From Arthrobacter sp. B3I4 (GTDB lineage: Bacteria; Actinomycetota; Actinomycetes; Actinomycetales; Micrococcaceae): 64,000 bases of DNA. Shown piece after piece: positions 1 to 64,000 of this stretch. The translations under genes were made by a program, and so were the position numbers. The notes beneath the pieces were generated by a model. It was not told where the DNA came from and made no database searches. It was given only the letters and a program-made list of their open reading frames with translations. Location: assembly GCF_030816855.1 (NCBI RefSeq), contig NZ_JAUSYK010000001.1, positions 930,001 to 994,000 on the forward strand, in the 5' to 3' direction. Within the stretch, counting starts at the first letter, position 1; each line of letters begins with the position of its first letter.

Positions 1-1
1 C

Positions 2-316
2 GCGGCGCCGCCGAGGTTGGCGGAGCCGATCGCCTTCAGCGACTCCGACCGGGTGCGCTCGCCGAGGACGGGCAAAGCCAGCCCCCAGGCGATCCGGTCC
101 GCCGTCGCGGGGGCGTCCACCCTGGGGGAGGCCTGGGCGCAGCTGCCGGACGAAGAGCAACACATTAATTCGATCCGGGCGCTGCTCGCACACGCGCTGC
201 ACCAGGGCGCCTATTTTGACCGTCAGGCCTGGGAACCGTTGGACTTCGAACAGATCGATGGCACCACCCGCACCGCGTACCTGCCCGTCGTCACGCTGAA
301 GAAGGATGAACGATGA
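2..316 (+). CDS. jetA: JetA/MksF-type Wadjet subunit (DUF3375), C-terminal part only
   Basis: Partial gene; its 5' end lies outside the window and the reading frame enters at base 2. Only about 104 C-terminal residues are visible. They include a helical stretch ([16 protein letters not shown]) and a terminal strand-like segment ([14 protein letters not shown]). In Wadjet/MksBEF systems this subunit is the kleisin-like bridge binding the SMC ATPase. The call rests mainly on position: its stop overlaps the next start by 4 nt (ATGA), and the two following genes are recognisable JetB and JetC. The fragment alone would not identify the family with certainty. Confidence 0.7.
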
Positions 317-1200
317 CCGAGCTTTCCCAGGAAACGTCCGGGACGGGACACGAGTCGGATTACGAACCCGCCCGGGAGCCGGAGCGGGAGCCCGCGCGCG
401 TCCACCCGGACCCCTTCGCCGTCACCCCGCGGGACACTTTCGTCGACGGCGCCGCACTCTTCCCCGGGGACACCGGCGTGTTGCCCATGAAGGTCCGCCA
501 AGCGCTGGTGAAACTGCTCAAGGGGCCGTACATCGACGGCGGCCGGGACGAAAAACTCTGGACCACGCTGCTGGACAACCAGCTCATCCTGCGCAGCCGC
601 CTCTCCGAGCTGTTCCTGACGCTGCAGCTGGACCACGAGCGCAAGGTGGCCGTACTGCGACCGGTGGACCCGGAAGCGATCGGTGGCAGCACCCGCTCCA
701 GCATCCTGCGCCAGCAGCGGGCCCTGAGCCGGGTGGAAACCATCGTGTTGCTGCGCCTGCGCTTGCTGTTGGACCGCCACGTCACCGCCCAGACCGATCC
801 CACGATTACGCGGGAGGAAATCGCCGACCTCGTCGCCCACTACCAGCCGGCCGGGCAGCAGGACGCGCTGCGCGATTCAGACGTCGTCAACCGGGCCATC
901 ACCAAGCTCCTGGCCCGCCAACTCCTACTCCCCACCGGCTTGGATGAGGTTTTCACCATCTCTAACGCCCTCCCGTTGGCCCTCCCCTTCGAAAACATCG
1001 GCGACATCCCGGCACAAATCGAAGCCCTCATCGCCGCCAGCACCGATCCCACCGGCACCGAACCCCTCCTGGACCTCGACGGCGAGAACCCTGCTAGCGC
1101 TGAGGACGACTCTGAAGACACCGACGACTCGGACAATGAGGTCGATGGGGCGGCATCGCCGTCGGCGTCACTCAGCCACAAGGAAGAGGAAGCCAAGTGA
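313..1200 (+). CDS. jetB: JetB/MksE-type Wadjet subunit (DUF4194)
   Basis: 295 aa. Residues 1-50 are acidic and Pro/Arg rich and probably disordered. The middle (about 55-235) is a winged-helix-like helical domain with motifs such as [16 protein letters not shown] and [32 protein letters not shown], typical of MksE-like DUF4194 proteins. The tail (about 240-295) is Asp/Glu/Ser rich. In Wadjet the protein binds the kleisin subunit and regulates the SMC motor that extrudes loops on small circular DNA. Start and stop overlap both neighbours by 4 nt (ATGA upstream, GTGA downstream), so jetA, jetB and jetC are translationally coupled. Confidence 0.85.
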
Positions 1201-4200
1201 GCATCGCAACCATGCTCCCGCTGGGCGAGCTCACAAACCCCGGGCAGATGCGCCTCGCCCTCGTCCAGGTGGTCAACTGGGGTACATTCCACGGCGCGCA
1301 TACAATGCACGTGGACCGCAACGGCACCCTGCTGACCGGAAACTCCGGCGTCGGCAAGTCCACGCTGTTCGACGCCATGCTGCGGGTCTTCGATGCCCGG
1401 CCGCGCTCCAACGAGGCGGCCGCCCAGCGTGCCGGCGGAGCCGTTGAGGACAAGCGCACCACCTTCACGTACATGCGGGGCAAGGTGGGAGACAAAGCGG
1501 TGGGGGAGGGCTCGGCCAGTGCGTTCCAGCGCCCCGGGGCGACGTGGTCCGCCGTCGCACTGACTTTCGACAACGCTGCCGGCACCCGTGTCACCATCTC
1601 CGCGTTGTTCGACCTGCCCAAGAACGGTACCGAATCGAGCGTCGGCCGGTACTACCTCATCGACCACAAGCCGCTGGACCTGGCCGCGCTCGAGAGCATC
1701 GCCGAGAAACGGTTCACCAAGGCAGCGCTGGACTCGGTCTTCCCGGACGCCCAGATCTTCGATGTCCACAAAGCCTTCGCCGAACGCTTCCGCCGGCTGC
1801 TGGGGATCAACTCGGACCAGGCCCTGCCGCTGCTGCGCGTGATCCAGGCCGGCAAGGGCCTGGGCGGCAGCGTCAACACCTTCTTCCGTGACCAGGTCCT
1901 GGACGCGCCCGCCACCCTGGCGGCCGCGGACGACGTCGTCGAGGAATTCAGCAATCTGATGTCCATCCGGCAACGGCTTGAGGATGTCCGGCAGCAGCGC
2001 GACCAGCTGGCCCCGGTGCCTGGGCTGAACAAGGAATATGCCCAGTCCCTGTTGGACGCAAACCGGTTGCGGGAGCTCACGGGCGAGGAATTTGAGGCCT
2101 ATAAACAGCAGCTGGCCGTCAGCGTGCACGAGAAGACCCGGGAACGGTTTAGGGTGCTGGCGCAGGACAAGGCCCGACAACTGAGCGCAGAACGCGGCAT
2201 TCGGGACGGCCTGGCCAAGGAACTGCGCCAGCTGGAGGCGGACTACAACAACCAGGGCGGCAACGCGATCTCCGCGATTGAACAGTCGTTGGAGAACGCC
2301 AGGGTGGGCCTCAAGCTCCGCGAACAGGTCCAGGAGGCGGCGCGCAAGGCCCTGACCGACGCCGGCCTGCAGCTGGAGTGGACCGCCGCCGGGTGGGAGC
2401 AGGCGCACGAACACGCTGCCGCCCGCTCCGCGGAGCTTAAGGACGACTCGGAAGCGCTCAAGGAGCTGCGCTTTGAGGCGTTCGACGGCCACGCTGCCAG
2501 GAAGCGTGAACTCGCCGCCGCCCAGCAGGAACTCGTCTCACTCAAAACCCGCAAGTCCCTGCTGCCGCCGTCGAGCATTGAAAACCGCAGCGCCATTGCC
2601 GCTGCCACGGGCGTCCCCGAGGAGCAGATGCCTTTCGGCGGTGAGCTGATCGACCTGGCCGAGGGCCAGGAACAGTGGCGTCCGGCCGCCGAACGCGCTT
2701 TGCGCAGCCTCGCAACTACCCTGCTGGTCCCGGGTACGCACTTCGCCGCCGTCACCCGTTACCTCAATGACCATCAGGTCCGCGGCGCGCTGCGCGCGGT
2801 GGACATCTCCAAGCCCCTCGCGGGCGGCGCGCTGGCCGTGGAGGACGTGGCCGACGGCGACCTGCTCACCAAGCTGGATATCCTCACCGCTGGAGCTGCG
2901 GCCGAGGCAGGCGAATGGGTCCGGGAGCGCATTGCCCTGGACTTCGCCTACCCCTGCGTCGAGGACCCGGAGGAGCTGTCCCGGCTGGACAAGGGGCTGA
3001 GTCTGGGCGGGGTGGTGAAGCGCAACCGCCACAGTGTCGAAAAGGATGACCGGTTCACCTCACGGCAGGACTACGTCCTCGGCTTCGACAACGCCGCCAA
3101 GCTCGAACTCGTCGCGGCGCAGGTGGAGGACCTCCAACAGGAACTCGCCAAGGCCGCCGAACTTGCCCAAAGCCGGGAAGAGTCGCATCAGGGCATGACC
3201 CGCCAGCTGGATGCCTTGCGCCGCGTGGCCGAGGACCATCGGCCCTGGGAACAGGTCTCGGCCGCGGTTGCCGGCGAGGAACTGGCACGGATTGAGCAGC
3301 GGCTCAAGGACGCCCTAGCCGCACAGGCCGACCTGGAACCGCTCCGGGCCCGGATCGAGGTTGCCCGGCAGAAGCACCAGGCCAGCACCGAGGCAGCTGC
3401 CGTGCTGCAAAGCGAGTACAAGACCCTCGACGGGCAGCTCACTGCAGCGGATTCCCTGCTAGAGGCCGCGCGGACGCGGGTGCTCCAGCAGCCGCCGTCA
3501 GAGCAGTCGGCAGCGGCACTCGAACCGTACTTCGCCGGCTTCGGGGACGTACTCGAAATGCACGAACTCGACAATCTGGCAGGCCAGGTCCGGACCAGGC
3601 TGCTGGCCGAGCTGCACGCGGCCGAGTTCCGGGGGCAAGCCACGGCCGAGCGGCTCACGCGCATCTTCGAGGGCTTCGTCCGGGAGTGGGGCACCGCGAT
3701 TTCGGCGGACCACGGCACCACGATCGGCGCCGCAGGGGAGTTCGAAGCCCGATACCACGCCATCGTAAGCGACGGGCTGCCTGCGCAGGAGGCCGAGTTC
3801 CGGCAGTTCTTCAACCAGCGCACACACGAGTCGTTCAGCACCCTGCTGCATTTGCTGGACGAGGAACGCCGGTCCATCACAAGCCGCATTCTTCCGCTCA
3901 ACGGCATCCTCTCCGAGGTCAACTTCCACGAAGGCAGCTTCCTGGAACTCGACATCAAGCAGACCATGCCGGCCACCGCCAAACAGTTCAAGGACGCCAT
4001 CCAGAACGCGCTCAAGGTCCGGCACACCCGGGCGGGCAAGTCAGGTCCGCCGGTGGCCGGCTCCGGCGCGGAACCGGACGACGACGTCGAGCTCACCAAC
4101 CGCTACAAGTCGCTGGAGACGCTGGTGAAGCGGCTGGGTTCGCAGACTCCCGAGGACCGGCGCTGGCGTGCAGAGGTGCTTGATGTCCGCGGGCACCTGT

Positions 4201-4679
4201 TCATCCAGTGCAAGGAACACCGCGAGGTGCAGGACTCCGGTTCCAAGACCGCCGGGAAGGGCGGTAAGAAGAAGACCGAGGTCTTCATGCATGCCGACAC
4301 CGGCTCGATGTCCGGCGGTGAGCGGCAGCGCTTCACCGCCTTCATCATGGCCGCAGCGCTAAGCTACCAGCTGGGCATCGCCGAGCAGGGCTTCACCACC
4401 TATGGCACCGTGATGATGGACGAGGCCTTCGTGCTGGCCTCGGAGGAATTCGCCGGTGCCGGCATCAAGGCGCTGCACGAGTTCGGCTTCCAGCTGCTGC
4501 TGGCGGCGCCGGAAAACGTGATCGATCTGTCCCGGCACCTTGGATCGGTCACCGAGATCCTGCGGGACAAGCGAACCAACCGCTCCGGCGTCCTCACCGC
4601 CCCGGTGGTTACTCCGGCCCCCGGCTCGGAGGGCACCTGGCGCTCGGAGGCGAATCCGGTGGACATCGTCCTGCGCTGA
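1197..4679 (+). CDS. jetC: JetC/MksB-type SMC-like ATPase of the Wadjet system
   Basis: 1160 aa, full length for the family, GTG start overlapping the jetB stop (GTGA). The N-terminal ATPase half has a Walker A motif GNSGVGKST at residues 48-56. A long coiled-coil region with a central hinge-like segment follows (about 290-830). The C-terminal half has the ABC signature SGGERQRF at 1039-1046 and a Walker B ending in DE at 1075-1076. Family knowledge: JetABC forms an SMC motor that recognises small circular DNA, and the nuclease JetD cleaves it, giving plasmid immunity. No JetD gene (DUF3322/DUF2220) follows; the next gene is on the opposite strand. Confidence 0.9.
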
Positions 4680-4680
4680 C

Positions 4681-4699
4681 CCAACCCCGCCGGCGTTGG
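4681..4699. terminator. Short inverted repeat between convergent jetC and FBP gene
   Basis: CCAAC (4681-4685) and GTTGG (4695-4699) pair around a GC-rich loop directly after the jetC stop. Arms are only 5 bp and there is no T-run, so this is a weak bidirectional terminator candidate. Confidence 0.3.
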
Positions 4700-4710
4700 C
4701 GGTCCGGGGG

Positions 4711-5205
4711 CTACCGGCCCTGGATGCGGCCCACGAACTGGGCGGTCCGTGCCACCAGGCCTTCGATCTGGCGGCTCACGACGGCGCCCGGGTCCGGGTT
4801 GATTTCGTTGACCGGCGGTTCAACGCGCACGTTGCGGCAACAACCGAAGTCCGCGCAGATCAGGGTGCCGACGGTGTTTCCGTTGCGGCCGGACTGGCCG
4901 GCGCGCCGGGCTACCCAGAGCAGTACGTCGTCCTTGGAATGGATGTCCCGGCACAGTTCGCAAAGGACCGCGCGCTTCTTCTTTGCGCCGCCTTCCGGTG
5001 CCCGGAGCAGGATCGCTACCGGTCCGCCCGGGCCGGGCAGAACCAGATAGCCGCGTAACGGCATTTTGGCGTCGCGCCAGCCCAGGAAGTCGAGGCTGTC
5101 CCAATCAAGGCTGTCGAAGTTCTTGGGCAGGTTCAATTTGGCGGTTTCGGAACGGCTGGCGTTAATGAAGGACGAGCGGATACGGGCAGGGGTGAGCTGT
5201 TGCAT
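4711..5205 (-). CDS. FBP-family zinc-finger protein (EF-G-binding C-terminal domain type)
   Basis: 164 aa from the internal ATG at 5205 (MQQLTPARIRSSFINASRSE, the usual family N-terminus); an upstream in-frame ATG at 5223 would add 6 residues. Neither start has a good ribosome binding site. The C-terminal half carries a treble-clef-like cysteine pattern (CELC, then a Cys-x4-Cys pair in ICADFGC) expected to bind Zn. FBP-domain proteins resemble the fusidic-acid-resistance EF-G-binding proteins, so a ribosome-associated role is possible but inferred. It is convergent with jetC and not part of that operon. Confidence 0.75.
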   Translation of the reverse strand: MQQLTPARIRSSFINASRSETAKLNLPKNFDSLDWDSLDFLGWRDAKMPLRGYLVLPGPGGPVAILLRAPEGGAKKKRAVLCELCRDIHSKDDVLLWVARRAGQSGRNGNTVGTLICADFGCCRNVRVEPPVNEINPDPGAVVSRQIEGLVARTAQFVGRIQGR

Positions 5206-5616
5206 GTCGGAATCTTTCAGCATCGGGAGGCTCCGGCCCCGCGGGACTGCGCGCGGGGGAATCGGGGAGGCGGGCAGGCGGCCGCTAACCGTGATTTCCG
5301 GTACGGTCCGGGACTGCGGGGGCGCTAGGCCGCGGCAGGGCCGGGTGTCAAGGAACGGGCTGGCGACTGTGCGGGCGCGCAGCAGGCCAGAGCGGCCACC
5401 CCGCTGACTGTGGCAAGAGCAATCATCATGATGCCCACGCTCACTTCCGTGTCGGTACCAGGTCCCTTAGGACGCCGGGTCCGATGCGCCCGGCTCCGCC
5501 ATCCTTGCAAACGCAGAAGTACCTGTCCAGTTTTGCGCCGCGAAGACGGCCGTGTGCAGGTGCCCTGCAAGGGCGGATTGAAAGCGCCCGGCTAAGCTGC
5601 CCGTCCAGCCGGCGCG
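5206..5616. other. Intergenic region between FBP gene and YciI gene
   Basis: About 410 bp. It must contain the FBP promoter on the minus strand. No tRNA or riboswitch-like fold was recognised. The only candidate coding element is a 39-codon minus-strand ORF listed separately. Confidence 0.5.
5325..5444 (-). CDS. Possible small hydrophobic peptide (39 aa)
   Basis: GTG-started ORF encoding a hydrophobic N-terminal half (VSVGIMMIALATVSGVAALACC) and a Pro/Ser/Ala-rich tail. It could be a single-pass or secreted small peptide; ACC resembles a weak lipobox. The nearest purine-rich element (GGAAG) touches the start codon, so translation initiation is not well supported. Weak candidate only; no family recognised. 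Confidence 0.25.
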   Translation of the reverse strand: MSVGIMMIALATVSGVAALACCAPAQSPARSLTPGPAAA

Positions 5617-5904
5617 CTACCCGTCCAGCAGGTTCTCGTACCCCGGTGCGACCCGGCTGGCGTGGAACTCCTCGACGTCGAACTCCGCCACCCCGTTGAC
5701 GTAGAACGGGTCCTTCGCCAACGCCGCGTCCAGGTCGGCACGGTCGGCGTTGGACAACAGAAGAGCGCCGGTCCGGGGGATTTTGCGTCCCGCCACCATG
5801 AAAATTCCGCGGTCGAAGGCGTCCTGCAGCCAGGCGACATGCGCAGGGAGGTGGAAGTCGACGATCTCTTCGGGCACCTTGTAAGTCAGGGAGACTACGT
5901 ACAT
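5617..5904 (-). CDS. YciI-family protein
   Basis: 95 aa, starting at the ATG of MYVVSLTYKVPEEIV. The ferredoxin-like alpha/beta YciI fold is indicated by the N-terminal strand, the conserved His-containing helix (HLPAHVAWLQDAFDRGIFMVAGRK) and the DPFYVNGVAEFDVEEF segment, where YciI proteins carry the DPF motif. YciI proteins are small dimers with proposed dehydrochlorinase-like or metabolite-processing roles; the substrate is unknown. It is divergent from the MarR gene, with about 94 bp between starts. Confidence 0.85.
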   Translation of the reverse strand: MYVVSLTYKVPEEIVDFHLPAHVAWLQDAFDRGIFMVAGRKIPRTGALLLSNADRADLDAALAKDPFYVNGVAEFDVEEFHASRVAPGYENLLDG

Positions 5905-5961
5905 AGCGCCAGCGTACCCCGCCAGCAGCGGGCCGGCGGGGCCGCAGAACGCCGTTGAGGG

Positions 5962-5992
5962 TTGAATCATCAAGCATCCCGCCTCCTAGAAT
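5962..5992 (+). promoter_or_regulatory. Promoter of the MarR gene, probably leaderless transcript
   Basis: TTGAAT (5962-5967), 19-bp spacer, TAGAAT (5987-5992), then only 6 nt before the ATG at 5999. This places the transcription start at or next to the start codon. Confidence 0.5.
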
Positions 5993-5998
5993 GGAGCA

Positions 5999-6487
5999 AT
6001 GACCGAACCGCGCTGGCTCAACGCCGACGAGCGCCGGGCCTGGCTGGCCCAGCTCAGTATCAACACGCTGCTCCCCGCCGCCCTGGACACGCAGCTGCAC
6101 GCGGCCGGGAGACTCTCGTTGTTCGACTACAACGTCCTTGCCATGCTCTCAGAAGCGGAAGGCCGGTATCTTCCCATGAGTGAACTCGCGGCGCGCACCA
6201 GTGCTTCGCTGTCCCGCCTCTCGCACGTGGTGACCAAACTCCAAAAGCGCGGCTGGCTGGAACGGCGGCCGCATCCCGGTGACGCCCGCGTCACCACCGC
6301 GCACCTCACTGAGACCGGAATGGCCACCATTGAGGGGCTGGCCCCGGCGCATGTGGAAGCCGTCCGGGCACTGTTCCTGGACGCCCTGGACGCGGAGGAC
6401 ATCGCGCACCTCGCCCGGATCGGCGAGAAAGTCGTGGGCCGCCTGGACAAAGACCACTGGATCCTGCGGGAGAGCAAGCCGGCCTGA
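5999..6487 (+). CDS. MarR-family transcriptional regulator
   Basis: 162 aa. Winged helix-turn-helix at about residues 55-125: the recognition region MSELAARTSASLSRLSHVVTKLQKRGWLERRPHPGDARVTTAHLTETG contains the MarR wing (HPGDAR). N- and C-terminal helices would form the dimer interface. Likely a ligand-responsive repressor in the cytoplasm; its targets may include itself and the divergent YciI gene, but no clear palindrome was assigned. It ends 46 bp before the glutaminase start. Confidence 0.9.
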   Translation: MTEPRWLNADERRAWLAQLSINTLLPAALDTQLHAAGRLSLFDYNVLAMLSEAEGRYLPMSELAARTSASLSRLSHVVTKLQKRGWLERRPHPGDARVTTAHLTETGMATIEGLAPAHVEAVRALFLDALDAEDIAHLARIGEKVVGRLDKDHWILRESKPA

Positions 6488-6520
6488 TGCCCCAAGGGCT
6501 GCCGTGCCACCAGGGTCGCC

Positions 6521-6533
6521 TAGTGTTGGCCGT
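6521..6533 (+). promoter_or_regulatory. -10 element before glutaminase, leaderless arrangement
   Basis: TAGTGT (6521-6526) followed by 7 nt and the ATG at 6534; no Shine-Dalgarno sequence lies between. No convincing -35 was found. Confidence 0.4.
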
Positions 6534-8351
6534 ATGGAATCGCCGATCGACAGCTACCTGCGCCAGATCCACGCCGAGATCGCCGAGCTCAAGGACGGCA
6601 AGCCCTACAGCACCATTCCGGCCATGGCCAGTGTGGACCCGGACAACTTCGGCATCGCCCTAGCCACGGTCGACGGCAAAGTGTACGAAATCGGGGACAC
6701 CCGCGAGGAATTCACCATCCAGTCCATCTCCAAGCCCTTCACCTACGGGCTGGCCCTCGAGGATCTCGGCGCGGAGGCCGTGGACGCCAAAGTGGATGTG
6801 GAACCCTCGGGTGACCCGTTCAACGAGATTTCGCTGGCCGAAGGGACGGGCCGGCCGGCCAACGCGATGATCAACGCCGGCGCCCTCACCGCCACCTCAT
6901 TGATCCGCGGATCCGGCGGCCAGTCCAGTTTCAAACGGATCCTCAGCACATACTCTGCTTTCGCCGGCCGCCAGCTCTCAGTCAGCGAAAAGATCTTCGA
7001 CTCCGAGCTCAAGCACGGCCACCGCAACACAGCGCTCGCCCACTTGCTGCGTTCCTTCAACATCATTGAAGACGATCCGGCGCCGGTCCTGTCGGACTAT
7101 TTCCGCCAATGCTCCGTTCTGGTGAACTGCTTCGATCTCTCGATCATGGCCGCCACCCTCGCCAACAGCGGAAGGAATCCGCTCAGCGGCAAGCAGGTGC
7201 TGGAGATCGGATCGGTGGAACGCGTGCTGTCCGTCATGATGACCTCGGGCATGTATGACGACGCCGGTGCCTGGATCAGCAGTGTCGGGATGCCCGGCAA
7301 AAGCGGGGTGGCCGGCGGCATCCTCGCTGTACTGCCCGGCCAGGTGGGACTGGCGGTCTATTCGCCGCCGCTGGATGAACACGGTACCAGCGTGCGCGGC
7401 CTCGCAACCGCCCAGCGTCTCTCCCGGGACATGGAACTTCACTTCGTCCGGGCCGCCCGCACGGGCCGCTCCGCCATCCTCGCCGCATATGACGTCACCG
7501 AGACGCCCTCAGGCATCCGCCGCAACGACGAGGCGGCTGATGTCCTTCGCAACCACGGGGACCGGGCCCGGGTAATCGAGGTCAACGGCGACCTCCATTT
7601 CGCCGGCACCGAATCCATGGTGCGCGAACTCAGCAGCCTGGCGGACGACGTCGAGCTAGTGGTCCTGGACTTGCGCCGCACCGACCAAGTGAGCGACGTT
7701 GCCGTGCGCACGCTGGCCAGAATCAGGAAGGGGATGGCCGACTCGGGCCGCGAACTAGTGCTGGTCGAGGGGGACGGGTCAGTAACGGAGGCGCTGGGAA
7801 CGTCTGCCAGGCGCCCGGTGACTTCCTTCGCTACGCGCAGTGCCGCCGTCGAATACTGCGAAAACCGCCTGCTGGAGCGCTATGGTACCCACCTGCTGCT
7901 TCCGGACCACGTTCCGGTCACGGCCTCACCGGCGCTGGCGCCGCTGGAGGAAGCCGATGCCGTGGCGCTGGAAGCACTGATGACCCCGAAATCCTATGCC
8001 GACGGCGACGTCATCCGGCGCGTCGGGCTGCGCTTCGGCGGTGTCTACTTCATCACCTCCGGACAGGTCAGCAGCACCTCCCCGGGGCCCACGGCGGACC
8101 GGGTGAAGCTGAACACCCTCAGTGCCGGCATGACCTTTGGCGAGCTGGCGCTGGGCAGCGGGAACCGGCAGGAAACCACCGTCCGGGCGGTGGGCCCGGT
8201 GGAGGTCATGGTGCTCAGCGCGGAGGCAATTTCGGAGCTGGAAGTAGCCGACCCGCGCCTGGCCGTCGCGCTCTGGAAGGCGCTGACCCGGGATGCGTAC
8301 ACGCGGGTGGAACAGTACCTGCGCGAAACGGCCGTCCGGATCCGCGAATAA
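6534..8351 (+). CDS. glsA: Glutaminase A fused to STAS and cyclic-nucleotide-binding-like domains
   Basis: 605 aa, about twice the usual length of a bacterial glutaminase. Residues 1-315 are a serine-type glutaminase that hydrolyses L-glutamine to glutamate and ammonia. Ser64-x-x-Lys67 (QSISKPF) is the catalytic pair of the beta-lactamase-like fold, and MINAGAL, FDLSIMAATLANSG and GKSGVAGGI are family motifs. Residues about 340-425 form a STAS-like domain (VIEVNGDLHFAGTESMVRELSS ... VVLDLRRTDQVSDVAVRTL). Residues about 470-598 form a CAP/cNMP-binding-like domain with FGELALG. The frame is open further upstream, but homology starts at the chosen ATG. Cytoplasmic; ligand or anti-sigma-like control through the two extra domains is an inference. 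Confidence 0.92.
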   Translation: MESPIDSYLRQIHAEIAELKDGKPYSTIPAMASVDPDNFGIALATVDGKVYEIGDTREEFTIQSISKPFTYGLALEDLGAEAVDAKVDVEPSGDPFNEISLAEGTGRPANAMINAGALTATSLIRGSGGQSSFKRILSTYSAFAGRQLSVSEKIFDSELKHGHRNTALAHLLRSFNIIEDDPAPVLSDYFRQCSVLVNCFDLSIMAATLANSGRNPLSGKQVLEIGSVERVLSVMMTSGMYDDAGAWISSVGMPGKSGVAGGILAVLPGQVGLAVYSPPLDEHGTSVRGLATAQRLSRDMELHFVRAARTGRSAILAAYDVTETPSGIRRNDEAADVLRNHGDRARVIEVNGDLHFAGTESMVRELSSLADDVELVVLDLRRTDQVSDVAVRTLARIRKGMADSGRELVLVEGDGSVTEALGTSARRPVTSFATRSAAVEYCENRLLERYGTHLLLPDHVPVTASPALAPLEEADAVALEALMTPKSYADGDVIRRVGLRFGGVYFITSGQVSSTSPGPTADRVKLNTLSAGMTFGELALGSGNRQETTVRAVGPVEVMVLSAEAISELEVADPRLAVALWKALTRDAYTRVEQYLRETAVRIRE

Positions 8352-8374
8352 CGGGTGCCGGGGCTCCAGACCGC

Positions 8375-8410
8375 TTGGTTGCTTTTGGCAACGACTGGCA
8401 GACTAGACCC
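8375..8410 (+). promoter_or_regulatory. Possible promoter of the SGNH hydrolase gene
   Basis: TTGGTT (8375-8380), 18-bp spacer, and CAGACT (8399-8404) preceded by TGG, which fits an extended -10. Six nt then lead to the ATG at 8411. No Shine-Dalgarno sequence is present, again suggesting a leaderless mRNA. Confidence 0.3.
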
Positions 8411-9172
8411 ATGAATTTCACCACCCGCTACGTTGCCCTCGGAGATTCCTTCACGGAAGGAGTGGGCGACGACGATCCGAACCGCCCCAACGGAGTGCGC
8501 GGCTGGGCGGACCGTGTTGCTGAGCAGCTGGGCGCCGCCGACCCGGATTTCGGCTACGCCAACCTCGCCATCCGCGGACGGAAGCTGCGCCAGATTATGG
8601 CTGAGCAGGTGGACGCCGCCGTCGCGCTCGACCCCACGCTGGTGACCATTTACGCGGGCGCAAATGACATCCTCCGCCCGAAGGTGGACATCGATGATCT
8701 GCTGGTGGAATACGACGCTGGAATCCGCAAACTCAAGGCCACCGGCGCCACCGTGGTGATGTTCACGGGCTTCGACGCGCGGGGGTCCAAGGTCTTCGGG
8801 ACCATGCGCGGCCGAACCGCCATCTATAACGAACTCGTCCGCGGCATCGCCGGGGACCACGGCGCCCTGCTGGTGGACTACTGGCGGTTCAGTGAGTACT
8901 ACGACTGGGGCATGTGGGGGACCGACCGTATGCACATGTCCGCGGCCGGCCACGCGAACATGGCCAAGCGGGTGCTCACTGTGCTGGAGCACGACCACTC
9001 GATCGATGTCCCGCCGATGACGCCGGTCCCGGAACTCAGCCGCTCCGAGGCGATCCGGGCCAACGCCCGGTGGGTGCGCGAGTTCGCCGGGCCCTGGGTG
9101 GCGCGCCGCCTCACCGGCAGGTCCTCCGGCGACGGACTTTCCCCGCGCTACGCCCAGCTCACCCGCCTCTGA
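8411..9172 (+). CDS. SGNH/GDSL-family hydrolase
   Basis: 253 aa from the ATG at MNFTTRYVALGDSFTEG. Block I GDSFTEG carries the nucleophile Ser, block II Gly is in NLAIRGRKL, block III is GAND, and block V is DRMHMSAAGH with the Asp and His of the triad. No signal peptide, so probably a cytoplasmic esterase/lipase-like enzyme; substrate unknown. Convergent with the apbE gene. Confidence 0.9.
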   Translation: MNFTTRYVALGDSFTEGVGDDDPNRPNGVRGWADRVAEQLGAADPDFGYANLAIRGRKLRQIMAEQVDAAVALDPTLVTIYAGANDILRPKVDIDDLLVEYDAGIRKLKATGATVVMFTGFDARGSKVFGTMRGRTAIYNELVRGIAGDHGALLVDYWRFSEYYDWGMWGTDRMHMSAAGHANMAKRVLTVLEHDHSIDVPPMTPVPELSRSEAIRANARWVREFAGPWVARRLTGRSSGDGLSPRYAQLTRL

Positions 9173-9233
9173 CCGGACGGCCGCAGCGGCCGCAGGCACG
9201 ACGGTAGGGTTGCGGCTGCCAAGCCCTCCCGGC

Positions 9234-10055
9234 TTAGGCGCGGAAACCGGAGCTCGCCACGATGCCGCCGTCGTTCTGCACGGCAAGCACCTCGATGTCC
9301 CAGTGGTCTGTCGCGCGGTTGAGCATGCTCATTCCGCCGGCGATGACGGCTGTTGCCAGTACGTCTGCGGTCACGATGTCCGCGGCGGCAACGGAGACCT
9401 GAAGGAATTCGCTGACACCGGCGCTGCTGGTCCAGATATGGTCGCCGCGTTCGGCGGAGCCGGAGGTAGCCAACGCCGCCCAGCCGGTCCTGGTGCCGCC
9501 GGTGCCGACGCTGGCACCGCGGCCGCTGGCTCCGCCGCCGCCGAGCGGACAGGCGGCGATCAGCGCCGCGCGGTCCTGCGGATCGACGATTCCCGCTTGC
9601 CACGGCGCGCCGCCGCCCGGGATGGGTGAGCCCCCGACGAGTACATCGCCGCCTGCGTTCAGGCACCAGTCGGCCAGCCCCAGCAACTCAAGCGCAGCCC
9701 CGGCCTCGCGGATCGCGGCCCCTTTGACCAGGCCGGACAGATCGGGCACGCCGTCCGGCCGCTCCGGCGTGAACGACCCCTGAGTGAGGAGGCGCCACTC
9801 ATTGGCCTCGGCGTAGCGGTCACGGAATTCCTGCGAACTTTCCCGCATGGACAGTTCTCGGCGCGCCAGCCGGCTGGCCTCAGACTCGGGCCGGTAGAGA
9901 CTGAAACGGCTGTCGAGTGCCTGGAAGAGCCGTTCGACGGCAGCCGTTGCGGCGTCCAGCGCGGCCTCTGCAGCGGCGGTCCAGCCTCCTGCAGGGGCCG
10001 GCACGGTAAGGCTGATGACCGTGCCCATGCACCGGAAGGTCCTTGCTTTCAGCAT
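9234..10055 (-). CDS. apbE: ApbE-type FAD:protein FMN transferase
   Basis: 273 aa from ATG at 10055; an in-frame ATG at 10085 would overlap the upstream gene. Motifs: CMGTVISL near the N-terminus, SRFSLYRPESEASRL, LSGLVKGAAIREA, the NAGGDVLVGG flavin/metal loop, ATSGSAERGDHIW, and the C-terminal TADVLATAVIAGG. ApbE enzymes cleave FAD and attach FMN through a phosphodiester bond to Thr/Ser of target proteins outside the membrane. The likely target is encoded immediately upstream (FMN-binding protein, 13-bp gap). No obvious signal peptide is visible, which is unusual for an enzyme acting outside, unless the start is different. Confidence 0.9.
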   Translation of the reverse strand: MLKARTFRCMGTVISLTVPAPAGGWTAAAEAALDAATAAVERLFQALDSRFSLYRPESEASRLARRELSMRESSQEFRDRYAEANEWRLLTQGSFTPERPDGVPDLSGLVKGAAIREAGAALELLGLADWCLNAGGDVLVGGSPIPGGGAPWQAGIVDPQDRAALIAACPLGGGGASGRGASVGTGGTRTGWAALATSGSAERGDHIWTSSAGVSEFLQVSVAAADIVTADVLATAVIAGGMSMLNRATDHWDIEVLAVQNDGGIVASSGFRA

Positions 10056-10068
10056 TGGCTGGCGGAGC

Positions 10069-10611
10069 TCAGAAGTTGGCCGCATCGAGGGCCGCCTGGA
10101 GCGAGGTCAGGTAGGCCTCGCTGGTTACCGTGGCGCCGCTGATGGTCTGCACGTCGGCTGATTGGGCCTTAAGGACCTCCGCGCGCAGCAGCGGGGCAGC
10201 GCGCTTGCTGATCTGCGCAGATTTCCGGTCCTCATCCGTGAGCTGCAGAGCGGTAACGTCCGTGATGGTCCCCGACTTCACCGTGACCTGGACCTCGACC
10301 GACCCGAAGCGGGTCTGCACGACATCGCCGGTAAAGGTTCCACCGGCCTTTGCGGCCGAACCCGAGGACGGGGATGAATTGGATGACCCGGCGGTCCCCG
10401 TGGATCCCGACGACCCCGTGGATCCCGTGGATCCCGTGGATGCCGATGATCCCGGAGTTCCGGCGGTCCCGTTCCTGGCGGCTGTCGCCCCGGAGGAGCC
10501 GGCCGCGGCGCCGGCACCGGCCGTCTCCGCCACGTGGGCTCCCGACTGCCAGCCGGCGAAAAGGATTCCGGCCGAGGCCAGGGCTGCTGAAACTACTGCG
10601 CGGATTCTCAC
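10069..10611 (-). CDS. Exported FMN-binding domain protein (flavinylation target)
   Basis: 180 aa with GTG start overlapping the upstream reductase stop (GTGA). Residues 1-25 form a hydrophobic signal/anchor. Residues about 30-85 are a Gly/Ser/Thr linker encoded partly by 9-nt tandem repeats. Residues 90-180 are an FMN_bind domain with the flavinylation motif SGATVT (158-163), in which the last Thr is the expected FMN attachment site. It should act as a tethered or secreted electron carrier taking electrons from the membrane reductase. The longer upstream-open frame is an artefact of overlap with the reductase gene. Confidence 0.85.
   Translation of the reverse strand: MRIRAVVSAALASAGILFAGWQSGAHVAETAGAGAAAGSSGATAARNGTAGTPGSSASTGSTGSTGSSGSTGTAGSSNSSPSSGSAAKAGGTFTGDVVQTRFGSVEVQVTVKSGTITDVTALQLTDEDRKSAQISKRAAPLLRAEVLKAQSADVQTISGATVTSEAYLTSLQAALDAANF
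10400..10453. repeat. Six 9-nt tandem repeats coding a Gly/Ser/Thr linker
   Basis: Units GTGGATCCC, GACGACCCC, GTGGATCCC, GTGGATCCC, GTGGATGCC, GATGATCCC on the plus strand. They encode the GSTGSTGSSGST-type linker of the FMN-binding protein. Copy number could vary by slippage and would change linker length without a frameshift. Confidence 0.85.
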
Positions 10612-12044
10612 CAGTCGAACCTTTCGTAGTGGAGTTGCTCTTTCCGCACACCGGCCCGGCGGGCGTCGTCGAGCACGCTTTGCGCCCAGCCGGCGGGCCC
10701 GCAGACGAAGACATCGGCGTCGGCCAGGTTTGGTGAGTAGCTCGCCAGCCGGTACCCGGAACGGGCCTCGCTCTCGGGCAGCCAGGTCTGCCTGCCCGGG
10801 GGCCGCCGACCGGTCAGATGGAAAAGCGTCGCGCCACGGCGCTGGCAAAGCTCAAGGATTTCGTCGGCGAGATAAAGCCCGGACTGGTTGTGGCCGCGGA
10901 GAATTACGGTCGCATCGCCGGGTGCGAAGGGAGTGCTCTCCAGCAGGGCACGGATGGGGGTGATGCCGATGCCTGCACCGATCAGCACGAGATGACGGCG
11001 GCTGCGGGATGCGGTGCTGAACAGGCCATAGGGTCCTTCAATCGCTACCCTGGTGCCGGGCTTCAGCCGGGCCAGGCTGGCGGAGCCCCGGCCCAGGTTG
11101 CGAACCGTGATCCGCAGCCGGCCCCCGCCGTCGAACAGCCCCGGCTCAGCGGAGAGGCTGAACGGGTGCGGGTGCCACCACTGCCCTGGGGCGAGGAACC
11201 GCCAGATGAAGAACCGGCCACCGCTGCCGCTCAGCTCGTCGAGATGCCGTCCCGCCATCTCGACGCTCACCACGCCGTGCCCCGCGGCCGTCACCCGGGT
11301 GATCCGCAACTGGTGCCGGACCGTAGCGACGATCGGCTCAAGGACTCGATAGTGCGCCAGCGCAGCTCCTGTTCCGATGCAAACCGCCAGCCAGTACCAG
11401 CGCTGCCACGTTCCTTCGGCGAAGAGCCCGCCCACGCTGAACTGGTGCGGCAAAGAAGTCAGCACGGCGGCGTAGGTGAGCAGGTGGATGGCGTACCAGA
11501 ACTCGTAGGGAAAACGACGCCGCACGGCCACCAGGGAGGTGACGACGACGGCGACAAACAACACGGTGGACACATAGGCAAGCCACATATCGGGAACCTG
11601 GACCCAGAGTGCTACCGCCTCACTGACAGGATCCAGCCCTTCGGCCAGCCCATAGCCGACGGCGAGCAGGACCCCGTGCGCCAGCAAAAGGTACAGCGAA
11701 GGTTTGCCGAGCTTGCGGTGGAACTCAAGCGCACGGTCATGTCCGAGCGCGCCGTCAATGATCGGAAGACGTGCCGCGAGGAGCAACATGAGCAGCACCA
11801 GGTCCATACCGGCGAGACCTGCAACAATACCCGCCGCGGCGAAGGCGCCGGCGGGGCTTGAGAAACCGTCGGCACCGCCGTCGGCCAGCCACAACGCCAA
11901 GGCGCCGGCAACGGACGCCCACGCGACCACGGTGAGGAGATCAACTCTTCGCATCCGCTTGCGGTGCTGTTCCTTGAAGGGGTTCCCGGCAGCAATGACC
12001 CGCGGGGCCGCGGGGTGCAGGGCGGTCTGGTTCGACGGGTTCAT
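10608..12044 (-). CDS. Ferric-reductase-like membrane flavoprotein (cytochrome b + FAD/NAD(P)H domains)
   Basis: 478 aa from the ATG of MNPSNQTALHP; an upstream in-frame start would add 19 unlikely residues. Residues about 35-230 hold six or so membrane helices with His residues placed for heme b (LEFHRKLGK, LLAHGVLL, YAIHLLTYA, SLPHQFS). Next come the FAD-binding motif HPHPFSLSAEPG and EGPYGLF, the pyridine-nucleotide motif GAGIGITPIRALLES, and the terminal VFVCGPAGWAQSV. It should pass electrons from NAD(P)H across the membrane. The stop overlaps the FMN-binding protein start, and ApbE follows, so the three genes form one operon. Confidence 0.88.
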   Translation of the reverse strand: MNPSNQTALHPAAPRVIAAGNPFKEQHRKRMRRVDLLTVVAWASVAGALALWLADGGADGFSSPAGAFAAAGIVAGLAGMDLVLLMLLLAARLPIIDGALGHDRALEFHRKLGKPSLYLLLAHGVLLAVGYGLAEGLDPVSEAVALWVQVPDMWLAYVSTVLFVAVVVTSLVAVRRRFPYEFWYAIHLLTYAAVLTSLPHQFSVGGLFAEGTWQRWYWLAVCIGTGAALAHYRVLEPIVATVRHQLRITRVTAAGHGVVSVEMAGRHLDELSGSGGRFFIWRFLAPGQWWHPHPFSLSAEPGLFDGGGRLRITVRNLGRGSASLARLKPGTRVAIEGPYGLFSTASRSRRHLVLIGAGIGITPIRALLESTPFAPGDATVILRGHNQSGLYLADEILELCQRRGATLFHLTGRRPPGRQTWLPESEARSGYRLASYSPNLADADVFVCGPAGWAQSVLDDARRAGVRKEQLHYERFDW

Positions 12045-12506
12045 GTATCCAGAGTCTTCCCGTTGCCTATCATTTCGCTGTGAACGGACTGCGTCCCGCA
12101 TATGATTTGCCTGCGGGTCCGATGGCGGGGCTTATACACCCTTCAAGCCCGGATTGGTCTTTAAAACGCCAAGCTCGTAGACTTGGTAGGCGCTAGGTGG
12201 CGCGGAGCGTGTGCAATTGCTCCGGTTGGCGGAAAATCACTGCGAAGCAGGGACTCCGGCGGCCGGTAGTTAGGGGCTCAAGTTGCGCGCATTCCTGTAT
12301 TCGCCCAGAAATCCGGTGCCGCAGTGACTGCCCATGGTAGTCACCGCAGGTGGCCCGGGACCCACTCGTTCGCCGCAGTTGCTGCAGCTGGTTCAACCGG
12401 TTGTCGGCGGCACCAGGACGGGGTGGGGCTGGATCCGGACGCTGCCTATCGCACGGTTAGGGGGAAATCCGCCAGCCGTTTCATTTCATTCATGAGGAGA
12501 GTCGTC
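12045..12506. other. Divergent intergenic region between reductase operon and rpmB operon
   Basis: 462 bp without a convincing ORF. It must hold promoters for both directions. A partial inverted repeat CCAAG (12169-12173) / CTTGG (12182-12186) lies in the reductase-proximal half, and an AACCGGTT-centred palindrome at about 12395 lies nearer rpmB. I looked for an A/T-rich Zur-type box and saw none. No riboswitch class was recognised. Confidence 0.5.
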
Positions 12507-12743
12507 ATGGCAGCACACTGCCAGGTGACCGGAGCCGAGCCGGGCTTTGGACACAGCATTTCGCACTCGCACCGCCGCAACAAGCGCCGGTTCGACCCGA
12601 ACATCCAGAAGAAGCGCTATTGGGTTCCGTCCCTGCGCCGTAACGTCACCCTGCAGGTCTCTGCACGTGGCATCAAGACCATCGACGTACGCGGCATCGA
12701 CGTTGTCGTCGCCGCCATCCTGGCACGAGGAGTGAAGCTCTAG
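12507..12743 (+). CDS. rpmB: 50S ribosomal protein L28
   Basis: 78 aa, starting [34 protein letters not shown], the standard L28 core. Strong ribosome binding site GAGGAGA at 12494-12500 selects the ATG at 12507. Only one cysteine is present, so this is the zinc-independent (C-minus) form, as in E. coli. The stop shares its last base with the rpmG GTG start. First gene of the L28-L33-S14 operon. Confidence 0.97.
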
Positions 12744-12910
12744 TGGCAAAGGACAAGGACGTACGTCCGATCATCAAGCTCAAGTCGACCGCGGGCACGG
12801 GCTACACCTACGTGACGCGCAAGAACCGTCGTAACGACCCGGACCGCATGGTCCTGCGGAAGTACGATCCGAAAATCCGCCAGCACGTCGAATTCCGAGA
12901 GGAGCGCTAA
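12743..12910 (+). CDS. rpmG: 50S ribosomal protein L33
   Basis: 55 aa, GTG start at 12743 sharing one base with the rpmB stop. The sequence [43 protein letters not shown] is L33. It has no cysteine at all, so it is the zinc-free form lacking the CxxC pairs of C-plus paralogs. It sits between L28 and S14 in a compact operon. Confidence 0.96.
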
Positions 12911-12914
12911 ACAC

Positions 12915-13220
12915 ATGGCTAAGAAGTCAATGATCGCTAAGAACGAACAGCGTAAAGTCATCGTCGAGCGTTACGCTGCAAAGCGCCTCGAACTGAAGAA
13001 GGCTCTGGTTGACCCCAACTCGACCGATGAAGCACGTGAAGCAGCACGCCTCGGCCTGCAGAAGCTTCCCCGCAACGCTTCGCCGGTGCGTTTGCGTAAC
13101 CGCGACATCATCGACGGCCGCCCCCGCGGTACGTTCCAGAAGTTCGGTATCTCCCGTGTTCGCTTCCGCGACATGGCTCACCGCGGTGAGCTCCCGGGCA
13201 TCACGAAGTCTTCCTGGTAA
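12915..13220 (+). CDS. rpsN: 30S ribosomal protein S14 (long, zinc-free type)
   Basis: 101 aa, [31 protein letters not shown] ... [32 protein letters not shown]. This is the long S14 form without the CxxC zinc ribbon. It lies 4 nt after rpmG and is followed by a perfect terminator, so the operon is L28-L33-S14. Whether it is the only S14 gene or a zinc-starvation paralog cannot be told from this window. Confidence 0.97.
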
Positions 13221-13247
13221 TTCAGCACTCCTGAGTCCAGTGGCTTG

Positions 13248-13285
13248 AAAGAGGGCCGGCAACCGATGGGTTGCCGGCCCTCTTT
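13248..13285 (+). terminator. Rho-independent terminator of rpmB-rpmG-rpsN
   Basis: Perfect 17-bp inverted repeat (13248-13264 and 13269-13285) with a 4-nt GATG loop. The stem begins with AAA and ends in TTT, so the T-run is built into the stem. Confidence 0.93.
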
Positions 13286-13476
13286 GCGTTTACGCCAGGG
13301 GCCGCGGTGGAGTCGCAGGTGCGCCTGCCTGCCGCCGGGCTGCTTGGTTCCCGCATCGGTGACGGTGCCCACACCGGCCGCTTTCGACGCCGAATCCGGC
13401 CTTCTGCACCCCCGGGACCAGGGATTCGGCGCCGTTGCGGGGTTGTGGCGGTGGGGGAGGCCCCTGGAGGGTGGAT
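13286..13476. other. Gap between rpsN terminator and first rRNA promoter
   Basis: About 190 bp. It contains a perfect 10-bp inverted repeat CGCCGAATCC (13388-13397) / GGATTCGGCG (13422-13431) around a GC-rich 24-nt spacer. Overlapping short ORFs on both strands match no family I recognise and are not called. Confidence 0.5.
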
Positions 13477-13505
13477 TTGTGTGGGCGGGGGTTCGTGTGT
13501 AAAGT
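13477..13505 (+). promoter_or_regulatory. rRNA operon 1, upstream promoter P1
   Basis: TTGTGT (13477-13482), 17-bp spacer, TAAAGT (13500-13505). The downstream AGTCGCCG resembles the sequence after the equivalent promoter of operon 2. Confidence 0.5.
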
Positions 13506-13642
13506 TGTTCGAGTCGCCGCCGCTGAAGCGGAAAGATAGCGACCGACCCCCTCTTTGAATGGCCTGAAAATGGTGCGGATTTCTGCGCCGGTTTTTGGGT
13601 GGGGACCCTTTCGATGCTTTGGAATTCGGCGAATACGCCGGT

Positions 13643-13671
13643 TTGCAAAGTGGTTCGGACTCGGGTAAGTT
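13643..13671 (+). promoter_or_regulatory. rRNA operon 1, proximal promoter P2
   Basis: TTGCAA (13643-13648), 17-bp spacer, TAAGTT (13666-13671). The -10 region and the following TGAAAAGTTGCTCCGGAGC are identical to operon 2, where the -35 is TTGCTT. Confidence 0.7.
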
Positions 13672-13727
13672 TGAAAAGTTGCTCCGGAGCGATCCACGGC
13701 TGAGGTTGTGGTGGTGCCGGGTGTGTC

Positions 13728-13743
13728 TGTTGTTTGAGAACTC
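13728..13743 (+). promoter_or_regulatory. boxA-like antitermination element in rRNA leader 1
   Basis: TGTTGTTTGAGAACTC resembles the boxA element bound by NusB/S10. The same core, TTGTTTGAGAAC, recurs in the 16S-23S spacer at about 15834. Identical copy in operon 2 at 22508-22523. Confidence 0.5.
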
Positions 13744-13897
13744 AATAGTGTGCCAAGTTTGTTGATACCAATTGTTTTATTGATTGGTTGTTTTGGCTGT
13801 GTTGTCCATCCCGTGGATGGCATGGTTTTTACAGCTGGTTTCAAATTTTGTGCAGCCTGGTTCCGCGTTTTCCCGTGGTTCTTTGGTTGTGTCTGTT

Positions 13898-19104
<5,207 letters not shown>

Positions 19105-19318
19105 CACACACCCCACCTTCGTGAACGGATTCAAAAGACGTTCACACCACGAAGGAGGGGGAAAGAGACAAGACTGCTTGCGTCCACTATGTGGTTCCCA
19201 AACAACAAACCGTTGTCTAAGGGAACCAACAACTGAATAACAACACCACAACTGCACCACAAGTGCAGGAAACATGTTGTAACCACAGATTTCCCACCCC
19301 CAGGGGTGCGGACACAGG
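19105..19318 (+). other. 23S-5S spacer, operon 1
   Basis: About 214 nt, tRNA-free. It contains complementary segments flanking 23S (GTGAACG ... CGTTCAC) likely used in processing. Its middle differs strongly from the operon 2 spacer in length and sequence. Confidence 0.7.
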
Positions 19319-19436
19319 GTTACGGCGGTCATAGCGTGGGGGAAACGCCCGGTCCCATTCCGAACCCGGAAGCTAAGACCCACAGCGCCGATGGTACTGC
19401 ACCCGGGAGGGTGTGGGAGAGTAGGACACCGCCGGA
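19319..19436 (+). rRNA. rrf: 5S ribosomal RNA, operon 1
   Basis: 118 nt from GTTACGGCGGTCATAGCG to CACCGCCGGA; the ends pair as helix I. It contains the conserved CCGAACCCGGAAGCTAAG segment. Identical to copy 2 by inspection. Confidence 0.95.
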
Positions 19437-19449
19437 CAACCATTACAGC

Positions 19450-19475
19450 CAGGCCCCGACACACGTCGGGGCCTG
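19450..19475 (+). terminator. Terminator of rRNA operon 1
   Basis: CAGGCCCCGAC (19450-19460), loop ACAC, GTCGGGGCCTG (19465-19475): perfect 11-bp stem followed by AGCTCTTT. Confidence 0.92.
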
Positions 19476-19653
19476 AGCTCTTTAACCCCCAAAACACCGA
19501 CCCACCCCTCTCAGCACCGGCGCCCGGAACCCGTCCCTCCCACACAATAGGATCCGCACCACCAACGCGAGGTGCGTCACCGTGGAGGCTGCCGGAACTG
19601 AGCGAACGTCCGACCGGAGTCAGCCGGAGCGAGGGAGCGTCGGGAACCGGTGG

Positions 19654-22074
19654 TCAGCGGGGGAACCTGCGCCGGTGGACCAGCGCCAGGAGCTCTATGG
19701 CGAGCCCGCCGCCGACGCTGACCGCCCCGGCAGTGATCAGCAGGTCGATCGGCGGCCAGGAGAGGATGAAGAACTCCTGCGCCAACGGAAAGTTGAAGAG
19801 GATGACGAGGGCCGCGCACATGGCGGCCAGCACCCCCACCCGTCCGGCGTTAAGTGGTCGGGAAACCGCCGCCAGGATCCAGAGCCCCACGAACGAAAGC
19901 GTGAGCACCGAGGCGGAACGCGCAGCGTCTGGCTCCGAAGGCGCTTCCGCCGTCGCGATGCCGTTGACAGCGAGCAGACACGCCGCAACGATCAGCCCGG
20001 CCGGCACCGAAAACCAAAGGGACCGTCGCAGGAATCCAGGTCTGTACCGGCGGGCGTTTGGCATCAGCGCTAAAAAGAAGGCGGGAATGCCGATAGTCAG
20101 GCCGTCCGTAAAGGACAACTGTCGTGGCAGGAAGGGGAAGGACCACTGCAGCAGTCCGAAACTCACCGCGACGGCAATCGAGTAGGCAGTCTTGCTAAGG
20201 AAGAGGCTCGAGACGCGCTCTATGTTGGCGATGACGCGTCGCCCCTCCGCGAGGACCTCCGGCAGCCGGTCGAAGCGGCCATCGAGGAGGACCAGACGGG
20301 CCACGGCTTTGGTGGCGGGCGCCGCCGAGTCCATGGCAATGCCAAGGTCCGCTGCCTTAAGGGCAAGGGCGTCATTAACTCCGTCCCCGGTCATTGCAAC
20401 GGTGTGTCCTAAGCGCTGCAGTGCCGCAACCATGTTCCTTTTCTGATCGGGCGTGACGCGGCCGAAGACAGTATTGCTTTTCATCACCCCTTCGAGAAGC
20501 GTCGGGTCCTCCGGTAATGACCGTGCGTCATAACCCTCGGTGACGTCCAGGCCCACCCGCCCCGCGATGGCTGCCACGGTCCGCGGATCGTCGCCGGAAA
20601 TGATCTTCACCTCAACTCCTTCCGCGCGGAAGAACCGCAAAGTGTCAAAGGCATCACCGCGTAGCTGTTCCCGGAACGTCAGAAGGGCGACCGGTCGGAG
20701 CCCGTCCGGCAACGTCTCGGGCTTACCAGGCAACCCATCTGCTGCGCCCAGGAGTAACGTCCGCAGGCCTTTGCCGGCCAGCTCGCCGGCTTGTTCCAGC
20801 ACGTCAGCGTGACTACCCGGAGCCAGGATCATCTCCGGCGCCCCCAAGACCCAGCTGGGCGTTGCACCGCTGCCTCGGGAGAACGTCACTGCGCTCCATT
20901 TGCGGGAGGAAGAGAACGGAACGTACGAGATCGACTGGAAGCCGGCGTCGTCGTCAAAGGCTACGGCGAGGCTGCGCGCGGTGGCGTTAGCCTCCGGTTC
21001 AGAGGCGAACCAGCCCAGGGCGTGTTGCCACCCCGTGTCCGGGGCTGAGGTTAGCTGGTAGACCGCCTCGAACTTAAGCCCTCCCTCGGTCAGGGTTCCC
21101 GTCTTGTCCATGCACAACACGTCAACCCGGGCCAGCCCTTCGACGGCGGCGAGCTCCTGAATCAGGACCTTGTGGGCGGCAAGCCTGAGTCCGCCGACCG
21201 CGAAGGCGACGCTGGTCAACAGCACGAGGCCCAGCGGCACCATGGCGATGATGCTGGCGATGACGCCCACCAGGGCCACGGTCCACGCGCCGGTGGCGAA
21301 CGCGTCCTGCCAGCCTCCGAGCGCCTGCAGTTCTCCGACGACGACGAGAACCGCAACAGGTACGATCGCCCAGGTGATCCAGCGCAGGACGCGGTCAAGG
21401 CTGTTGCGGATCTCTGAATTCACGAGAGAGAATCGGCGCGCGTCGGCCGTAAGACGACTTGCAAACGCTTCGGCACCCACCCGGACCACGCGTGCTTTGG
21501 CATGGCCGGCCACGATGATGGACCCTGAAAGGAGTTCTGATCCGGCGTCCTTGCCCACCGGGTCCGATTCCCCGGTAAGCAGGGACTCGTCCGCTTCCAG
21601 CCCTGCGGCTTCGAGCACTGCGGCATCGGCCGTTACCTGATCGCCGGAGCGCAGGATCAGCACGTCGTCCTGGACGACGGCGTCCGCGTGAATCTCCTGC
21701 AGTTCTCCGTCCCGCAACACCCGCGCCTGTGGGGCATCCATGATGGCGAGCCGGTCCAGGGATCTCTTGGCCCGAAATTCCTGAACCGCTCCGATGACGG
21801 CGTTGCCCGCCGCGGCCAGCCCGAATAGGGCGTCCTGCCAGCGCCCTAAAAGCAGCAGAACAAGGAAGCTCGTGCCAACGATGGCGTTGAAGAGGGTCAA
21901 GACGTTGGCGCGGAAGATCTGCCACAGGCTTCGACTGGTCTGATCGGGCGTTCGGTTGTCCAGGCCGCTGCTGATGCGCGCCAGCACGTCCGCCTCGGTG
22001 AGGCCGGTGAGAGGCGGCCCGGCCACGCGCGGGTGTAGTAGGCCTGGTATCTGGCTCCGGCGCTCTGCCCTCAC
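19654..22074 (-). CDS. P-type cation-transporting ATPase, CtpE-like
   Basis: 806 aa using the GTG at 22074. The frame stays open upstream, but homology begins near PPLTGLTEADVLARI and a -10-like TACCAT lies 6 nt before this GTG. Visible: actuator motif LLTGES, phosphorylation motif DKTGTLT with Asp323, hinge MTGDGVNDALALKAADLGIAM, and paired N-terminal plus about six C-terminal membrane helices. It resembles mycobacterial CtpE, implicated in calcium uptake; the ion specificity here is inferred. It lies between two direct rRNA operons on the opposite strand, so transcription runs head-on toward operon 1. Confidence 0.88.
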   Translation of the reverse strand: MRAERRSQIPGLLHPRVAGPPLTGLTEADVLARISSGLDNRTPDQTSRSLWQIFRANVLTLFNAIVGTSFLVLLLLGRWQDALFGLAAAGNAVIGAVQEFRAKRSLDRLAIMDAPQARVLRDGELQEIHADAVVQDDVLILRSGDQVTADAAVLEAAGLEADESLLTGESDPVGKDAGSELLSGSIIVAGHAKARVVRVGAEAFASRLTADARRFSLVNSEIRNSLDRVLRWITWAIVPVAVLVVVGELQALGGWQDAFATGAWTVALVGVIASIIAMVPLGLVLLTSVAFAVGGLRLAAHKVLIQELAAVEGLARVDVLCMDKTGTLTEGGLKFEAVYQLTSAPDTGWQHALGWFASEPEANATARSLAVAFDDDAGFQSISYVPFSSSRKWSAVTFSRGSGATPSWVLGAPEMILAPGSHADVLEQAGELAGKGLRTLLLGAADGLPGKPETLPDGLRPVALLTFREQLRGDAFDTLRFFRAEGVEVKIISGDDPRTVAAIAGRVGLDVTEGYDARSLPEDPTLLEGVMKSNTVFGRVTPDQKRNMVAALQRLGHTVAMTGDGVNDALALKAADLGIAMDSAAPATKAVARLVLLDGRFDRLPEVLAEGRRVIANIERVSSLFLSKTAYSIAVAVSFGLLQWSFPFLPRQLSFTDGLTIGIPAFFLALMPNARRYRPGFLRRSLWFSVPAGLIVAACLLAVNGIATAEAPSEPDAARSASVLTLSFVGLWILAAVSRPLNAGRVGVLAAMCAALVILFNFPLAQEFFILSWPPIDLLITAGAVSVGGGLAIELLALVHRRRFPR

Positions 22075-22080
22075 TCCTCG

Positions 22081-22086
22081 ATGGTA
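22081..22086 (-). promoter_or_regulatory. -10-like element of the P-type ATPase gene
   Basis: TACCAT on the minus strand, 6 nt before the GTG start at 22074, without an intervening ribosome binding site of normal spacing. It fits a leaderless transcript and supports the chosen start. Confidence 0.4.
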
Positions 22087-22232
22087 GCGGTCCCTCCAGA
22101 AAAGTGACGGAGCGTACAGTCCCGAGCGACTGCGGCGACGGCCTGCACGGGCACTTGAGCGGGGCTCGGAAGGGTGGAACGGCCCGCATCCCGAGTGGTC
22201 CTGGCAGGGGGTAGCGCCGGGACTGGGGACGT

Positions 22233-22261
22233 TTGCCATTGCCACCTGGAGGGTGTATCGT
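22233..22261 (+). promoter_or_regulatory. rRNA operon 2, upstream promoter P1
   Basis: TTGCCA (22233-22238), 17-bp spacer, TATCGT (22256-22261). Corresponds in position and downstream sequence (AAGTCGCCG) to P1 of operon 1. Confidence 0.55.
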
Positions 22262-22338
22262 TTTCTAAGTCGCCGCGAGGGAGACCAGCTCAAAAGGCTG
22301 GGGACCGGAGGCGGCCAAACCCCCAAAATAATTCGAAA

Positions 22339-22365
22339 CCAAGTTCACTTGGCAATTCATTTGCC
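22339..22365. repeat. Two overlapping small hairpins between rRNA promoters of operon 2
   Basis: CCAAG-TTCA-CTTGG (22339-22352) and GGCAA-TTCAT-TTGCC (22351-22365) share two bases, so they are mutually exclusive folds. Absent from operon 1. Confidence 0.4.
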
Positions 22366-22419
22366 GACACATCTTGGCGGGGCTGGTTCGTCCGCTGGTG
22401 CGGGTCCGGGAAACCGGAT

Positions 22420-22448
22420 TTGCTTTGGAGGCTGGGACCGGGTAAGTT
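22420..22448 (+). promoter_or_regulatory. rRNA operon 2, proximal promoter P2
   Basis: TTGCTT (22420-22425), 17-bp spacer, TAAGTT (22443-22448), matching P2 of operon 1 in spacing and downstream leader. Confidence 0.7.
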
Positions 22449-22507
22449 TGAAAAGTTGCTCCGGAGCGATCGTGGACCTTTTGGTTTGGGGTGGTGCCGG
22501 GTGAGTC

Positions 22508-22523
22508 TGTTGTTTGAGAACTC
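22508..22523 (+). promoter_or_regulatory. boxA-like antitermination element in rRNA leader 2
   Basis: Same TGTTGTTTGAGAACTC as operon 1; sequence identity between the two operons becomes nearly complete from about this point onward. Confidence 0.5.
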
Positions 22524-22677
22524 AATAGTGTGCCAAGTTTGTTGATACCAATTGTTTTATTGATTGGTTGTTTTGGCTGTGTTGTCCATCCCGTGGATGG
22601 CATGGTTTTTACAGCTGGTTTCAAATTTTGTGCAGTCTGGTTCCGCGTTTTCCCGTGGTTCTTTGGTTGTGTCTGTT

Positions 22678-27883
<5,206 letters not shown>

Positions 27884-28119
27884 CACACACCCCACCTTCG
27901 TGAACGGATTCAAAAGACGTTCACACCACGAAGGAGGGGGAAAGAGACAAGACTGCTTGCGTCCACTATGTGGTTCCCAAACAACAAACACCCAAACCCA
28001 CGGGAACGTTGCTTGACGAACCAAAACAACTGAATACAACACCACATGTTGTAACCATAAGATTTCCCACCCAGGGAAAACCGCCCGCCAGGGCCGGCCA
28101 CCAGGGGTGCGGACACAGG
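27884..28119 (+). other. 23S-5S spacer, operon 2
   Basis: About 236 nt. It shares its first about 100 nt with operon 1 and the last about 20 nt before 5S. The middle is different and longer, with an inserted GC-rich segment (AAAACCGCCCGCCAGGGCCG). Confidence 0.7.
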
Positions 28120-28237
28120 GTTACGGCGGTCATAGCGTGGGGGAAACGCCCGGTCCCATTCCGAACCCGGAAGCTAAGACCCACAGCGCCGATGGTACTG
28201 CACCCGGGAGGGTGTGGGAGAGTAGGACACCGCCGGA
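28120..28237 (+). rRNA. rrf: 5S ribosomal RNA, operon 2
   Basis: 118 nt, identical to copy 1 by inspection, GTTACGGCGG to CACCGCCGGA. Confidence 0.95.
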
Positions 28238-28250
28238 CATAAATTAGGTC

Positions 28251-28282
28251 GAGAGCCTCCAACCGCAAGGTTGGGGGCTCTC
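28251..28282 (+). terminator. Terminator of rRNA operon 2
   Basis: GAGAGCCTCCAACC (28251-28264), GCAA loop, GGTTGGGGGCTCTC (28269-28282), followed by CCCCCTTT. Stem sequence unrelated to the terminator of operon 1. Confidence 0.9.
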
Positions 28283-28545
28283 CCCCTTTAACCACTGAAA
28301 CCGCCCGTCGGCAGGAGTGACCTGCAGTCCCGCCCTCTGGCCGAGCGGGCATCTCCGGTGGCGGTGTCCGCTGAAGGCTGAAATACGGTGCCCCAAGTCT
28401 GATAATCCCGCTATTTTTCCCGAAAAAGGGCGAAAACACGCGGAATTTGCCGCTCTCGCGGCGCCAAGCTGGTAAGTTTTCGAAGAGTGGCTTGTGCGCA
28501 CCCGCGTGCAGGCTTCAGAAATCAGAACCGTCCAGGAGGACATAA

Positions 28546-28833
28546 ATGGCTAAGAACCGTAGTGAACTTGTTGCAGAGGTAGCTGGCAAGGCCGGCACCA
28601 GCCAGGCAGCCGTCAACTCCGTGCTCGATGCACTGTTCGAGGTTTTCGAAACCTCTGTCGCCGCGGGCGAGAAGATCACCATCCCGGGCTGGCTCGCCGT
28701 CGAGCGCACCGACCGTGCAGCCCGCACCGGCCGTAACCCGCAGACCGGCGAGACCATCCAGATTGCCGCTGGCCACAGCGTCAAGCTGACCGCCGGCTCC
28801 AAGCTGAAGGCTGCAGTCGCCAAGAAGAAGTAG
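28546..28833 (+). CDS. hup: HU-family DNA-binding protein
   Basis: 95 aa, MAKNRSELVAEVAGKAGTSQAAVNSVLDALFEVFETSVAAGEKITIPGWLAVERTDRAARTGRNPQTGET, the HU helical body plus the DNA-binding arm (RNPQTGE). The Lys-rich C-terminus is short (AVAKKK), unlike the long tail of mycobacterial HupB. Excellent ribosome binding site AGGAGGA at 28534-28540. Monocistronic, with its own terminator. The 260-bp leader region after the rRNA terminator should contain the promoter; no clear consensus pair was assigned. Confidence 0.97.
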   Translation: MAKNRSELVAEVAGKAGTSQAAVNSVLDALFEVFETSVAAGEKITIPGWLAVERTDRAARTGRNPQTGETIQIAAGHSVKLTAGSKLKAAVAKKK

Positions 28834-28850
28834 TCCACTTCAGGCACCTG

Positions 28851-28885
28851 AAAGGAGCGGCAGCCCAACGGGTTGCCGCTCCTTT
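28851..28885 (+). terminator. Terminator of the HU gene
   Basis: AAAGGAGCGGCAGCCC (28851-28866), AAC loop, GGGTTGCCGCTCCTTT (28870-28885); 16-bp stem with one G-T wobble, ending in TTT. Built in the same style as the rpsN terminator. Confidence 0.92.
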
Positions 28886-28942
28886 GCGTTAACCACCCCG
28901 AACGGATTCGGCCCCCGGGCAGGCGTAGCGGACAATGGAGTT

Positions 28943-31096
28943 GTGCCTTTTGCAACAAAACCCCAGAGCCCGGCAGCGCCCACCCCGACGGGGGGAGCGT
29001 CTGGCTCAGGTGCCGAAGCGGCCGGAATCCCCCGGCCCTGGCAGTGGGCCGGCCTGGGCGTTCTGTTCCTGGCCCTGGTATCGGCATTGCTCTTTTCCGG
29101 TGCGGCCAACGCTCGTGCCGTCTCAGATCCGGGTGCTCTGGTCCGTTGGGGACTGCCGGTCAGCAAGGCCATCCACAACGTCGCCCTGGCAACGGTGATC
29201 GGCGGTCTGATCTTTGCGGTGGGCATCCTGCCCAGGAGCCTCTCCGCCTCGCGGACCAAGAACCGTGATGCGCCCGAGCATCCCGCCTTCACCCGCGTGC
29301 TGGCCATTGCCGCCGTCGCGGGCGTTGCATGGACCCTCTCAGCCGTTGGCGTGCTCGTCCTGACCTATTCGGACATAGCCGGTCAGTCGCTTTCAAGCGG
29401 CCCGGAATTCACGAGGTCCCTCGTGTACTACATGACGGACATTGATACCGGCAGGGCGTGGTTGGCGGTGGTCATCATCTCCGCCGTGGTGACAACCGCA
29501 TTGTTCGGCGTCCGCTCACGCGGCGCGCTGGCGCTCACTTTAGTTCTTGCGGTCGCAGGGCTGGCGCCTGCGGCGCTGATCGGCCATTCAGCCAGTTCCA
29601 GCGACCATGAAGGCGCGATCAACTCCTTGGGCCTTCACCTCGTCGGGGTATCGGCATGGGTGGGTGGCATCATTGTGCTCACCCTGCTATCCGGCGTCCT
29701 GGCCGGCGCCTCGGCTGCAGGGGGCAAGGGCAGGGCCGACATCACCGAAGCCACCCTCCGCCGCTTCTCGGCCTTGGCCGGCTTCGCCTTCGCCCTGGTC
29801 TTCGCCTCCGGGGTGATCAACGCCAGCATACGGCTCTCCAGTTGGGGCGATCTCCTCGGCTCTGCCTACGGTCAGCTGATCCTGGCCAAGACCGCAGCGA
29901 CACTGGTTCTGGGCGGCGTCGGCCTTATGCACCGGCGGTGGGTCATTCCGCAGCTGAGTGTCCAGGGGTCTCGCCTGTCGGCCCGCCGGGTGCTCTGGCA
30001 GCTGGTGCTTGTCGAGTTGTTGGTCATGGGCGCGACGTCGGGCATCGCTGTCGCACTTGGCCGCTCCGCCCCGCCGGAACCCACGACGTTCGCTCCGGAT
30101 GCGACGCCGGCCTTCATCCTCTCCGGTTACGAATTGCCTCCGGAGCTGACCCCGCAACGCTGGCTTACCGAGTGGCGACTGGACTGGCTTTGGGTCGCCG
30201 CCGCCGTTTTCGGGCTCGTGTCCTACTTCCTCGGAATCCGCAAGGTCCACAAGCGCGGGGACTCCTGGTCCTGGTTCCGGTCCGTCAACTGGGTGATCGG
30301 CCTCGTGGTGCTCACCTACATTACGTCCGGGCCGCCGGCGGTCTACGGCCGCGTACTGTTCTCGGCGCACATGGTGGACCACATGGCCCTGACGATGGTG
30401 GCGCCGATCTTCCTGGTCCTCGGGGCGCCGGTCACGCTCGCGCTCCGCGCGCTGACCGCACGACGCGACAGTTCGCGCGGACCCCGCGAGTGGCTGCTGC
30501 TCTTTGTGCACTCCAAGTTCTCCCAGCTGGTCACGCACCCGCTGTTTGCCGCGGCCAACTTCGCCGGCTCGATTGTGCTGTTCTACTACTCGGATGCTTT
30601 TGGCTACGCCATGCGCGACCATGTGGGACACGAACTGATGAACCTGCACTTCGCCCTGACCGGCTACATCTTCGTGCTGACCATGATCGGCACCGATCCG
30701 TTGCCGCGGCGTGCCCCGTACCCGATGCGGCTCCTGCTCCTGCTGGCCACCATGGGCTTCCACGCCTTCTTCGGCGTCGCCATCATGGGCGGGACGGGGT
30801 TGCTGGCGGCCGACTACTTCGGCAACCTCGGCCGGACCTGGGGCGACTCGGCCCTGCTGGACCAGCAAAAGGGCGGCGCGGTGGCCTGGGGGATCGGCGA
30901 AGTGCCCACCCTGCTCGTGGCCATCGGCGTCGCGGTCATGTGGTCCCGCTCCGATGCCCGCGAGTCCAGGCGCACCGACCGGGCAGCGGACAGGAATAAC
31001 GACGCCGATCTAACCGCTTACAACGATATGTTTGCCCAGCTCGCCGAACGCGACGCGAAGCTGGCCGAACGCAACTCAAAGCTGGAAGGACGCTGA
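28943..31096 (+). CDS. CopD-CtaG fusion membrane protein (copper handling, cytochrome oxidase assembly)
   Basis: 717 aa, GTG start 6 nt after a GACAAT -10-like hexamer, so probably leaderless. Residues about 35-375 contain eight or so membrane helices and a CopD-like domain (RFSALAGFAFALVFASGVINASIRL ... YGQLILAKTAATLVLGGVGLMHRRWV). Residues about 410-675 form a CtaG/caa3_CtaG domain (LFSAHMVDHMALTMVAPIFLVLGAPVTLALRAL ... HELMNLHFALTGYIF) with conserved His/Met positions suited to copper. A charged C-terminal tail with ERDAKLAERNSKLE repeats follows. The stop overlaps the next start (TGATG), coupling it to a thioredoxin-NHL protein. Confidence 0.88.
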   Translation: MPFATKPQSPAAPTPTGGASGSGAEAAGIPRPWQWAGLGVLFLALVSALLFSGAANARAVSDPGALVRWGLPVSKAIHNVALATVIGGLIFAVGILPRSLSASRTKNRDAPEHPAFTRVLAIAAVAGVAWTLSAVGVLVLTYSDIAGQSLSSGPEFTRSLVYYMTDIDTGRAWLAVVIISAVVTTALFGVRSRGALALTLVLAVAGLAPAALIGHSASSSDHEGAINSLGLHLVGVSAWVGGIIVLTLLSGVLAGASAAGGKGRADITEATLRRFSALAGFAFALVFASGVINASIRLSSWGDLLGSAYGQLILAKTAATLVLGGVGLMHRRWVIPQLSVQGSRLSARRVLWQLVLVELLVMGATSGIAVALGRSAPPEPTTFAPDATPAFILSGYELPPELTPQRWLTEWRLDWLWVAAAVFGLVSYFLGIRKVHKRGDSWSWFRSVNWVIGLVVLTYITSGPPAVYGRVLFSAHMVDHMALTMVAPIFLVLGAPVTLALRALTARRDSSRGPREWLLLFVHSKFSQLVTHPLFAAANFAGSIVLFYYSDAFGYAMRDHVGHELMNLHFALTGYIFVLTMIGTDPLPRRAPYPMRLLLLLATMGFHAFFGVAIMGGTGLLAADYFGNLGRTWGDSALLDQQKGGAVAWGIGEVPTLLVAIGVAVMWSRSDARESRRTDRAADRNNDADLTAYNDMFAQLAERDAKLAERNSKLEGR

Positions 31097-33075
31097 TGAG
31101 CGAATCTGTACGCACCCACCTCCGGGTCCGGGCCTCCGAACTCGTGGGCCGCGGCTGGTTGAACACCGGCGGCAAGTCCCTGGACCTCGAGTCCCTGCGC
31201 GGCAAGATCGTGCTGCTGGATTTCTGGACGTTCTGCTGCATCAACTGCCTGCACGTCCTGGATGAGCTCCGCCCGCTGGAACAACAGTATTCCGACGTCC
31301 TGGTGACTGTGGGGGTGCACTCGCCGAAGTTCGAGCACGAGGCGGACCCGGTAGCCCTCGCCGCCGCCGTAGAGCGTTACGAGATCCGCCACCCGGTGCT
31401 GGACGACCCGGAGCTGGACACGTGGAAGGCCTACACGGCCCGCGCCTGGCCTACCCTGGTGGTCATTGACCCCGAGGGGTACATCGTGGCGCACCTTTCC
31501 GGGGAGGGCCACGCTGACGGCTTGGCTGTGCTCATCCCGGAGCTGATTGCCGAACACGAAGCGAAGGGGACCCTGCACCGCGGTGACGGACCCTACGTGG
31601 CCCCGGAACCGACCTCGGGCACGTTGCGGTTCCCGGGCAAGGCCCTGTTCCTGCCGGCCGGCCGCGGCGGCACCGCTGCAGCAGCGGCCGGGAACGAGGC
31701 GGCCGCCGGATCCTGGCTGGTCACCGACACCGGCCACCACCGCCTGGTGGAACTCTCCACCGACTTCCAGACGGTGCTGGGCACCTATGGATCGGGCGAG
31801 AAGGGCTACGCCGACGGCGGTTCCACCGACGCCCGCTTCAACGAACCCCAGGGCCTGGTACTGCTGCCGGAGGACGTCGCCGCCAAAGCCGGTTACGACG
31901 TCGTCATCGCCGACTCGGTGAACCACCGGCTCCGGGCGCTCTCCCTCAAGGACGGCACGGCCACGACCCTTGCCGGCAACGGCATACAGCGTCTGCTCGA
32001 AACGGGACCCGCCCGCGTGGACGAGGAGGGTGCCGCCTTCGGCGCCAGGCTCGAGGCCGACCCGCTGCAGGTGTCACTGAGCTCGCCCTGGGACGTCGTC
32101 TGGTCCAGCAAGCTCAACGCCGTCGTAGTGGCAATGGCCGGCGTGCACCAGATCTTCAGCTTCGACCCGGCCACCGGCGCCGTGTCCATCATCGCCGGAA
32201 ACGGTCTCGAGGGGCTGCTCGACGGCCCGGCCGCCGAAGCCTGGTTTGCGCAGTCCTCCGGCCTGGCCGAGGACGCGGACGGCAACATCTGGGTCGCGGA
32301 CTCCGAGACCTCCGCACTGCGCAAGCTCGTCATCGACGACGGCGGAGCCATCACCGTTGAGTCGGCCGTCGGCAAGGGGTTGTTCGACTTCGGCTTCCGT
32401 GACGGGCCAGCCGCCGAAGCCCGGCTGCAGCACCCGCTGGGCGTGACCGTGCTGCCGGACGGCTCCGTGGCCATTGCGGATACGTACAACGGCGCGGTCC
32501 GCCGCTATGACCCGTCCTCGGGGACGGTGTCCACGCTCGCCCGCGGACTCTCCGAGCCGTCTGATGTCATTGTGGACCACACCCAGGTGGCCGGCTCCGA
32601 GCCGCTGCTGGTGGTGGTGGAGGCGAACAAGCACCAACTCGTCTATGTGCCGATCCCCAAGGAAGCACAGCAGGTTGACGAGGGTGCCTCACAGACCCAG
32701 CGTCCCAAGAGCCCGGTCGCGCCAGGGCTGCTGTCCCTGACGGTCCGTTTCACCGCCCCGACCGGGCAGAAGCTGGATGACCGCTGGGGCGACCCGACGC
32801 AGTTGAAAATTTCCTCGACGCCGCCGGAGCTGCTGCTGGCAGGCGGCGGAACCTCCGTCGGCCTGCTCCGCACCCTGGAGCTGGCGGCCGACGTCCCCGA
32901 GGGCGTACTGCACATCACCGCGCGGGCCGCGGCCTGCGACGGGCCGGAAACCGAGGACGGTGAGATCCCGGACCACGCAGCGTGCCATCTGTACCAGCAG
33001 GACTGGGGCATCCCCGTAGTGCTGCAGTCCGACGGCGACACCGAGCTCGTCCTTGACCTGCGCGGGATGGACTAG
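31096..33075 (+). CDS. Thioredoxin-fold protein with NHL beta-propeller (NHLRC2-like)
   Basis: 659 aa. Residues 1-150 are a thioredoxin-like domain with FWTFCCINC, giving redox pair Cys48-x-x-Cys51 and a preceding Cys47, the CCINC pattern of NHLRC2 proteins. Residues about 170-530 carry NHL repeats (DTGHHRLVELS, DSVNHRLRALSL, DSETSALRKLV, DTYNGAVRRYD). Residues about 555-659 form a beta-rich C-terminal domain with two Cys (AAACDGP, HAACHLY). No signal peptide, so cytoplasmic. Overlap with the CopD-CtaG gene suggests a linked redox or copper role; this is inference. Confidence 0.88.
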   Translation: MSESVRTHLRVRASELVGRGWLNTGGKSLDLESLRGKIVLLDFWTFCCINCLHVLDELRPLEQQYSDVLVTVGVHSPKFEHEADPVALAAAVERYEIRHPVLDDPELDTWKAYTARAWPTLVVIDPEGYIVAHLSGEGHADGLAVLIPELIAEHEAKGTLHRGDGPYVAPEPTSGTLRFPGKALFLPAGRGGTAAAAAGNEAAAGSWLVTDTGHHRLVELSTDFQTVLGTYGSGEKGYADGGSTDARFNEPQGLVLLPEDVAAKAGYDVVIADSVNHRLRALSLKDGTATTLAGNGIQRLLETGPARVDEEGAAFGARLEADPLQVSLSSPWDVVWSSKLNAVVVAMAGVHQIFSFDPATGAVSIIAGNGLEGLLDGPAAEAWFAQSSGLAEDADGNIWVADSETSALRKLVIDDGGAITVESAVGKGLFDFGFRDGPAAEARLQHPLGVTVLPDGSVAIADTYNGAVRRYDPSSGTVSTLARGLSEPSDVIVDHTQVAGSEPLLVVVEANKHQLVYVPIPKEAQQVDEGASQTQRPKSPVAPGLLSLTVRFTAPTGQKLDDRWGDPTQLKISSTPPELLLAGGGTSVGLLRTLELAADVPEGVLHITARAAACDGPETEDGEIPDHAACHLYQQDWGIPVVLQSDGDTELVLDLRGMD

Positions 33076-33094
33076 CCCCCCGCCGGGGGCCGCC

Positions 33095-33130
33095 GTCCCT
33101 GGTCGGCGGTTTGGGCCGCCGCCCAGGGAC
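33095..33130. terminator. Bidirectional terminator hairpin
   Basis: GTCCCTGG (33095-33102) pairs with CCAGGGAC (33123-33130) and an inner CGGCGG/CCGCCG stem, between two convergent genes. No T-run on the plus strand. Confidence 0.75.
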
Positions 33131-33141
33131 CGGCTGAAGAC

Positions 33142-34134
33142 CTAGTTGCTGAGCTGCGGAGTGAGCTTGACCGTGTCGCCGTCAATGTCCAGACGAGTGG
33201 TGAAGCTGAAGTCGTGGACCGCGTTGAGTTCGGTGACCGCGCCGGTGAAAAGGTCTATCTGGCGCGCCTTGATCCGGGCCTTGCCGTCCAGGGGTGCTAC
33301 TACCCAGCGCCCGCCAAAGGGCTCGATCTTGACCGCGGGATACTCGGAGATGCTCCAGTCGATCGTCCCGTCCACCACCCGGTTGTTCGTGGTGTGGTAA
33401 AACGGGCAATCCGGCTGGAGCTGCTGCTTCTTGTCGGCCTGGTCGGCGCAGTTGTCCAGGAACTCCTTGACTTTGCCACTCACAGCATCTTTCAGGCCGT
33501 CCGTGGCCTGAGTCAGCAGGTTCAGCGGTGCGGCGGGCATGTCCCGGCCCGGCACAATTGCCTTGGTGGCGGGGGCAGCGAAGAACTGGCCGGCCAGGGA
33601 GGCTTCGTACTGGCCGGGGTAAAAAACGGCAAAGGAGTTGCGGCCGTTGGGCATGTTCACCGGCACACCGTTCAGCGAAGCCTGATTCGAGTTCACGACG
33701 GTGACATCCAGTACCGGCAGGGCCGCGGGAACAATCGACCAGTCGTGAAAGAAGAGCCACTGGGTGCCGGAACTCTGCAGCAGGAACTCGGTGTGCAGCT
33801 GGCTGCCGTCGATGGTGTAGTCGATCGGCACCATGACCTGGTTGTCGCCCCGGTCCTCGGCGTCACCAAACTTGACATCGGAGATCAGTGCGGCCGCCGT
33901 CTTCAGGGCCTCTCCGTCCAGCATGGCGGGGCTGCTTTTCGGGACAGTGGCGTGAAGCAGTCCGAGCGCTTTTTCGCCTTCGCCCTTCTGCAAGGCGTCG
34001 AGGTATTCGCGCACCGGTTGCTGGGGACTGGCCAGGGAGTTGTTCACCAGATTGATGGCGACGACGGCGCCCGCCACTGCCAGCATCAGGCCCAACAGCC
34101 AAAGGGCTGCGGTCCTGACCACCGCCTGACTCAT
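33142..34134 (-). CDS. Membrane-anchored extracytoplasmic protein of unknown function
   Basis: 330 aa from ATG at 34134, preceded by AAGGGG at suitable spacing; a GTG two codons upstream is possible. One N-terminal membrane segment (TAALWLLGLMLAVAGAVVAINLV), then an outward-facing region. Residues about 38-130 resemble a DUF4878/NTF2-like fold (PVREYLDALQKGEGEKALGLLH). The remainder is beta-rich with two Cys (NCADQADKKQQLQPDC) that could form a disulfide. The layout recalls TcaA-type envelope proteins without their zinc ribbon, but I cannot assign a family. Confidence 0.75.
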   Translation of the reverse strand: MSQAVVRTAALWLLGLMLAVAGAVVAINLVNNSLASPQQPVREYLDALQKGEGEKALGLLHATVPKSSPAMLDGEALKTAAALISDVKFGDAEDRGDNQVMVPIDYTIDGSQLHTEFLLQSSGTQWLFFHDWSIVPAALPVLDVTVVNSNQASLNGVPVNMPNGRNSFAVFYPGQYEASLAGQFFAAPATKAIVPGRDMPAAPLNLLTQATDGLKDAVSGKVKEFLDNCADQADKKQQLQPDCPFYHTTNNRVVDGTIDWSISEYPAVKIEPFGGRWVVAPLDGKARIKARQIDLFTGAVTELNAVHDFSFTTRLDIDGDTVKLTPQLSN

Positions 34135-34193
34135 CTGCACGCCCCTTACGTTACCTGCAAGCCCGCTTAATGCAGGTGCCCGAGGGCGCCGTT

Positions 34194-34210
34194 GTGATGC
34201 GCAGCATCAC
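34194..34210. terminator. Small perfect hairpin downstream of the HerA-like gene
   Basis: GTGATGC (34194-34200), GCA, GCATCAC (34204-34210), 20 bp after the stop of the minus-strand ATPase gene. Terminator or processing hairpin; no T-run. Confidence 0.4.
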
Positions 34211-34230
34211 CGGCTGGCCCCGCGGGTGAC

Positions 34231-35916
34231 CTACCGCCTGCGCCGCCGGGAGGAGGTTCCAAAGACGCCCCGCAACAGTTCCCGGCCGAGCTGGGTCCCC
34301 AGCGAACGGGCCATGCTCTTGAGGCCACCGCCCAATGCCCCACCCAGTGCGCCGGCGAGGTCTTCGCCCATCCCGCCGCCGGTTTCCTGGGGTTGCGCCG
34401 TCCGGCGCCGCGGGGCGGCCGGTTCGGGCGCAGGGCGGCTGCTGGGCCGGCCCAGGATTTCTTCCTCAATCCGCCGCGCTTCGGCGTCGACGGCGTCAGG
34501 ATCCGTTGCGGTCGCGGCGCCAGCGGACCTGGGCCCGCCGGCCGAGGGGCCAGTCGAGGAAGCAGCGCGGTCCGCCAGCTTTTCGTAGGCCGAGACGTTG
34601 TCCACGGCCGTGCCGTACCTGGGAAGCAGGGCCGATCCCGCCACAGTGCTTGCGATCAGGGCGTCCTCGCTGGGGCCCATCACCGACTCCGGTGCCCGGA
34701 GCCGGGTCAGGGCCACCGGGGTCGGTGCGCCCTTCTCGTTCATCACGGTGATTACGGCCTCGCCGATTCCGGCGGACGTGAGCGTCTCTTCGAGGTCGTA
34801 GTCGCTCATCGGGAAGGTGGAGACCGTCGCCTTCAGTGCCTTGGCGTCCTCGGGGGTGAAGGCACGCAGGGCATGCTGCACGCGGTTTGCCAGCTGGCCC
34901 AGAACCTCCGCGGGGACGTCCTTCGGGGTTTGCGTCACGAAGAAAATGCCCACGCCCTTGGAACGGATGAGGCGGACGGTGGTGGTGATGGCTTCCAGGA
35001 AAGCTTTGGAGGCGTCGTTGAACAGCAGGTGGGCTTCGTCCAGGAAAAATACGAGTTTGGGCTTGTCCAGGTCGCCGGCCTCGGGCAGATCCTCGAACAG
35101 GTCGGCGAGCAGCCACATCAGGAAAGTGGAAAAGAGCATGGGCTTGGTCTGCAGCGTCGGCAGTTCCAGGCAGGTGATGACGCCGCGGCCGTCAGGGGCG
35201 GTCCGCAGCAGCTCGGCGGTGTCGAACTCCGGTTCACCGAAGAACTTCTCCATGCCCTGCGCCTCCAGCGTGATGAGTTCACGCAGGATGACGCCGGCGG
35301 TCGCCTTGGAAAGCCCCCCCAGGTCCTGGAGCGCGTCCTTGCCCTCGTCTGAGGTCAGGAACTGGATGACGGCGCGCAGGTCCTTGAGGTCTATCAGTTC
35401 GAGGTTGTTCTTGTCAGCGAAGTGGAACACGAGCTGCAGGCTGGACTCCTGGGTCTCGTTGAGCTCCATGATCCGCGACAGCAGGATGGGTCCGAACGAG
35501 GTGATCGTGGACCGTACCGGGATGCCGGCGCCGTCGCCGCCGAGGGCGAGAAACTCCACGGGGAAAGTCTTTCCGGACCAGGCCTGACCGATGCTGTCGG
35601 TACGTGCCTTCAGTTTTTCGGAACCGACGGCGGCGGTAGCGAGCCCGGAGAGGTCCCCCTTGATATCCGCAAGGAACACCGGGACCCCTGCGGTGGAGAG
35701 CTGTTCAGCCATCATGTGCAGCGTCACGGTCTTGCCTGTGCCGGTGGCACCGGCAACGAGGCCGTGACGGTTCATCATCGCCAGCGGCAGCCGTACCGGC
35801 GCGTCCTTGTGCAGCTCGCCGTCGACGATCGCGGCGCCCAGCTCGATCGTGGGGCCCTCCAGGGTGTACCCCTTCTGGAGCGTGGCTACTTTATCTGCGG
35901 TTGATTTCTCGGCCAT
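34231..35916 (-). CDS. HerA-like ATPase, DUF853 (YjgR) family
   Basis: 561 aa. Walker A GATGTGKT at 56-63, a Walker B-type KLVFFLDEAHLLF, then FVTQTPKDVPAEVLGQLANRVQHALRAFTP as in HerA/FtsK-like hexameric motors. The last 110 residues are a low-complexity Pro/Ala/Gly linker plus an amphipathic segment and a terminal run of six Arg. The function of DUF853 proteins is poorly known; a DNA- or membrane-linked motor is plausible. A TAAGCT -10-like hexamer lies 6 nt before the ATG, again leaderless. Confidence 0.9.
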   Translation of the reverse strand: MAEKSTADKVATLQKGYTLEGPTIELGAAIVDGELHKDAPVRLPLAMMNRHGLVAGATGTGKTVTLHMMAEQLSTAGVPVFLADIKGDLSGLATAAVGSEKLKARTDSIGQAWSGKTFPVEFLALGGDGAGIPVRSTITSFGPILLSRIMELNETQESSLQLVFHFADKNNLELIDLKDLRAVIQFLTSDEGKDALQDLGGLSKATAGVILRELITLEAQGMEKFFGEPEFDTAELLRTAPDGRGVITCLELPTLQTKPMLFSTFLMWLLADLFEDLPEAGDLDKPKLVFFLDEAHLLFNDASKAFLEAITTTVRLIRSKGVGIFFVTQTPKDVPAEVLGQLANRVQHALRAFTPEDAKALKATVSTFPMSDYDLEETLTSAGIGEAVITVMNEKGAPTPVALTRLRAPESVMGPSEDALIASTVAGSALLPRYGTAVDNVSAYEKLADRAASSTGPSAGGPRSAGAATATDPDAVDAEARRIEEEILGRPSSRPAPEPAAPRRRTAQPQETGGGMGEDLAGALGGALGGGLKSMARSLGTQLGRELLRGVFGTSSRRRRR

Positions 35917-35927
35917 GCCGCAAGCTT

Positions 35928-35955
35928 AGCCGGGTCCGGTTGCCCGGACCCGGCT
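35928..35955 (-). terminator. Hairpin between GATase-like gene and HerA-like gene
   Basis: AGCCGGGTCCGG (35928-35939), 4-nt loop, CCGGACCCGGCT (35944-35955): perfect 12-bp stem directly after the stop of the upstream minus-strand gene. The start of the -10-like TAAGCT of the next gene overlaps the edge of the stem. Confidence 0.7.
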
Positions 35956-35965
35956 ACAGCGGGCT

Positions 35966-36673
35966 TTACTTCGCGTCGGAGAGCGCTTTCAGCACTTCCT
36001 TGGCGACGTCCTCGCTGGACTGCGGGTTTTGTCCCGTGATGAGGTTCCCGTCGCGGACCACGTGGGAGCTCCAGGCGGCGGCGTTCTCCACGACCGCGCC
36101 CTTCTCCTTCAAGGCGTCCTCCACGAACCACGGCGTGTTCGGGCCGGTTCCGCCGCCCAGTTCCTCTTCGTTCGTGAACACGGTGAGCCGGCGCCCCGCG
36201 AAGGTGAACTTGCCGGCCTCGTCGACGGCGCTCAGCAGACCGGCGGGTCCGTGGCAGAACGGGGCGATGATCTTGCCGGCCGAGTTGGCCTCGATCAGGA
36301 GCTTGCCGAGGTGGGCGTCCTGGAAGAGGTCGGCCATGGGCCCGTGGCCGCCGGGCATCACCACGGCCTCGTACGCGGACAGGTCGACGTCGGCCAGCAC
36401 CAGCGGAGCCGTGAGCTCAGCGTCGATTTTCTCCAGGTAATCCCGGAATCCCTGCGCACGCTCTTCGCCGCCGGCGGACTCGGCGGCGAGGCTGACCTGG
36501 TCCACGGTGGGCTTGGCACCGCCCGGGGTAGCGATCCGGACGCTGTGGCCGGCGTCGAGCAGGGTCTGGTGCGAGACGACGAGTTCCTCGGCCCAGTAGC
36601 CGGTGGCGTGCTCGCTGCCGTCACGCATGGTGAGGGAATCGGCGGCGGATACGACCATAAGGATATTAGCCAT
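35966..36673 (-). CDS. DJ-1/PfpI-family type 1 glutamine amidotransferase-like protein
   Basis: 235 aa from the ATG of MANILMVVSAADSLTM, with ribosome binding site AGGAG 7 nt upstream. The nucleophile elbow is PFCHGPAG with Cys140-His141, and VMPGGHGPMADLF carries the preceding conserved loop. Insertions fit the Hsp31-like subgroup (about 230 aa), which act as glyoxalase III or deglycase-type stress enzymes; the precise activity is inferred. It follows the aldo/keto reductase gene on the same strand (56-bp gap), a plausible carbonyl-detoxification pair. Confidence 0.88.
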   Translation of the reverse strand: MANILMVVSAADSLTMRDGSEHATGYWAEELVVSHQTLLDAGHSVRIATPGGAKPTVDQVSLAAESAGGEERAQGFRDYLEKIDAELTAPLVLADVDLSAYEAVVMPGGHGPMADLFQDAHLGKLLIEANSAGKIIAPFCHGPAGLLSAVDEAGKFTFAGRRLTVFTNEEELGGGTGPNTPWFVEDALKEKGAVVENAAAWSSHVVRDGNLITGQNPQSSEDVAKEVLKALSDAK

Positions 36674-36729
36674 GTTGTGCTCCTGTTCTGCCGGCGGGAA
36701 GCCGGTCAACGGGTTAGTTGGGTGGGTTT

Positions 36730-37596
36730 TTAGCGCGCGGCTTCGAGCTCTGCGAACGTAGCGTCATCGAGGACGACGCCCGCGGCGGCCAGGTTCTCTT
36801 CGAGGTGCCGGACGGAGCCGGTGCCCGGGATCGGCATCATCACTGGAGAGCGGCGCAACAGCCAGGCAAGGGCAACCTGGGAGGTGGTGGCTCCGAGGCG
36901 TGTGGCGGCCTCATCCAGCGGGCCGCCCGGGCGGGCCAGTTCGCCGGCGGAGATCGGTGCCCACGGGATGAAGCCGATGCCGTGCTCCTCGGCGTAGTTG
37001 AGCACATCCTCTGAACTCCGGTCGGTCAGGTTGTAGCGGTTCTGCACGGTGGAGACGGTGAAGAAGCGGCTTGCCTGCTCGAGTTCGGCGACGCTGACCT
37101 GTGAGAGCCCCAGCGCCTTGACTTTGCCTTCTTTTTGCAGGTCGCGGAGGACACTGAATTGCTCCTCCGGGTCCACCTTGGGATCGATCCGGTGCAGCTG
37201 CAGCAGGTCCAAGGAGTCGACCTTGAGTTTGCGCAGGCTCAATTCCGTCTGCTGACGCAGGTACTCGGCCCGGCCCAGCGGCACCCACTGATCCGGCCCG
37301 GTGCGGGTGAATCCCACCTTGGTGGCAATCTTCAGGCCGTCCCGGTACGGGTGGAGGGCCTCGGCCAGGATCTCTTCACTGACGTTCGGCCCGTAGGAAT
37401 CGGCGGTGTCGATGAAGTCGACGCCCAGCTCCATGGCGCGGCGGACGACGGCGATGGCTGTAGCCCGGTCCGCGGGCTCCCCCCAGACACCGTCCCCGAC
37501 GATCCGCATGGCGCCGAAGCCCAGGCGGTGGACCGTTCCAACGTCCTTGAGGTTAATTGTTGATGACTGACTGGTCTGTACATTTTCAGTGGTCAT
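36730..37596 (-). CDS. Aldo/keto reductase
   Basis: 288 aa from ATG (MTTENVQTSQSSTINL). TIM-barrel AKR with tetrad Asp-Tyr-Lys-His: DTADSYG (Asp, Tyr), IATKVGFTR (Lys), LLQLHRID (His). The C-terminal NADPH-binding loop is IPGTGSVRHLEENL. Cytoplasmic NADPH-dependent carbonyl reductase, substrate unknown. A GGAGGG element lies about 11 nt upstream. Divergent from the amidohydrolase region and probably co-transcribed with the following DJ-1/PfpI gene. Confidence 0.9.
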   Translation of the reverse strand: MTTENVQTSQSSTINLKDVGTVHRLGFGAMRIVGDGVWGEPADRATAIAVVRRAMELGVDFIDTADSYGPNVSEEILAEALHPYRDGLKIATKVGFTRTGPDQWVPLGRAEYLRQQTELSLRKLKVDSLDLLQLHRIDPKVDPEEQFSVLRDLQKEGKVKALGLSQVSVAELEQASRFFTVSTVQNRYNLTDRSSEDVLNYAEEHGIGFIPWAPISAGELARPGGPLDEAATRLGATTSQVALAWLLRRSPVMMPIPGTGSVRHLEENLAAAGVVLDDATFAELEAAR

Positions 37597-37725
37597 ACTT
37601 GCGCCAACCCTCCACCGGGCCGCCCTATTCCAACGCGCCGCGCGCAGGACCGGGAATCCTCGCCTATAAGCTGAGGCCGCCGGCACGCGAGGAAAGTGTT
37701 CCGGGAAAGGACTCGAAGGGGAGTT

Positions 37726-37791
37726 ATGAAGGTTGCCGCAATGCCGACAATGCCAACCGTGCGGTTCTGCCTCGACGGGGCGCGCGGGTGA
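37726..37791 (+). CDS. 21-aa upstream ORF coupled to the M20 amidohydrolase gene
   Basis: ATG at 37726 preceded by GAAGGGGAG (37715-37723), a much better ribosome binding site than the downstream gene has. It encodes MKVAAMPTMPTVRFCLDGARG, and its TGA overlaps the downstream GTG as GTGA (37788-37791). Likely a leader peptide providing translational coupling or regulation. No family recognised. Confidence 0.5.
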   Translation: MKVAAMPTMPTVRFCLDGARG

Positions 37792-39041
37792 GCGCGTCCC
37801 CGCTCAACATAAACGCGCCTCGGCTGGTAGCTGACCTCACGGCGCTCGGACGGATCGGACGGGTGGATTCCGGCGGAATCAGCCGCAGCTCGTTCTCGGC
37901 CGCGGACACCGAGGCCCGGGCCTGGTACCGGGCCCGCTGCGCTGACGCAGGCCTCTCTGTCAGGGAGGACGGGGTGGGCAACCTGATCGTGTCTTCGCCG
38001 AACGCTGCCGCTCAGATTGCGGAGCGGCCCGCTGTCTGGTCCGGCTCGCACCTGGACACCGTCCCTAATGGCGGCCAGTTCGACGGCGCCCTGGGCGCCC
38101 TCGCTGCCCTGGAGTGCCTCCGCCGGATCCACGAGGAGGGTATCGAGCTTGAGCGTCCGGTATGCAGCATCGTGTACACGGACGAGGAGGGCAATTTTGC
38201 CCACCTTCTGGGCTCCAGCGCCATGGCCAGAGGGTATTCGCGGGCCGAGCTCGAAGCCATGGTCGGCCGGGACGGAGACCGCTTCGTAGACACCTTCATC
38301 GCGGCCGGCGGTGACCTCACTGCGGCGACACGCACCAAGATTGATCCGGCAACCCTGCACTCGACAGTCGAACTGCACATCGAGCAGGGACCGACCCTGG
38401 AAGCTCTGGGCCACCAGATCGGTGTGGTGACCGGCATTGTCGGTCTTGGCGGCGGCGAAGTGACGTTCCGGGGCCGGGCGGATCACGCGGGCACGACCCC
38501 CATGAACCAGCGCAAGGATGCCATGGTGGCGGCCGGTGCCTTCGTCGCCGCCCTCCCAGAGCTGGCGCCGCAAACCAGCGATCGTTCCGTCATTACCTGC
38601 GGGATGGTCACCGTCAGTCCCGGAAGCGCCAACGTCATCCCGGACTCCGCCCGGGTCAGTGTGGATTTTCGAGACCCGGTCAGGGAGAACGTGGCGGCCC
38701 TCGAAGCGGCCATCCGCAACACTGCCCGTGACATCGCCGCGCGCTACGGCTTGGCAGTCACCGTCGACCTTGAGGACAGCATCCCCCCGGCGCCCCTCAA
38801 CAGTGGAATCCAGGACATTATTGCGTCCCGTGCAGAGGCCCGCGGGCTGTCGTCCTGGCCGATGCCGTCGGGAGCCGGTCACGACTCCCAGAACCTGGCG
38901 CCGCTCGTTCCTACGGGCATGATCTTTGTGCCCAGCATCGGCGGCCGTAGCCACTGCCCCGAGGAAGACACCTCCTGGGCAGATGTGGAAAACGGCGCCA
39001 ACGTCCTGCTCGACACGCTGATCCAGCTGGCGGGCGGCTGA
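37788..39041 (+). CDS. M20-family Zn amidohydrolase (allantoate / N-carbamoyl-amino acid hydrolase type)
   Basis: 417 aa from the GTG at 37788. The open frame extends upstream, but homology starts about 10 residues after this start. Metal-binding motifs of the AllC/HyuC group are visible: GSHLDTVPNGGQFDGALG (His, Asp), YTDEEGNF (Glu-Glu), LHIEQGPTLE (His), the dimerisation-domain motif RADHAGTTPM, and GAGHDSQNLA plus GGRSHCPEED near the end. It hydrolyses N-carbamoyl or ureido amide bonds. It lies 73 bp before a second amidohydrolase, so purine, hydantoin or carbamoyl compound use is plausible. Confidence 0.9.
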   Translation: MSASPLNINAPRLVADLTALGRIGRVDSGGISRSSFSAADTEARAWYRARCADAGLSVREDGVGNLIVSSPNAAAQIAERPAVWSGSHLDTVPNGGQFDGALGALAALECLRRIHEEGIELERPVCSIVYTDEEGNFAHLLGSSAMARGYSRAELEAMVGRDGDRFVDTFIAAGGDLTAATRTKIDPATLHSTVELHIEQGPTLEALGHQIGVVTGIVGLGGGEVTFRGRADHAGTTPMNQRKDAMVAAGAFVAALPELAPQTSDRSVITCGMVTVSPGSANVIPDSARVSVDFRDPVRENVAALEAAIRNTARDIAARYGLAVTVDLEDSIPPAPLNSGIQDIIASRAEARGLSSWPMPSGAGHDSQNLAPLVPTGMIFVPSIGGRSHCPEEDTSWADVENGANVLLDTLIQLAGG

Positions 39042-39114
39042 TTCCGTCCGGGCGGACCGCTTCCAGGTTTCACCGCACACACCATCGACATTGCAACGGT
39101 TCAGGAGCTAGCAC

Positions 39115-40320
39115 ATGGCAACAACAATCTTTCGCCGCGGGAACGTCTTCGACGGGACCGGGAGCATGCCCGTTCAGACCGACGTCGCCGTCAGCGGCGG
39201 CAGGATCACCGCCGTCGGCCCGGACCTCCACGGTGACGAGGAGGTGGACCTCGCCGGTTCCACCCTGCTCCCCGGCCTCATCGATTCGCATGTGCACCTG
39301 ACCATGAGCGATCTGGACACAATGAGGGGACTCGAGCGCCCCTTTTCGTATCCGTTCTACCAGGCGATCCACAACATGGCGGCGACCCTGGATTGCGGCA
39401 TCACCACCGTTAGGGACGCCGGCGGGACTGACCAAGGAATGCAGCTGGCAGTGGAAGACGGCCTCATCGAGGGCCCGCGGATGCAGATTGCCGTCAGCAT
39501 TCTCAGCCAGACCGGCGGCCACAGTGACGGCTGGATGCCCTCCGGCTTCGAGATCGGCCACCAGATCCCGCACCCGGGACGACCGTCCGGCATCGTTGAC
39601 GGGCCCGAAGAGATGCGCCGGAAGGTGCGGGAACTGGTGCGCGTTGGCGCCGAAGTCATCAAGGTATGTACCTCCGGCGGTGTTTTGTCGCCGCGGGACG
39701 ACCCGCGGCATGCCCACTTCCGGGATGACGAACTGGCAGCTCTGGTGGCGGAGGCAACGGCGGCCGGCCGCGGCGTGATGGCGCACGCGCAGAGTACTGA
39801 CGGAATTAAGAACGCGGTCCGGGCGGGTATCCGCTCCATCGAGCACGGGATCTACCTGGATGACGAGGCGATTTCTATGATGGTCGACGCCGGAACGTGG
39901 CTTGTGCCCACTCTTTCGGCGCCCCAGGCGGTGCTGAACGCCGTCGCGGGCGGCGCAAAGATTCCGGCGGAGTCGCTGCGCAAGGCCCGCGAAGTCATTG
40001 ACGCCCATGCTGACTCGTTCGCCCGGGCGGTGGAAGCCGGGGTCAAGGTGGCGATGGGCACCGATACCGGTGTGGGTCCGCACGGAGCCAACCTCGACGA
40101 ACTTCCGCTGATGGAAGCAGGCGGCATGACGCCGCAACAGGTGCTGGCGGCCTGCACGTCGTCGGCGGCGGACCTGCTCGGAATGGGGGAGGACCTCGGC
40201 ACCATCGCCCCTGGTAAGCGGGCCGACCTGGTCGTCATGTCCGGGGACCCCTTCGACCTGCGGGCTTTCAAGTCCAACATCTCCGCGGTCTACAAAGGCG
40301 GCGTCAAGATCCGCGGTTAG
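39115..40320 (+). CDS. Metal-dependent amidohydrolase (imidazolonepropionase / prolidase-like group)
   Basis: 401 aa, ribosome binding site AGGAG about 8 nt before the ATG. Amidohydrolase-superfamily TIM barrel: metal motif DSHVHL, carboxylated-Lys region [10 protein letters not shown], metal His in VMAHAQ and SIEHGIYLD, catalytic Asp in [11 protein letters not shown], and the terminal [18 protein letters not shown]. Closest in layout to Xaa-Arg/Xaa-Pro dipeptidase-type hydrolases (Sgx9260 group). Substrate unknown. Probably in one operon with the M20 enzyme. Confidence 0.88.
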
Positions 40321-40329
40321 GGCACCGGG

Positions 40330-40357
40330 CCGGCTGGCAGCCCGTGGGACCAGCCGG
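40330..40357 (+). terminator. Terminator after the amidohydrolase gene
   Basis: CCGGCTGG (40330-40337) and CCAGCCGG (40350-40357) pair around a 12-nt loop, 10 bp after the stop codon. Confidence 0.6.
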
Positions 40358-40400
40358 GCCCCAGAAATAACCGGGCCGCCGTCGTCGTTGTCCATGGTGC

Positions 40401-40470
40401 GTCCGGAAATAGGCCGGACCTGCGATGACGAAGTGAACTGTGAATCCGACTCCGCCGTGACCGATCGGTC
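40401..40470 (+). promoter_or_regulatory. Two palindromes upstream of the luciferase-like monooxygenase
   Basis: GTCCGG-AAATAGG-CCGGAC (40401-40419) and a perfect 12-bp palindrome GACCGATCGGTC (40459-40470). Both lie in the 187-bp gap before the gene and are operator candidates. No regulator gene is adjacent. Confidence 0.45.
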
Positions 40471-40507
40471 CGAAGGTGTGGATTCTGCAACGAAAGGCCG
40501 CACCGAC

Positions 40508-41497
40508 GTGACTGTACCCCTCTCCATCCTTGACCTGGCAACCATCGCGAAGGGCCAGACGGCGGCAGAAAGCTTCGCCGGCAGTGTGGCCATGGCGCAG
40601 CGGGCCGAGGAGCTGGGTTACCGCCGTATCTGGTACGCCGAGCACCACAACATGTCCTCCATCGCGTCGTCCGCGACCAGCGTGCTGATCGCCCACATCG
40701 CGGCGCACACCAAGAGCATCCGCCTTGGTTCCGGCGGGGTCATGCTGCCAAACCACTCGCCGCTGACCATCGCCGAGCAGTTCGGCACCCTGGAAACCCT
40801 GCACCCTGGCCGGATCGACCTGGGTCTGGGGCGCGCGCCCGGCAGCGACCAGAGCACCATGCGGGCGCTGCGTCGCGACCCGATGAGTGCGGACAGCTTC
40901 CCCCAGGATGTACTCGAACTTCAGGGCTACCTGACCGGCCCCACCCGCATCCCGGGCGTGGAAGCCACCCCCGGCAAGGGCACCAACGTGCCGCTCTACA
41001 TCCTCGGCTCGTCGCTGTTTGGCGCGAAGCTGGCCGCCCAGCTCGGGCTGCCCTACGCGTTCGCTTCGCACTTCGCGCCGAACGCGCTGCAGGACGCTGT
41101 GGCCATTTACCGCCGCGATTTCCGGCCCTCTGAGCAGCTGGAGGCCCCGCACGTGATCGCCGGCGTCAATGTGATCGCCGCGGATTCGGCGTCCGATGCG
41201 CAGGAAATGTTCCAGGCCACCAAGCGTGCACGGGTGTCGCTGTTCTTTGGCAACGGCCGGGTCTTCAGCGACGACGAGGCAGACATGATCCTGGATTCCC
41301 CGCAGGGCCAGCACATGGCGCAGATGATGAAGTACTCCGCCGTCGGCACCCCGGACGCAGTGCTGGAATACCTCGATGGGTTCACCCGCCACGCCGACGC
41401 CGACGAACTGATCGTTGCGCACCAGAGCCCGGGGGTGGATGACCGGCTGCGCTCCGTGGAGCTCCTCGCCGAGGCCGCCGGACTGGTCCGCGTCTAA
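40508..41497 (+). CDS. Luciferase-like flavin monooxygenase (LLM class)
   Basis: 329 aa with GTG at 40508 and AAAGG 9 nt upstream. Family signatures: [44 protein letters not shown] (N-terminal strand/helix with EHHNM), [42 protein letters not shown]. It is of the MsnO8/alkanal-monooxygenase-like type, using reduced FMN supplied by another protein. Substrate unknown. Convergent with the nuclease lipoprotein gene (24-bp gap). Confidence 0.9.
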
Positions 41498-41521
41498 GCA
41501 GGCACTCCAGCGGGCAGGCGG

Positions 41522-42637
41522 CTACTCGCAGGCCACCCCGTCGCCGTCGCGGTCGAGTTTGCTGCTGTACCCGGGCTGGCCGCGCCGGATGGGCGCTGCG
41601 CCCGCGGCCCGCACCGCCGCGCAGTTCGCGTAAAACACGGCAGCGGGTGCGGGGACAGCGGGAACGGGAGCCGGCGCCGGAGCGACCTGGGCCGGCGGGG
41701 CGGCCGCCGGCGGCGCGGCTGGCGCGGGCTGGGCCGGAGCTGGCGCCGGCGCAGCCGCCGGGGGTTGTTCGTTGGTCGGGGCCAAGGCATCCCGGCAGTC
41801 GGCCAGGACCCTCGCCATGGCGTCGTGCTCCGCTTGGGTCACCCAGAGCGCGTAGCTGGCCTTGACCGAAATCTGGCGGGCCACGTAGGCGCAGCGGTAG
41901 GACTTGTTCGGCGGCAACCAGGTGGCGGCGTCGCCGTCGCTCTTTTGCATATTGGCCGGGCCGTCCACGGCCAGGAGGTTGAGCGGGTCGTTCGCGAAGG
42001 CGAGACGCTGCGCGGGGCTGAGCTGCTGCGCACCCTTCTGCCAGGCGTCGCTGAGGGCCACGACGTGGTCGATCTGCACCGCGGTGCTCGTGCTGTTGCC
42101 GCGGACGAAGTTGATCAGCTTCGCGGTGTAGGGGTCATTCAGTGCGCCGGAGAGCACCACGCAGTCACGCGTGCCCGCCTTGAGGGCGACCGCCGTCAGG
42201 TCGCGGCGCAGCGTGTCGTTCCGGGTGTCGCAGCCGTTGCGGTCCACGTCGGCCCACGCCTGCCCGAACTGGTCCCGGGAGTAACCGGTCTTGGGCGCGC
42301 GGCCTTTTACCGCCAAGGTGGCCAGAACGTCCAGGGCTTTGCTTGCGTAAGCCGGTTGCTGATGCGGGGCGGAGGCTCCGCCCGGTGCGACGGCGGGGGC
42401 GGTTTCCGGGTCCAGCGGGGCGCCGGCCTCGCCGGAAGGCGTTGGCGTCGGCGTCGGGGAAGCGGTGGCGGACGGCGTGGCGGAGGCGCTCGAGGGAACG
42501 GTAACGGCCTGCGGCTCTGCTGCGGCGGGTGCGGGGCCGGCGCACGCGGTGGACGAAACGAGCAGCAACCCGGCTAGACCAGAGACAACCCAGTCGACTG
42601 TCCTTTTGCTAACCCTGCGCGTATTGACTTTTCCCAC
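41522..42637 (-). CDS. Secreted lipoprotein with HNH (GmrSD/DUF1524) nuclease and excalibur domains
   Basis: 371 aa from the GTG at 42637 (GGGGGA 5 nt upstream). N-terminal signal with lipobox LVSSTAC-A, then a Pro/Ser/Thr-rich linker (about 45-95). The nuclease core at about 110-290 includes DHVVALSDAW, the His-containing HNH strand, and NDPLNLLAVDGPANMQKSDGDAATWLPP. An Ala/Pro linker is followed by a C-terminal excalibur Ca-binding motif DRDGDGVACE. Expected on the outer face of the membrane as a DNase, not as an intracellular restriction enzyme. Confidence 0.9.
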   Translation of the reverse strand: MGKVNTRRVSKRTVDWVVSGLAGLLLVSSTACAGPAPAAAEPQAVTVPSSASATPSATASPTPTPTPSGEAGAPLDPETAPAVAPGGASAPHQQPAYASKALDVLATLAVKGRAPKTGYSRDQFGQAWADVDRNGCDTRNDTLRRDLTAVALKAGTRDCVVLSGALNDPYTAKLINFVRGNSTSTAVQIDHVVALSDAWQKGAQQLSPAQRLAFANDPLNLLAVDGPANMQKSDGDAATWLPPNKSYRCAYVARQISVKASYALWVTQAEHDAMARVLADCRDALAPTNEQPPAAAPAPAPAQPAPAAPPAAAPPAQVAPAPAPVPAVPAPAAVFYANCAAVRAAGAAPIRRGQPGYSSKLDRDGDGVACE

Positions 42638-42765
42638 AACGTTCCCCCGGTACCTGCATGCCATGTGGCCGCTTGGCCGTTCACAGCTTACCGGCCGATA
42701 CCCGGGAGTACGGCCAGTGCCGCGCCGGGCTGCCAGGGACGGCCAGGACGGTGGTGTTGAGGTGC

Positions 42766-43692
42766 TCAGGTGAGCAGCAGTGCCACGCTGATCATGGCAG
42801 GGACGGCCACCACGGTGGTGATGAGGACGGTGTCCTTGGCGACTGTTAGACCGGTCCGGTACCGGTTCGCCACCACGAAGACGTTCTGCGCGGTGGGCAG
42901 CGAGGAGGTGACCACAGCGGCAAACAGGGCCTGCTCCCGCATTCCGAGGGCGAAACTGGCGAAGAGGAAGGCCAACAGCGGGTGCACGATCAGCTTGAAG
43001 CCACTGGCCAGCAGGGTGTCGGCCCTACGGCCGGCAGAGGCCTGCAGCGGTCGGGAACCGTTTAGGCTCATGCCGAAGGACAGCAGCATCGCCGGTATTG
43101 CAGCGCCGCCGATGAGATGAATCGGTTGCAGGACAAGTTCGGGAACCTGCCAACCAGTCCCGGCCACGAGCAGACCCAGTCCCGACCCGACGATCATGGG
43201 ATTTCGGACAATCATCAAGAGGAAGCTCAGCGGGGTGGTCCGATGGGCGCTGGTCGTGGCATCCAGGACCATCAGGAACAGGGGTGTGAAGAAGGCCAGC
43301 TGGAAGATCAACAGTGGGGCCACATAACTGGCGTCACCAAGGACAAAGACCGCGATCGGAATGCCGAGGTTGGCAGAGTTGGCCAGGGAAGCGCTCATCG
43401 AGGACACCAAGGCCTCTGGCAGCGGACGCTTGAGCAGGAACCGCACAATGCCGAAGTACAGAGACGCCGTCACAATCGCACCCACCGCTGTCACCAGCAG
43501 TGGCGCGGCGAAGACATCATTCAGCCTGGCTTTGCTGAGCGTCTCGAACAGGAGAGCCGGGCTCGCGACAAAGAACGTCAAGGCGCTGAGGACGGAGCGG
43601 GCATTCTCGCCCAGAATGTTGCGTCGACCGACAAACATGCCGACCAGAATGATGCACCAGACGACGAAGAAGCCGGCCAGGACGCCTAGCAC
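42766..43692 (-). CDS. AEC-family (auxin efflux carrier-like) membrane transporter
   Basis: 308 aa if the GTG at 43692 is used; the frame is open to a TTG at 43746, so the start is uncertain. About ten membrane helices. AEC-type half-motifs: SLANSANLGIPIAVFVLGDASY in the first half and SLPTAQNVFVVANRY in the second. AEC proteins export organic acids or small metabolites. Monocistronic; the gene downstream on the same strand is the nuclease lipoprotein. Confidence 0.85.
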   Translation of the reverse strand: MLGVLAGFFVVWCIILVGMFVGRRNILGENARSVLSALTFFVASPALLFETLSKARLNDVFAAPLLVTAVGAIVTASLYFGIVRFLLKRPLPEALVSSMSASLANSANLGIPIAVFVLGDASYVAPLLIFQLAFFTPLFLMVLDATTSAHRTTPLSFLLMIVRNPMIVGSGLGLLVAGTGWQVPELVLQPIHLIGGAAIPAMLLSFGMSLNGSRPLQASAGRRADTLLASGFKLIVHPLLAFLFASFALGMREQALFAAVVTSSLPTAQNVFVVANRYRTGLTVAKDTVLITTVVAVPAMISVALLLT

Positions 43693-43722
43693 GCGGCAGT
43701 CCGGGGCGTAGTGGGCGTAGCA

Positions 43723-43742
43723 GGGACGGCGTTCACCGTCCC
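43723..43742 (-). promoter_or_regulatory. Inverted repeat at the 5' end of the AEC transporter gene
   Basis: GGGACGG (43723-43729), 6 nt, CCGTCCC (43736-43742). Lies just upstream of the likely start and next to an AT-rich GATTAT element, so operator or leader hairpin. Confidence 0.4.
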
Positions 43743-43779
43743 ACAATAATCAGATTTAGACGCCAGTTAGGCCATGGCG

Positions 43780-43806
43780 CGTTCCGGTGACGTCGCGACC
43801 GGAACG
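43780..43806 (-). terminator. Terminator of panD
   Basis: CGTTCCGGT (43780-43788) and ACCGGAACG (43798-43806), perfect 9-bp stem, between the panD stop and the AEC gene. Confidence 0.6.
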
Positions 43807-43856
43807 TCCGACGTCGGCGTCGGCGCCTGGAGCCGCCGGGGAGGGAACCGGCGCTG

Positions 43857-44285
43857 CTAGTTCAAGGCGGCGTTGTTCAGGGCGTGCGGCGGGCGCAGCA
43901 GCCCGGCCGTGTGGCCTTCCGCGGGATCGTTGCCGATCTGCACCACCTTGTTGTCCTTGTCCACATGGACCACCTTCGGGGTGAAGGTCTTCGCCTCCTC
44001 CGTGGTCATCTGGGCGTAGGTAATCAGGATGACGAGGTCGTTTTCGTGCATCAGATGCGCGGCAGCGCCGTTGATGCCGATGACTCCGGAGCCGCGCTCG
44101 CCCGCGATGGTGTACGTCTCGAGGCGGGCGCCGTTGGTGACGTCGACGATTGCGACGAGTTCACCGGGGAGGATGTCGGCGGCCTCGAGCAGGTCCAGGT
44201 CCACGGTGACCGAGCCGACATAGTGAAGATCCGCGTGGGTGACTGTGGCGCGGTGGATTTTGGACTTGAACATGGTTCGATTCAT
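43857..44285 (-). CDS. panD: Aspartate 1-decarboxylase
   Basis: 142 aa from ATG at 44285 ([29 protein letters not shown]), GGGAG 4 nt upstream. Converts L-aspartate to beta-alanine for pantothenate/CoA synthesis. The proenzyme self-cleaves between Gly24 and Ser25 (YVGS-VTVD) to form the pyruvoyl group. [17 protein letters not shown] is the conserved core; Tyr57-equivalent residues lie in [12 protein letters not shown]. Cys/His at position 17 is His here, as in many PanD. Standard length. It follows the LysR gene by 68 bp on the same strand. Confidence 0.96.
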
Positions 44286-44353
44286 AACGCTCCCAGTGTA
44301 ACGCCGGCGCGGCGCCGGTGCTGTGACGGCGAACACTCAGGCCTGCGGGCGGG

Positions 44354-45262
44354 TTATGCGGCCGGTGCGATGGATGCGGCGGTCTCGGCAAGGATCTCCC
44401 GGGCTGCGAGGATGGCCGGGCGCTGCGAGCTGGAACGGCGCACGGACGTGAAGACCGTGCGGTGGGGGTTGCCCGGAAGGTCGATCAGCCGGGCGGAGGT
44501 GCCCCTGCCGGTCCAGACCAGGTCCGGCATCAGCGCCACCGCATTGCCGGATTCGATCAACCGGATTTGCGCCTGCAGGTCGGCCGTCTCGAAGCGGACG
44601 TCGGGTTCGAAGCCCGCGCTCCGGCAGGCCTGCTCGGCCCAGTGCCGCGACGCCGCACCCCGGGGCTCCATCACCCAGGACATCCCCGCGGTGTCGCTGA
44701 GTGAGGTGACGTCGGGGCGGCCCGGGGCTGCCGGCGGCACCGCCAGCCGGATCGCGTCTCCGGTCAGCCGGATTCGGTCCAGCTCGGCGTAGCGGGGCGC
44801 TGCATGGCCGGGATACTGCTCGGCGATGACCAGGTCGAAGTCCCGCGCCCACGTCTCGTGCAGGGCTGTTTCAGGTTCCCGTTGGATCATTTCGATCCGG
44901 ACCTCGGGGTAGCTTGCGGACATCCGCGTCAGGGCATCGGGCATCAGGGCCAGCGCCGCTGACTGGAACACCGCGACCCGGACGGTCCCCGTCACTGTCG
45001 TCAGTGACGCCGCGAGGTCGGCCTCGGCTTGTTCCAGGGTCTCCAGCAGCTGGGAAGTGTGCGCCACCAGCACCTCGGCCTGGGGCGTGAGCTGGACCCG
45101 GCGGCCTGTCTTGCGGAGGAGTTCGACGCCGGCTTCCTTCTCCAGCAGCGCCAGCTGCTGGGAGACCGAGGACGGGCTGTACTGCAGCGCTTCCGCGACT
45201 TCCGCGAGCGTGCCGCGGATCTTCAGTTCACGCAGCAGGCGCAGCCGCCGGATGTCGAGCAT
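44354..45262 (-). CDS. LysR-family regulator, divergent from the amino acid permease
   Basis: 302 aa, ribosome binding site AAAGGA 6-7 nt before the ATG. N-terminal winged HTH (LRLLRELKIRGTLAEVAEALQYSPSSVSQQLALLEKEAGVELLRKTGRRVQLT), then a LysR substrate-binding domain from about residue 90. It is divergent from the permease, and the shared intergenic region contains CTAAT...ATTAG, a T-N11-A type dyad. The same promoter layout is present before putA, so I infer it controls proline or related amino acid use. Confidence 0.9.
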   Translation of the reverse strand: MLDIRRLRLLRELKIRGTLAEVAEALQYSPSSVSQQLALLEKEAGVELLRKTGRRVQLTPQAEVLVAHTSQLLETLEQAEADLAASLTTVTGTVRVAVFQSAALALMPDALTRMSASYPEVRIEMIQREPETALHETWARDFDLVIAEQYPGHAAPRYAELDRIRLTGDAIRLAVPPAAPGRPDVTSLSDTAGMSWVMEPRGAASRHWAEQACRSAGFEPDVRFETADLQAQIRLIESGNAVALMPDLVWTGRGTSARLIDLPGNPHRTVFTSVRRSSSQRPAILAAREILAETAASIAPAA

Positions 45263-45280
45263 CGCTGTTCCTTTGTGAAC

Positions 45281-45339
45281 GCTAATGGTTATTGATTAGG
45301 AGAATTCACTTTATCTAATGGAATCTGGCTTGCATACTG
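45281..45339 (+). promoter_or_regulatory. Permease promoter/operator, matching the putA promoter
   Basis: Contains CTAAT (45282-45286) and ATTAG (45295-45299) as an 18-bp dyad, CTTTATCT (45309-45316), and GCATACTG (45332-45339) with a CATACT -10. Ungapped alignment to 46991-47049 gives 39 of 59 identical bases, concentrated in the same three blocks. It also lies within the LysR promoter region, which fits autoregulation. Confidence 0.7.
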
Positions 45340-45404
45340 TTGTAGCTGAGTAATCCCCATCACAGGGCGGATTGATGGGCACCACCCCTACGCAGGAGAC
45401 CCTG

Positions 45405-46868
45405 ATGAGCACCAAAGACCTAACCAAGTCGATCATGCGGCGGAAGCCGATCGATGACATCGAAGACGAAAACAAGCACAGCGGCCTGTTTAAAAGCCTT
45501 GGACTCTGGCAACTGACAGCGATCGGCGTCGGCGGCATTATCGGCGTCGGTATCTTCTCACTCGCCGGCTTGGTGGCCCACGGCAGCGAGAGCGAGCCCG
45601 GCGTCGGGCCCGCGGTGCTTTTCTCCTTCCTGATCGCGGGCCTGGCCTCCGCAGCCGCCGCCCTGTCCTACGCGGAATTCGCCGGCATGATCCCCCGCGC
45701 TGGTTCCGCCTATACCTACGGGTACGTGGCGCTGGGAGAGGTGATCGGCTGGTTCATCGGCTGGGACTTGCTACTGGAGTACATCGCGATCGTGGCTGTG
45801 GTGGCCATCGGCATTTCGGGCTACTTCGACGCGTTCCTCTCCGGCATCGGTATCCACATGCCCGTCTGGATGACGTCGACGGCGGATGAGGGCAAGGGCG
45901 GGATCGTAAACATTCCCGCAATTGCCGTCTGCCTGCTGGTGACGTGGATTCTCTCCCGCGGCACCAAGACCTTCGGCCGCTTCGAACTGGTCGCCGTCGC
46001 CGTCAAGGTCGTCCTGATCCTGTTTATCATCGGGCTGGGCATCTTCTACATCGATACCAACAACTACAACCCGTTCATGCCCAGCGGCTTCGGCCCTGTG
46101 CTGGCAGGTTCCGCGACTGTGTTCTTTGCGGTGTTCGGCTACGACGCGATGAGCACGGCCGCGGAGGAAGCCACGGACGGCAAAAAGCACATGCCGAAGG
46201 CGATTATCCTGTCCCTGATCGTGGCCATGCTCCTCTACGTTGCCGCGACTCTGGTCCTTACCGGCATGCAGAACTATCAGGACATCGACCCGAAGGCCGG
46301 GTTCGCTTCCGCCTTCAACGGGGTGGGCTTGCCGGTGATCGCCACGATCATCTCTGTCTTCGCCGTGCTGTCCATCCTGACCGTCATGTTGACCTTCCTG
46401 CTGGGTGTCACCCGGGTCTGGTTCTCGATGAGCCGCGACGGGCTGCTGCCGGGCTGGTTTGCCAAAACCGACCGGCACGGCACCCCGCAGCGCGTCACCT
46501 GGATTGCCGGCGTGGCCTCGGCCCTGCTGGCAGGCGTTTTCCCGATCAAGGCCGTCGCGGATCTCACGAACATCGGCATCCTGGCCGCCTTCGTCGTCGT
46601 CTGCCTCTCGGTGATTATCTTCCGCTACAAGAAGCCGGACGCGCCGCGCACATTCCGTTTGCCGTTCATGCCGGTGGTTCCGCTCTTCGGCATGCTTGCC
46701 TCAGCCTTCCTGATGGTGCAGCTGCACTGGGAGACCTGGGTTCGCTTCGGCGTTTGGCTGGTCATCGGGCTGGCCATCTACTTCGGCTACGGCCGTAAGC
46801 ACTCGCTGATGAACCCGGACAGCCCCCGGCACGAGGAAGCCGTGGAGCTGCACCGCCACGTCGGCTGA
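45405..46868 (+). CDS. APC-superfamily amino acid permease
   Basis: 487 aa from ATG at 45405, chosen because AGGAG lies 7 nt upstream; an in-frame ATG at 45375 lacks one. About 12 membrane helices. Consensus motif GVGGIIGVGIFSLAGLVA in helix 1 is the unwound substrate site of APC transporters. GYDAMSTAAEEATDGKKHMPKAI is the CAT/YfnA-type loop. Plasma-membrane amino acid/proton symporter or uniporter. Shared promoter design with putA suggests proline or a proline-yielding compound as substrate; by family alone it could be a cationic amino acid carrier. Confidence 0.9.
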   Translation: MSTKDLTKSIMRRKPIDDIEDENKHSGLFKSLGLWQLTAIGVGGIIGVGIFSLAGLVAHGSESEPGVGPAVLFSFLIAGLASAAAALSYAEFAGMIPRAGSAYTYGYVALGEVIGWFIGWDLLLEYIAIVAVVAIGISGYFDAFLSGIGIHMPVWMTSTADEGKGGIVNIPAIAVCLLVTWILSRGTKTFGRFELVAVAVKVVLILFIIGLGIFYIDTNNYNPFMPSGFGPVLAGSATVFFAVFGYDAMSTAAEEATDGKKHMPKAIILSLIVAMLLYVAATLVLTGMQNYQDIDPKAGFASAFNGVGLPVIATIISVFAVLSILTVMLTFLLGVTRVWFSMSRDGLLPGWFAKTDRHGTPQRVTWIAGVASALLAGVFPIKAVADLTNIGILAAFVVVCLSVIIFRYKKPDAPRTFRLPFMPVVPLFGMLASAFLMVQLHWETWVRFGVWLVIGLAIYFGYGRKHSLMNPDSPRHEEAVELHRHVG

Positions 46869-46883
46869 CCCCTTCACCCACAC

Positions 46884-46940
46884 TTGCGCCATCACTTGTG
46901 GCTGTCATTCCGAAAGTTTGACGGCCCCAAGTGATGGCGC
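46884..46940 (+). terminator. Long inverted repeat after the permease gene
   Basis: TGCGCCATCACTTG (46884-46897) and CAAGTGATGGCGCA (46927-46940), perfect 14-bp arms with a 29-nt spacer that can itself pair partly (GTC/GAC), followed by TCTTTTGCG. Terminator-like, though the loop is long. Confidence 0.65.
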
Positions 46941-46990
46941 ATCTTTTGCGTCAGGCGTGCGGGCGGAAAGGCAGCTAAAGCTTTGGTTTT

Positions 46991-47049
46991 GCTAATCAGT
47001 ATTGCTCGGAAAACGTCGCTTTATCTTATGAAAATCCGGCCGCATACTG
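46991..47049 (+). promoter_or_regulatory. putA promoter/operator, matching the permease promoter
   Basis: GCTAATNNNTATTG, CTTTATCT (47019-47026) and GCATACTG (47042-47049) at exactly the same relative spacing as in 45281-45339. CATACT is the likely -10, with TTATCT as -35 at 16-bp spacing. Confidence 0.7.
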
Positions 47050-47092
47050 AGTCTTAGAACACATCCCAGCCTGCGAAGGAAAGAGTGCCACC

Positions 47093-50000
47093 ATGACCTA
47101 CACCTCCACGGATTCCGGCCTGGGCGCCAGCCACGCTGCAGGCAACGAAGCCGGGCACGCCGCCGTGTCCGAAGGTTCGCCTGTGCTTGAGGCCGCGGCG
47201 CTCGCCGAGGACGCCATCGCGCTGGTCCGCCGCTGGCTGACCGCCGCGGCGCAGGTCCCCGTCGACGCCTCCGCCGCGCAGCTCGCAGGCGTCCTCAAGG
47301 ACCCCAACGGTCTGGACTTCACCGTCGGGTTTGTCGACGGCGTCGTGCGTCCCGAAGACGTGCAGGTCGCCGCCCGCAACCTCGCGGCCCTGGCCCCCAA
47401 AGTCCCGGCGTTCCTGCCGTGGTACATGCGCAGCGCGGTGCGCCTCGGCGGGACCATGGCTGCGGTCCTGCCGCAGGTCGTCATCCCGATCGCCCGGCGA
47501 GTGCTCCGCGAAATGGTCGGTCACCTAATCGTCGATGCCACCGACGCGAAGCTCGGGCCGGCGATCGCGAAGATCCGCAAGGAGGGCATCAAGCTCAACG
47601 TCAACCTCCTCGGTGAGGCCGTCCTCGGCCAGCACGAAGCCGCCCGGCGGCTGGAGGGAACGCACACGCTGCTTGCCCGGCCCGACGTGGACTACGTCTC
47701 GATCAAGGTGTCGTCCACCGTTGCACCGCACTCTGCCTGGGCCTTCGACGAGGCAGTCGAGCACGTGGTGGAAAAGCTCACCCCGCTGTTTACCCGTGCC
47801 GCGTCCTTTGCCGCCGGCGGACGAAAAGCGAAGTTCATCAACCTGGACATGGAGGAGTACAAGGACCTGGACATGACCATCGCGGTCTTCACCCGGATCC
47901 TGGACAAGCCCGAGTTCAAAAACCTGGAAGCCGGGATCGTGCTGCAGGCGTACCTGCCGGACGCGCTCAGTGCCATGATGCGGCTGCAGGACTGGGCCGC
48001 CGCTCGCCGCGTCAACGGCGGCGCGGCGATCAAGGTCCGCGTCGTCAAGGGCGCCAACCTCCCGATGGAACAGGTCGAAGCCTCCCTGCACGACTGGCCT
48101 CTCGCCACCTGGGGTAGCAAGCAGGACTCGGACACCAACTACAAGCGCGTTATCAACTATTCGCTGCATCCGGACCGCATCCGCAACGTCCGGATCGGCG
48201 TCGCCGGCCACAACCTTTTCGACATCGCTTTCGCCTGGCTGCTGGCCAAGCAGCGCGGCATCGAATCCGGCATCGAGTTCGAGATGCTGCTGGGCATGGC
48301 CCAGGGCCAGGCCGAAGCTGTCAAACAAGACGTCGGCTCGCTCCTGCTGTACACGCCGGTGGTCCACCCGGGCGAGTTCGACGTCGCAATCGCCTACCTG
48401 ATCCGGCGGCTGGAAGAGGGCGCCAGCCAGGACAACTTCATGTCGGCGGTCTTCGAACTCAGCGAGAACGAATCCCTGTTCGAGCGCGAGAAGCAGCGCT
48501 TCCTCGCCTCCCTCGCCAAACTCGACGACGAGGTCCCGGCGCCGAACCGCCGGCAGAACCGCGCCCTGCCGCCGGCGCCGATGCCGCACGACGCCTTCGA
48601 GAACACGCCGGACACCGACCCGTCGCTGCCGGCGAACCGGGACTGGGGCCGTGCCATCCTCGGCCGTGTCGCGACCTCCACGCTGGGAAACGCCGCCGTC
48701 GAGGCCGCCACCATCACGGATGAGGCGACCCTGGACACCGTCATCGCCACCGCCGTGGAGAAGGGCAAAGCGTGGGGTGCCCTGTCCGGTGCAGAGCGCG
48801 CGGAAATCCTGCACCGTGCCGGCGATGTGCTCGAGGCCCGCCGCGCCGACCTGCTCGAAGTGATGGCCAGTGAGACCGGCAAAACCATCGACCAGGGCGA
48901 CCCTGAGGTCAGCGAGGCTGTTGACTTCGCCCATTATTACGCCGAATCGGCCCGCAGGCTCGACGACGTCGACGGTGCCACCTTTGTGCCGGCCAAACTC
49001 ACCGTGGTGACTCCGCCGTGGAACTTCCCGGTGGCCATCCCCGCCGGCTCCACCCTCGCCGCGCTCGCCGCCGGCTCGGCCGTCGTGATCAAGCCGGCCA
49101 AACAGGCCTGCCGCAGCGGCGCCGTCATGGTCGAGGCGCTGTGGGAAGCCGGCGTACCCCGCGACGTGCTCACCATGGTGCAGCTGGGCGAGCGCGAACT
49201 CGGGAAGCAGCTCATTTCCCACCCCGCGGTGGACCGTGTCATCCTGACCGGCGGCTACGAGACCGCCGAGCTGTTCCGGTCCTTCCGCAAGGACCTGCCG
49301 CTGCTGGCTGAAACCAGCGGCAAGAACGCCATTATTGTGACGCCCAGCGCCGACCTGGACCTGGCCGCGAAGGATGTCGCCTACTCGGCCTTCGGCCACG
49401 CCGGCCAGAAGTGCTCCGCGGCCTCGTTGGTGATCCTGGTCGGCTCCGTGGCCAAGTCCAAGCGGTTCCACAACCAGCTGATCGATGCGGTCACGTCCCT
49501 CAACGTCGGCTACCCGGCGGATCCCGCCAGCCAGATGGGACCGATTATCGAGCCGGCCGGCGGCAAGCTGCTGGATGCGCTGACCACGCTCGGCGAGGGC
49601 GAGGCCTGGGCCGTGGAACCGAAGCGGCTGGACGATTCCGGCAAGCTCTGGAGCCCGGGTGTCCGTTACGGAGTCCGGCGCGGCTCGTACTTCCATCTGA
49701 CGGAATTCTTCGGCCCGGTCCTCGGTGTTATGACCGCGGATACCCTGGAAGAGGCCATCGAAATCCAGAACCAGATCGAGTACGGCCTGACCTCCGGGCT
49801 GCACTCGCTCGACGCCGACGAGCTGGCCATCTGGCTCGACACCGTCCAGGCCGGCAACCTCTACGTCAACCGGGGTATCACCGGCGCCATCGTGCAGCGC
49901 CAGCCCTTCGGCGGCTGGAAGAAGTCCGCCGTCGGCCCAGGCACCAAGGCAGGCGGCCCCAACTACCTCGCGGGTCTCGGCGAGTGGGTCAGCACGCCCA

Positions 50001-50641
50001 GCACCGTCGGCGGGGCGTCAAGCGGTGGGACGGCTTCAGGGAACGCCGCGGTGCGGCGGATTGAGGATGCGGCCAAGGGATTCCTGGCCCCCGAGGAGCT
50101 GGCCCCGCTGCAGCGCTCGCTGGCGTCCGACGCGTTGGCCTGGACCGAGGAGTTTGGCACCGCCAAGGATGTTTCCGGCTTGAGCGCCGAACGGAACGTC
50201 TTCCGTTACCGCCCGCTGCCGGTCACTGTGAGACTCGCCGAGGGCGGGGCACTTGGTGGCCTGGTCCGCGTCGTAGCCGCCGGTGTCCAGGCGGGCTCGG
50301 ACCTCACCGTCTCAAGTGCCGTAGAGCTGCCGTCCCAGTTGCGGACCGTGCTCTCCGGGCTGGGCATCGGGATCACGGTTGAGAACGACGCCGAGTGGCT
50401 GGCCACGGTCCGCCGGTTCGCCGCGGCGGCTAAAATGTCCGTCGGCCGGATCCGGCTGATCGACGGTGACGCGAAGGCGCTGGCGGAAGCTGCCGGCGGC
50501 CGGCCCGACCTTGCCGTTTACTCCCACCCGGTCACGGAAGCGGGGCGTGTGGAGTTGCTGCCGTTCCTGCACGAGCAGGCCGTGAGTATTACCGCGCACC
50601 GCTTCGGCACTGCCAACCACCTCTCGGACGACCTGATCTAG
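47093..50641 (+). CDS. putA: Bifunctional proline dehydrogenase / L-glutamate gamma-semialdehyde dehydrogenase
   Basis: 1182 aa, GAAGGAAAG about 10 nt before the ATG. PRODH barrel (about 100-480): RVVKGANLPMEQVEAS, the substrate/FAD-contact region DSDTNYKRVINYSLHPD, and EFEMLLGMAQGQ. ALDH half (about 520-1000): TPPWNFPVAIPAGSTLAALAAGSAVVIKPAKQ, ETSGKNAIIV, catalytic Cys774 in GHAGQKCSAAS, and RQPFGGWKKSAVGPGTKAGGPNYL. A C-terminal about 180-residue domain follows. No N-terminal ribbon-helix-helix DNA-binding domain, so it does not autoregulate like enteric PutA. Oxidises proline to glutamate. Confidence 0.96.
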   Translation: MTYTSTDSGLGASHAAGNEAGHAAVSEGSPVLEAAALAEDAIALVRRWLTAAAQVPVDASAAQLAGVLKDPNGLDFTVGFVDGVVRPEDVQVAARNLAALAPKVPAFLPWYMRSAVRLGGTMAAVLPQVVIPIARRVLREMVGHLIVDATDAKLGPAIAKIRKEGIKLNVNLLGEAVLGQHEAARRLEGTHTLLARPDVDYVSIKVSSTVAPHSAWAFDEAVEHVVEKLTPLFTRAASFAAGGRKAKFINLDMEEYKDLDMTIAVFTRILDKPEFKNLEAGIVLQAYLPDALSAMMRLQDWAAARRVNGGAAIKVRVVKGANLPMEQVEASLHDWPLATWGSKQDSDTNYKRVINYSLHPDRIRNVRIGVAGHNLFDIAFAWLLAKQRGIESGIEFEMLLGMAQGQAEAVKQDVGSLLLYTPVVHPGEFDVAIAYLIRRLEEGASQDNFMSAVFELSENESLFEREKQRFLASLAKLDDEVPAPNRRQNRALPPAPMPHDAFENTPDTDPSLPANRDWGRAILGRVATSTLGNAAVEAATITDEATLDTVIATAVEKGKAWGALSGAERAEILHRAGDVLEARRADLLEVMASETGKTIDQGDPEVSEAVDFAHYYAESARRLDDVDGATFVPAKLTVVTPPWNFPVAIPAGSTLAALAAGSAVVIKPAKQACRSGAVMVEALWEAGVPRDVLTMVQLGERELGKQLISHPAVDRVILTGGYETAELFRSFRKDLPLLAETSGKNAIIVTPSADLDLAAKDVAYSAFGHAGQKCSAASLVILVGSVAKSKRFHNQLIDAVTSLNVGYPADPASQMGPIIEPAGGKLLDALTTLGEGEAWAVEPKRLDDSGKLWSPGVRYGVRRGSYFHLTEFFGPVLGVMTADTLEEAIEIQNQIEYGLTSGLHSLDADELAIWLDTVQAGNLYVNRGITGAIVQRQPFGGWKKSAVGPGTKAGGPNYLAGLGEWVSTPSTVGGASSGGTASGNAAVRRIEDAAKGFLAPEELAPLQRSLASDALAWTEEFGTAKDVSGLSAERNVFRYRPLPVTVRLAEGGALGGLVRVVAAGVQAGSDLTVSSAVELPSQLRTVLSGLGIGITVENDAEWLATVRRFAAAAKMSVGRIRLIDGDAKALAEAAGGRPDLAVYSHPVTEAGRVELLPFLHEQAVSITAHRFGTANHLSDDLI

Positions 50642-50652
50642 AGGGCGGCTGG

Positions 50653-50706
50653 GCTAGCCCAGGTACCGGCGCTAGCCCAGTAGCCCGGCGCGCTAGCCCA
50701 GGTACC
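50653..50706. repeat. Repeated 15-bp segment at the end of the zinc-ribbon gene
   Basis: GCTAGCCCAGGTACC occurs at 50653-50667 and 50692-50706, with a partial copy GCTAGCCCAG at 50671-50680. The second full copy encodes the last residues (WYLG-stop) of the minus-strand gene, so the others look like duplicated gene-end debris. GGGCTAGCCC is palindromic. Confidence 0.6.
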
Positions 50707-51004
50707 AGCCGGGCGGTGCCCACGACGCTGGCACAGCGTGCGCGGAGAAGTCATCGCAGCCGGAGCAGAAGTACGTCACTTCGCCCAGTTGGCTGACGGA
50801 ACCGTCCCGGCGGTGCTTGGCGGGAATGAACGCCTCTAGGTAGATGAATTCGTCCGTCCCGCACCGCTCGCAGTAGGGAATGCCGACATAGTCGTTCTCA
50901 GACCGGGCCGGGGCGGGATGCGGATCCAACCTGCCGAGGCTGGCGTGCGGCAGGCTCTCAAGCCGTGCGGCCGCTGACATCGGCCGGGCGGGGTTTAGTG
51001 TCAT
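50693..51004 (-). CDS. Conserved small protein with zinc-ribbon-like cysteines
   Basis: 103 aa from ATG at 51004. Two CxxC pairs 32 residues apart (IPYCERCGTDEF and TYFCSGCDDFSAHAVP) suggest a zinc ribbon, and the end is WAPPGWYLG. The open frame continues about 110 codons upstream, but that part is unlike a conserved protein. The start is uncertain because no strong ribosome binding site is seen. Function unknown. Confidence 0.65.
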   Translation of the reverse strand: MTLNPARPMSAAARLESLPHASLGRLDPHPAPARSENDYVGIPYCERCGTDEFIYLEAFIPAKHRRDGSVSQLGEVTYFCSGCDDFSAHAVPASWAPPGWYLG

Positions 51005-51361
51005 CCCGGTGCTGACTGTGCCCGGTCGAAGTGTGGCGTGGTGACGGTTTATGGCTGGCGACATTGCTGGCCTATCCCGAACGCTTAGTGTCCGGTGCCG
51101 CCGCACCGTACGGGGCACCATGGGACAGCGTTCGTTTTCTCGAAAACGTGTGGCTGGCCTCTGCTTGACCTCCGATATTGTCAGGATAGGGCAAGTACCA
51201 CGTGCGTTCAATGGCTGCGTACAAGCCGGGCAGAACGAGTAATTTGAGGGTAAGTGTTCCCTTTTGTCCGCGTAGGTACACGAACTAACGGGTCCAAGTG
51301 GAGTGGCCCCGGTCCCGCCGAGCACCCGCACGCCGAGCACCCGCTGCCGCCGGGGCCGGCG
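51005..51361. other. Intergenic region with a palindrome
   Basis: About 357 bp between two minus-strand genes. It holds a perfect 16-bp dyad (listed separately) and, on the plus strand, TTGACC with TAGGGC at 16-bp spacing near 51174. No convincing ORF on the plus strand and no RNA gene recognised. Confidence 0.45.
51133..51148. promoter_or_regulatory. Perfect palindrome CGTTTTC-TC-GAAAACG
   Basis: 7-bp perfect arms with a 2-nt centre, AT-rich core in GC-rich surroundings, 130 bp upstream of the zinc-ribbon gene start. Operator candidate for an unknown dimeric regulator; it does not match the actinobacterial LexA box. Confidence 0.5.
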
Positions 51362-52228
51362 TCAGTTGCGGCTTGCCGCGGAACGGTTCAGGGTCCGGCC
51401 CGCAATTGCCTGAGTGAGGGCCTCGATCACCTCGACATTGGCCAGCGGATTCCGGATCAAAGTGAAGTCAACGTCGCCGACCGGCGGCAAATCAAAGCGC
51501 CGGGTGATGACCAACAAGTCCTCCGGGACCAGTGAAGCCGGCATCACTGCGACGCCGATGCCTGCCCGCACGGCGGCCAGCACACCGCTGATCTGCCGCG
51601 TGGTGCAGGTGATGCGCCAGGTACGGCCGCTACCCTCAAGGGCGTCGATCGCCAGTTTCCGGCTCAGGCTCGGCGCCGGGTAGGCGATCAGCGGTACCGG
51701 GTGCCCCGGGTCCAGCACGGTCTGTTCAAGCCCCACCCAGGCGAAAGAGTCCTGCTGCACCACCGTTCCATCCTTGGCGCCGGCGACCCACTTCACGAAG
51801 ACCAGATCCAGTTGGCCCGCGTTAAGCCGTCTGTAGAGCTGGTCGCTCTGCCCCACCGTCAATTCGAGGTTGATCTGCGGGTAAATCTGCCGGAACTCGC
51901 GCAGGATCCGGGGGAGGCCGGTGATGGCAAGGTCATCCGCGGTGCCGAACCGTAGGCGGCCGCGCATGGCCGACCCGGAAAAGTAGCGGGCGGCGGAGTC
52001 ATGGGCCGCGAGGATGGTTCGCGCGAATCCGGCCATGGCATCCCCGTTGTCCGTCAGGCGCACCTCCCGGGTGTCCCTGGCGATGAGGGTGCGCTTGGCC
52101 GCGGCCTCCAGCTTCCGCACGTGCTGGCTGACGGTCGGTTGCGCCAAGCCCAGCCGTTCCGCCGCCCGGGTGAAGCTCAGGGTTTCGGCGACGGCCAGAA
52201 ACGAGCGGAGCTGGGCGGGCTCAAACAT
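51362..52228 (-). CDS. LysR-family regulator, divergent from MFS transporter
   Basis: 288 aa. N-terminal HTH FEPAQLRSFLAVAETLSFTRAAERLGLAQPTVSQHVRKLEAAAKRTLIARDTREVRLTDNG is textbook LysR. The effector domain starts near residue 90 (GRLRFGTADDLAITGLPRILREFRQIYP). Divergent from the MFS gene with 158 bp between starts, so it probably controls that gene and itself. Confidence 0.92.
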   Translation of the reverse strand: MFEPAQLRSFLAVAETLSFTRAAERLGLAQPTVSQHVRKLEAAAKRTLIARDTREVRLTDNGDAMAGFARTILAAHDSAARYFSGSAMRGRLRFGTADDLAITGLPRILREFRQIYPQINLELTVGQSDQLYRRLNAGQLDLVFVKWVAGAKDGTVVQQDSFAWVGLEQTVLDPGHPVPLIAYPAPSLSRKLAIDALEGSGRTWRITCTTRQISGVLAAVRAGIGVAVMPASLVPEDLLVITRRFDLPPVGDVDFTLIRNPLANVEVIEALTQAIAGRTLNRSAASRN

Positions 52229-52281
52229 GCGCCGGTCCGGTCAGTGCGCTCCGGTATCGGTCCACGCCAGCTCCTGTTCAT

Positions 52282-52298
52282 TGCGAATCATGATGCGA
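52282..52298. promoter_or_regulatory. Candidate LysR operator in the LysR/MFS intergenic region
   Basis: Direct repeat TGCGA (52282-52286 and 52294-52298) around the palindrome ATCATGAT (52287-52294), midway between two divergent starts. Confidence 0.4.
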
Positions 52299-52386
52299 GT
52301 TATGTCCGGGATAGCCTTCCACAATCGACAGGGGCCAGCCTAGCGTTAAGTCAACTCCGTCAGCCCCGATCCCTTGAGGAATTTCC

Positions 52387-53763
52387 GTGGCACCCCCTCC
52401 GCCCTTCCAGGCCACCGAACCGCAGCCCGACCAGCTGCAGCAGGTTGCCCCGCCGCCCGCCGCTCAGCCCACGACCCAACCCATCGGCGTCGTGCCGGAC
52501 CGGTTGCCATGGCGGCATACCTTCATTTCACTAAAAGTCCGCAACTTCCGGATCTTCGCCGTCGGGCACTTCATCGCCGTCATCGCGCTCTGGATGCAGC
52601 GGATCGCCCAGGACTGGCTGGTGCTCCAGCTATCCGGATCCGTCACCGCCGTCGGCGTAACCGTGGCCCTGCAGTTCCTGCCCTCGCTCTTCCTTGGCCC
52701 CTGGGCGGGAATGATGGCGGACCGCTTCGCGAAGCGCAGGATCCTGATGCTGTGCCAGTCCGTAGCCGCAGTCCTCGCGGCAATTCTCGCGACCCTTGCG
52801 CTGTCGCAGCGGATTGAGGTCTGGCACGTGTACGCCATCGCGCTGACCCTGGGCCTGGTCACCGTGCTGGACCAGCCGGCCCGCCAGGTCTTCGTCAACG
52901 AACTGGTCGGCCCGGTCTACCTGCGCAACGCCATCAGCGTGAACTCCACCATCTTCCAGCTCGGCGGCCTGATCGGCCCGGCGTTCGCAGGAATCCTGCT
53001 CGGCGCCGTGGGGGCCGGCTGGGCCTTCGCGGCCAACGCCGTGGCGTGCTGCTCCACGGTGACCATGCTGCTGATCCTGCGCAGGGACGAACTGCACATC
53101 GCGCTGCCGGCGCCCAAGCGCAAGGGCATGCTCAGGGAAGGGCTGCGGTACGCGCTGAGCAAGCCGACGATCTACTGGCCGTGGCTGATGGCCGGCTTCG
53201 TCTCCGTGTTCGCGATGAGCCTGCCGGTGCTGCTGGCGGCTTTCGCTGACCATGTGTACGACGTCGGCGCCGGAGGCTACGGACTGCTCAACGCCCTCGT
53301 GGCGCTCGGGGCCCTGGCGGGGGCCGTTACTTCCGCGCGGAGGCGGCAGCTCCGGCTGCGTTCCGTCATGCTGGCTGCCGGGATGTATGGGCTGATGCTC
53401 TGCCTTGCCGCCGCGGCGCCGTCGATGGCGTGGTTCGGCGCGGCGATGGTGCTGGCCGGCTTCTGGTGCCTGATGTTCCTCACCGCCGCCAACCAGCTGG
53501 TCCAAACCAGCGCCAACATGGGGATCCGCGGGCGGGTGATGAGCCTGTACATCATGGTGCTGATCGGCGGCCAGGCCATCGGCGGCCCACTGATGGGCTG
53601 GCTGGCGGAACACCTTGATCCACACACGGCCGTACTGGTCGCGGGCGGGGTACCTGCGCTGGCCGCGGCGACGGTCGCCGTCGTGCTGGCCCGGCGCGGC
53701 CAGCTGATGCTCAGGGTGGATGTCAGGGACCGGCGGCGGCTGCTGCGGATCGTCCGGGCCTAG
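52387..53763 (+). CDS. MFS transporter, EntS/DHA3-like
   Basis: 458 aa, GTG start with GAGGA 7-8 nt upstream. A 45-residue Pro/Gln-rich cytoplasmic N-terminus precedes 12 predicted membrane helices. MFS_3-type motifs: GPWAGMMADRFAKRRILMLCQS (motif A) and LDQPARQVFVNELVGPVYLRNAISVNSTIFQLGGLIGPAFAGILL. Probably an exporter of a drug, siderophore or metabolite; substrate unknown. Its 3' end overlaps the opposite-strand dehydrogenase gene by 41 bp. Confidence 0.9.
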   Translation: MAPPPPFQATEPQPDQLQQVAPPPAAQPTTQPIGVVPDRLPWRHTFISLKVRNFRIFAVGHFIAVIALWMQRIAQDWLVLQLSGSVTAVGVTVALQFLPSLFLGPWAGMMADRFAKRRILMLCQSVAAVLAAILATLALSQRIEVWHVYAIALTLGLVTVLDQPARQVFVNELVGPVYLRNAISVNSTIFQLGGLIGPAFAGILLGAVGAGWAFAANAVACCSTVTMLLILRRDELHIALPAPKRKGMLREGLRYALSKPTIYWPWLMAGFVSVFAMSLPVLLAAFADHVYDVGAGGYGLLNALVALGALAGAVTSARRRQLRLRSVMLAAGMYGLMLCLAAAAPSMAWFGAAMVLAGFWCLMFLTAANQLVQTSANMGIRGRVMSLYIMVLIGGQAIGGPLMGWLAEHLDPHTAVLVAGGVPALAAATVAVVLARRGQLMLRVDVRDRRRLLRIVRA

Positions 53764-54928
53764 CTTTCGCGCCGGCGACCGGCAGGTGCGGGTAAGCGCG
53801 CTGGCGTCGTTGGAAGGCGAGAACGTCTGGATTGAGCACCACCCCGTCGCGGATTTCGATGGCGCGGCGAATGGTCTCGTTGCCGTCCCAACCTTCGGGT
53901 CCGGACAATACCGTCGCTAGGAACGGCAGCAGCGCCTCGCTGATTTCCCAGCTGGCGGAGTTCCAGAGGTAGGACGGGCTGTGGTCCACCGCGTAGTAGT
54001 CGACGTGGCCGCCGACCGTGAACATGGGCTCAGTGAACGACGTCGTTCTAGCCCAGCTGAAGCCCATGCCCTCGTCGCAGGACACGTCCACGATCAGGCT
54101 GCTCGGCCGGAAGGCGTCCAGGTCCTCGGGGCGCAAGTAGGTCAACGGCGCGTTCGGGTTCTGCAGGGTGCAGTTGACCACGATATCGCTCCCGGCGAGA
54201 AACGGCGCCAGCGGAACCCGTCCTCGTTCGGTGATGACTTCGCTGAGGTACGGCGCCTCGCCGTCGTGGTCGAACTGCGCGATCCGCACGGAATGGATGG
54301 GCGAACCTACCGCGGCGACCCCTCGGTTGGTCAGCACCTGCACGTCATGGACGCCGTGGGCGTTCAGCGCCGTCACGGCGCCGCGGGCGGTCGCACCGAA
54401 TCCAATGACGACGGCGCTCAGCCGGCGGCCGTAATCACCGGTGGTGCCGGTCAGGGACAGGGCGTGCAGCACCGAGCAGTAGCCGGCCAGCTCATTGTTC
54501 TTGTGGAAAACGTGCAGGCCGAAGCCGCCGTCGCTGGCCCAGTGGTTCATCGCCTCGAACGCGATGAGGGTGAGCTTTTTGTCGATCGCGAGTTGGGTAA
54601 TCGCCGAGTCCTGGACGCAGTGCGGCCAGCCCCAAAGGACCTGCCCGTCGCGCAGTTCGGCGAGGTCCTCCGGCTGTGGCTTGGGCAGTAGCACGACGTC
54701 GGCGTCAGCCAGCAGCTGCGTCCGCGGGGCGATCTGGCCTACGATGTCGGCCAAATCGGCGTCCGTCATGCCGAAACGCTCGCCGTAGCCCTCTTCCACG
54801 ATCAGCTGCTGCCGGAGTTCCGGTGCGATGCGTTCGAAGTGGCGGGGATGAATGGGGAGCCGGCGTTCGTCGGGTTTGCGCGTGGTGGCGAGGACTCCCA
54901 GGGTTAGACCGCCTGATGAACCGGTCAC
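53723..54928 (-). CDS. Alanine-dehydrogenase/N5-(carboxyethyl)ornithine-synthase-like protein
   Basis: 401 aa, GTG start overlapping the stop of the upstream small gene (GTGA). N-terminal domain resembles the AlaDH/PNT and CEOS group (ERRLPIHPRHFERI, VLLPKPQP, LWGWPHCVQD). The Rossmann part has VVIGFGATARGAVTALNAHGV. DVSCDEGMGFSWARTTSFTEP is typical of CEOS-like enzymes, which reductively condense pyruvate with ornithine or lysine. Substrate here is inferred. The C-terminal Ala-rich tail lies within the 41-bp antisense overlap with the MFS gene. Confidence 0.75.
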   Translation of the reverse strand: MTGSSGGLTLGVLATTRKPDERRLPIHPRHFERIAPELRQQLIVEEGYGERFGMTDADLADIVGQIAPRTQLLADADVVLLPKPQPEDLAELRDGQVLWGWPHCVQDSAITQLAIDKKLTLIAFEAMNHWASDGGFGLHVFHKNNELAGYCSVLHALSLTGTTGDYGRRLSAVVIGFGATARGAVTALNAHGVHDVQVLTNRGVAAVGSPIHSVRIAQFDHDGEAPYLSEVITERGRVPLAPFLAGSDIVVNCTLQNPNAPLTYLRPEDLDAFRPSSLIVDVSCDEGMGFSWARTTSFTEPMFTVGGHVDYYAVDHSPSYLWNSASWEISEALLPFLATVLSGPEGWDGNETIRRAIEIRDGVVLNPDVLAFQRRQRAYPHLPVAGAKARPGRSAAAAAGP

Positions 54929-55074
54929 TTCTTTTTGGGACTTGCCGTCTTGGCGGCGGTCGCCTTGTCGAGGGAGCTTGGCGGGGCCGCAGCCGCCCTC
55001 TTATCAGCGCGCTTTTCCTTAATGGACTTGGCGGATTTCTTGGATGCTGCTTGACGGGGGGATTTGTCAGCCAT
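54925..55074 (-). CDS. Small basic Lys/Ala-rich protein (49 aa)
   Basis: MADKSPRQAASKKSAKSIKEKRADKRAAAAPPSSLDKATAAKTASPKKK, 14 Lys of 49, no hydrophobic segment. Good ribosome binding site GGAG 6 nt before the ATG at 55074. The TGA overlaps the GTG of the next gene, so translation is coupled. Short proteins beginning MADKSPRQ with this composition are, to my recollection, common in Micrococcales; function unknown, with nucleic-acid or ribosome binding suggested only by charge. Confidence 0.8.
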   Translation of the reverse strand: MADKSPRQAASKKSAKSIKEKRADKRAAAAPPSSLDKATAAKTASPKKK

Positions 55075-55089
55075 GATTGCTCCTGTAGC

Positions 55090-55134
55090 GGAACCGAAGA
55101 GGTTCCAGACTTCGAACGATACAGGTAGCTACCT
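55090..55134 (-). promoter_or_regulatory. Leader and promoter palindromes of the small basic protein operon
   Basis: GGAACC-GAAGA-GGTTCC (55090-55106) lies 16 bp upstream of the start and could fold in the 5'UTR. AGGTAGCTACCT (55123-55134) is a perfect 12-bp palindrome just upstream of a minus-strand TATCGT -10-like hexamer. Confidence 0.45.
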
Positions 55135-55184
55135 AACCGGCTCTGGCGAAGTGCATCCGGAGGGAGCGGAGCGGGAAAAACTGG

Positions 55185-55255
55185 AGCGGCTGACGGGAAT
55201 CGAACCCGCGTATCAAGCTTGGGAAGCTAGCGCTCTACCATTGAGCTACAGCCGC
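55185..55255 (-). tRNA. tRNA-Gly (anticodon CCC)
   Basis: 71 nt cloverleaf on the minus strand: acceptor GCGGCTG/CAGCCGC, D-arm GCTC-AATGGTA-GAGC, anticodon loop TTCCCAA (CCC), T-arm CGGGTTCGATTCCCG. The anticodon stem CTAGC/GCTTG has one T-T mismatch (28-42). The next three bases on the minus strand are CCA, so the 3' CCA is encoded. Reads GGG codons. Confidence 0.95.
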
Positions 55256-55438
55256 AGGGGGACGGTCCAGAAGCCTGGACGGTGTCCCGCGGAACAACGA
55301 GACTCACCTTACCCCAGCTGGCGGACTTCCTCGAACAGCCGCATCGGGCCGGTGCTCTGCGGTGCGTGCCATGGCGGTCGCGGGCCGCAGACCTCTATAG
55401 CCTAGATCCATGATTCTTTTCGCGAGGAAAAACCGGCG

Positions 55439-56353
55439 GTGGTAAAAAACCAGGCGCTGCCGGCCGTCGATGCGGATGCCGTGCCGGACGGTGCTGGCTC
55501 CGTCCCGCGCCTGCCCCCGCGCCACCAGCAGCTTATCGTCACGATCTACGGCCTGTACGGCCGCTCCACCGGCGGCGCCGTGCCCGTCTCGGTGCTGATT
55601 TCCATGCTGGACGACCTCGGCGTCGAATCCTCCGGGGTGCGCTCGTCGGTTTCCAGACTAAAGCGCCGCGGTGTGCTGGAAAGCGTCAAGCAGGGCGGCG
55701 TGGCCGCCTATCGGCTGGCGCCGAACCTGGAGGATGTCTTCCAGGAGGGGGACCGCCGCATCTTCTCCCCGCGACGGGCCACGGCGGCCGACCGCTGGCT
55801 GCTTATCGCATTCTCCGTCCCTGAGTCGCAGCGGCACCTGCGCCACCAGTTGCGCAGCATCCTGACCAGGATGGGCTTCGGATCGGTAACCCCCGGCCTA
55901 TGGATTGCACCCGGCAATACCTATGAAGACATCAGTCACCAGCTAGAGCGGACCGGGCTGACCGAGTACGTGGAGTTTTTCAAAGCCGAGCATCTCACGG
56001 CCGGGGACATCAAGGACAAGGTTTCGCGGTGGTGGGACCTGCCGGCGCTCGAATCGCTCTACGCCGAATTCATCGACAGGTTCGCCCCGGTGCTTGCCCG
56101 CTGGGAGTCAGGAGACGCAGGCTCCCGGCCGGACTCCGACCGTGCGGCTTTCGCCGACTACGTCCAGCTCCTCACCCAGTGGCGCCGCCTGCCGTATTTG
56201 GACCCGGGCCTGCCGGAGGAATTCCTGCCTCCGGGCTGGCACGGGCTCACCGCCGAACGGACTTTTGCTGAGCTGCACCGGCTCCTTAACGGCCCGGCCC
56301 GCCAGCATGCAGAGCGGCTGCTGGCGGGTCCGGGAGGTGCGGGCGCCGTCTAG
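55439..56353 (+). CDS. PaaX-family transcriptional regulator
   Basis: 304 aa, GTG start, GAGGA about 11 nt upstream. N-terminal winged helix (LPPRHQQLIVTIYGLYGRSTGGAVPVSVLISMLDDLGVESSGVRSSVSRLKRRGVLES), then a PaaX central domain (DRWLLIAFSVPESQRHLRHQLRSILTRMGFGSVTPGLWIAPGN) and C-terminal domain. PaaX proteins are repressors released by aryl-CoA thioesters such as phenylacetyl-CoA. Here it heads a cluster containing an aryl-CoA ligase, so an aminobenzoyl- or salicylyl-CoA effector is likely. An 11-codon ORF at 55410 lies in its leader. Confidence 0.9.
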   Translation: MVKNQALPAVDADAVPDGAGSVPRLPPRHQQLIVTIYGLYGRSTGGAVPVSVLISMLDDLGVESSGVRSSVSRLKRRGVLESVKQGGVAAYRLAPNLEDVFQEGDRRIFSPRRATAADRWLLIAFSVPESQRHLRHQLRSILTRMGFGSVTPGLWIAPGNTYEDISHQLERTGLTEYVEFFKAEHLTAGDIKDKVSRWWDLPALESLYAEFIDRFAPVLARWESGDAGSRPDSDRAAFADYVQLLTQWRRLPYLDPGLPEEFLPPGWHGLTAERTFAELHRLLNGPARQHAERLLAGPGGAGAV

Positions 56354-56368
56354 GCTCCTGACCGGGCT

Positions 56369-56770
56369 CTATCCCTGCCCGGCCACAACGGCGATCGCCT
56401 GGATCTCGATCAGTGCTTCGGCCTGCCAGAGCCTGGTGACGCCCACGCCAGCCATCGCGGGGTAGTCGGTTCCTGCCATTTCGCGCCAGAGCCGCCCGAT
56501 CTCGCGTCCGTTCTTCTGGTAGTCCTCGACGTCGGTCAGGTAGATGGTGACGTTGACCAGGTCCGAGGGCTGGCCGCCGGCTTCGGCCAGCGTAGTGAGG
56601 ACGTTGGCGAAGCACTGGCGGAACTGCTCCACAATGCCGCCCGGAACAATGTCCCCGTTTTTGTCCATCGCCGTCTGGCCACCCAGGTACACGGTGTTGC
56701 CGGCCAGGACGCCGTGGGCAAAGCCGGAGGGCTTGGCCAGGGCCGCTGGGTTGATGACCTTGTGGTTCAT
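56369..56770 (-). CDS. RidA-family (YjgF/YER057c/UK114) protein
   Basis: 133 aa, ribosome binding site GAGGAG 5-6 nt before the ATG. Starts MNHKVINPAALAKPSGFAHGVLAGNTVYLGGQTAMDKNGDIVPGG. Typical RidA deaminases carry a conserved Arg in the pocket; here the region near YPAMAGVGVTRLWQAEALIEIQAIA contains TRLWQ with Arg and Glu in the usual places. RidA proteins hydrolyse enamine/imine intermediates. Divergent from the FAH gene; in this context it may hydrolyse the aminocyclohexenyl-CoA enamine made by the monooxygenase/reductase. Confidence 0.88.
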   Translation of the reverse strand: MNHKVINPAALAKPSGFAHGVLAGNTVYLGGQTAMDKNGDIVPGGIVEQFRQCFANVLTTLAEAGGQPSDLVNVTIYLTDVEDYQKNGREIGRLWREMAGTDYPAMAGVGVTRLWQAEALIEIQAIAVVAGQG

Positions 56771-56897
56771 GGTGGCTCCTCAGTGAGTCGAAAACTAGCA
56801 AGGGAATCCGAACGTCTACGCCCGGCCGGCGCAAGCCCGGCGGAAGATTTGGAACGCTCCGGTCTATTCAAAGCCGTGGATTCGTGTTAAGTTGAGC

Positions 56898-56928
56898 ATA
56901 TGTGACGACCGTAAAAATGTCGACATAT
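56898..56928 (+). promoter_or_regulatory. Inverted repeat between RidA and FAH genes, probable operator
   Basis: ATATGT-GAC (56898-56906) and GTCGACATAT (56919-56928) form an imperfect dyad (one C bulge) in the 239-bp divergent region. TTGAGC (56893-56898) overlaps it, so a regulator here would block transcription of the catabolic genes. PaaX is the nearest candidate. Confidence 0.5.
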
Positions 56929-57009
56929 CCTTTCCGGGAGTGCCGCCATACGCCCGTCATGAGAGCCGGCAAAGGTGCCGGTTCCGCCGTCGAACCGGAA
57001 GTGAAGAAG

Positions 57010-57876
57010 ATGCGCCTTGCGACCGTCATAACCGCACCCGACGCCGGTGCTGGACCCGCCACCAGCGCTGCCGTGCAGGTGGGGGACCGCTTCGTGCTGC
57101 TGGCAGCACGGGACCTCAGTGAACTGCTGGGAAACGCCGACTGGCAGGAAACGGCGGCGGCCGCGATCGCAGCGGACAGGTCCGGCGGCGGCGCCGGTGG
57201 TTCCATCCCCCTTACCGACGTCCATTTCGCCACCGTGTTGCCGTGGCCGTCCAAGGTCATCTGCTGCGGCCTGAACTACGCCGACCACATCACAGAAATG
57301 GGCAGGGAGCTGCCGGAGTTCCCCACCCTGTTCGCCAAGTTTGCGGACACGCTGATCGGCGACGGTGACGTCATTGACGCGACCGGCAACGGCGCCAAGC
57401 TGGACTGGGAAGCCGAACTGGCCGTCGTCGTCGGCGCCCCGCTCAGGAACGCGTCGCCCGAGGAAGCCGCTGCCGCGATCGCCGGCTACACGGCCGCCAA
57501 CGACATCTCCATGCGCGACTGGCAGAACCGCACCCTGCAGTGGTTCCAGGGGAAGGCCTTCGACCGCACCACGCCGCTCGGCCCGGTGCTGGTCACCCCG
57601 GATGAGTGCGATCCGGAAGCCGGCGTCCAAGTCCGTTGCCTGGTCAACGGCGAAGTGGTCCAGGACGGCAACACGAAGACCCTTGTTTTCAGCGCGCCGG
57701 CCCTGCTGTCCTACATCTCCACCTTCACCAGGCTCCGTCCCGGCGACGTCGTCCTCACCGGCACCCCCGGCGGGGTCGGCATGGGCGCCGTCCCGCCCCG
57801 ATTCCTGCACGACGGCGACGTCGTGAGCACCGAGATCGAGGGCATCGGCACCCTCACCAACGCGGTCAAGCTCTAA
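57010..57876 (+). CDS. Fumarylacetoacetate-hydrolase-family protein
   Basis: 288 aa from the ATG of MRLATVITAPDAG; an earlier GTG at 56902 would add an unlikely N-terminus lying in the operator. FAH core: KVICCGLNYADHITEMG, FPTLFAKFADTLIGDGDVID, DWEAELAVVVG (metal-binding Glu pair), GYTAANDISMRDWQ, KAFDRTTPLGPVLVTPDE, VVLTGTPGGVGMG. FAH enzymes cleave C-C bonds or hydrolyse acylpyruvates with Mg. In this cluster it would act late in ring catabolism (for example fumarylpyruvate or a ring-opened dicarboxylate). Confidence 0.92.
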   Translation: MRLATVITAPDAGAGPATSAAVQVGDRFVLLAARDLSELLGNADWQETAAAAIAADRSGGGAGGSIPLTDVHFATVLPWPSKVICCGLNYADHITEMGRELPEFPTLFAKFADTLIGDGDVIDATGNGAKLDWEAELAVVVGAPLRNASPEEAAAAIAGYTAANDISMRDWQNRTLQWFQGKAFDRTTPLGPVLVTPDECDPEAGVQVRCLVNGEVVQDGNTKTLVFSAPALLSYISTFTRLRPGDVVLTGTPGGVGMGAVPPRFLHDGDVVSTEIEGIGTLTNAVKL

Positions 57877-57915
57877 GCCGCGCCGTCCTACCGCCCCGCA
57901 GAGAGAGGTATCACC

Positions 57916-58365
57916 ATGACAGAACAGATCAGCCAGCAGGTGACCGACCAGGTTGTCCCCGTTGTCACCCGCAAGGGGGCAGAGCACCGCGACACCGGCC
58001 AGTCCGGCGGCGCCGTCCGGATCTCCGGCGTAAGCACCCAGCACACCCCTGCTACAAAGATCTGGTACGGCCAGGTCAGCAACGAACCCGGCTACCGCTC
58101 ATTCCCGCACCACCATGGCGAGGCGGAGACCGGCGGCTACGTGCTGCGCGGCCAGGGACGGATCTACTTCGGCGAGGATTACAAAGAATTCCTTGATATG
58201 ACCGAGGGTGACTGGGTCTTCGTCCCGCCGTATATGCCGCACGTGGAAGCTAACATGAGCACCACCGAGGAGCTCGTCTGGCTCACCGCCCGCACCCCCG
58301 AGAACATCGTGGTGAACCTCGACGACGTCGACGACTCCACGCTCGAAGGGTACCGCCGGGTATGA
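57916..58365 (+). CDS. Small cupin-domain protein
   Basis: 149 aa, AGAGAGG before the ATG. Single cupin: motif 1 FPHHHGEAETGGYVLRGQGRIYFG with His-His-Glu-type ligands, motif 2 GDWVFVPPYMPHVEAN with the second His. Too short for a classical gentisate 1,2-dioxygenase (about 350 aa), so it could be a metal-dependent ring-modifying enzyme, an isomerase or a binding protein. Its stop overlaps the thioesterase start (ATGA). Confidence 0.85.
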   Translation: MTEQISQQVTDQVVPVVTRKGAEHRDTGQSGGAVRISGVSTQHTPATKIWYGQVSNEPGYRSFPHHHGEAETGGYVLRGQGRIYFGEDYKEFLDMTEGDWVFVPPYMPHVEANMSTTEELVWLTARTPENIVVNLDDVDDSTLEGYRRV

Positions 58366-59234
58366 ACCCGACGTCGGAGATCCTCCTGTCCGCCCTCAAA
58401 CTGACCCCTGCCGAGCCGGACTTCCTCGACGAGGCCTATACCGCCACGACGCAGTACGTGCCGTGGCCCAAGGCCTACGGCGGGGACATGGTGGCCCAGG
58501 CCGCCGCCGCGGCTATGCGCTCAGTAGGGGATGACCGCTCGCTGCATTCGATGCACAGCTACTTCATGCGGCCGGCGGACATCGGCGCCGAGGTCCGGTA
58601 CGAGGTGGAGCGCCTCCGGGACGGGCGCGGCTACTCCACCCGGCAGGTCCGCGCCTACCAGGGCGGCAAGACCGTCTACGTGGCCATGGCCTCCTTCCAC
58701 GCGGAGGAGTCCGGCGCGGAATTCGCCCGGGCCATGCCGGCCGGCATCCCTGATCCGGAGTCCCTGCCTTCCTCCGCCGACGTGCTCGACGGCGTCGGCG
58801 GGGACGCTGCGGCCTACTGGGCCGGCGGACGCAGCTTCGACATGCGGCACGTTCCCGGCGCCGTCTACCTCAGCGTTGAGGGGGAACAGGTGCCGCACCA
58901 GGCCGTCTGGGTCAAGGCCTTTGACCGGCTGCCGGATGACCCTGACTTGCAGCGGGCAGCCCTGGCCTACGTTTGCGACTACACCATCCTGGAACCGGTG
59001 CTCCGCGTGCACGGCTACGCCTGGGCCGACCCGGACCTGGTCACGGCAAGCCTGGACCACGCCATGTGGTTCCACCGGGAAGGCCGCGTGGACGACTGGC
59101 TGCTCTACGTCCAGGAAGCCGTCTCGGCGCAGGCCAACCGCGGACTCGCCCAGGGTCACTTCTACGACCGGCAGGGCAGGCTCCTCGCCACGGTGGTCCA
59201 AGAAGGCATGATCCGGAAATCCGCTGCTCCGTAA
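58362..59234 (+). CDS. TesB-like acyl-CoA thioesterase (double hotdog)
   Basis: 290 aa. Two hotdog repeats: the N-terminal half has YGGDMVAQAAAAAMRSVGDDRSLHSMHSYFMRPADIGAEVRYEVERLRDGRGYSTRQVRAYQGGKTVYVAMASFH, the TesB signature. The C-terminal half has VCDYTILEPVLRVHG, SLDHAMWFHREGRVDDWLLY and RGLAQGHFYDRQGRLLATVVQEGMIR, with the catalytic Asp/Gln region. Hydrolyses acyl- or aryl-CoA to the free acid. Coupled to the cupin gene by a 4-nt overlap, hence part of the same operon. Confidence 0.92.
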   Translation: MNPTSEILLSALKLTPAEPDFLDEAYTATTQYVPWPKAYGGDMVAQAAAAAMRSVGDDRSLHSMHSYFMRPADIGAEVRYEVERLRDGRGYSTRQVRAYQGGKTVYVAMASFHAEESGAEFARAMPAGIPDPESLPSSADVLDGVGGDAAAYWAGGRSFDMRHVPGAVYLSVEGEQVPHQAVWVKAFDRLPDDPDLQRAALAYVCDYTILEPVLRVHGYAWADPDLVTASLDHAMWFHREGRVDDWLLYVQEAVSAQANRGLAQGHFYDRQGRLLATVVQEGMIRKSAAP

Positions 59235-59276
59235 GTGCCCTTTTGGCCCGTCCAAACGGCCGTTTCGGAGGACTCG

Positions 59277-59309
59277 ATGAACGCCCCGCCCCTATCAATG
59301 ACGATATGA
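59277..59309 (+). CDS. Possible 10-aa leader ORF before the CoA ligase
   Basis: GGAGG (59267-59271) sits 5 nt before an ATG encoding MNAPPLSMTI and a TGA, out of frame with the ligase start 11 nt further on. The Shine-Dalgarno is stronger than the ligase's own GAAAGG. A palindrome AACGGCCGTT (59256-59265) precedes it. Leader peptide or chance. Confidence 0.3.
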   Translation: MNAPPLSMTI

Positions 59310-59319
59310 AAGGCCTGCC

Positions 59320-60969
59320 ATGGATCTGACGCCCACGGCGCACCAGGACACTTTTGCCCGTGACAACCTGCCTCCGGCAGAGCAGTGGCCCGCCCTGGAG
59401 TTCACGCTTCCGGAACTCCAGTACCCGCAGCAGCTCAACGCGGCCACTGTACTGATCGACGACGCGGTCCGTAGCTTCGGTGCCGACCGCCCAGCCCTGC
59501 TCACCCCGGACGGCGGGTCCTGGAGCTACGGGGAGCTGCAACGGCACGCCAACCAGGTGGCCCAGGTCCTGGTCGAGGACTTCGGGGTCGTCCCCGGCAA
59601 CCGCGTGATGCTGCGCTCGCCGAACAACCCCTGGCTCGTCGCCGCGTGGCTGGGTGTGCTCAAGGCCGGCGCCGTGGTGGTGACGATCATGCCCGCCCTC
59701 CGCGTGAAGGAAATCCGGACCCTGCTGGAGCTGACCCGGCCGTCCGCCGCCCTCTGCGACAGCCGCTTCCTGGCGGACCTGGTTGAGGCCGCAGGCCGTG
59801 AGGTCCCGGTACTGGCCGTGGGCGGCAACACGGAAACTGATCTGATCGCCCGCTGCGCAGCCAAGAGCGGTGAGTTTTCCGACGTCCCGACGGCGGCAGA
59901 TGACGTCGCGCTGTTCGGCCCGACCTCGGGAACGACCGGGACGCCGAAGATCACGATGCATTTCCACCGCGACATCCTCGCCAACGCGGACACTTTCGCC
60001 CGGCACATCCTCCAGCCCTCCCCGGAGGACATCTTCGCCGGGTCCCCGCCCCTGGCTTTTACCTTCGGGCTGGGGGGCCTCGTCGTCTTCCCGCTCCGCT
60101 TCGGTGCCGCCGCGTTGCTGACCGAACGCGCCACGCCGCTCGAATTGGCGCAGGCAGTGCACGCGGCGAAAGCCACCATACTGTTTACCGCTCCGACGGC
60201 CTACAAGGCGATCCTCAAGGAAGGCGCCGAGGGTCTGCTCGCCAGCCTCCGGACCGCCGTTTCGGCTGGCGAACACCTGCCCGCCGAAACCTGGCGAGCC
60301 GTTCACGAACGAACGGGCTTGAAGCTAATCAATGGCATCGGTGCCACCGAAATGCTGCACGTCTTCATTTCCGCGGCCGGGGACGATATCCGTACCGGTG
60401 CCACCGGCACGGCCATCCCCGGCTACCGCGCCACGATCCTCGACGAGGACGGCCGGGAGCTGGGCCCGAACGCCGTCGGGCGCCTCGCCGTGATTGGTCC
60501 CACCGGCTGCCGCTACCTTAACGATCCCCGCCAGGCGGACTACGTCGTGGACGGCTGGAACGTTACCGGTGACACCTTCAGTCGGGACGATGACGGCTAT
60601 TTCTACTACCAGGCACGCTCCGACAACATGATCGTGTCCTCGGGGTACAACATCGGCGCGCCCGAGGTGGAAGCGGCGATCGACCAACACCCGGGTGTGA
60701 TGGAAAACGCTGTCGTCGGCAGGCCCGACCCGGACCGCGGCAGCGTGGTCTGTGCCTTCATCGTTCTCCGCGAAGGCGTTGAGGGCGACGACGCGAAGCG
60801 CAAGGAAATCCAGGACTTCGTGAAGCAGGCCATCGCTCCGTACAAGTACCCCAGGCAGGTGAACTTTGTCGCCGAACTGCCCCGCAATCCGAGCGGCAAG
60901 CTTCAGCACTTCCGGCTGCGCGAGCAACTGGCTGCTGACAGCGCCGCCCCCGAACCCCAGAACGTCTGA
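59320..60969 (+). CDS. Aryl-CoA ligase, 2-aminobenzoate/benzoate-CoA ligase type
   Basis: 549 aa AMP-forming ligase. The AMP-binding P-loop is PTSGTTGTPKITMHFHRD; the HFHRD extension is typical of the 2-aminobenzoate/benzoate-CoA ligase group. Other motifs: FTFGLGGLVVFPL, INGIGATEMLHVFIS (A5), GWNVTGDTFSRDDDGYFYYQARSDNMI (A7-A8), and terminal Lys in PRNPSGKLQHF (A10). Activates an aromatic acid to its CoA thioester for the following flavoprotein. The position directly before the fused monooxygenase matches the anthranilate and salicylate CoA pathways. Confidence 0.9.
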   Translation: MDLTPTAHQDTFARDNLPPAEQWPALEFTLPELQYPQQLNAATVLIDDAVRSFGADRPALLTPDGGSWSYGELQRHANQVAQVLVEDFGVVPGNRVMLRSPNNPWLVAAWLGVLKAGAVVVTIMPALRVKEIRTLLELTRPSAALCDSRFLADLVEAAGREVPVLAVGGNTETDLIARCAAKSGEFSDVPTAADDVALFGPTSGTTGTPKITMHFHRDILANADTFARHILQPSPEDIFAGSPPLAFTFGLGGLVVFPLRFGAAALLTERATPLELAQAVHAAKATILFTAPTAYKAILKEGAEGLLASLRTAVSAGEHLPAETWRAVHERTGLKLINGIGATEMLHVFISAAGDDIRTGATGTAIPGYRATILDEDGRELGPNAVGRLAVIGPTGCRYLNDPRQADYVVDGWNVTGDTFSRDDDGYFYYQARSDNMIVSSGYNIGAPEVEAAIDQHPGVMENAVVGRPDPDRGSVVCAFIVLREGVEGDDAKRKEIQDFVKQAIAPYKYPRQVNFVAELPRNPSGKLQHFRLREQLAADSAAPEPQNV

Positions 60970-60979
60970 GAGGCATCAC

Positions 60980-63361
60980 ATGAAAATCGCAATCATCGGC
61001 GGCGGTCCGGGCGGACTGTACTTCGCCGCCCTCATGAAACAGCTGGATCCGAAGCACGAGGTCACCGTCTGGGAGCGGAACGCCGCGAGCGACACCTTCG
61101 GTTTCGGTGTTGTCTTCAGCGACGAGACTCTCGGCGGCATCGGCAACGCGGACACCGTGATCGCCGAGTACATGTCCAAGCGTTTTGCCCGCTGGACGGA
61201 CATTGACATTCATTTCCGGGGTGAGCAGCACACGGTCGGCGGCCAGGGCTTCGCCGCCATGAGCCGCAAGGAACTGCTCGAGCTGCTGCAGCACCGCTGC
61301 GCCGAACTGGGCGTGGACCTGCGTTTCAGCACCCTCGCCCCGGACGTCGAGGAACTCAGCAGCGACTACGACCTCGTCCTTGCCGCCGACGGCGTGAACT
61401 CCGCCGTCCGGTCCCGCTTCGCCGACGTTTTCCAGCCAAGCCTGGACGTCCGCAGGTCCAAGTACATGTGGCTTGGCACCGACCTCGTGTTTGAGGCGTT
61501 CAAGTTCTTTGTCAAGGAAACCGAACACGGCACCATGCAGATCCACGGCTACCCTTACTCCGACCAGGGCAGCACCTTCATCGTCGAAATGCACGAGGAT
61601 GTGTGGCGCCGCGCCGGTTTTGACGCCACCGAGGACCAGGCCTTCAAGCCCGGCGAAAGCGACGAGGCGGCCGTGGATAAGATTCGTGAACTTTTCGCCA
61701 CGGAACTCGAGGGCCACGAGGTCCTGGTCAACAACTCCAAGTGGCTCAACTTCACCACCGTCCGCAACGAGTCCTGGCGGCACGGCAACATCGTGCTCCT
61801 CGGTGATGCCGCCCACACGGCCCACTTCTCCATCGGCTCCGGCACCAAATTGGCGATGGAGGACTCCCTGGCCCTGGCCGCCTGCCTGCATGAACACGCC
61901 GAACTCGGGGCCGCCCTGGAGGCCTACGAAACTGAACGCAGGCCCGTCGTCGAGTCCACCCAGCGCGCCGCGCAGGCATCGCTGGAATGGTTCGAGAACA
62001 TTGGCATGTACAAGGACCAGAACCCGGTCCAGTTCTGCTTCAACCTGCTCACCCGCAGCCGCCGGATCACCTACGACAACCTCAAGCTGCGAGATCCCGA
62101 GTTCGCAGCCCGGGTGGACGAGGAATTTGCCCGCAGCCAGGGCATTGCGTCCAGCGCACCTGCCATGTTCCAGCCCTACCGCATCGGCGGGCTGGAACTC
62201 AAGAACCGGATCGTCGTCTCGCCGATGGACATGTACTCGGCAACCGACGGCGTGCCGGGTAACTTCCACCTCGTCCACCTCGGCAGCAAGGCCCTCGGCG
62301 GCGCCGGCCTGGTGATGACCGAGATGGTCTGTGTGTCCGAAACCGGCCGCATCACGCCAGGCTGCAGCGGGCTCTATAACGACGTGCAGCAGGAGAGCTG
62401 GCGCGAAATCGTCGAGTTCGTACACACCCGGTCGACGGCGGCTCTCGGCGTCCAGCTGGGGCATTCAGGCCGGAAGGGTTCGACCAAACTCATGTGGGAA
62501 GGCATCGATGAGCCGCTCCCGGACGGCGGCTGGGAGCCGGTAGGCCCATCGGCAGTTCCCTACGGCCCGGGCAGCCCGGCGCCGCGCGAAATCGGCCGCA
62601 CCGAAATGGACGAGATCCGGGACGAGTTCGTCGCGGCCAGTGTCCGGGCTGCCGCTGCCGGCTTCGACCTGCTGGAATTGCACTGCGCGCACGGCTACCT
62701 CCTGTCGGCCTTCCTCTCCCCGCTGGCCAACCGTCGCACCGACGAATACGGCGGATCGCTGGAAAACCGGCTGCGGTACCCGCTGGAGGTGTTCGACGCC
62801 GTCCGCGCTGCCTGGCCCGCCGACCGGCCGATGACCGTGCGGCTCTCCGCCACGGACTGGGCACCCGGCGGCAACGACGAGCATGATGCCGTCGCGATTG
62901 CCCGGGCGTTCGTGGAGCACGGCGCCGACGGCGTGGACGTTTCCTCGGGCCAGGTGGTCAAGGAGGAGAAGCCGGCGTATGGCCGGAGCTATCAGACGCC
63001 GTTCGCTGACCGGATCCGGCAGGAGGTGGCGCAGAAGGCGGGCGCGGCCGTGATCGCGGTGGGGGCGGTGTCCTCCTACGACGATGTGAACTCGATCCTG
63101 CTGGCAGGCAGGGCGGACCTCTGCGCCCTCGGCCGCACGCACCTGTTCGATCCGCAGTGGACCCTGCACGCGGCGAGCGAGCAGGATTACCGCGGGCCCG
63201 GTGCAGACTGGCCACAGCAGTTCCGGGCCGGCAGCCGGAAGCCTCCGGCAGCCCGCACCGACGCCGTCCGGCCCCGGCTGGCGCTGGTGCGTGAGCCGGA
63301 ACTGGCAGAACTGCCGACACATCTGCGCTGGACGCCCGCGAAAGAAACGGCTTCGGTCTAG
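60980..63361 (+). CDS. Fused aryl-CoA flavin monooxygenase / old-yellow-enzyme reductase (2-aminobenzoyl-CoA or salicylyl-CoA type)
   Basis: 793 aa from the ATG of MKIAIIGGGPGGLYFAALMK, GAGAGG 7 nt upstream. Residues 1-385 are a PHBH-type FAD monooxygenase (GGGPGG, AADGVNSAVRSRF, LLGDAAHTAHFSIGSGTKLAMEDSLALA). Residues about 395-793 are an NADH:flavin oxidoreductase barrel (MFQPYRIGGLELKNRIVVSPMDMYSA, VQLGHSGRKGS, LHCAHGYLLSAFLSPLANRRTDEYGGSLENR). This two-domain form is that of 2-aminobenzoyl-CoA monooxygenase/reductase of Azoarcus, annotated elsewhere as salicylyl-CoA 5-hydroxylase/oxidoreductase. It hydroxylates C5 and may reduce the ring. Confidence 0.92.
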   Translation: MKIAIIGGGPGGLYFAALMKQLDPKHEVTVWERNAASDTFGFGVVFSDETLGGIGNADTVIAEYMSKRFARWTDIDIHFRGEQHTVGGQGFAAMSRKELLELLQHRCAELGVDLRFSTLAPDVEELSSDYDLVLAADGVNSAVRSRFADVFQPSLDVRRSKYMWLGTDLVFEAFKFFVKETEHGTMQIHGYPYSDQGSTFIVEMHEDVWRRAGFDATEDQAFKPGESDEAAVDKIRELFATELEGHEVLVNNSKWLNFTTVRNESWRHGNIVLLGDAAHTAHFSIGSGTKLAMEDSLALAACLHEHAELGAALEAYETERRPVVESTQRAAQASLEWFENIGMYKDQNPVQFCFNLLTRSRRITYDNLKLRDPEFAARVDEEFARSQGIASSAPAMFQPYRIGGLELKNRIVVSPMDMYSATDGVPGNFHLVHLGSKALGGAGLVMTEMVCVSETGRITPGCSGLYNDVQQESWREIVEFVHTRSTAALGVQLGHSGRKGSTKLMWEGIDEPLPDGGWEPVGPSAVPYGPGSPAPREIGRTEMDEIRDEFVAASVRAAAAGFDLLELHCAHGYLLSAFLSPLANRRTDEYGGSLENRLRYPLEVFDAVRAAWPADRPMTVRLSATDWAPGGNDEHDAVAIARAFVEHGADGVDVSSGQVVKEEKPAYGRSYQTPFADRIRQEVAQKAGAAVIAVGAVSSYDDVNSILLAGRADLCALGRTHLFDPQWTLHAASEQDYRGPGADWPQQFRAGSRKPPAARTDAVRPRLALVREPELAELPTHLRWTPAKETASV

Positions 63362-63364
63362 TAA

Positions 63365-63802
63365 CTAGCCCTGGCGGGCGGTGATTCTGGCTCTGAATTC
63401 GGCCGGCCACGGGCTCGCGGCCTTTGCGCCGCGAGCCACGTGGGCCGTGACAAAGGAGCCGTGGGCGGCCAGGGCGCGGGGTTCACCGCCGAATTCCTCG
63501 CCCCACACTTCAAAGCTGAACGTCATGGACGCGCCGCCGATCTTCTCCACCACTACGGTGGTGGTAACCCGCTGGCCGAAGAACAACTTCGCCCGGTAGT
63601 TGAGCTCCTGGCGAACCCGGGGCGCCGAAGGGAAGTACTCCGGCAGATCCAGGTCCCGGAACAGCTTGGCCTCGCAGGCCTCGACAAAACGGAGTACCGC
63701 CGAATTGTGCTGGTGCCCCGCCGCATCGGTGTCCACCCATTCAATGGTCCGCTCCAGGGTTGCCGTCGTGGCAGCGCCGGGGAGGGGTTGCACGGGGTTC
63801 AT
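63365..63802 (-). CDS. Single-hotdog acyl-CoA thioesterase (4-hydroxybenzoyl-CoA thioesterase type)
   Basis: 145 aa. The N-terminal EWVDTDAAGHQHNSAVLRFVEACEAKLFRDL carries the Asp of 4HBT-type thioesterases, followed by LNYRAKLFFGQRVTTTVVVEKIGGASMTFSFEVWG. Likely hydrolyses an aromatic or alicyclic CoA thioester of the pathway, for example gentisyl-CoA to gentisate if the substrate is salicylate. Its stop is 3 bp from the stop of the convergent monooxygenase gene, with no terminator between them. Confidence 0.88.
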   Translation of the reverse strand: MNPVQPLPGAATTATLERTIEWVDTDAAGHQHNSAVLRFVEACEAKLFRDLDLPEYFPSAPRVRQELNYRAKLFFGQRVTTTVVVEKIGGASMTFSFEVWGEEFGGEPRALAAHGSFVTAHVARGAKAASPWPAEFRARITARQG

Positions 63803-63882
63803 GGGGGCCGCCTGAAAGTTCGAAGAGAAGTCAGCAACAGTGCAGTTCGTAGCAGCTGCATTACTCGATGGAAGGTAAGTCC

Positions 63883-64000
63883 ATGGTAGTAGGTTCCCCT
63901 GTTTCCTCCGCCGTCCCGGCCGGCCCCGCGCATTCGCCGGCGGCCACGGTCGCGCAGCTCGTGGGTCAGACCCTGGCGGAGCTCGGCGTCGGCCATGTCT
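63883..64000 (+). CDS. Start of a thiamine-diphosphate-dependent enzyme (truncated by window end)
   Basis: ATG at 63883 with GGAAGG 7 nt upstream; an in-frame ATG at 63868 would add 5 residues. The visible 39 residues end with ATVAQLVGQTLAELGVGHV, the N-terminal helix and strand that open acetolactate-synthase-like TPP enzymes. Divergent from the thioesterase gene. If it belongs to the island, it could act on a ring-derived ketone or 2-oxo acid; this cannot be settled from 39 residues. Confidence 0.65.
   Translation, partial: MVVGSPVSSAVPAGPAHSPAATVAQLVGQTLAELGVGHV

What the first reader, a model, noticed from the sequence alone, without database searches (positions are those of the whole stretch)
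55439..64000. Aerobic aryl-CoA catabolic island centred on a fused monooxygenase/OYE protein
The gene set is PaaX, RidA, FAH hydrolase, cupin, TesB thioesterase, aryl-CoA ligase, fused FAD monooxygenase-OYE, hotdog thioesterase and a TPP enzyme. Two known schemes fit. (1) Anthranilate to 2-aminobenzoyl-CoA, then hydroxylation and ring reduction (Azoarcus type); RidA would hydrolyse the enamine product. (2) Salicylate to salicylyl-CoA to gentisyl-CoA to gentisate, ring cleavage by a cupin enzyme, then FAH hydrolysis (Streptomyces Sdg type). The cupin (149 aa) is too small for classical gentisate dioxygenase, and RidA plus the OYE half favour scheme 1. The actual route after the fused enzyme, with a small cupin, FAH and TPP enzyme, may not have been described.
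Basis: partly seen in the sequence, partly recalled or inferred. Interest (0 to 1): 0.72.

Follow-up and report, generated by a model that had tools for sequence, protein, structure and literature searches.

The report
Anthranilate breakdown cluster, alternative lower half
A soil bacterium carries a gene set for breaking down anthranilate (a tryptophan breakdown product) whose first half is of a known type but whose second half appears to use three other enzymes in place of the expected fat-type degradation enzymes, pointing to a shorter route that has not been tested.

Summary

I compared 87 loci with a relative of the fused enzyme. Class A, 31 loci including this one and plasmid pAL1 of Arthrobacter Rue61a, has the small cupin: TesB 31, RidA 30, FAH 28, ECH/ACAD/gentisate dioxygenase 0. 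Class B, 45 loci, has ECH and/or ACAD (beta-oxidation type). Class C, 6 loci, has gentisate dioxygenase and no RidA. Five fit none.

The old-yellow-enzyme triad H568/H571/Y573 is intact in 81 of 87 and broken in exactly the six class C proteins, so the window's enzyme should reduce the ring. The pAL1 ligase (74% identical) activates anthranilate (PMC3534580).

The new element is the lower half. I propose RidA deaminates the ring, the cupin opens it, TesB frees the acid, and FAH gives succinate plus pyruvate. The gene set and its exclusivity are shown in this sample; the chemistry is inferred (about 0.4). One relative (L025) has no cupin match in its genome. The TPP enzyme is not core (6 of 31). 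New variant of a known kind.

The parts
55439..56353 (+). PaaX-family transcriptional regulator
   Evidence: Three PaaX Pfam domains over cut-off; below the cut-off of the phenylacetate repressor equivalog TIGR02277 (162.8 of 264.6 bits)
56369..56770 (-). Divergent Rid-family protein, proposed enamine hydrolase
   Evidence: PF01042; below TIGR00004 cut-off (61.9 of 106.3 bits); archetypal Arg position is Met or Leu in 30 of 30 class A proteins
56903..56914 (+). TGACGACCGTAA, possible PaaX-type operator in the RidA/FAH divergent promoter (motif recalled)
   Evidence: Only hit in the window with up to one mismatch, 2.8 expected by chance; 17 of 31 class A loci have a hit within 350 bp upstream of RidA against 4.4% of random 392-bp stretches
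57010..57876 (+). FAH-family hydrolase, proposed acylpyruvate (succinylpyruvate) hydrolase
   Evidence: PF01557 238 bits; closest paralog in the own genome is the FAH beside the gentisate dioxygenase homolog
57916..58365 (+). Single-domain cupin, proposed ring-opening enzyme
   Evidence: PF07883; H65, H67, E71, H109 invariant in 90 rows; model pLDDT 84.5
58362..59234 (+). TesB-like acyl-CoA thioesterase
   Evidence: PF02551, PF13622, PF20789; below TIGR00189 cut-off (233 of 292.9 bits)
59320..60969 (+). Aryl-CoA ligase, proposed anthranilate-CoA ligase
   Evidence: Benzoate-CoA ligase family best, 344.5 of 375.3 bits; 74% identical to the pAL1 ligase
60980..63361 (+). Fused FAD monooxygenase / old-yellow-enzyme reductase, proposed 2-aminobenzoyl-CoA monooxygenase/reductase
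   Evidence: NF006101 1230.6 bits, cut-off 1078; OYE triad H568/H571/Y573 intact
63365..63802 (-). Hotdog thioesterase, accessory (20 of 31 class A loci)
   Evidence: PF13279
63868..64000 (+). Start of a TPP-dependent enzyme that continues beyond the window (to L004:11625); not core
   Evidence: best NCBIfam match 215.5 of 620 bits; 6 of 31 class A loci

Best explanation
The cluster breaks down anthranilate as CoA thioesters. The ligase makes anthraniloyl-CoA. [quoted passage not shown] The divergent Rid protein hydrolyses this enamine to 2,5-dioxocyclohexanecarboxyl-CoA and ammonium. The lower half is then not the beta-oxidation type of the Azoarcus scheme but a cupin/TesB/FAH module. Most likely chemistry of that module (about 0.4): the cupin uses O2 to cleave between C1 and C2, giving 2,4-dioxopimeloyl-CoA; TesB releases 2,4-dioxopimelate (succinylpyruvate); FAH splits it into succinate and pyruvate, the dihydro version of the gentisate route. 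A PaaX regulator acts at the RidA/FAH promoter. Shown here: the gene set, its exclusivity in the sample, the intact reductase site. Shown elsewhere: the activity of a 74% identical ligase. Inferred: every catalytic step in this organism, above all the Rid, cupin, TesB and FAH steps. The confidence given is for an anthranilate pathway whose lower half is this module, not for the detailed chemistry.
For: Same cassette on pAL1; its ligase activates anthranilate, and anthranilate-grown Rue61a cells hold CoA esters of C7H7NO3 and C7H8O4 acids (PMC3534580). C7H8O4 is the formula of the acid that the Rid step would give. OYE triad intact in 81 of 87, broken only in the six class C proteins. RidA in 30 of 31 class A and 37 of 45 class B loci; of 7 loci with a gentisate dioxygenase gene, 1 has RidA. 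Cupin never with ECH/ACAD (0 of 31 against 45 of 56) and always with TesB (31 of 31 against 1 of 56). In 396 phylum genomes the 3 cupins above 45% identity (one of them the window's own) all lie in this cassette. FAH closest to the own gentisate-linked FAH. Kynureninase-like gene and tryptophan dioxygenase side by side in the genome. Kynureninase or tryptophan dioxygenase near 4 of 31 class A cassettes and the quinolone dioxygenase aqdC1 near one more.
Against: L025 keeps ligase, fused enzyme, RidA, FAH and TesB but its genome gave no cupin match at E <= 0.001. Three class A loci lack a nearby FAH, though their genomes hold 7, 10 and 7 other FAH matches. The cupin's predicted fold does not favour a dioxygenase. 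Thioesterase action on a beta-keto thioester could cause decarboxylation. The pAL1 ligase gene is matched to the tested ARUE_113p00220 by gene order only, and Rue61a without the plasmid still grows on anthranilate through chromosomal paralogs, so the pAL1 module is not proven necessary there. Class C ligases are also 59-62% identical to the window's, so ligase similarity alone does not fix the substrate. The sample leans to close relatives and the tables are not corrected for relatedness.
Confidence: 0.68

Rival explanations
1. Same front end, but hydrolytic ring opening: FAH acts like the ring hydrolase BadI (recalled) and opens 2,5-dioxocyclohexanecarboxyl-CoA to 4-oxopimeloyl-CoA; TesB releases 4-oxopimelate; the cupin is an accessory, an isomerase or a lyase.
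For: L025 has FAH and TesB without any cupin match in the genome. The nearest folds of the cupin model are mostly lyases, a cyclase and binding proteins. FAH enzymes hydrolyse C-C bonds (family knowledge).
Against: Cupin and TesB are in 31 of 31 class A loci by TesB count while FAH is missing near 3. The route to central metabolism after 4-oxopimelate would need further enzymes not in the cluster. The FAH's closest own paralog is the gentisate-linked one.
Confidence: 0.2
2. Aromatic variant: the fused enzyme releases 5-hydroxyanthraniloyl-CoA, TesB frees 5-hydroxyanthranilate, the cupin cleaves the ring, RidA deaminates the open chain (as 2-aminomuconate deaminases do, recalled), and FAH finishes.
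For: A C7H7NO3-CoA, presumed hydroxyanthraniloyl-CoA, occurs in anthranilate-grown Rue61a (PMC3534580). The cupin has a very weak match to 5-aminosalicylate 1,2-dioxygenase (20.4 bits, cut-off 650). A gentisate-type anthranilate route via 5-hydroxyanthranilate is reported for Nocardia opaca (review PMC4539516, passages).
Against: The reductase site is intact in class A. RidA also accompanies class B, which has no such cupin. Rue61a did not grow on 5-hydroxyanthranilate, only cometabolic conversion.
Confidence: 0.08
3. One reading: salicylate to salicylyl-CoA, gentisyl-CoA, gentisate and ring cleavage (Streptomyces Sdg type, recalled).
For: NCBI names the family 'bifunctional salicylyl-CoA 5-hydroxylase/oxidoreductase'. 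The genome holds a gentisate dioxygenase homolog (269 of 442 bits) with an adjacent FAH elsewhere. Class C ligases are 59-62% identical to the window's.
Against: Class C loci, which fit this scheme, carry the dioxygenase, lack RidA (by definition) and TesB, and have a broken OYE triad; the window's cluster differs on all four. Rue61a, with the same cassette, did not grow on salicylate or gentisate.
Confidence: 0.04

Closest known systems
Quinaldine/anthranilate cassette of plasmid pAL1 (pARUE113), Arthrobacter sp. Rue61a
   Same: Same genes and order from RidA to the fused enzyme; 77% (fused) and 74% (ligase) identity; same promoter motif place
   Different: No TPP gene beside it; a second PaaX; PaaX and hotdog strands differ; next to quinaldine genes. 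The roles of its RidA, FAH, cupin and TesB are not discussed in PMC3534580 as far as the terms 'cupin' and 'RidA' show (0 hits)
2-aminobenzoyl-CoA pathway of Azoarcus evansii
   Different: There later steps are attributed to beta-oxidation enzymes; here ECH and ACAD are absent from the cluster and the class B ECH family does not reach its cut-off in the genome
Streptomyces Sdg-type salicylate pathway (class C loci)
   Same: Related ligase and fused enzyme, a FAH, often a hotdog gene
   Different: Class C has gentisate dioxygenase, no RidA, no TesB, and a decayed reductase site
Gentisate ring cleavage (gentisate 1,2-dioxygenase plus maleyl-/fumarylpyruvate hydrolase)
   Same: Proposed logic: a cupin cleaves C1-C2, a FAH splits an acylpyruvate
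   Different: The substrate here would be a ring-reduced CoA thioester; the cupin is single-domain with no TIGR02272 match at E <= 0.001; product would be succinate in place of fumarate or maleate
Small oxygen-cleaving cupins such as Dke1 and acireductone dioxygenase (recalled)
   Same: Single small cupin domain; diketone- or enediol-type substrates
   Different: No sequence match to them was listed at E <= 1; Dke1 is recalled to bind metal by three His, here three His and a Glu are invariant

Membership tests
NF006101, fused monooxygenase/OYE (2-aminobenzoyl-CoA monooxygenase/reductase type) | Score over the curated cut-off across both domains | tested here: met
   1230.6 bits, cut-off 1078, residues 39-805 of 831
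NF006101, fused monooxygenase/OYE (2-aminobenzoyl-CoA monooxygenase/reductase type) | Intact OYE active-site triad, needed for ring reduction | tested here: met
   H568, H571, Y573
NF006101, fused monooxygenase/OYE (2-aminobenzoyl-CoA monooxygenase/reductase type) | Conversion of anthraniloyl-CoA | not testable with these tools
   Needs an assay
Aerobic 2-aminobenzoyl-CoA pathway, Azoarcus type | Beta-oxidation-type genes (ECH, ACAD) for the lower half | tested here: not met
   None in the cluster; ECH family NF006107 best 123 of 330 bits in the whole genome
Salicylate (Sdg-type) pathway | Gentisate dioxygenase gene in the cluster | tested here: not met
   0 of 31 class A loci; the own homolog lies at 2.79 Mb
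Salicylate (Sdg-type) pathway | Salicylate as ligase substrate | not testable with these tools
   Needs an assay
Gentisate 1,2-dioxygenase | Bicupin of about 336 profile positions, TIGR02272 | tested here: not met
   149 aa; no TIGR02272 match at E <= 0.001
Archetypal RidA (TIGR00004) | Family score and the substrate-binding Arg (Arg105 in E. coli, recalled) | tested here: not met
   61.9 of 106.3 bits; Met or Leu in 30 of 30 class A proteins
PaaX phenylacetate repressor (TIGR02277) | Equivalog cut-off | tested here: not met
   162.8 of 264.6 bits; the three PaaX Pfam domains are met
Acylpyruvate hydrolases of the FAH superfamily | Closest relatives act on acylpyruvates | tested here: inconclusive
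   Best NCBIfam match is 2,4-didehydro-3-deoxy-L-rhamnonate hydrolase at 178 of 500 bits; gentisate-linked paralog closest in genome; tree unresolved
Oxygen-cleaving single-domain cupins | Conserved cupin metal-binding motif | tested here: met
   H65, H67, E71, H109 invariant in 90 rows; shared by many non-oxygenase cupins too
Oxygen-cleaving single-domain cupins | Dioxygenase activity | not testable with these tools
   Fold matches are led by lyases and binding proteins, tied within about 1 Z

The most novel reading that the evidence does not exclude
A further lower branch of aerobic anthranilate degradation, present in several actinobacterial families: a 'dihydrogentisate' route in which a small cupin opens the ring-reduced thioester 2,5-dioxocyclohexanecarboxyl-CoA with O2, and TesB and FAH turn the product, via succinylpyruvate, straight into succinate and pyruvate. 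It would include a new ring-cleaving cupin family and a Rid subfamily acting on a CoA-bound cyclic enamine.
Probability: 0.4. Interest if true: 0.75.

Novelty: new variant of a known kind. Interest (0 to 1): 0.55.

Why it matters
The first steps of CoA-dependent anthranilate breakdown are known, but the one actinobacterial study I could read (passages of PMC3534580) stops at a presumed cyclohexanedione-carboxyl-CoA. The recurring gene set names candidate enzymes for the rest and gives each a testable step. The reductase-site test also suggests that NCBI's family name 'salicylyl-CoA 5-hydroxylase' misleads for most members of this sample: 81 of 87 have the intact reductase site expected of anthraniloyl-CoA enzymes, and only 6 look like salicylate enzymes. 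Anthranilate arises from tryptophan, quinaldine and bacterial quinolone signals, so the route bears on soil nitrogen cycling and signal breakdown.

Tried and rejected
Salicylate scheme: tested by OYE residues, RidA and gentisate dioxygenase presence, and rejected. TPP enzyme as core: rejected (6 of 31). FAH tree: unresolved, with two long-branch own paralogs whose frames were probably cut badly; pairwise scores were used instead. First cupin model from 30 close relatives was poor, pLDDT 46.8; a 90-row alignment gave 84.5. Fold searches of the cupin did not decide between lyase, cyclase and dioxygenase; Dke1 is not among the 50 rows shown of either, which proves nothing. Neighbours of the 38-45% identical paralogous cupins gave no functional hint (10 neighbouring frames scanned). 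Inverted repeats in the 239-bp divergent promoter: none of 10 or more bases. A ligase tree did not separate substrates clearly (only its head was printed). Literature searches for the lower route found only PMC3534580 naming the intermediate; the pAL1, Azoarcus and MeqR2 papers are not held, so they could describe more.

Limits of the counts. Class A was set by the cupin, B by ECH or ACAD, C by gentisate dioxygenase without RidA, so those features are true by definition within a class; the 2x2 tables use the features directly. Matches needed tblastn E <= 1e-6 and 35% of the query. The ECH and ACAD queries come from L010, itself one of the 45 class B loci; L028 is in class B through a 32% ECH match and also has gentisate dioxygenase, FAH and RidA with an intact OYE triad. 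At under 80% identity 37 remain: 15 A, 14 B, 4 C, 4 unclassified. Short contigs can hide genes.
Full report
WHAT IS THERE. The window lies at 930001-994000 of a one-contig 3.61-Mb genome. The TPP gene continues past the window and an aromatic acid/H+ symporter-like gene follows. FAH most likely starts at 57010, not 56902, because relatives start with MRLAT. TesB overlaps the cupin by four bases. RidA and FAH are divergent.

THE CLOSEST STUDIED CASE. Plasmid pAL1 of Arthrobacter sp. Rue61a carries RidA(-), FAH, cupin, TesB, ligase and fused enzyme in the same order, with PaaX genes on both sides and a hotdog gene after them. Identities to the window are 77% for the fused enzyme and 74% for the ligase. 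In passages of PMC3534580 the ligase ARUE_113p00220 and a chromosomal paralog showed anthranilate-CoA ligase activity in E. coli; I match that tag to the pAL1 ligase by gene order. Anthranilate-grown cells held anthraniloyl-CoA and CoA esters of C7H7NO3 and C7H8O4. The strain grew on anthranilate and not on salicylate, gentisate or 5-hydroxyanthranilate (the last was cometabolised). A strain without the plasmid still grew on anthranilate, ascribed to chromosomal paralogs. The words cupin and RidA do not occur in the main text.

THREE KINDS OF CLUSTER. I scanned the named genome collection with an alignment of six fused enzymes and kept 80 loci, adding the own locus and six plasmid loci: 87 in all. 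Neighbours were found by tblastn with the window's proteins and with genes of an Azospirillum cluster. Class A, 31 loci with the cupin: TesB 31, RidA 30, FAH 28, hotdog 20, TPP 6, kynureninase or tryptophan dioxygenase 4, ECH 0, ACAD 0, gentisate dioxygenase 0. Class B, 45 loci with ECH and/or ACAD: ECH 40, ACAD 37, RidA 37, cupin 0, TesB 0, FAH 1. Class C, 6 loci with gentisate dioxygenase and no RidA: FAH 6, hotdog 5, TesB 0. Five loci fit none (L025, L038, L040, L066, L089). Tested directly, cupin and ECH/ACAD never share a locus (0 of 31 against 45 of 56) and cupin goes with TesB (31 of 31 against 1 of 56); these tables are not corrected for relatedness. On the tree of the fused enzyme, 29 class A rows and L025 group together (support 94) while L035 and L037, with another gene order, lie apart, so the module does not simply follow one enzyme lineage. 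Class B fits the published Azoarcus scheme, in which later steps are attributed to beta-oxidation enzymes (review PMC4539516, passages).

THE REDUCTASE SITE SEPARATES THE TWO SCHEMES. The OYE half carries the motif of YqjM-type enzymes (residue roles recalled). H568, H571 and Y573 are all intact in 81 of 87 proteins. The six exceptions are exactly the six class C proteins: H568 is Q in 5, Y573 is H, F or Q in 6, E448 is G in 5, Q658 is E in 6. Class C should make gentisate, which needs hydroxylation only, so decay of the reductase fits. L069 lies apart from the other class C proteins in the tree and shows its own partial decay. The window's protein is intact, so its product should be ring-reduced, which speaks for the anthranilate scheme.

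RidA. Of 7 loci with gentisate dioxygenase 1 has RidA (L028); of 80 without, 69 have it. If RidA acts on nitrogen at a step shared by A and B, that step is the enamine made by the fused enzyme. The place of the archetypal arginine is Met (27) or Leu (3) in 30 of 30 class A proteins and Met in 36 of 38 class B rows, the other two not being readable by the pattern. That arginine binds the substrate's carboxylate in archetypal RidA (recalled); here the carboxyl group would be a thioester, so its loss is compatible, no more.

FAH. Within its own genome the window's FAH is closest to the one beside the gentisate dioxygenase homolog: 45.9% over 290 residues, 235 bits, against 147 and 103 bits for the two others. 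This favours an acylpyruvate substrate but is weak evidence; a tree did not resolve the point, and three class A cupins with FAH (L014, L019, L071) pair with a more distant FAH, 39-42% identical.

REGULATION. A site TGACGACCGTAA lies at 56903-56914 in the RidA/FAH promoter, the only hit to TGACGNNCGTCA with up to one mismatch in the window; 2.8 are expected by chance, so only its place is telling. pAL1 has a hit in the same place and a perfect one before its hotdog gene. Of 31 class A loci 17 have it within 350 bp upstream of RidA, against 4.4% of random 392-bp stretches, and class B has 0 of 45. I recall the motif and a response to anthraniloyl-CoA from work on the Rue61a repressor MeqR2; no paper in the library names it.

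THE HOST. A kynureninase-like gene (242.1 bits, just under the cut-off of 246.4) and a tryptophan 2,3-dioxygenase lie side by side near 3.13 Mb, so the cell can probably make anthranilate. No antA match was found. The class B ECH family reaches 123 of 330 bits at best.

MECHANISM. Anthranilate is activated, hydroxylated and reduced, then deaminated to 2,5-dioxocyclohexanecarboxyl-CoA, whose acid is C7H8O4, the formula seen in Rue61a. Oxygen cleavage between C1 and C2 would give 2,4-dioxopimeloyl-CoA, TesB would free succinylpyruvate, and FAH would give succinate and pyruvate. This uses every conserved gene and loses no carbon. It mirrors gentisate cleavage at the dihydro level. It is inference. 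The main result against it is L025, whose genome gave no cupin match while the other genes are kept.

VERDICT. Observation confirmed. Anthranilate rather than salicylate: about 0.88. The cupin/TesB/FAH set as the lower branch, given that: about 0.75-0.8. The O2-dependent chemistry: about 0.4.

Noticed in passing
53723-54928 (-): A 401-aa frame that by eye resembles N5-(carboxyethyl)ornithine synthase or alanine dehydrogenase; not searched.
   Followed up: no
L067, L069, L070, L085, L087, L090: In clusters with gentisate dioxygenase and no RidA the reductase half of the fused enzyme has lost catalytic residues, apparently in two lineages (L069 apart from the rest).
   Followed up: partly
L028 (Geodermatophilus telluris): A mixed locus: gentisate dioxygenase and FAH about 7 kb upstream of RidA, ligase and a fused enzyme with intact reductase site.
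   Followed up: no
L025 (Nocardioides sp. SLBN-35): Cassette with FAH and TesB adjacent but no cupin between them and no cupin match in the whole genome.
   Followed up: partly
L004:9868-11625 and L013, L015, L017, L077, L011: A TPP enzyme (67-83% identical) recurs beside the cassette in six Micrococcaceae loci, in both orientations; best family match far below cut-off, role unknown.
   Followed up: partly
L006 (Arthrobacter sp. ERGS1:01 plasmid): The cassette there looks damaged in the record: TesB matches in two pieces, FAH only in part, and no genes are annotated for them.
   Followed up: no
L103-L129, L096-L099: A large uncharacterised cupin family (30-45% identical to the window's, HHHGxxE motif) is scattered through Actinomycetota outside this cassette.
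   Followed up: partly
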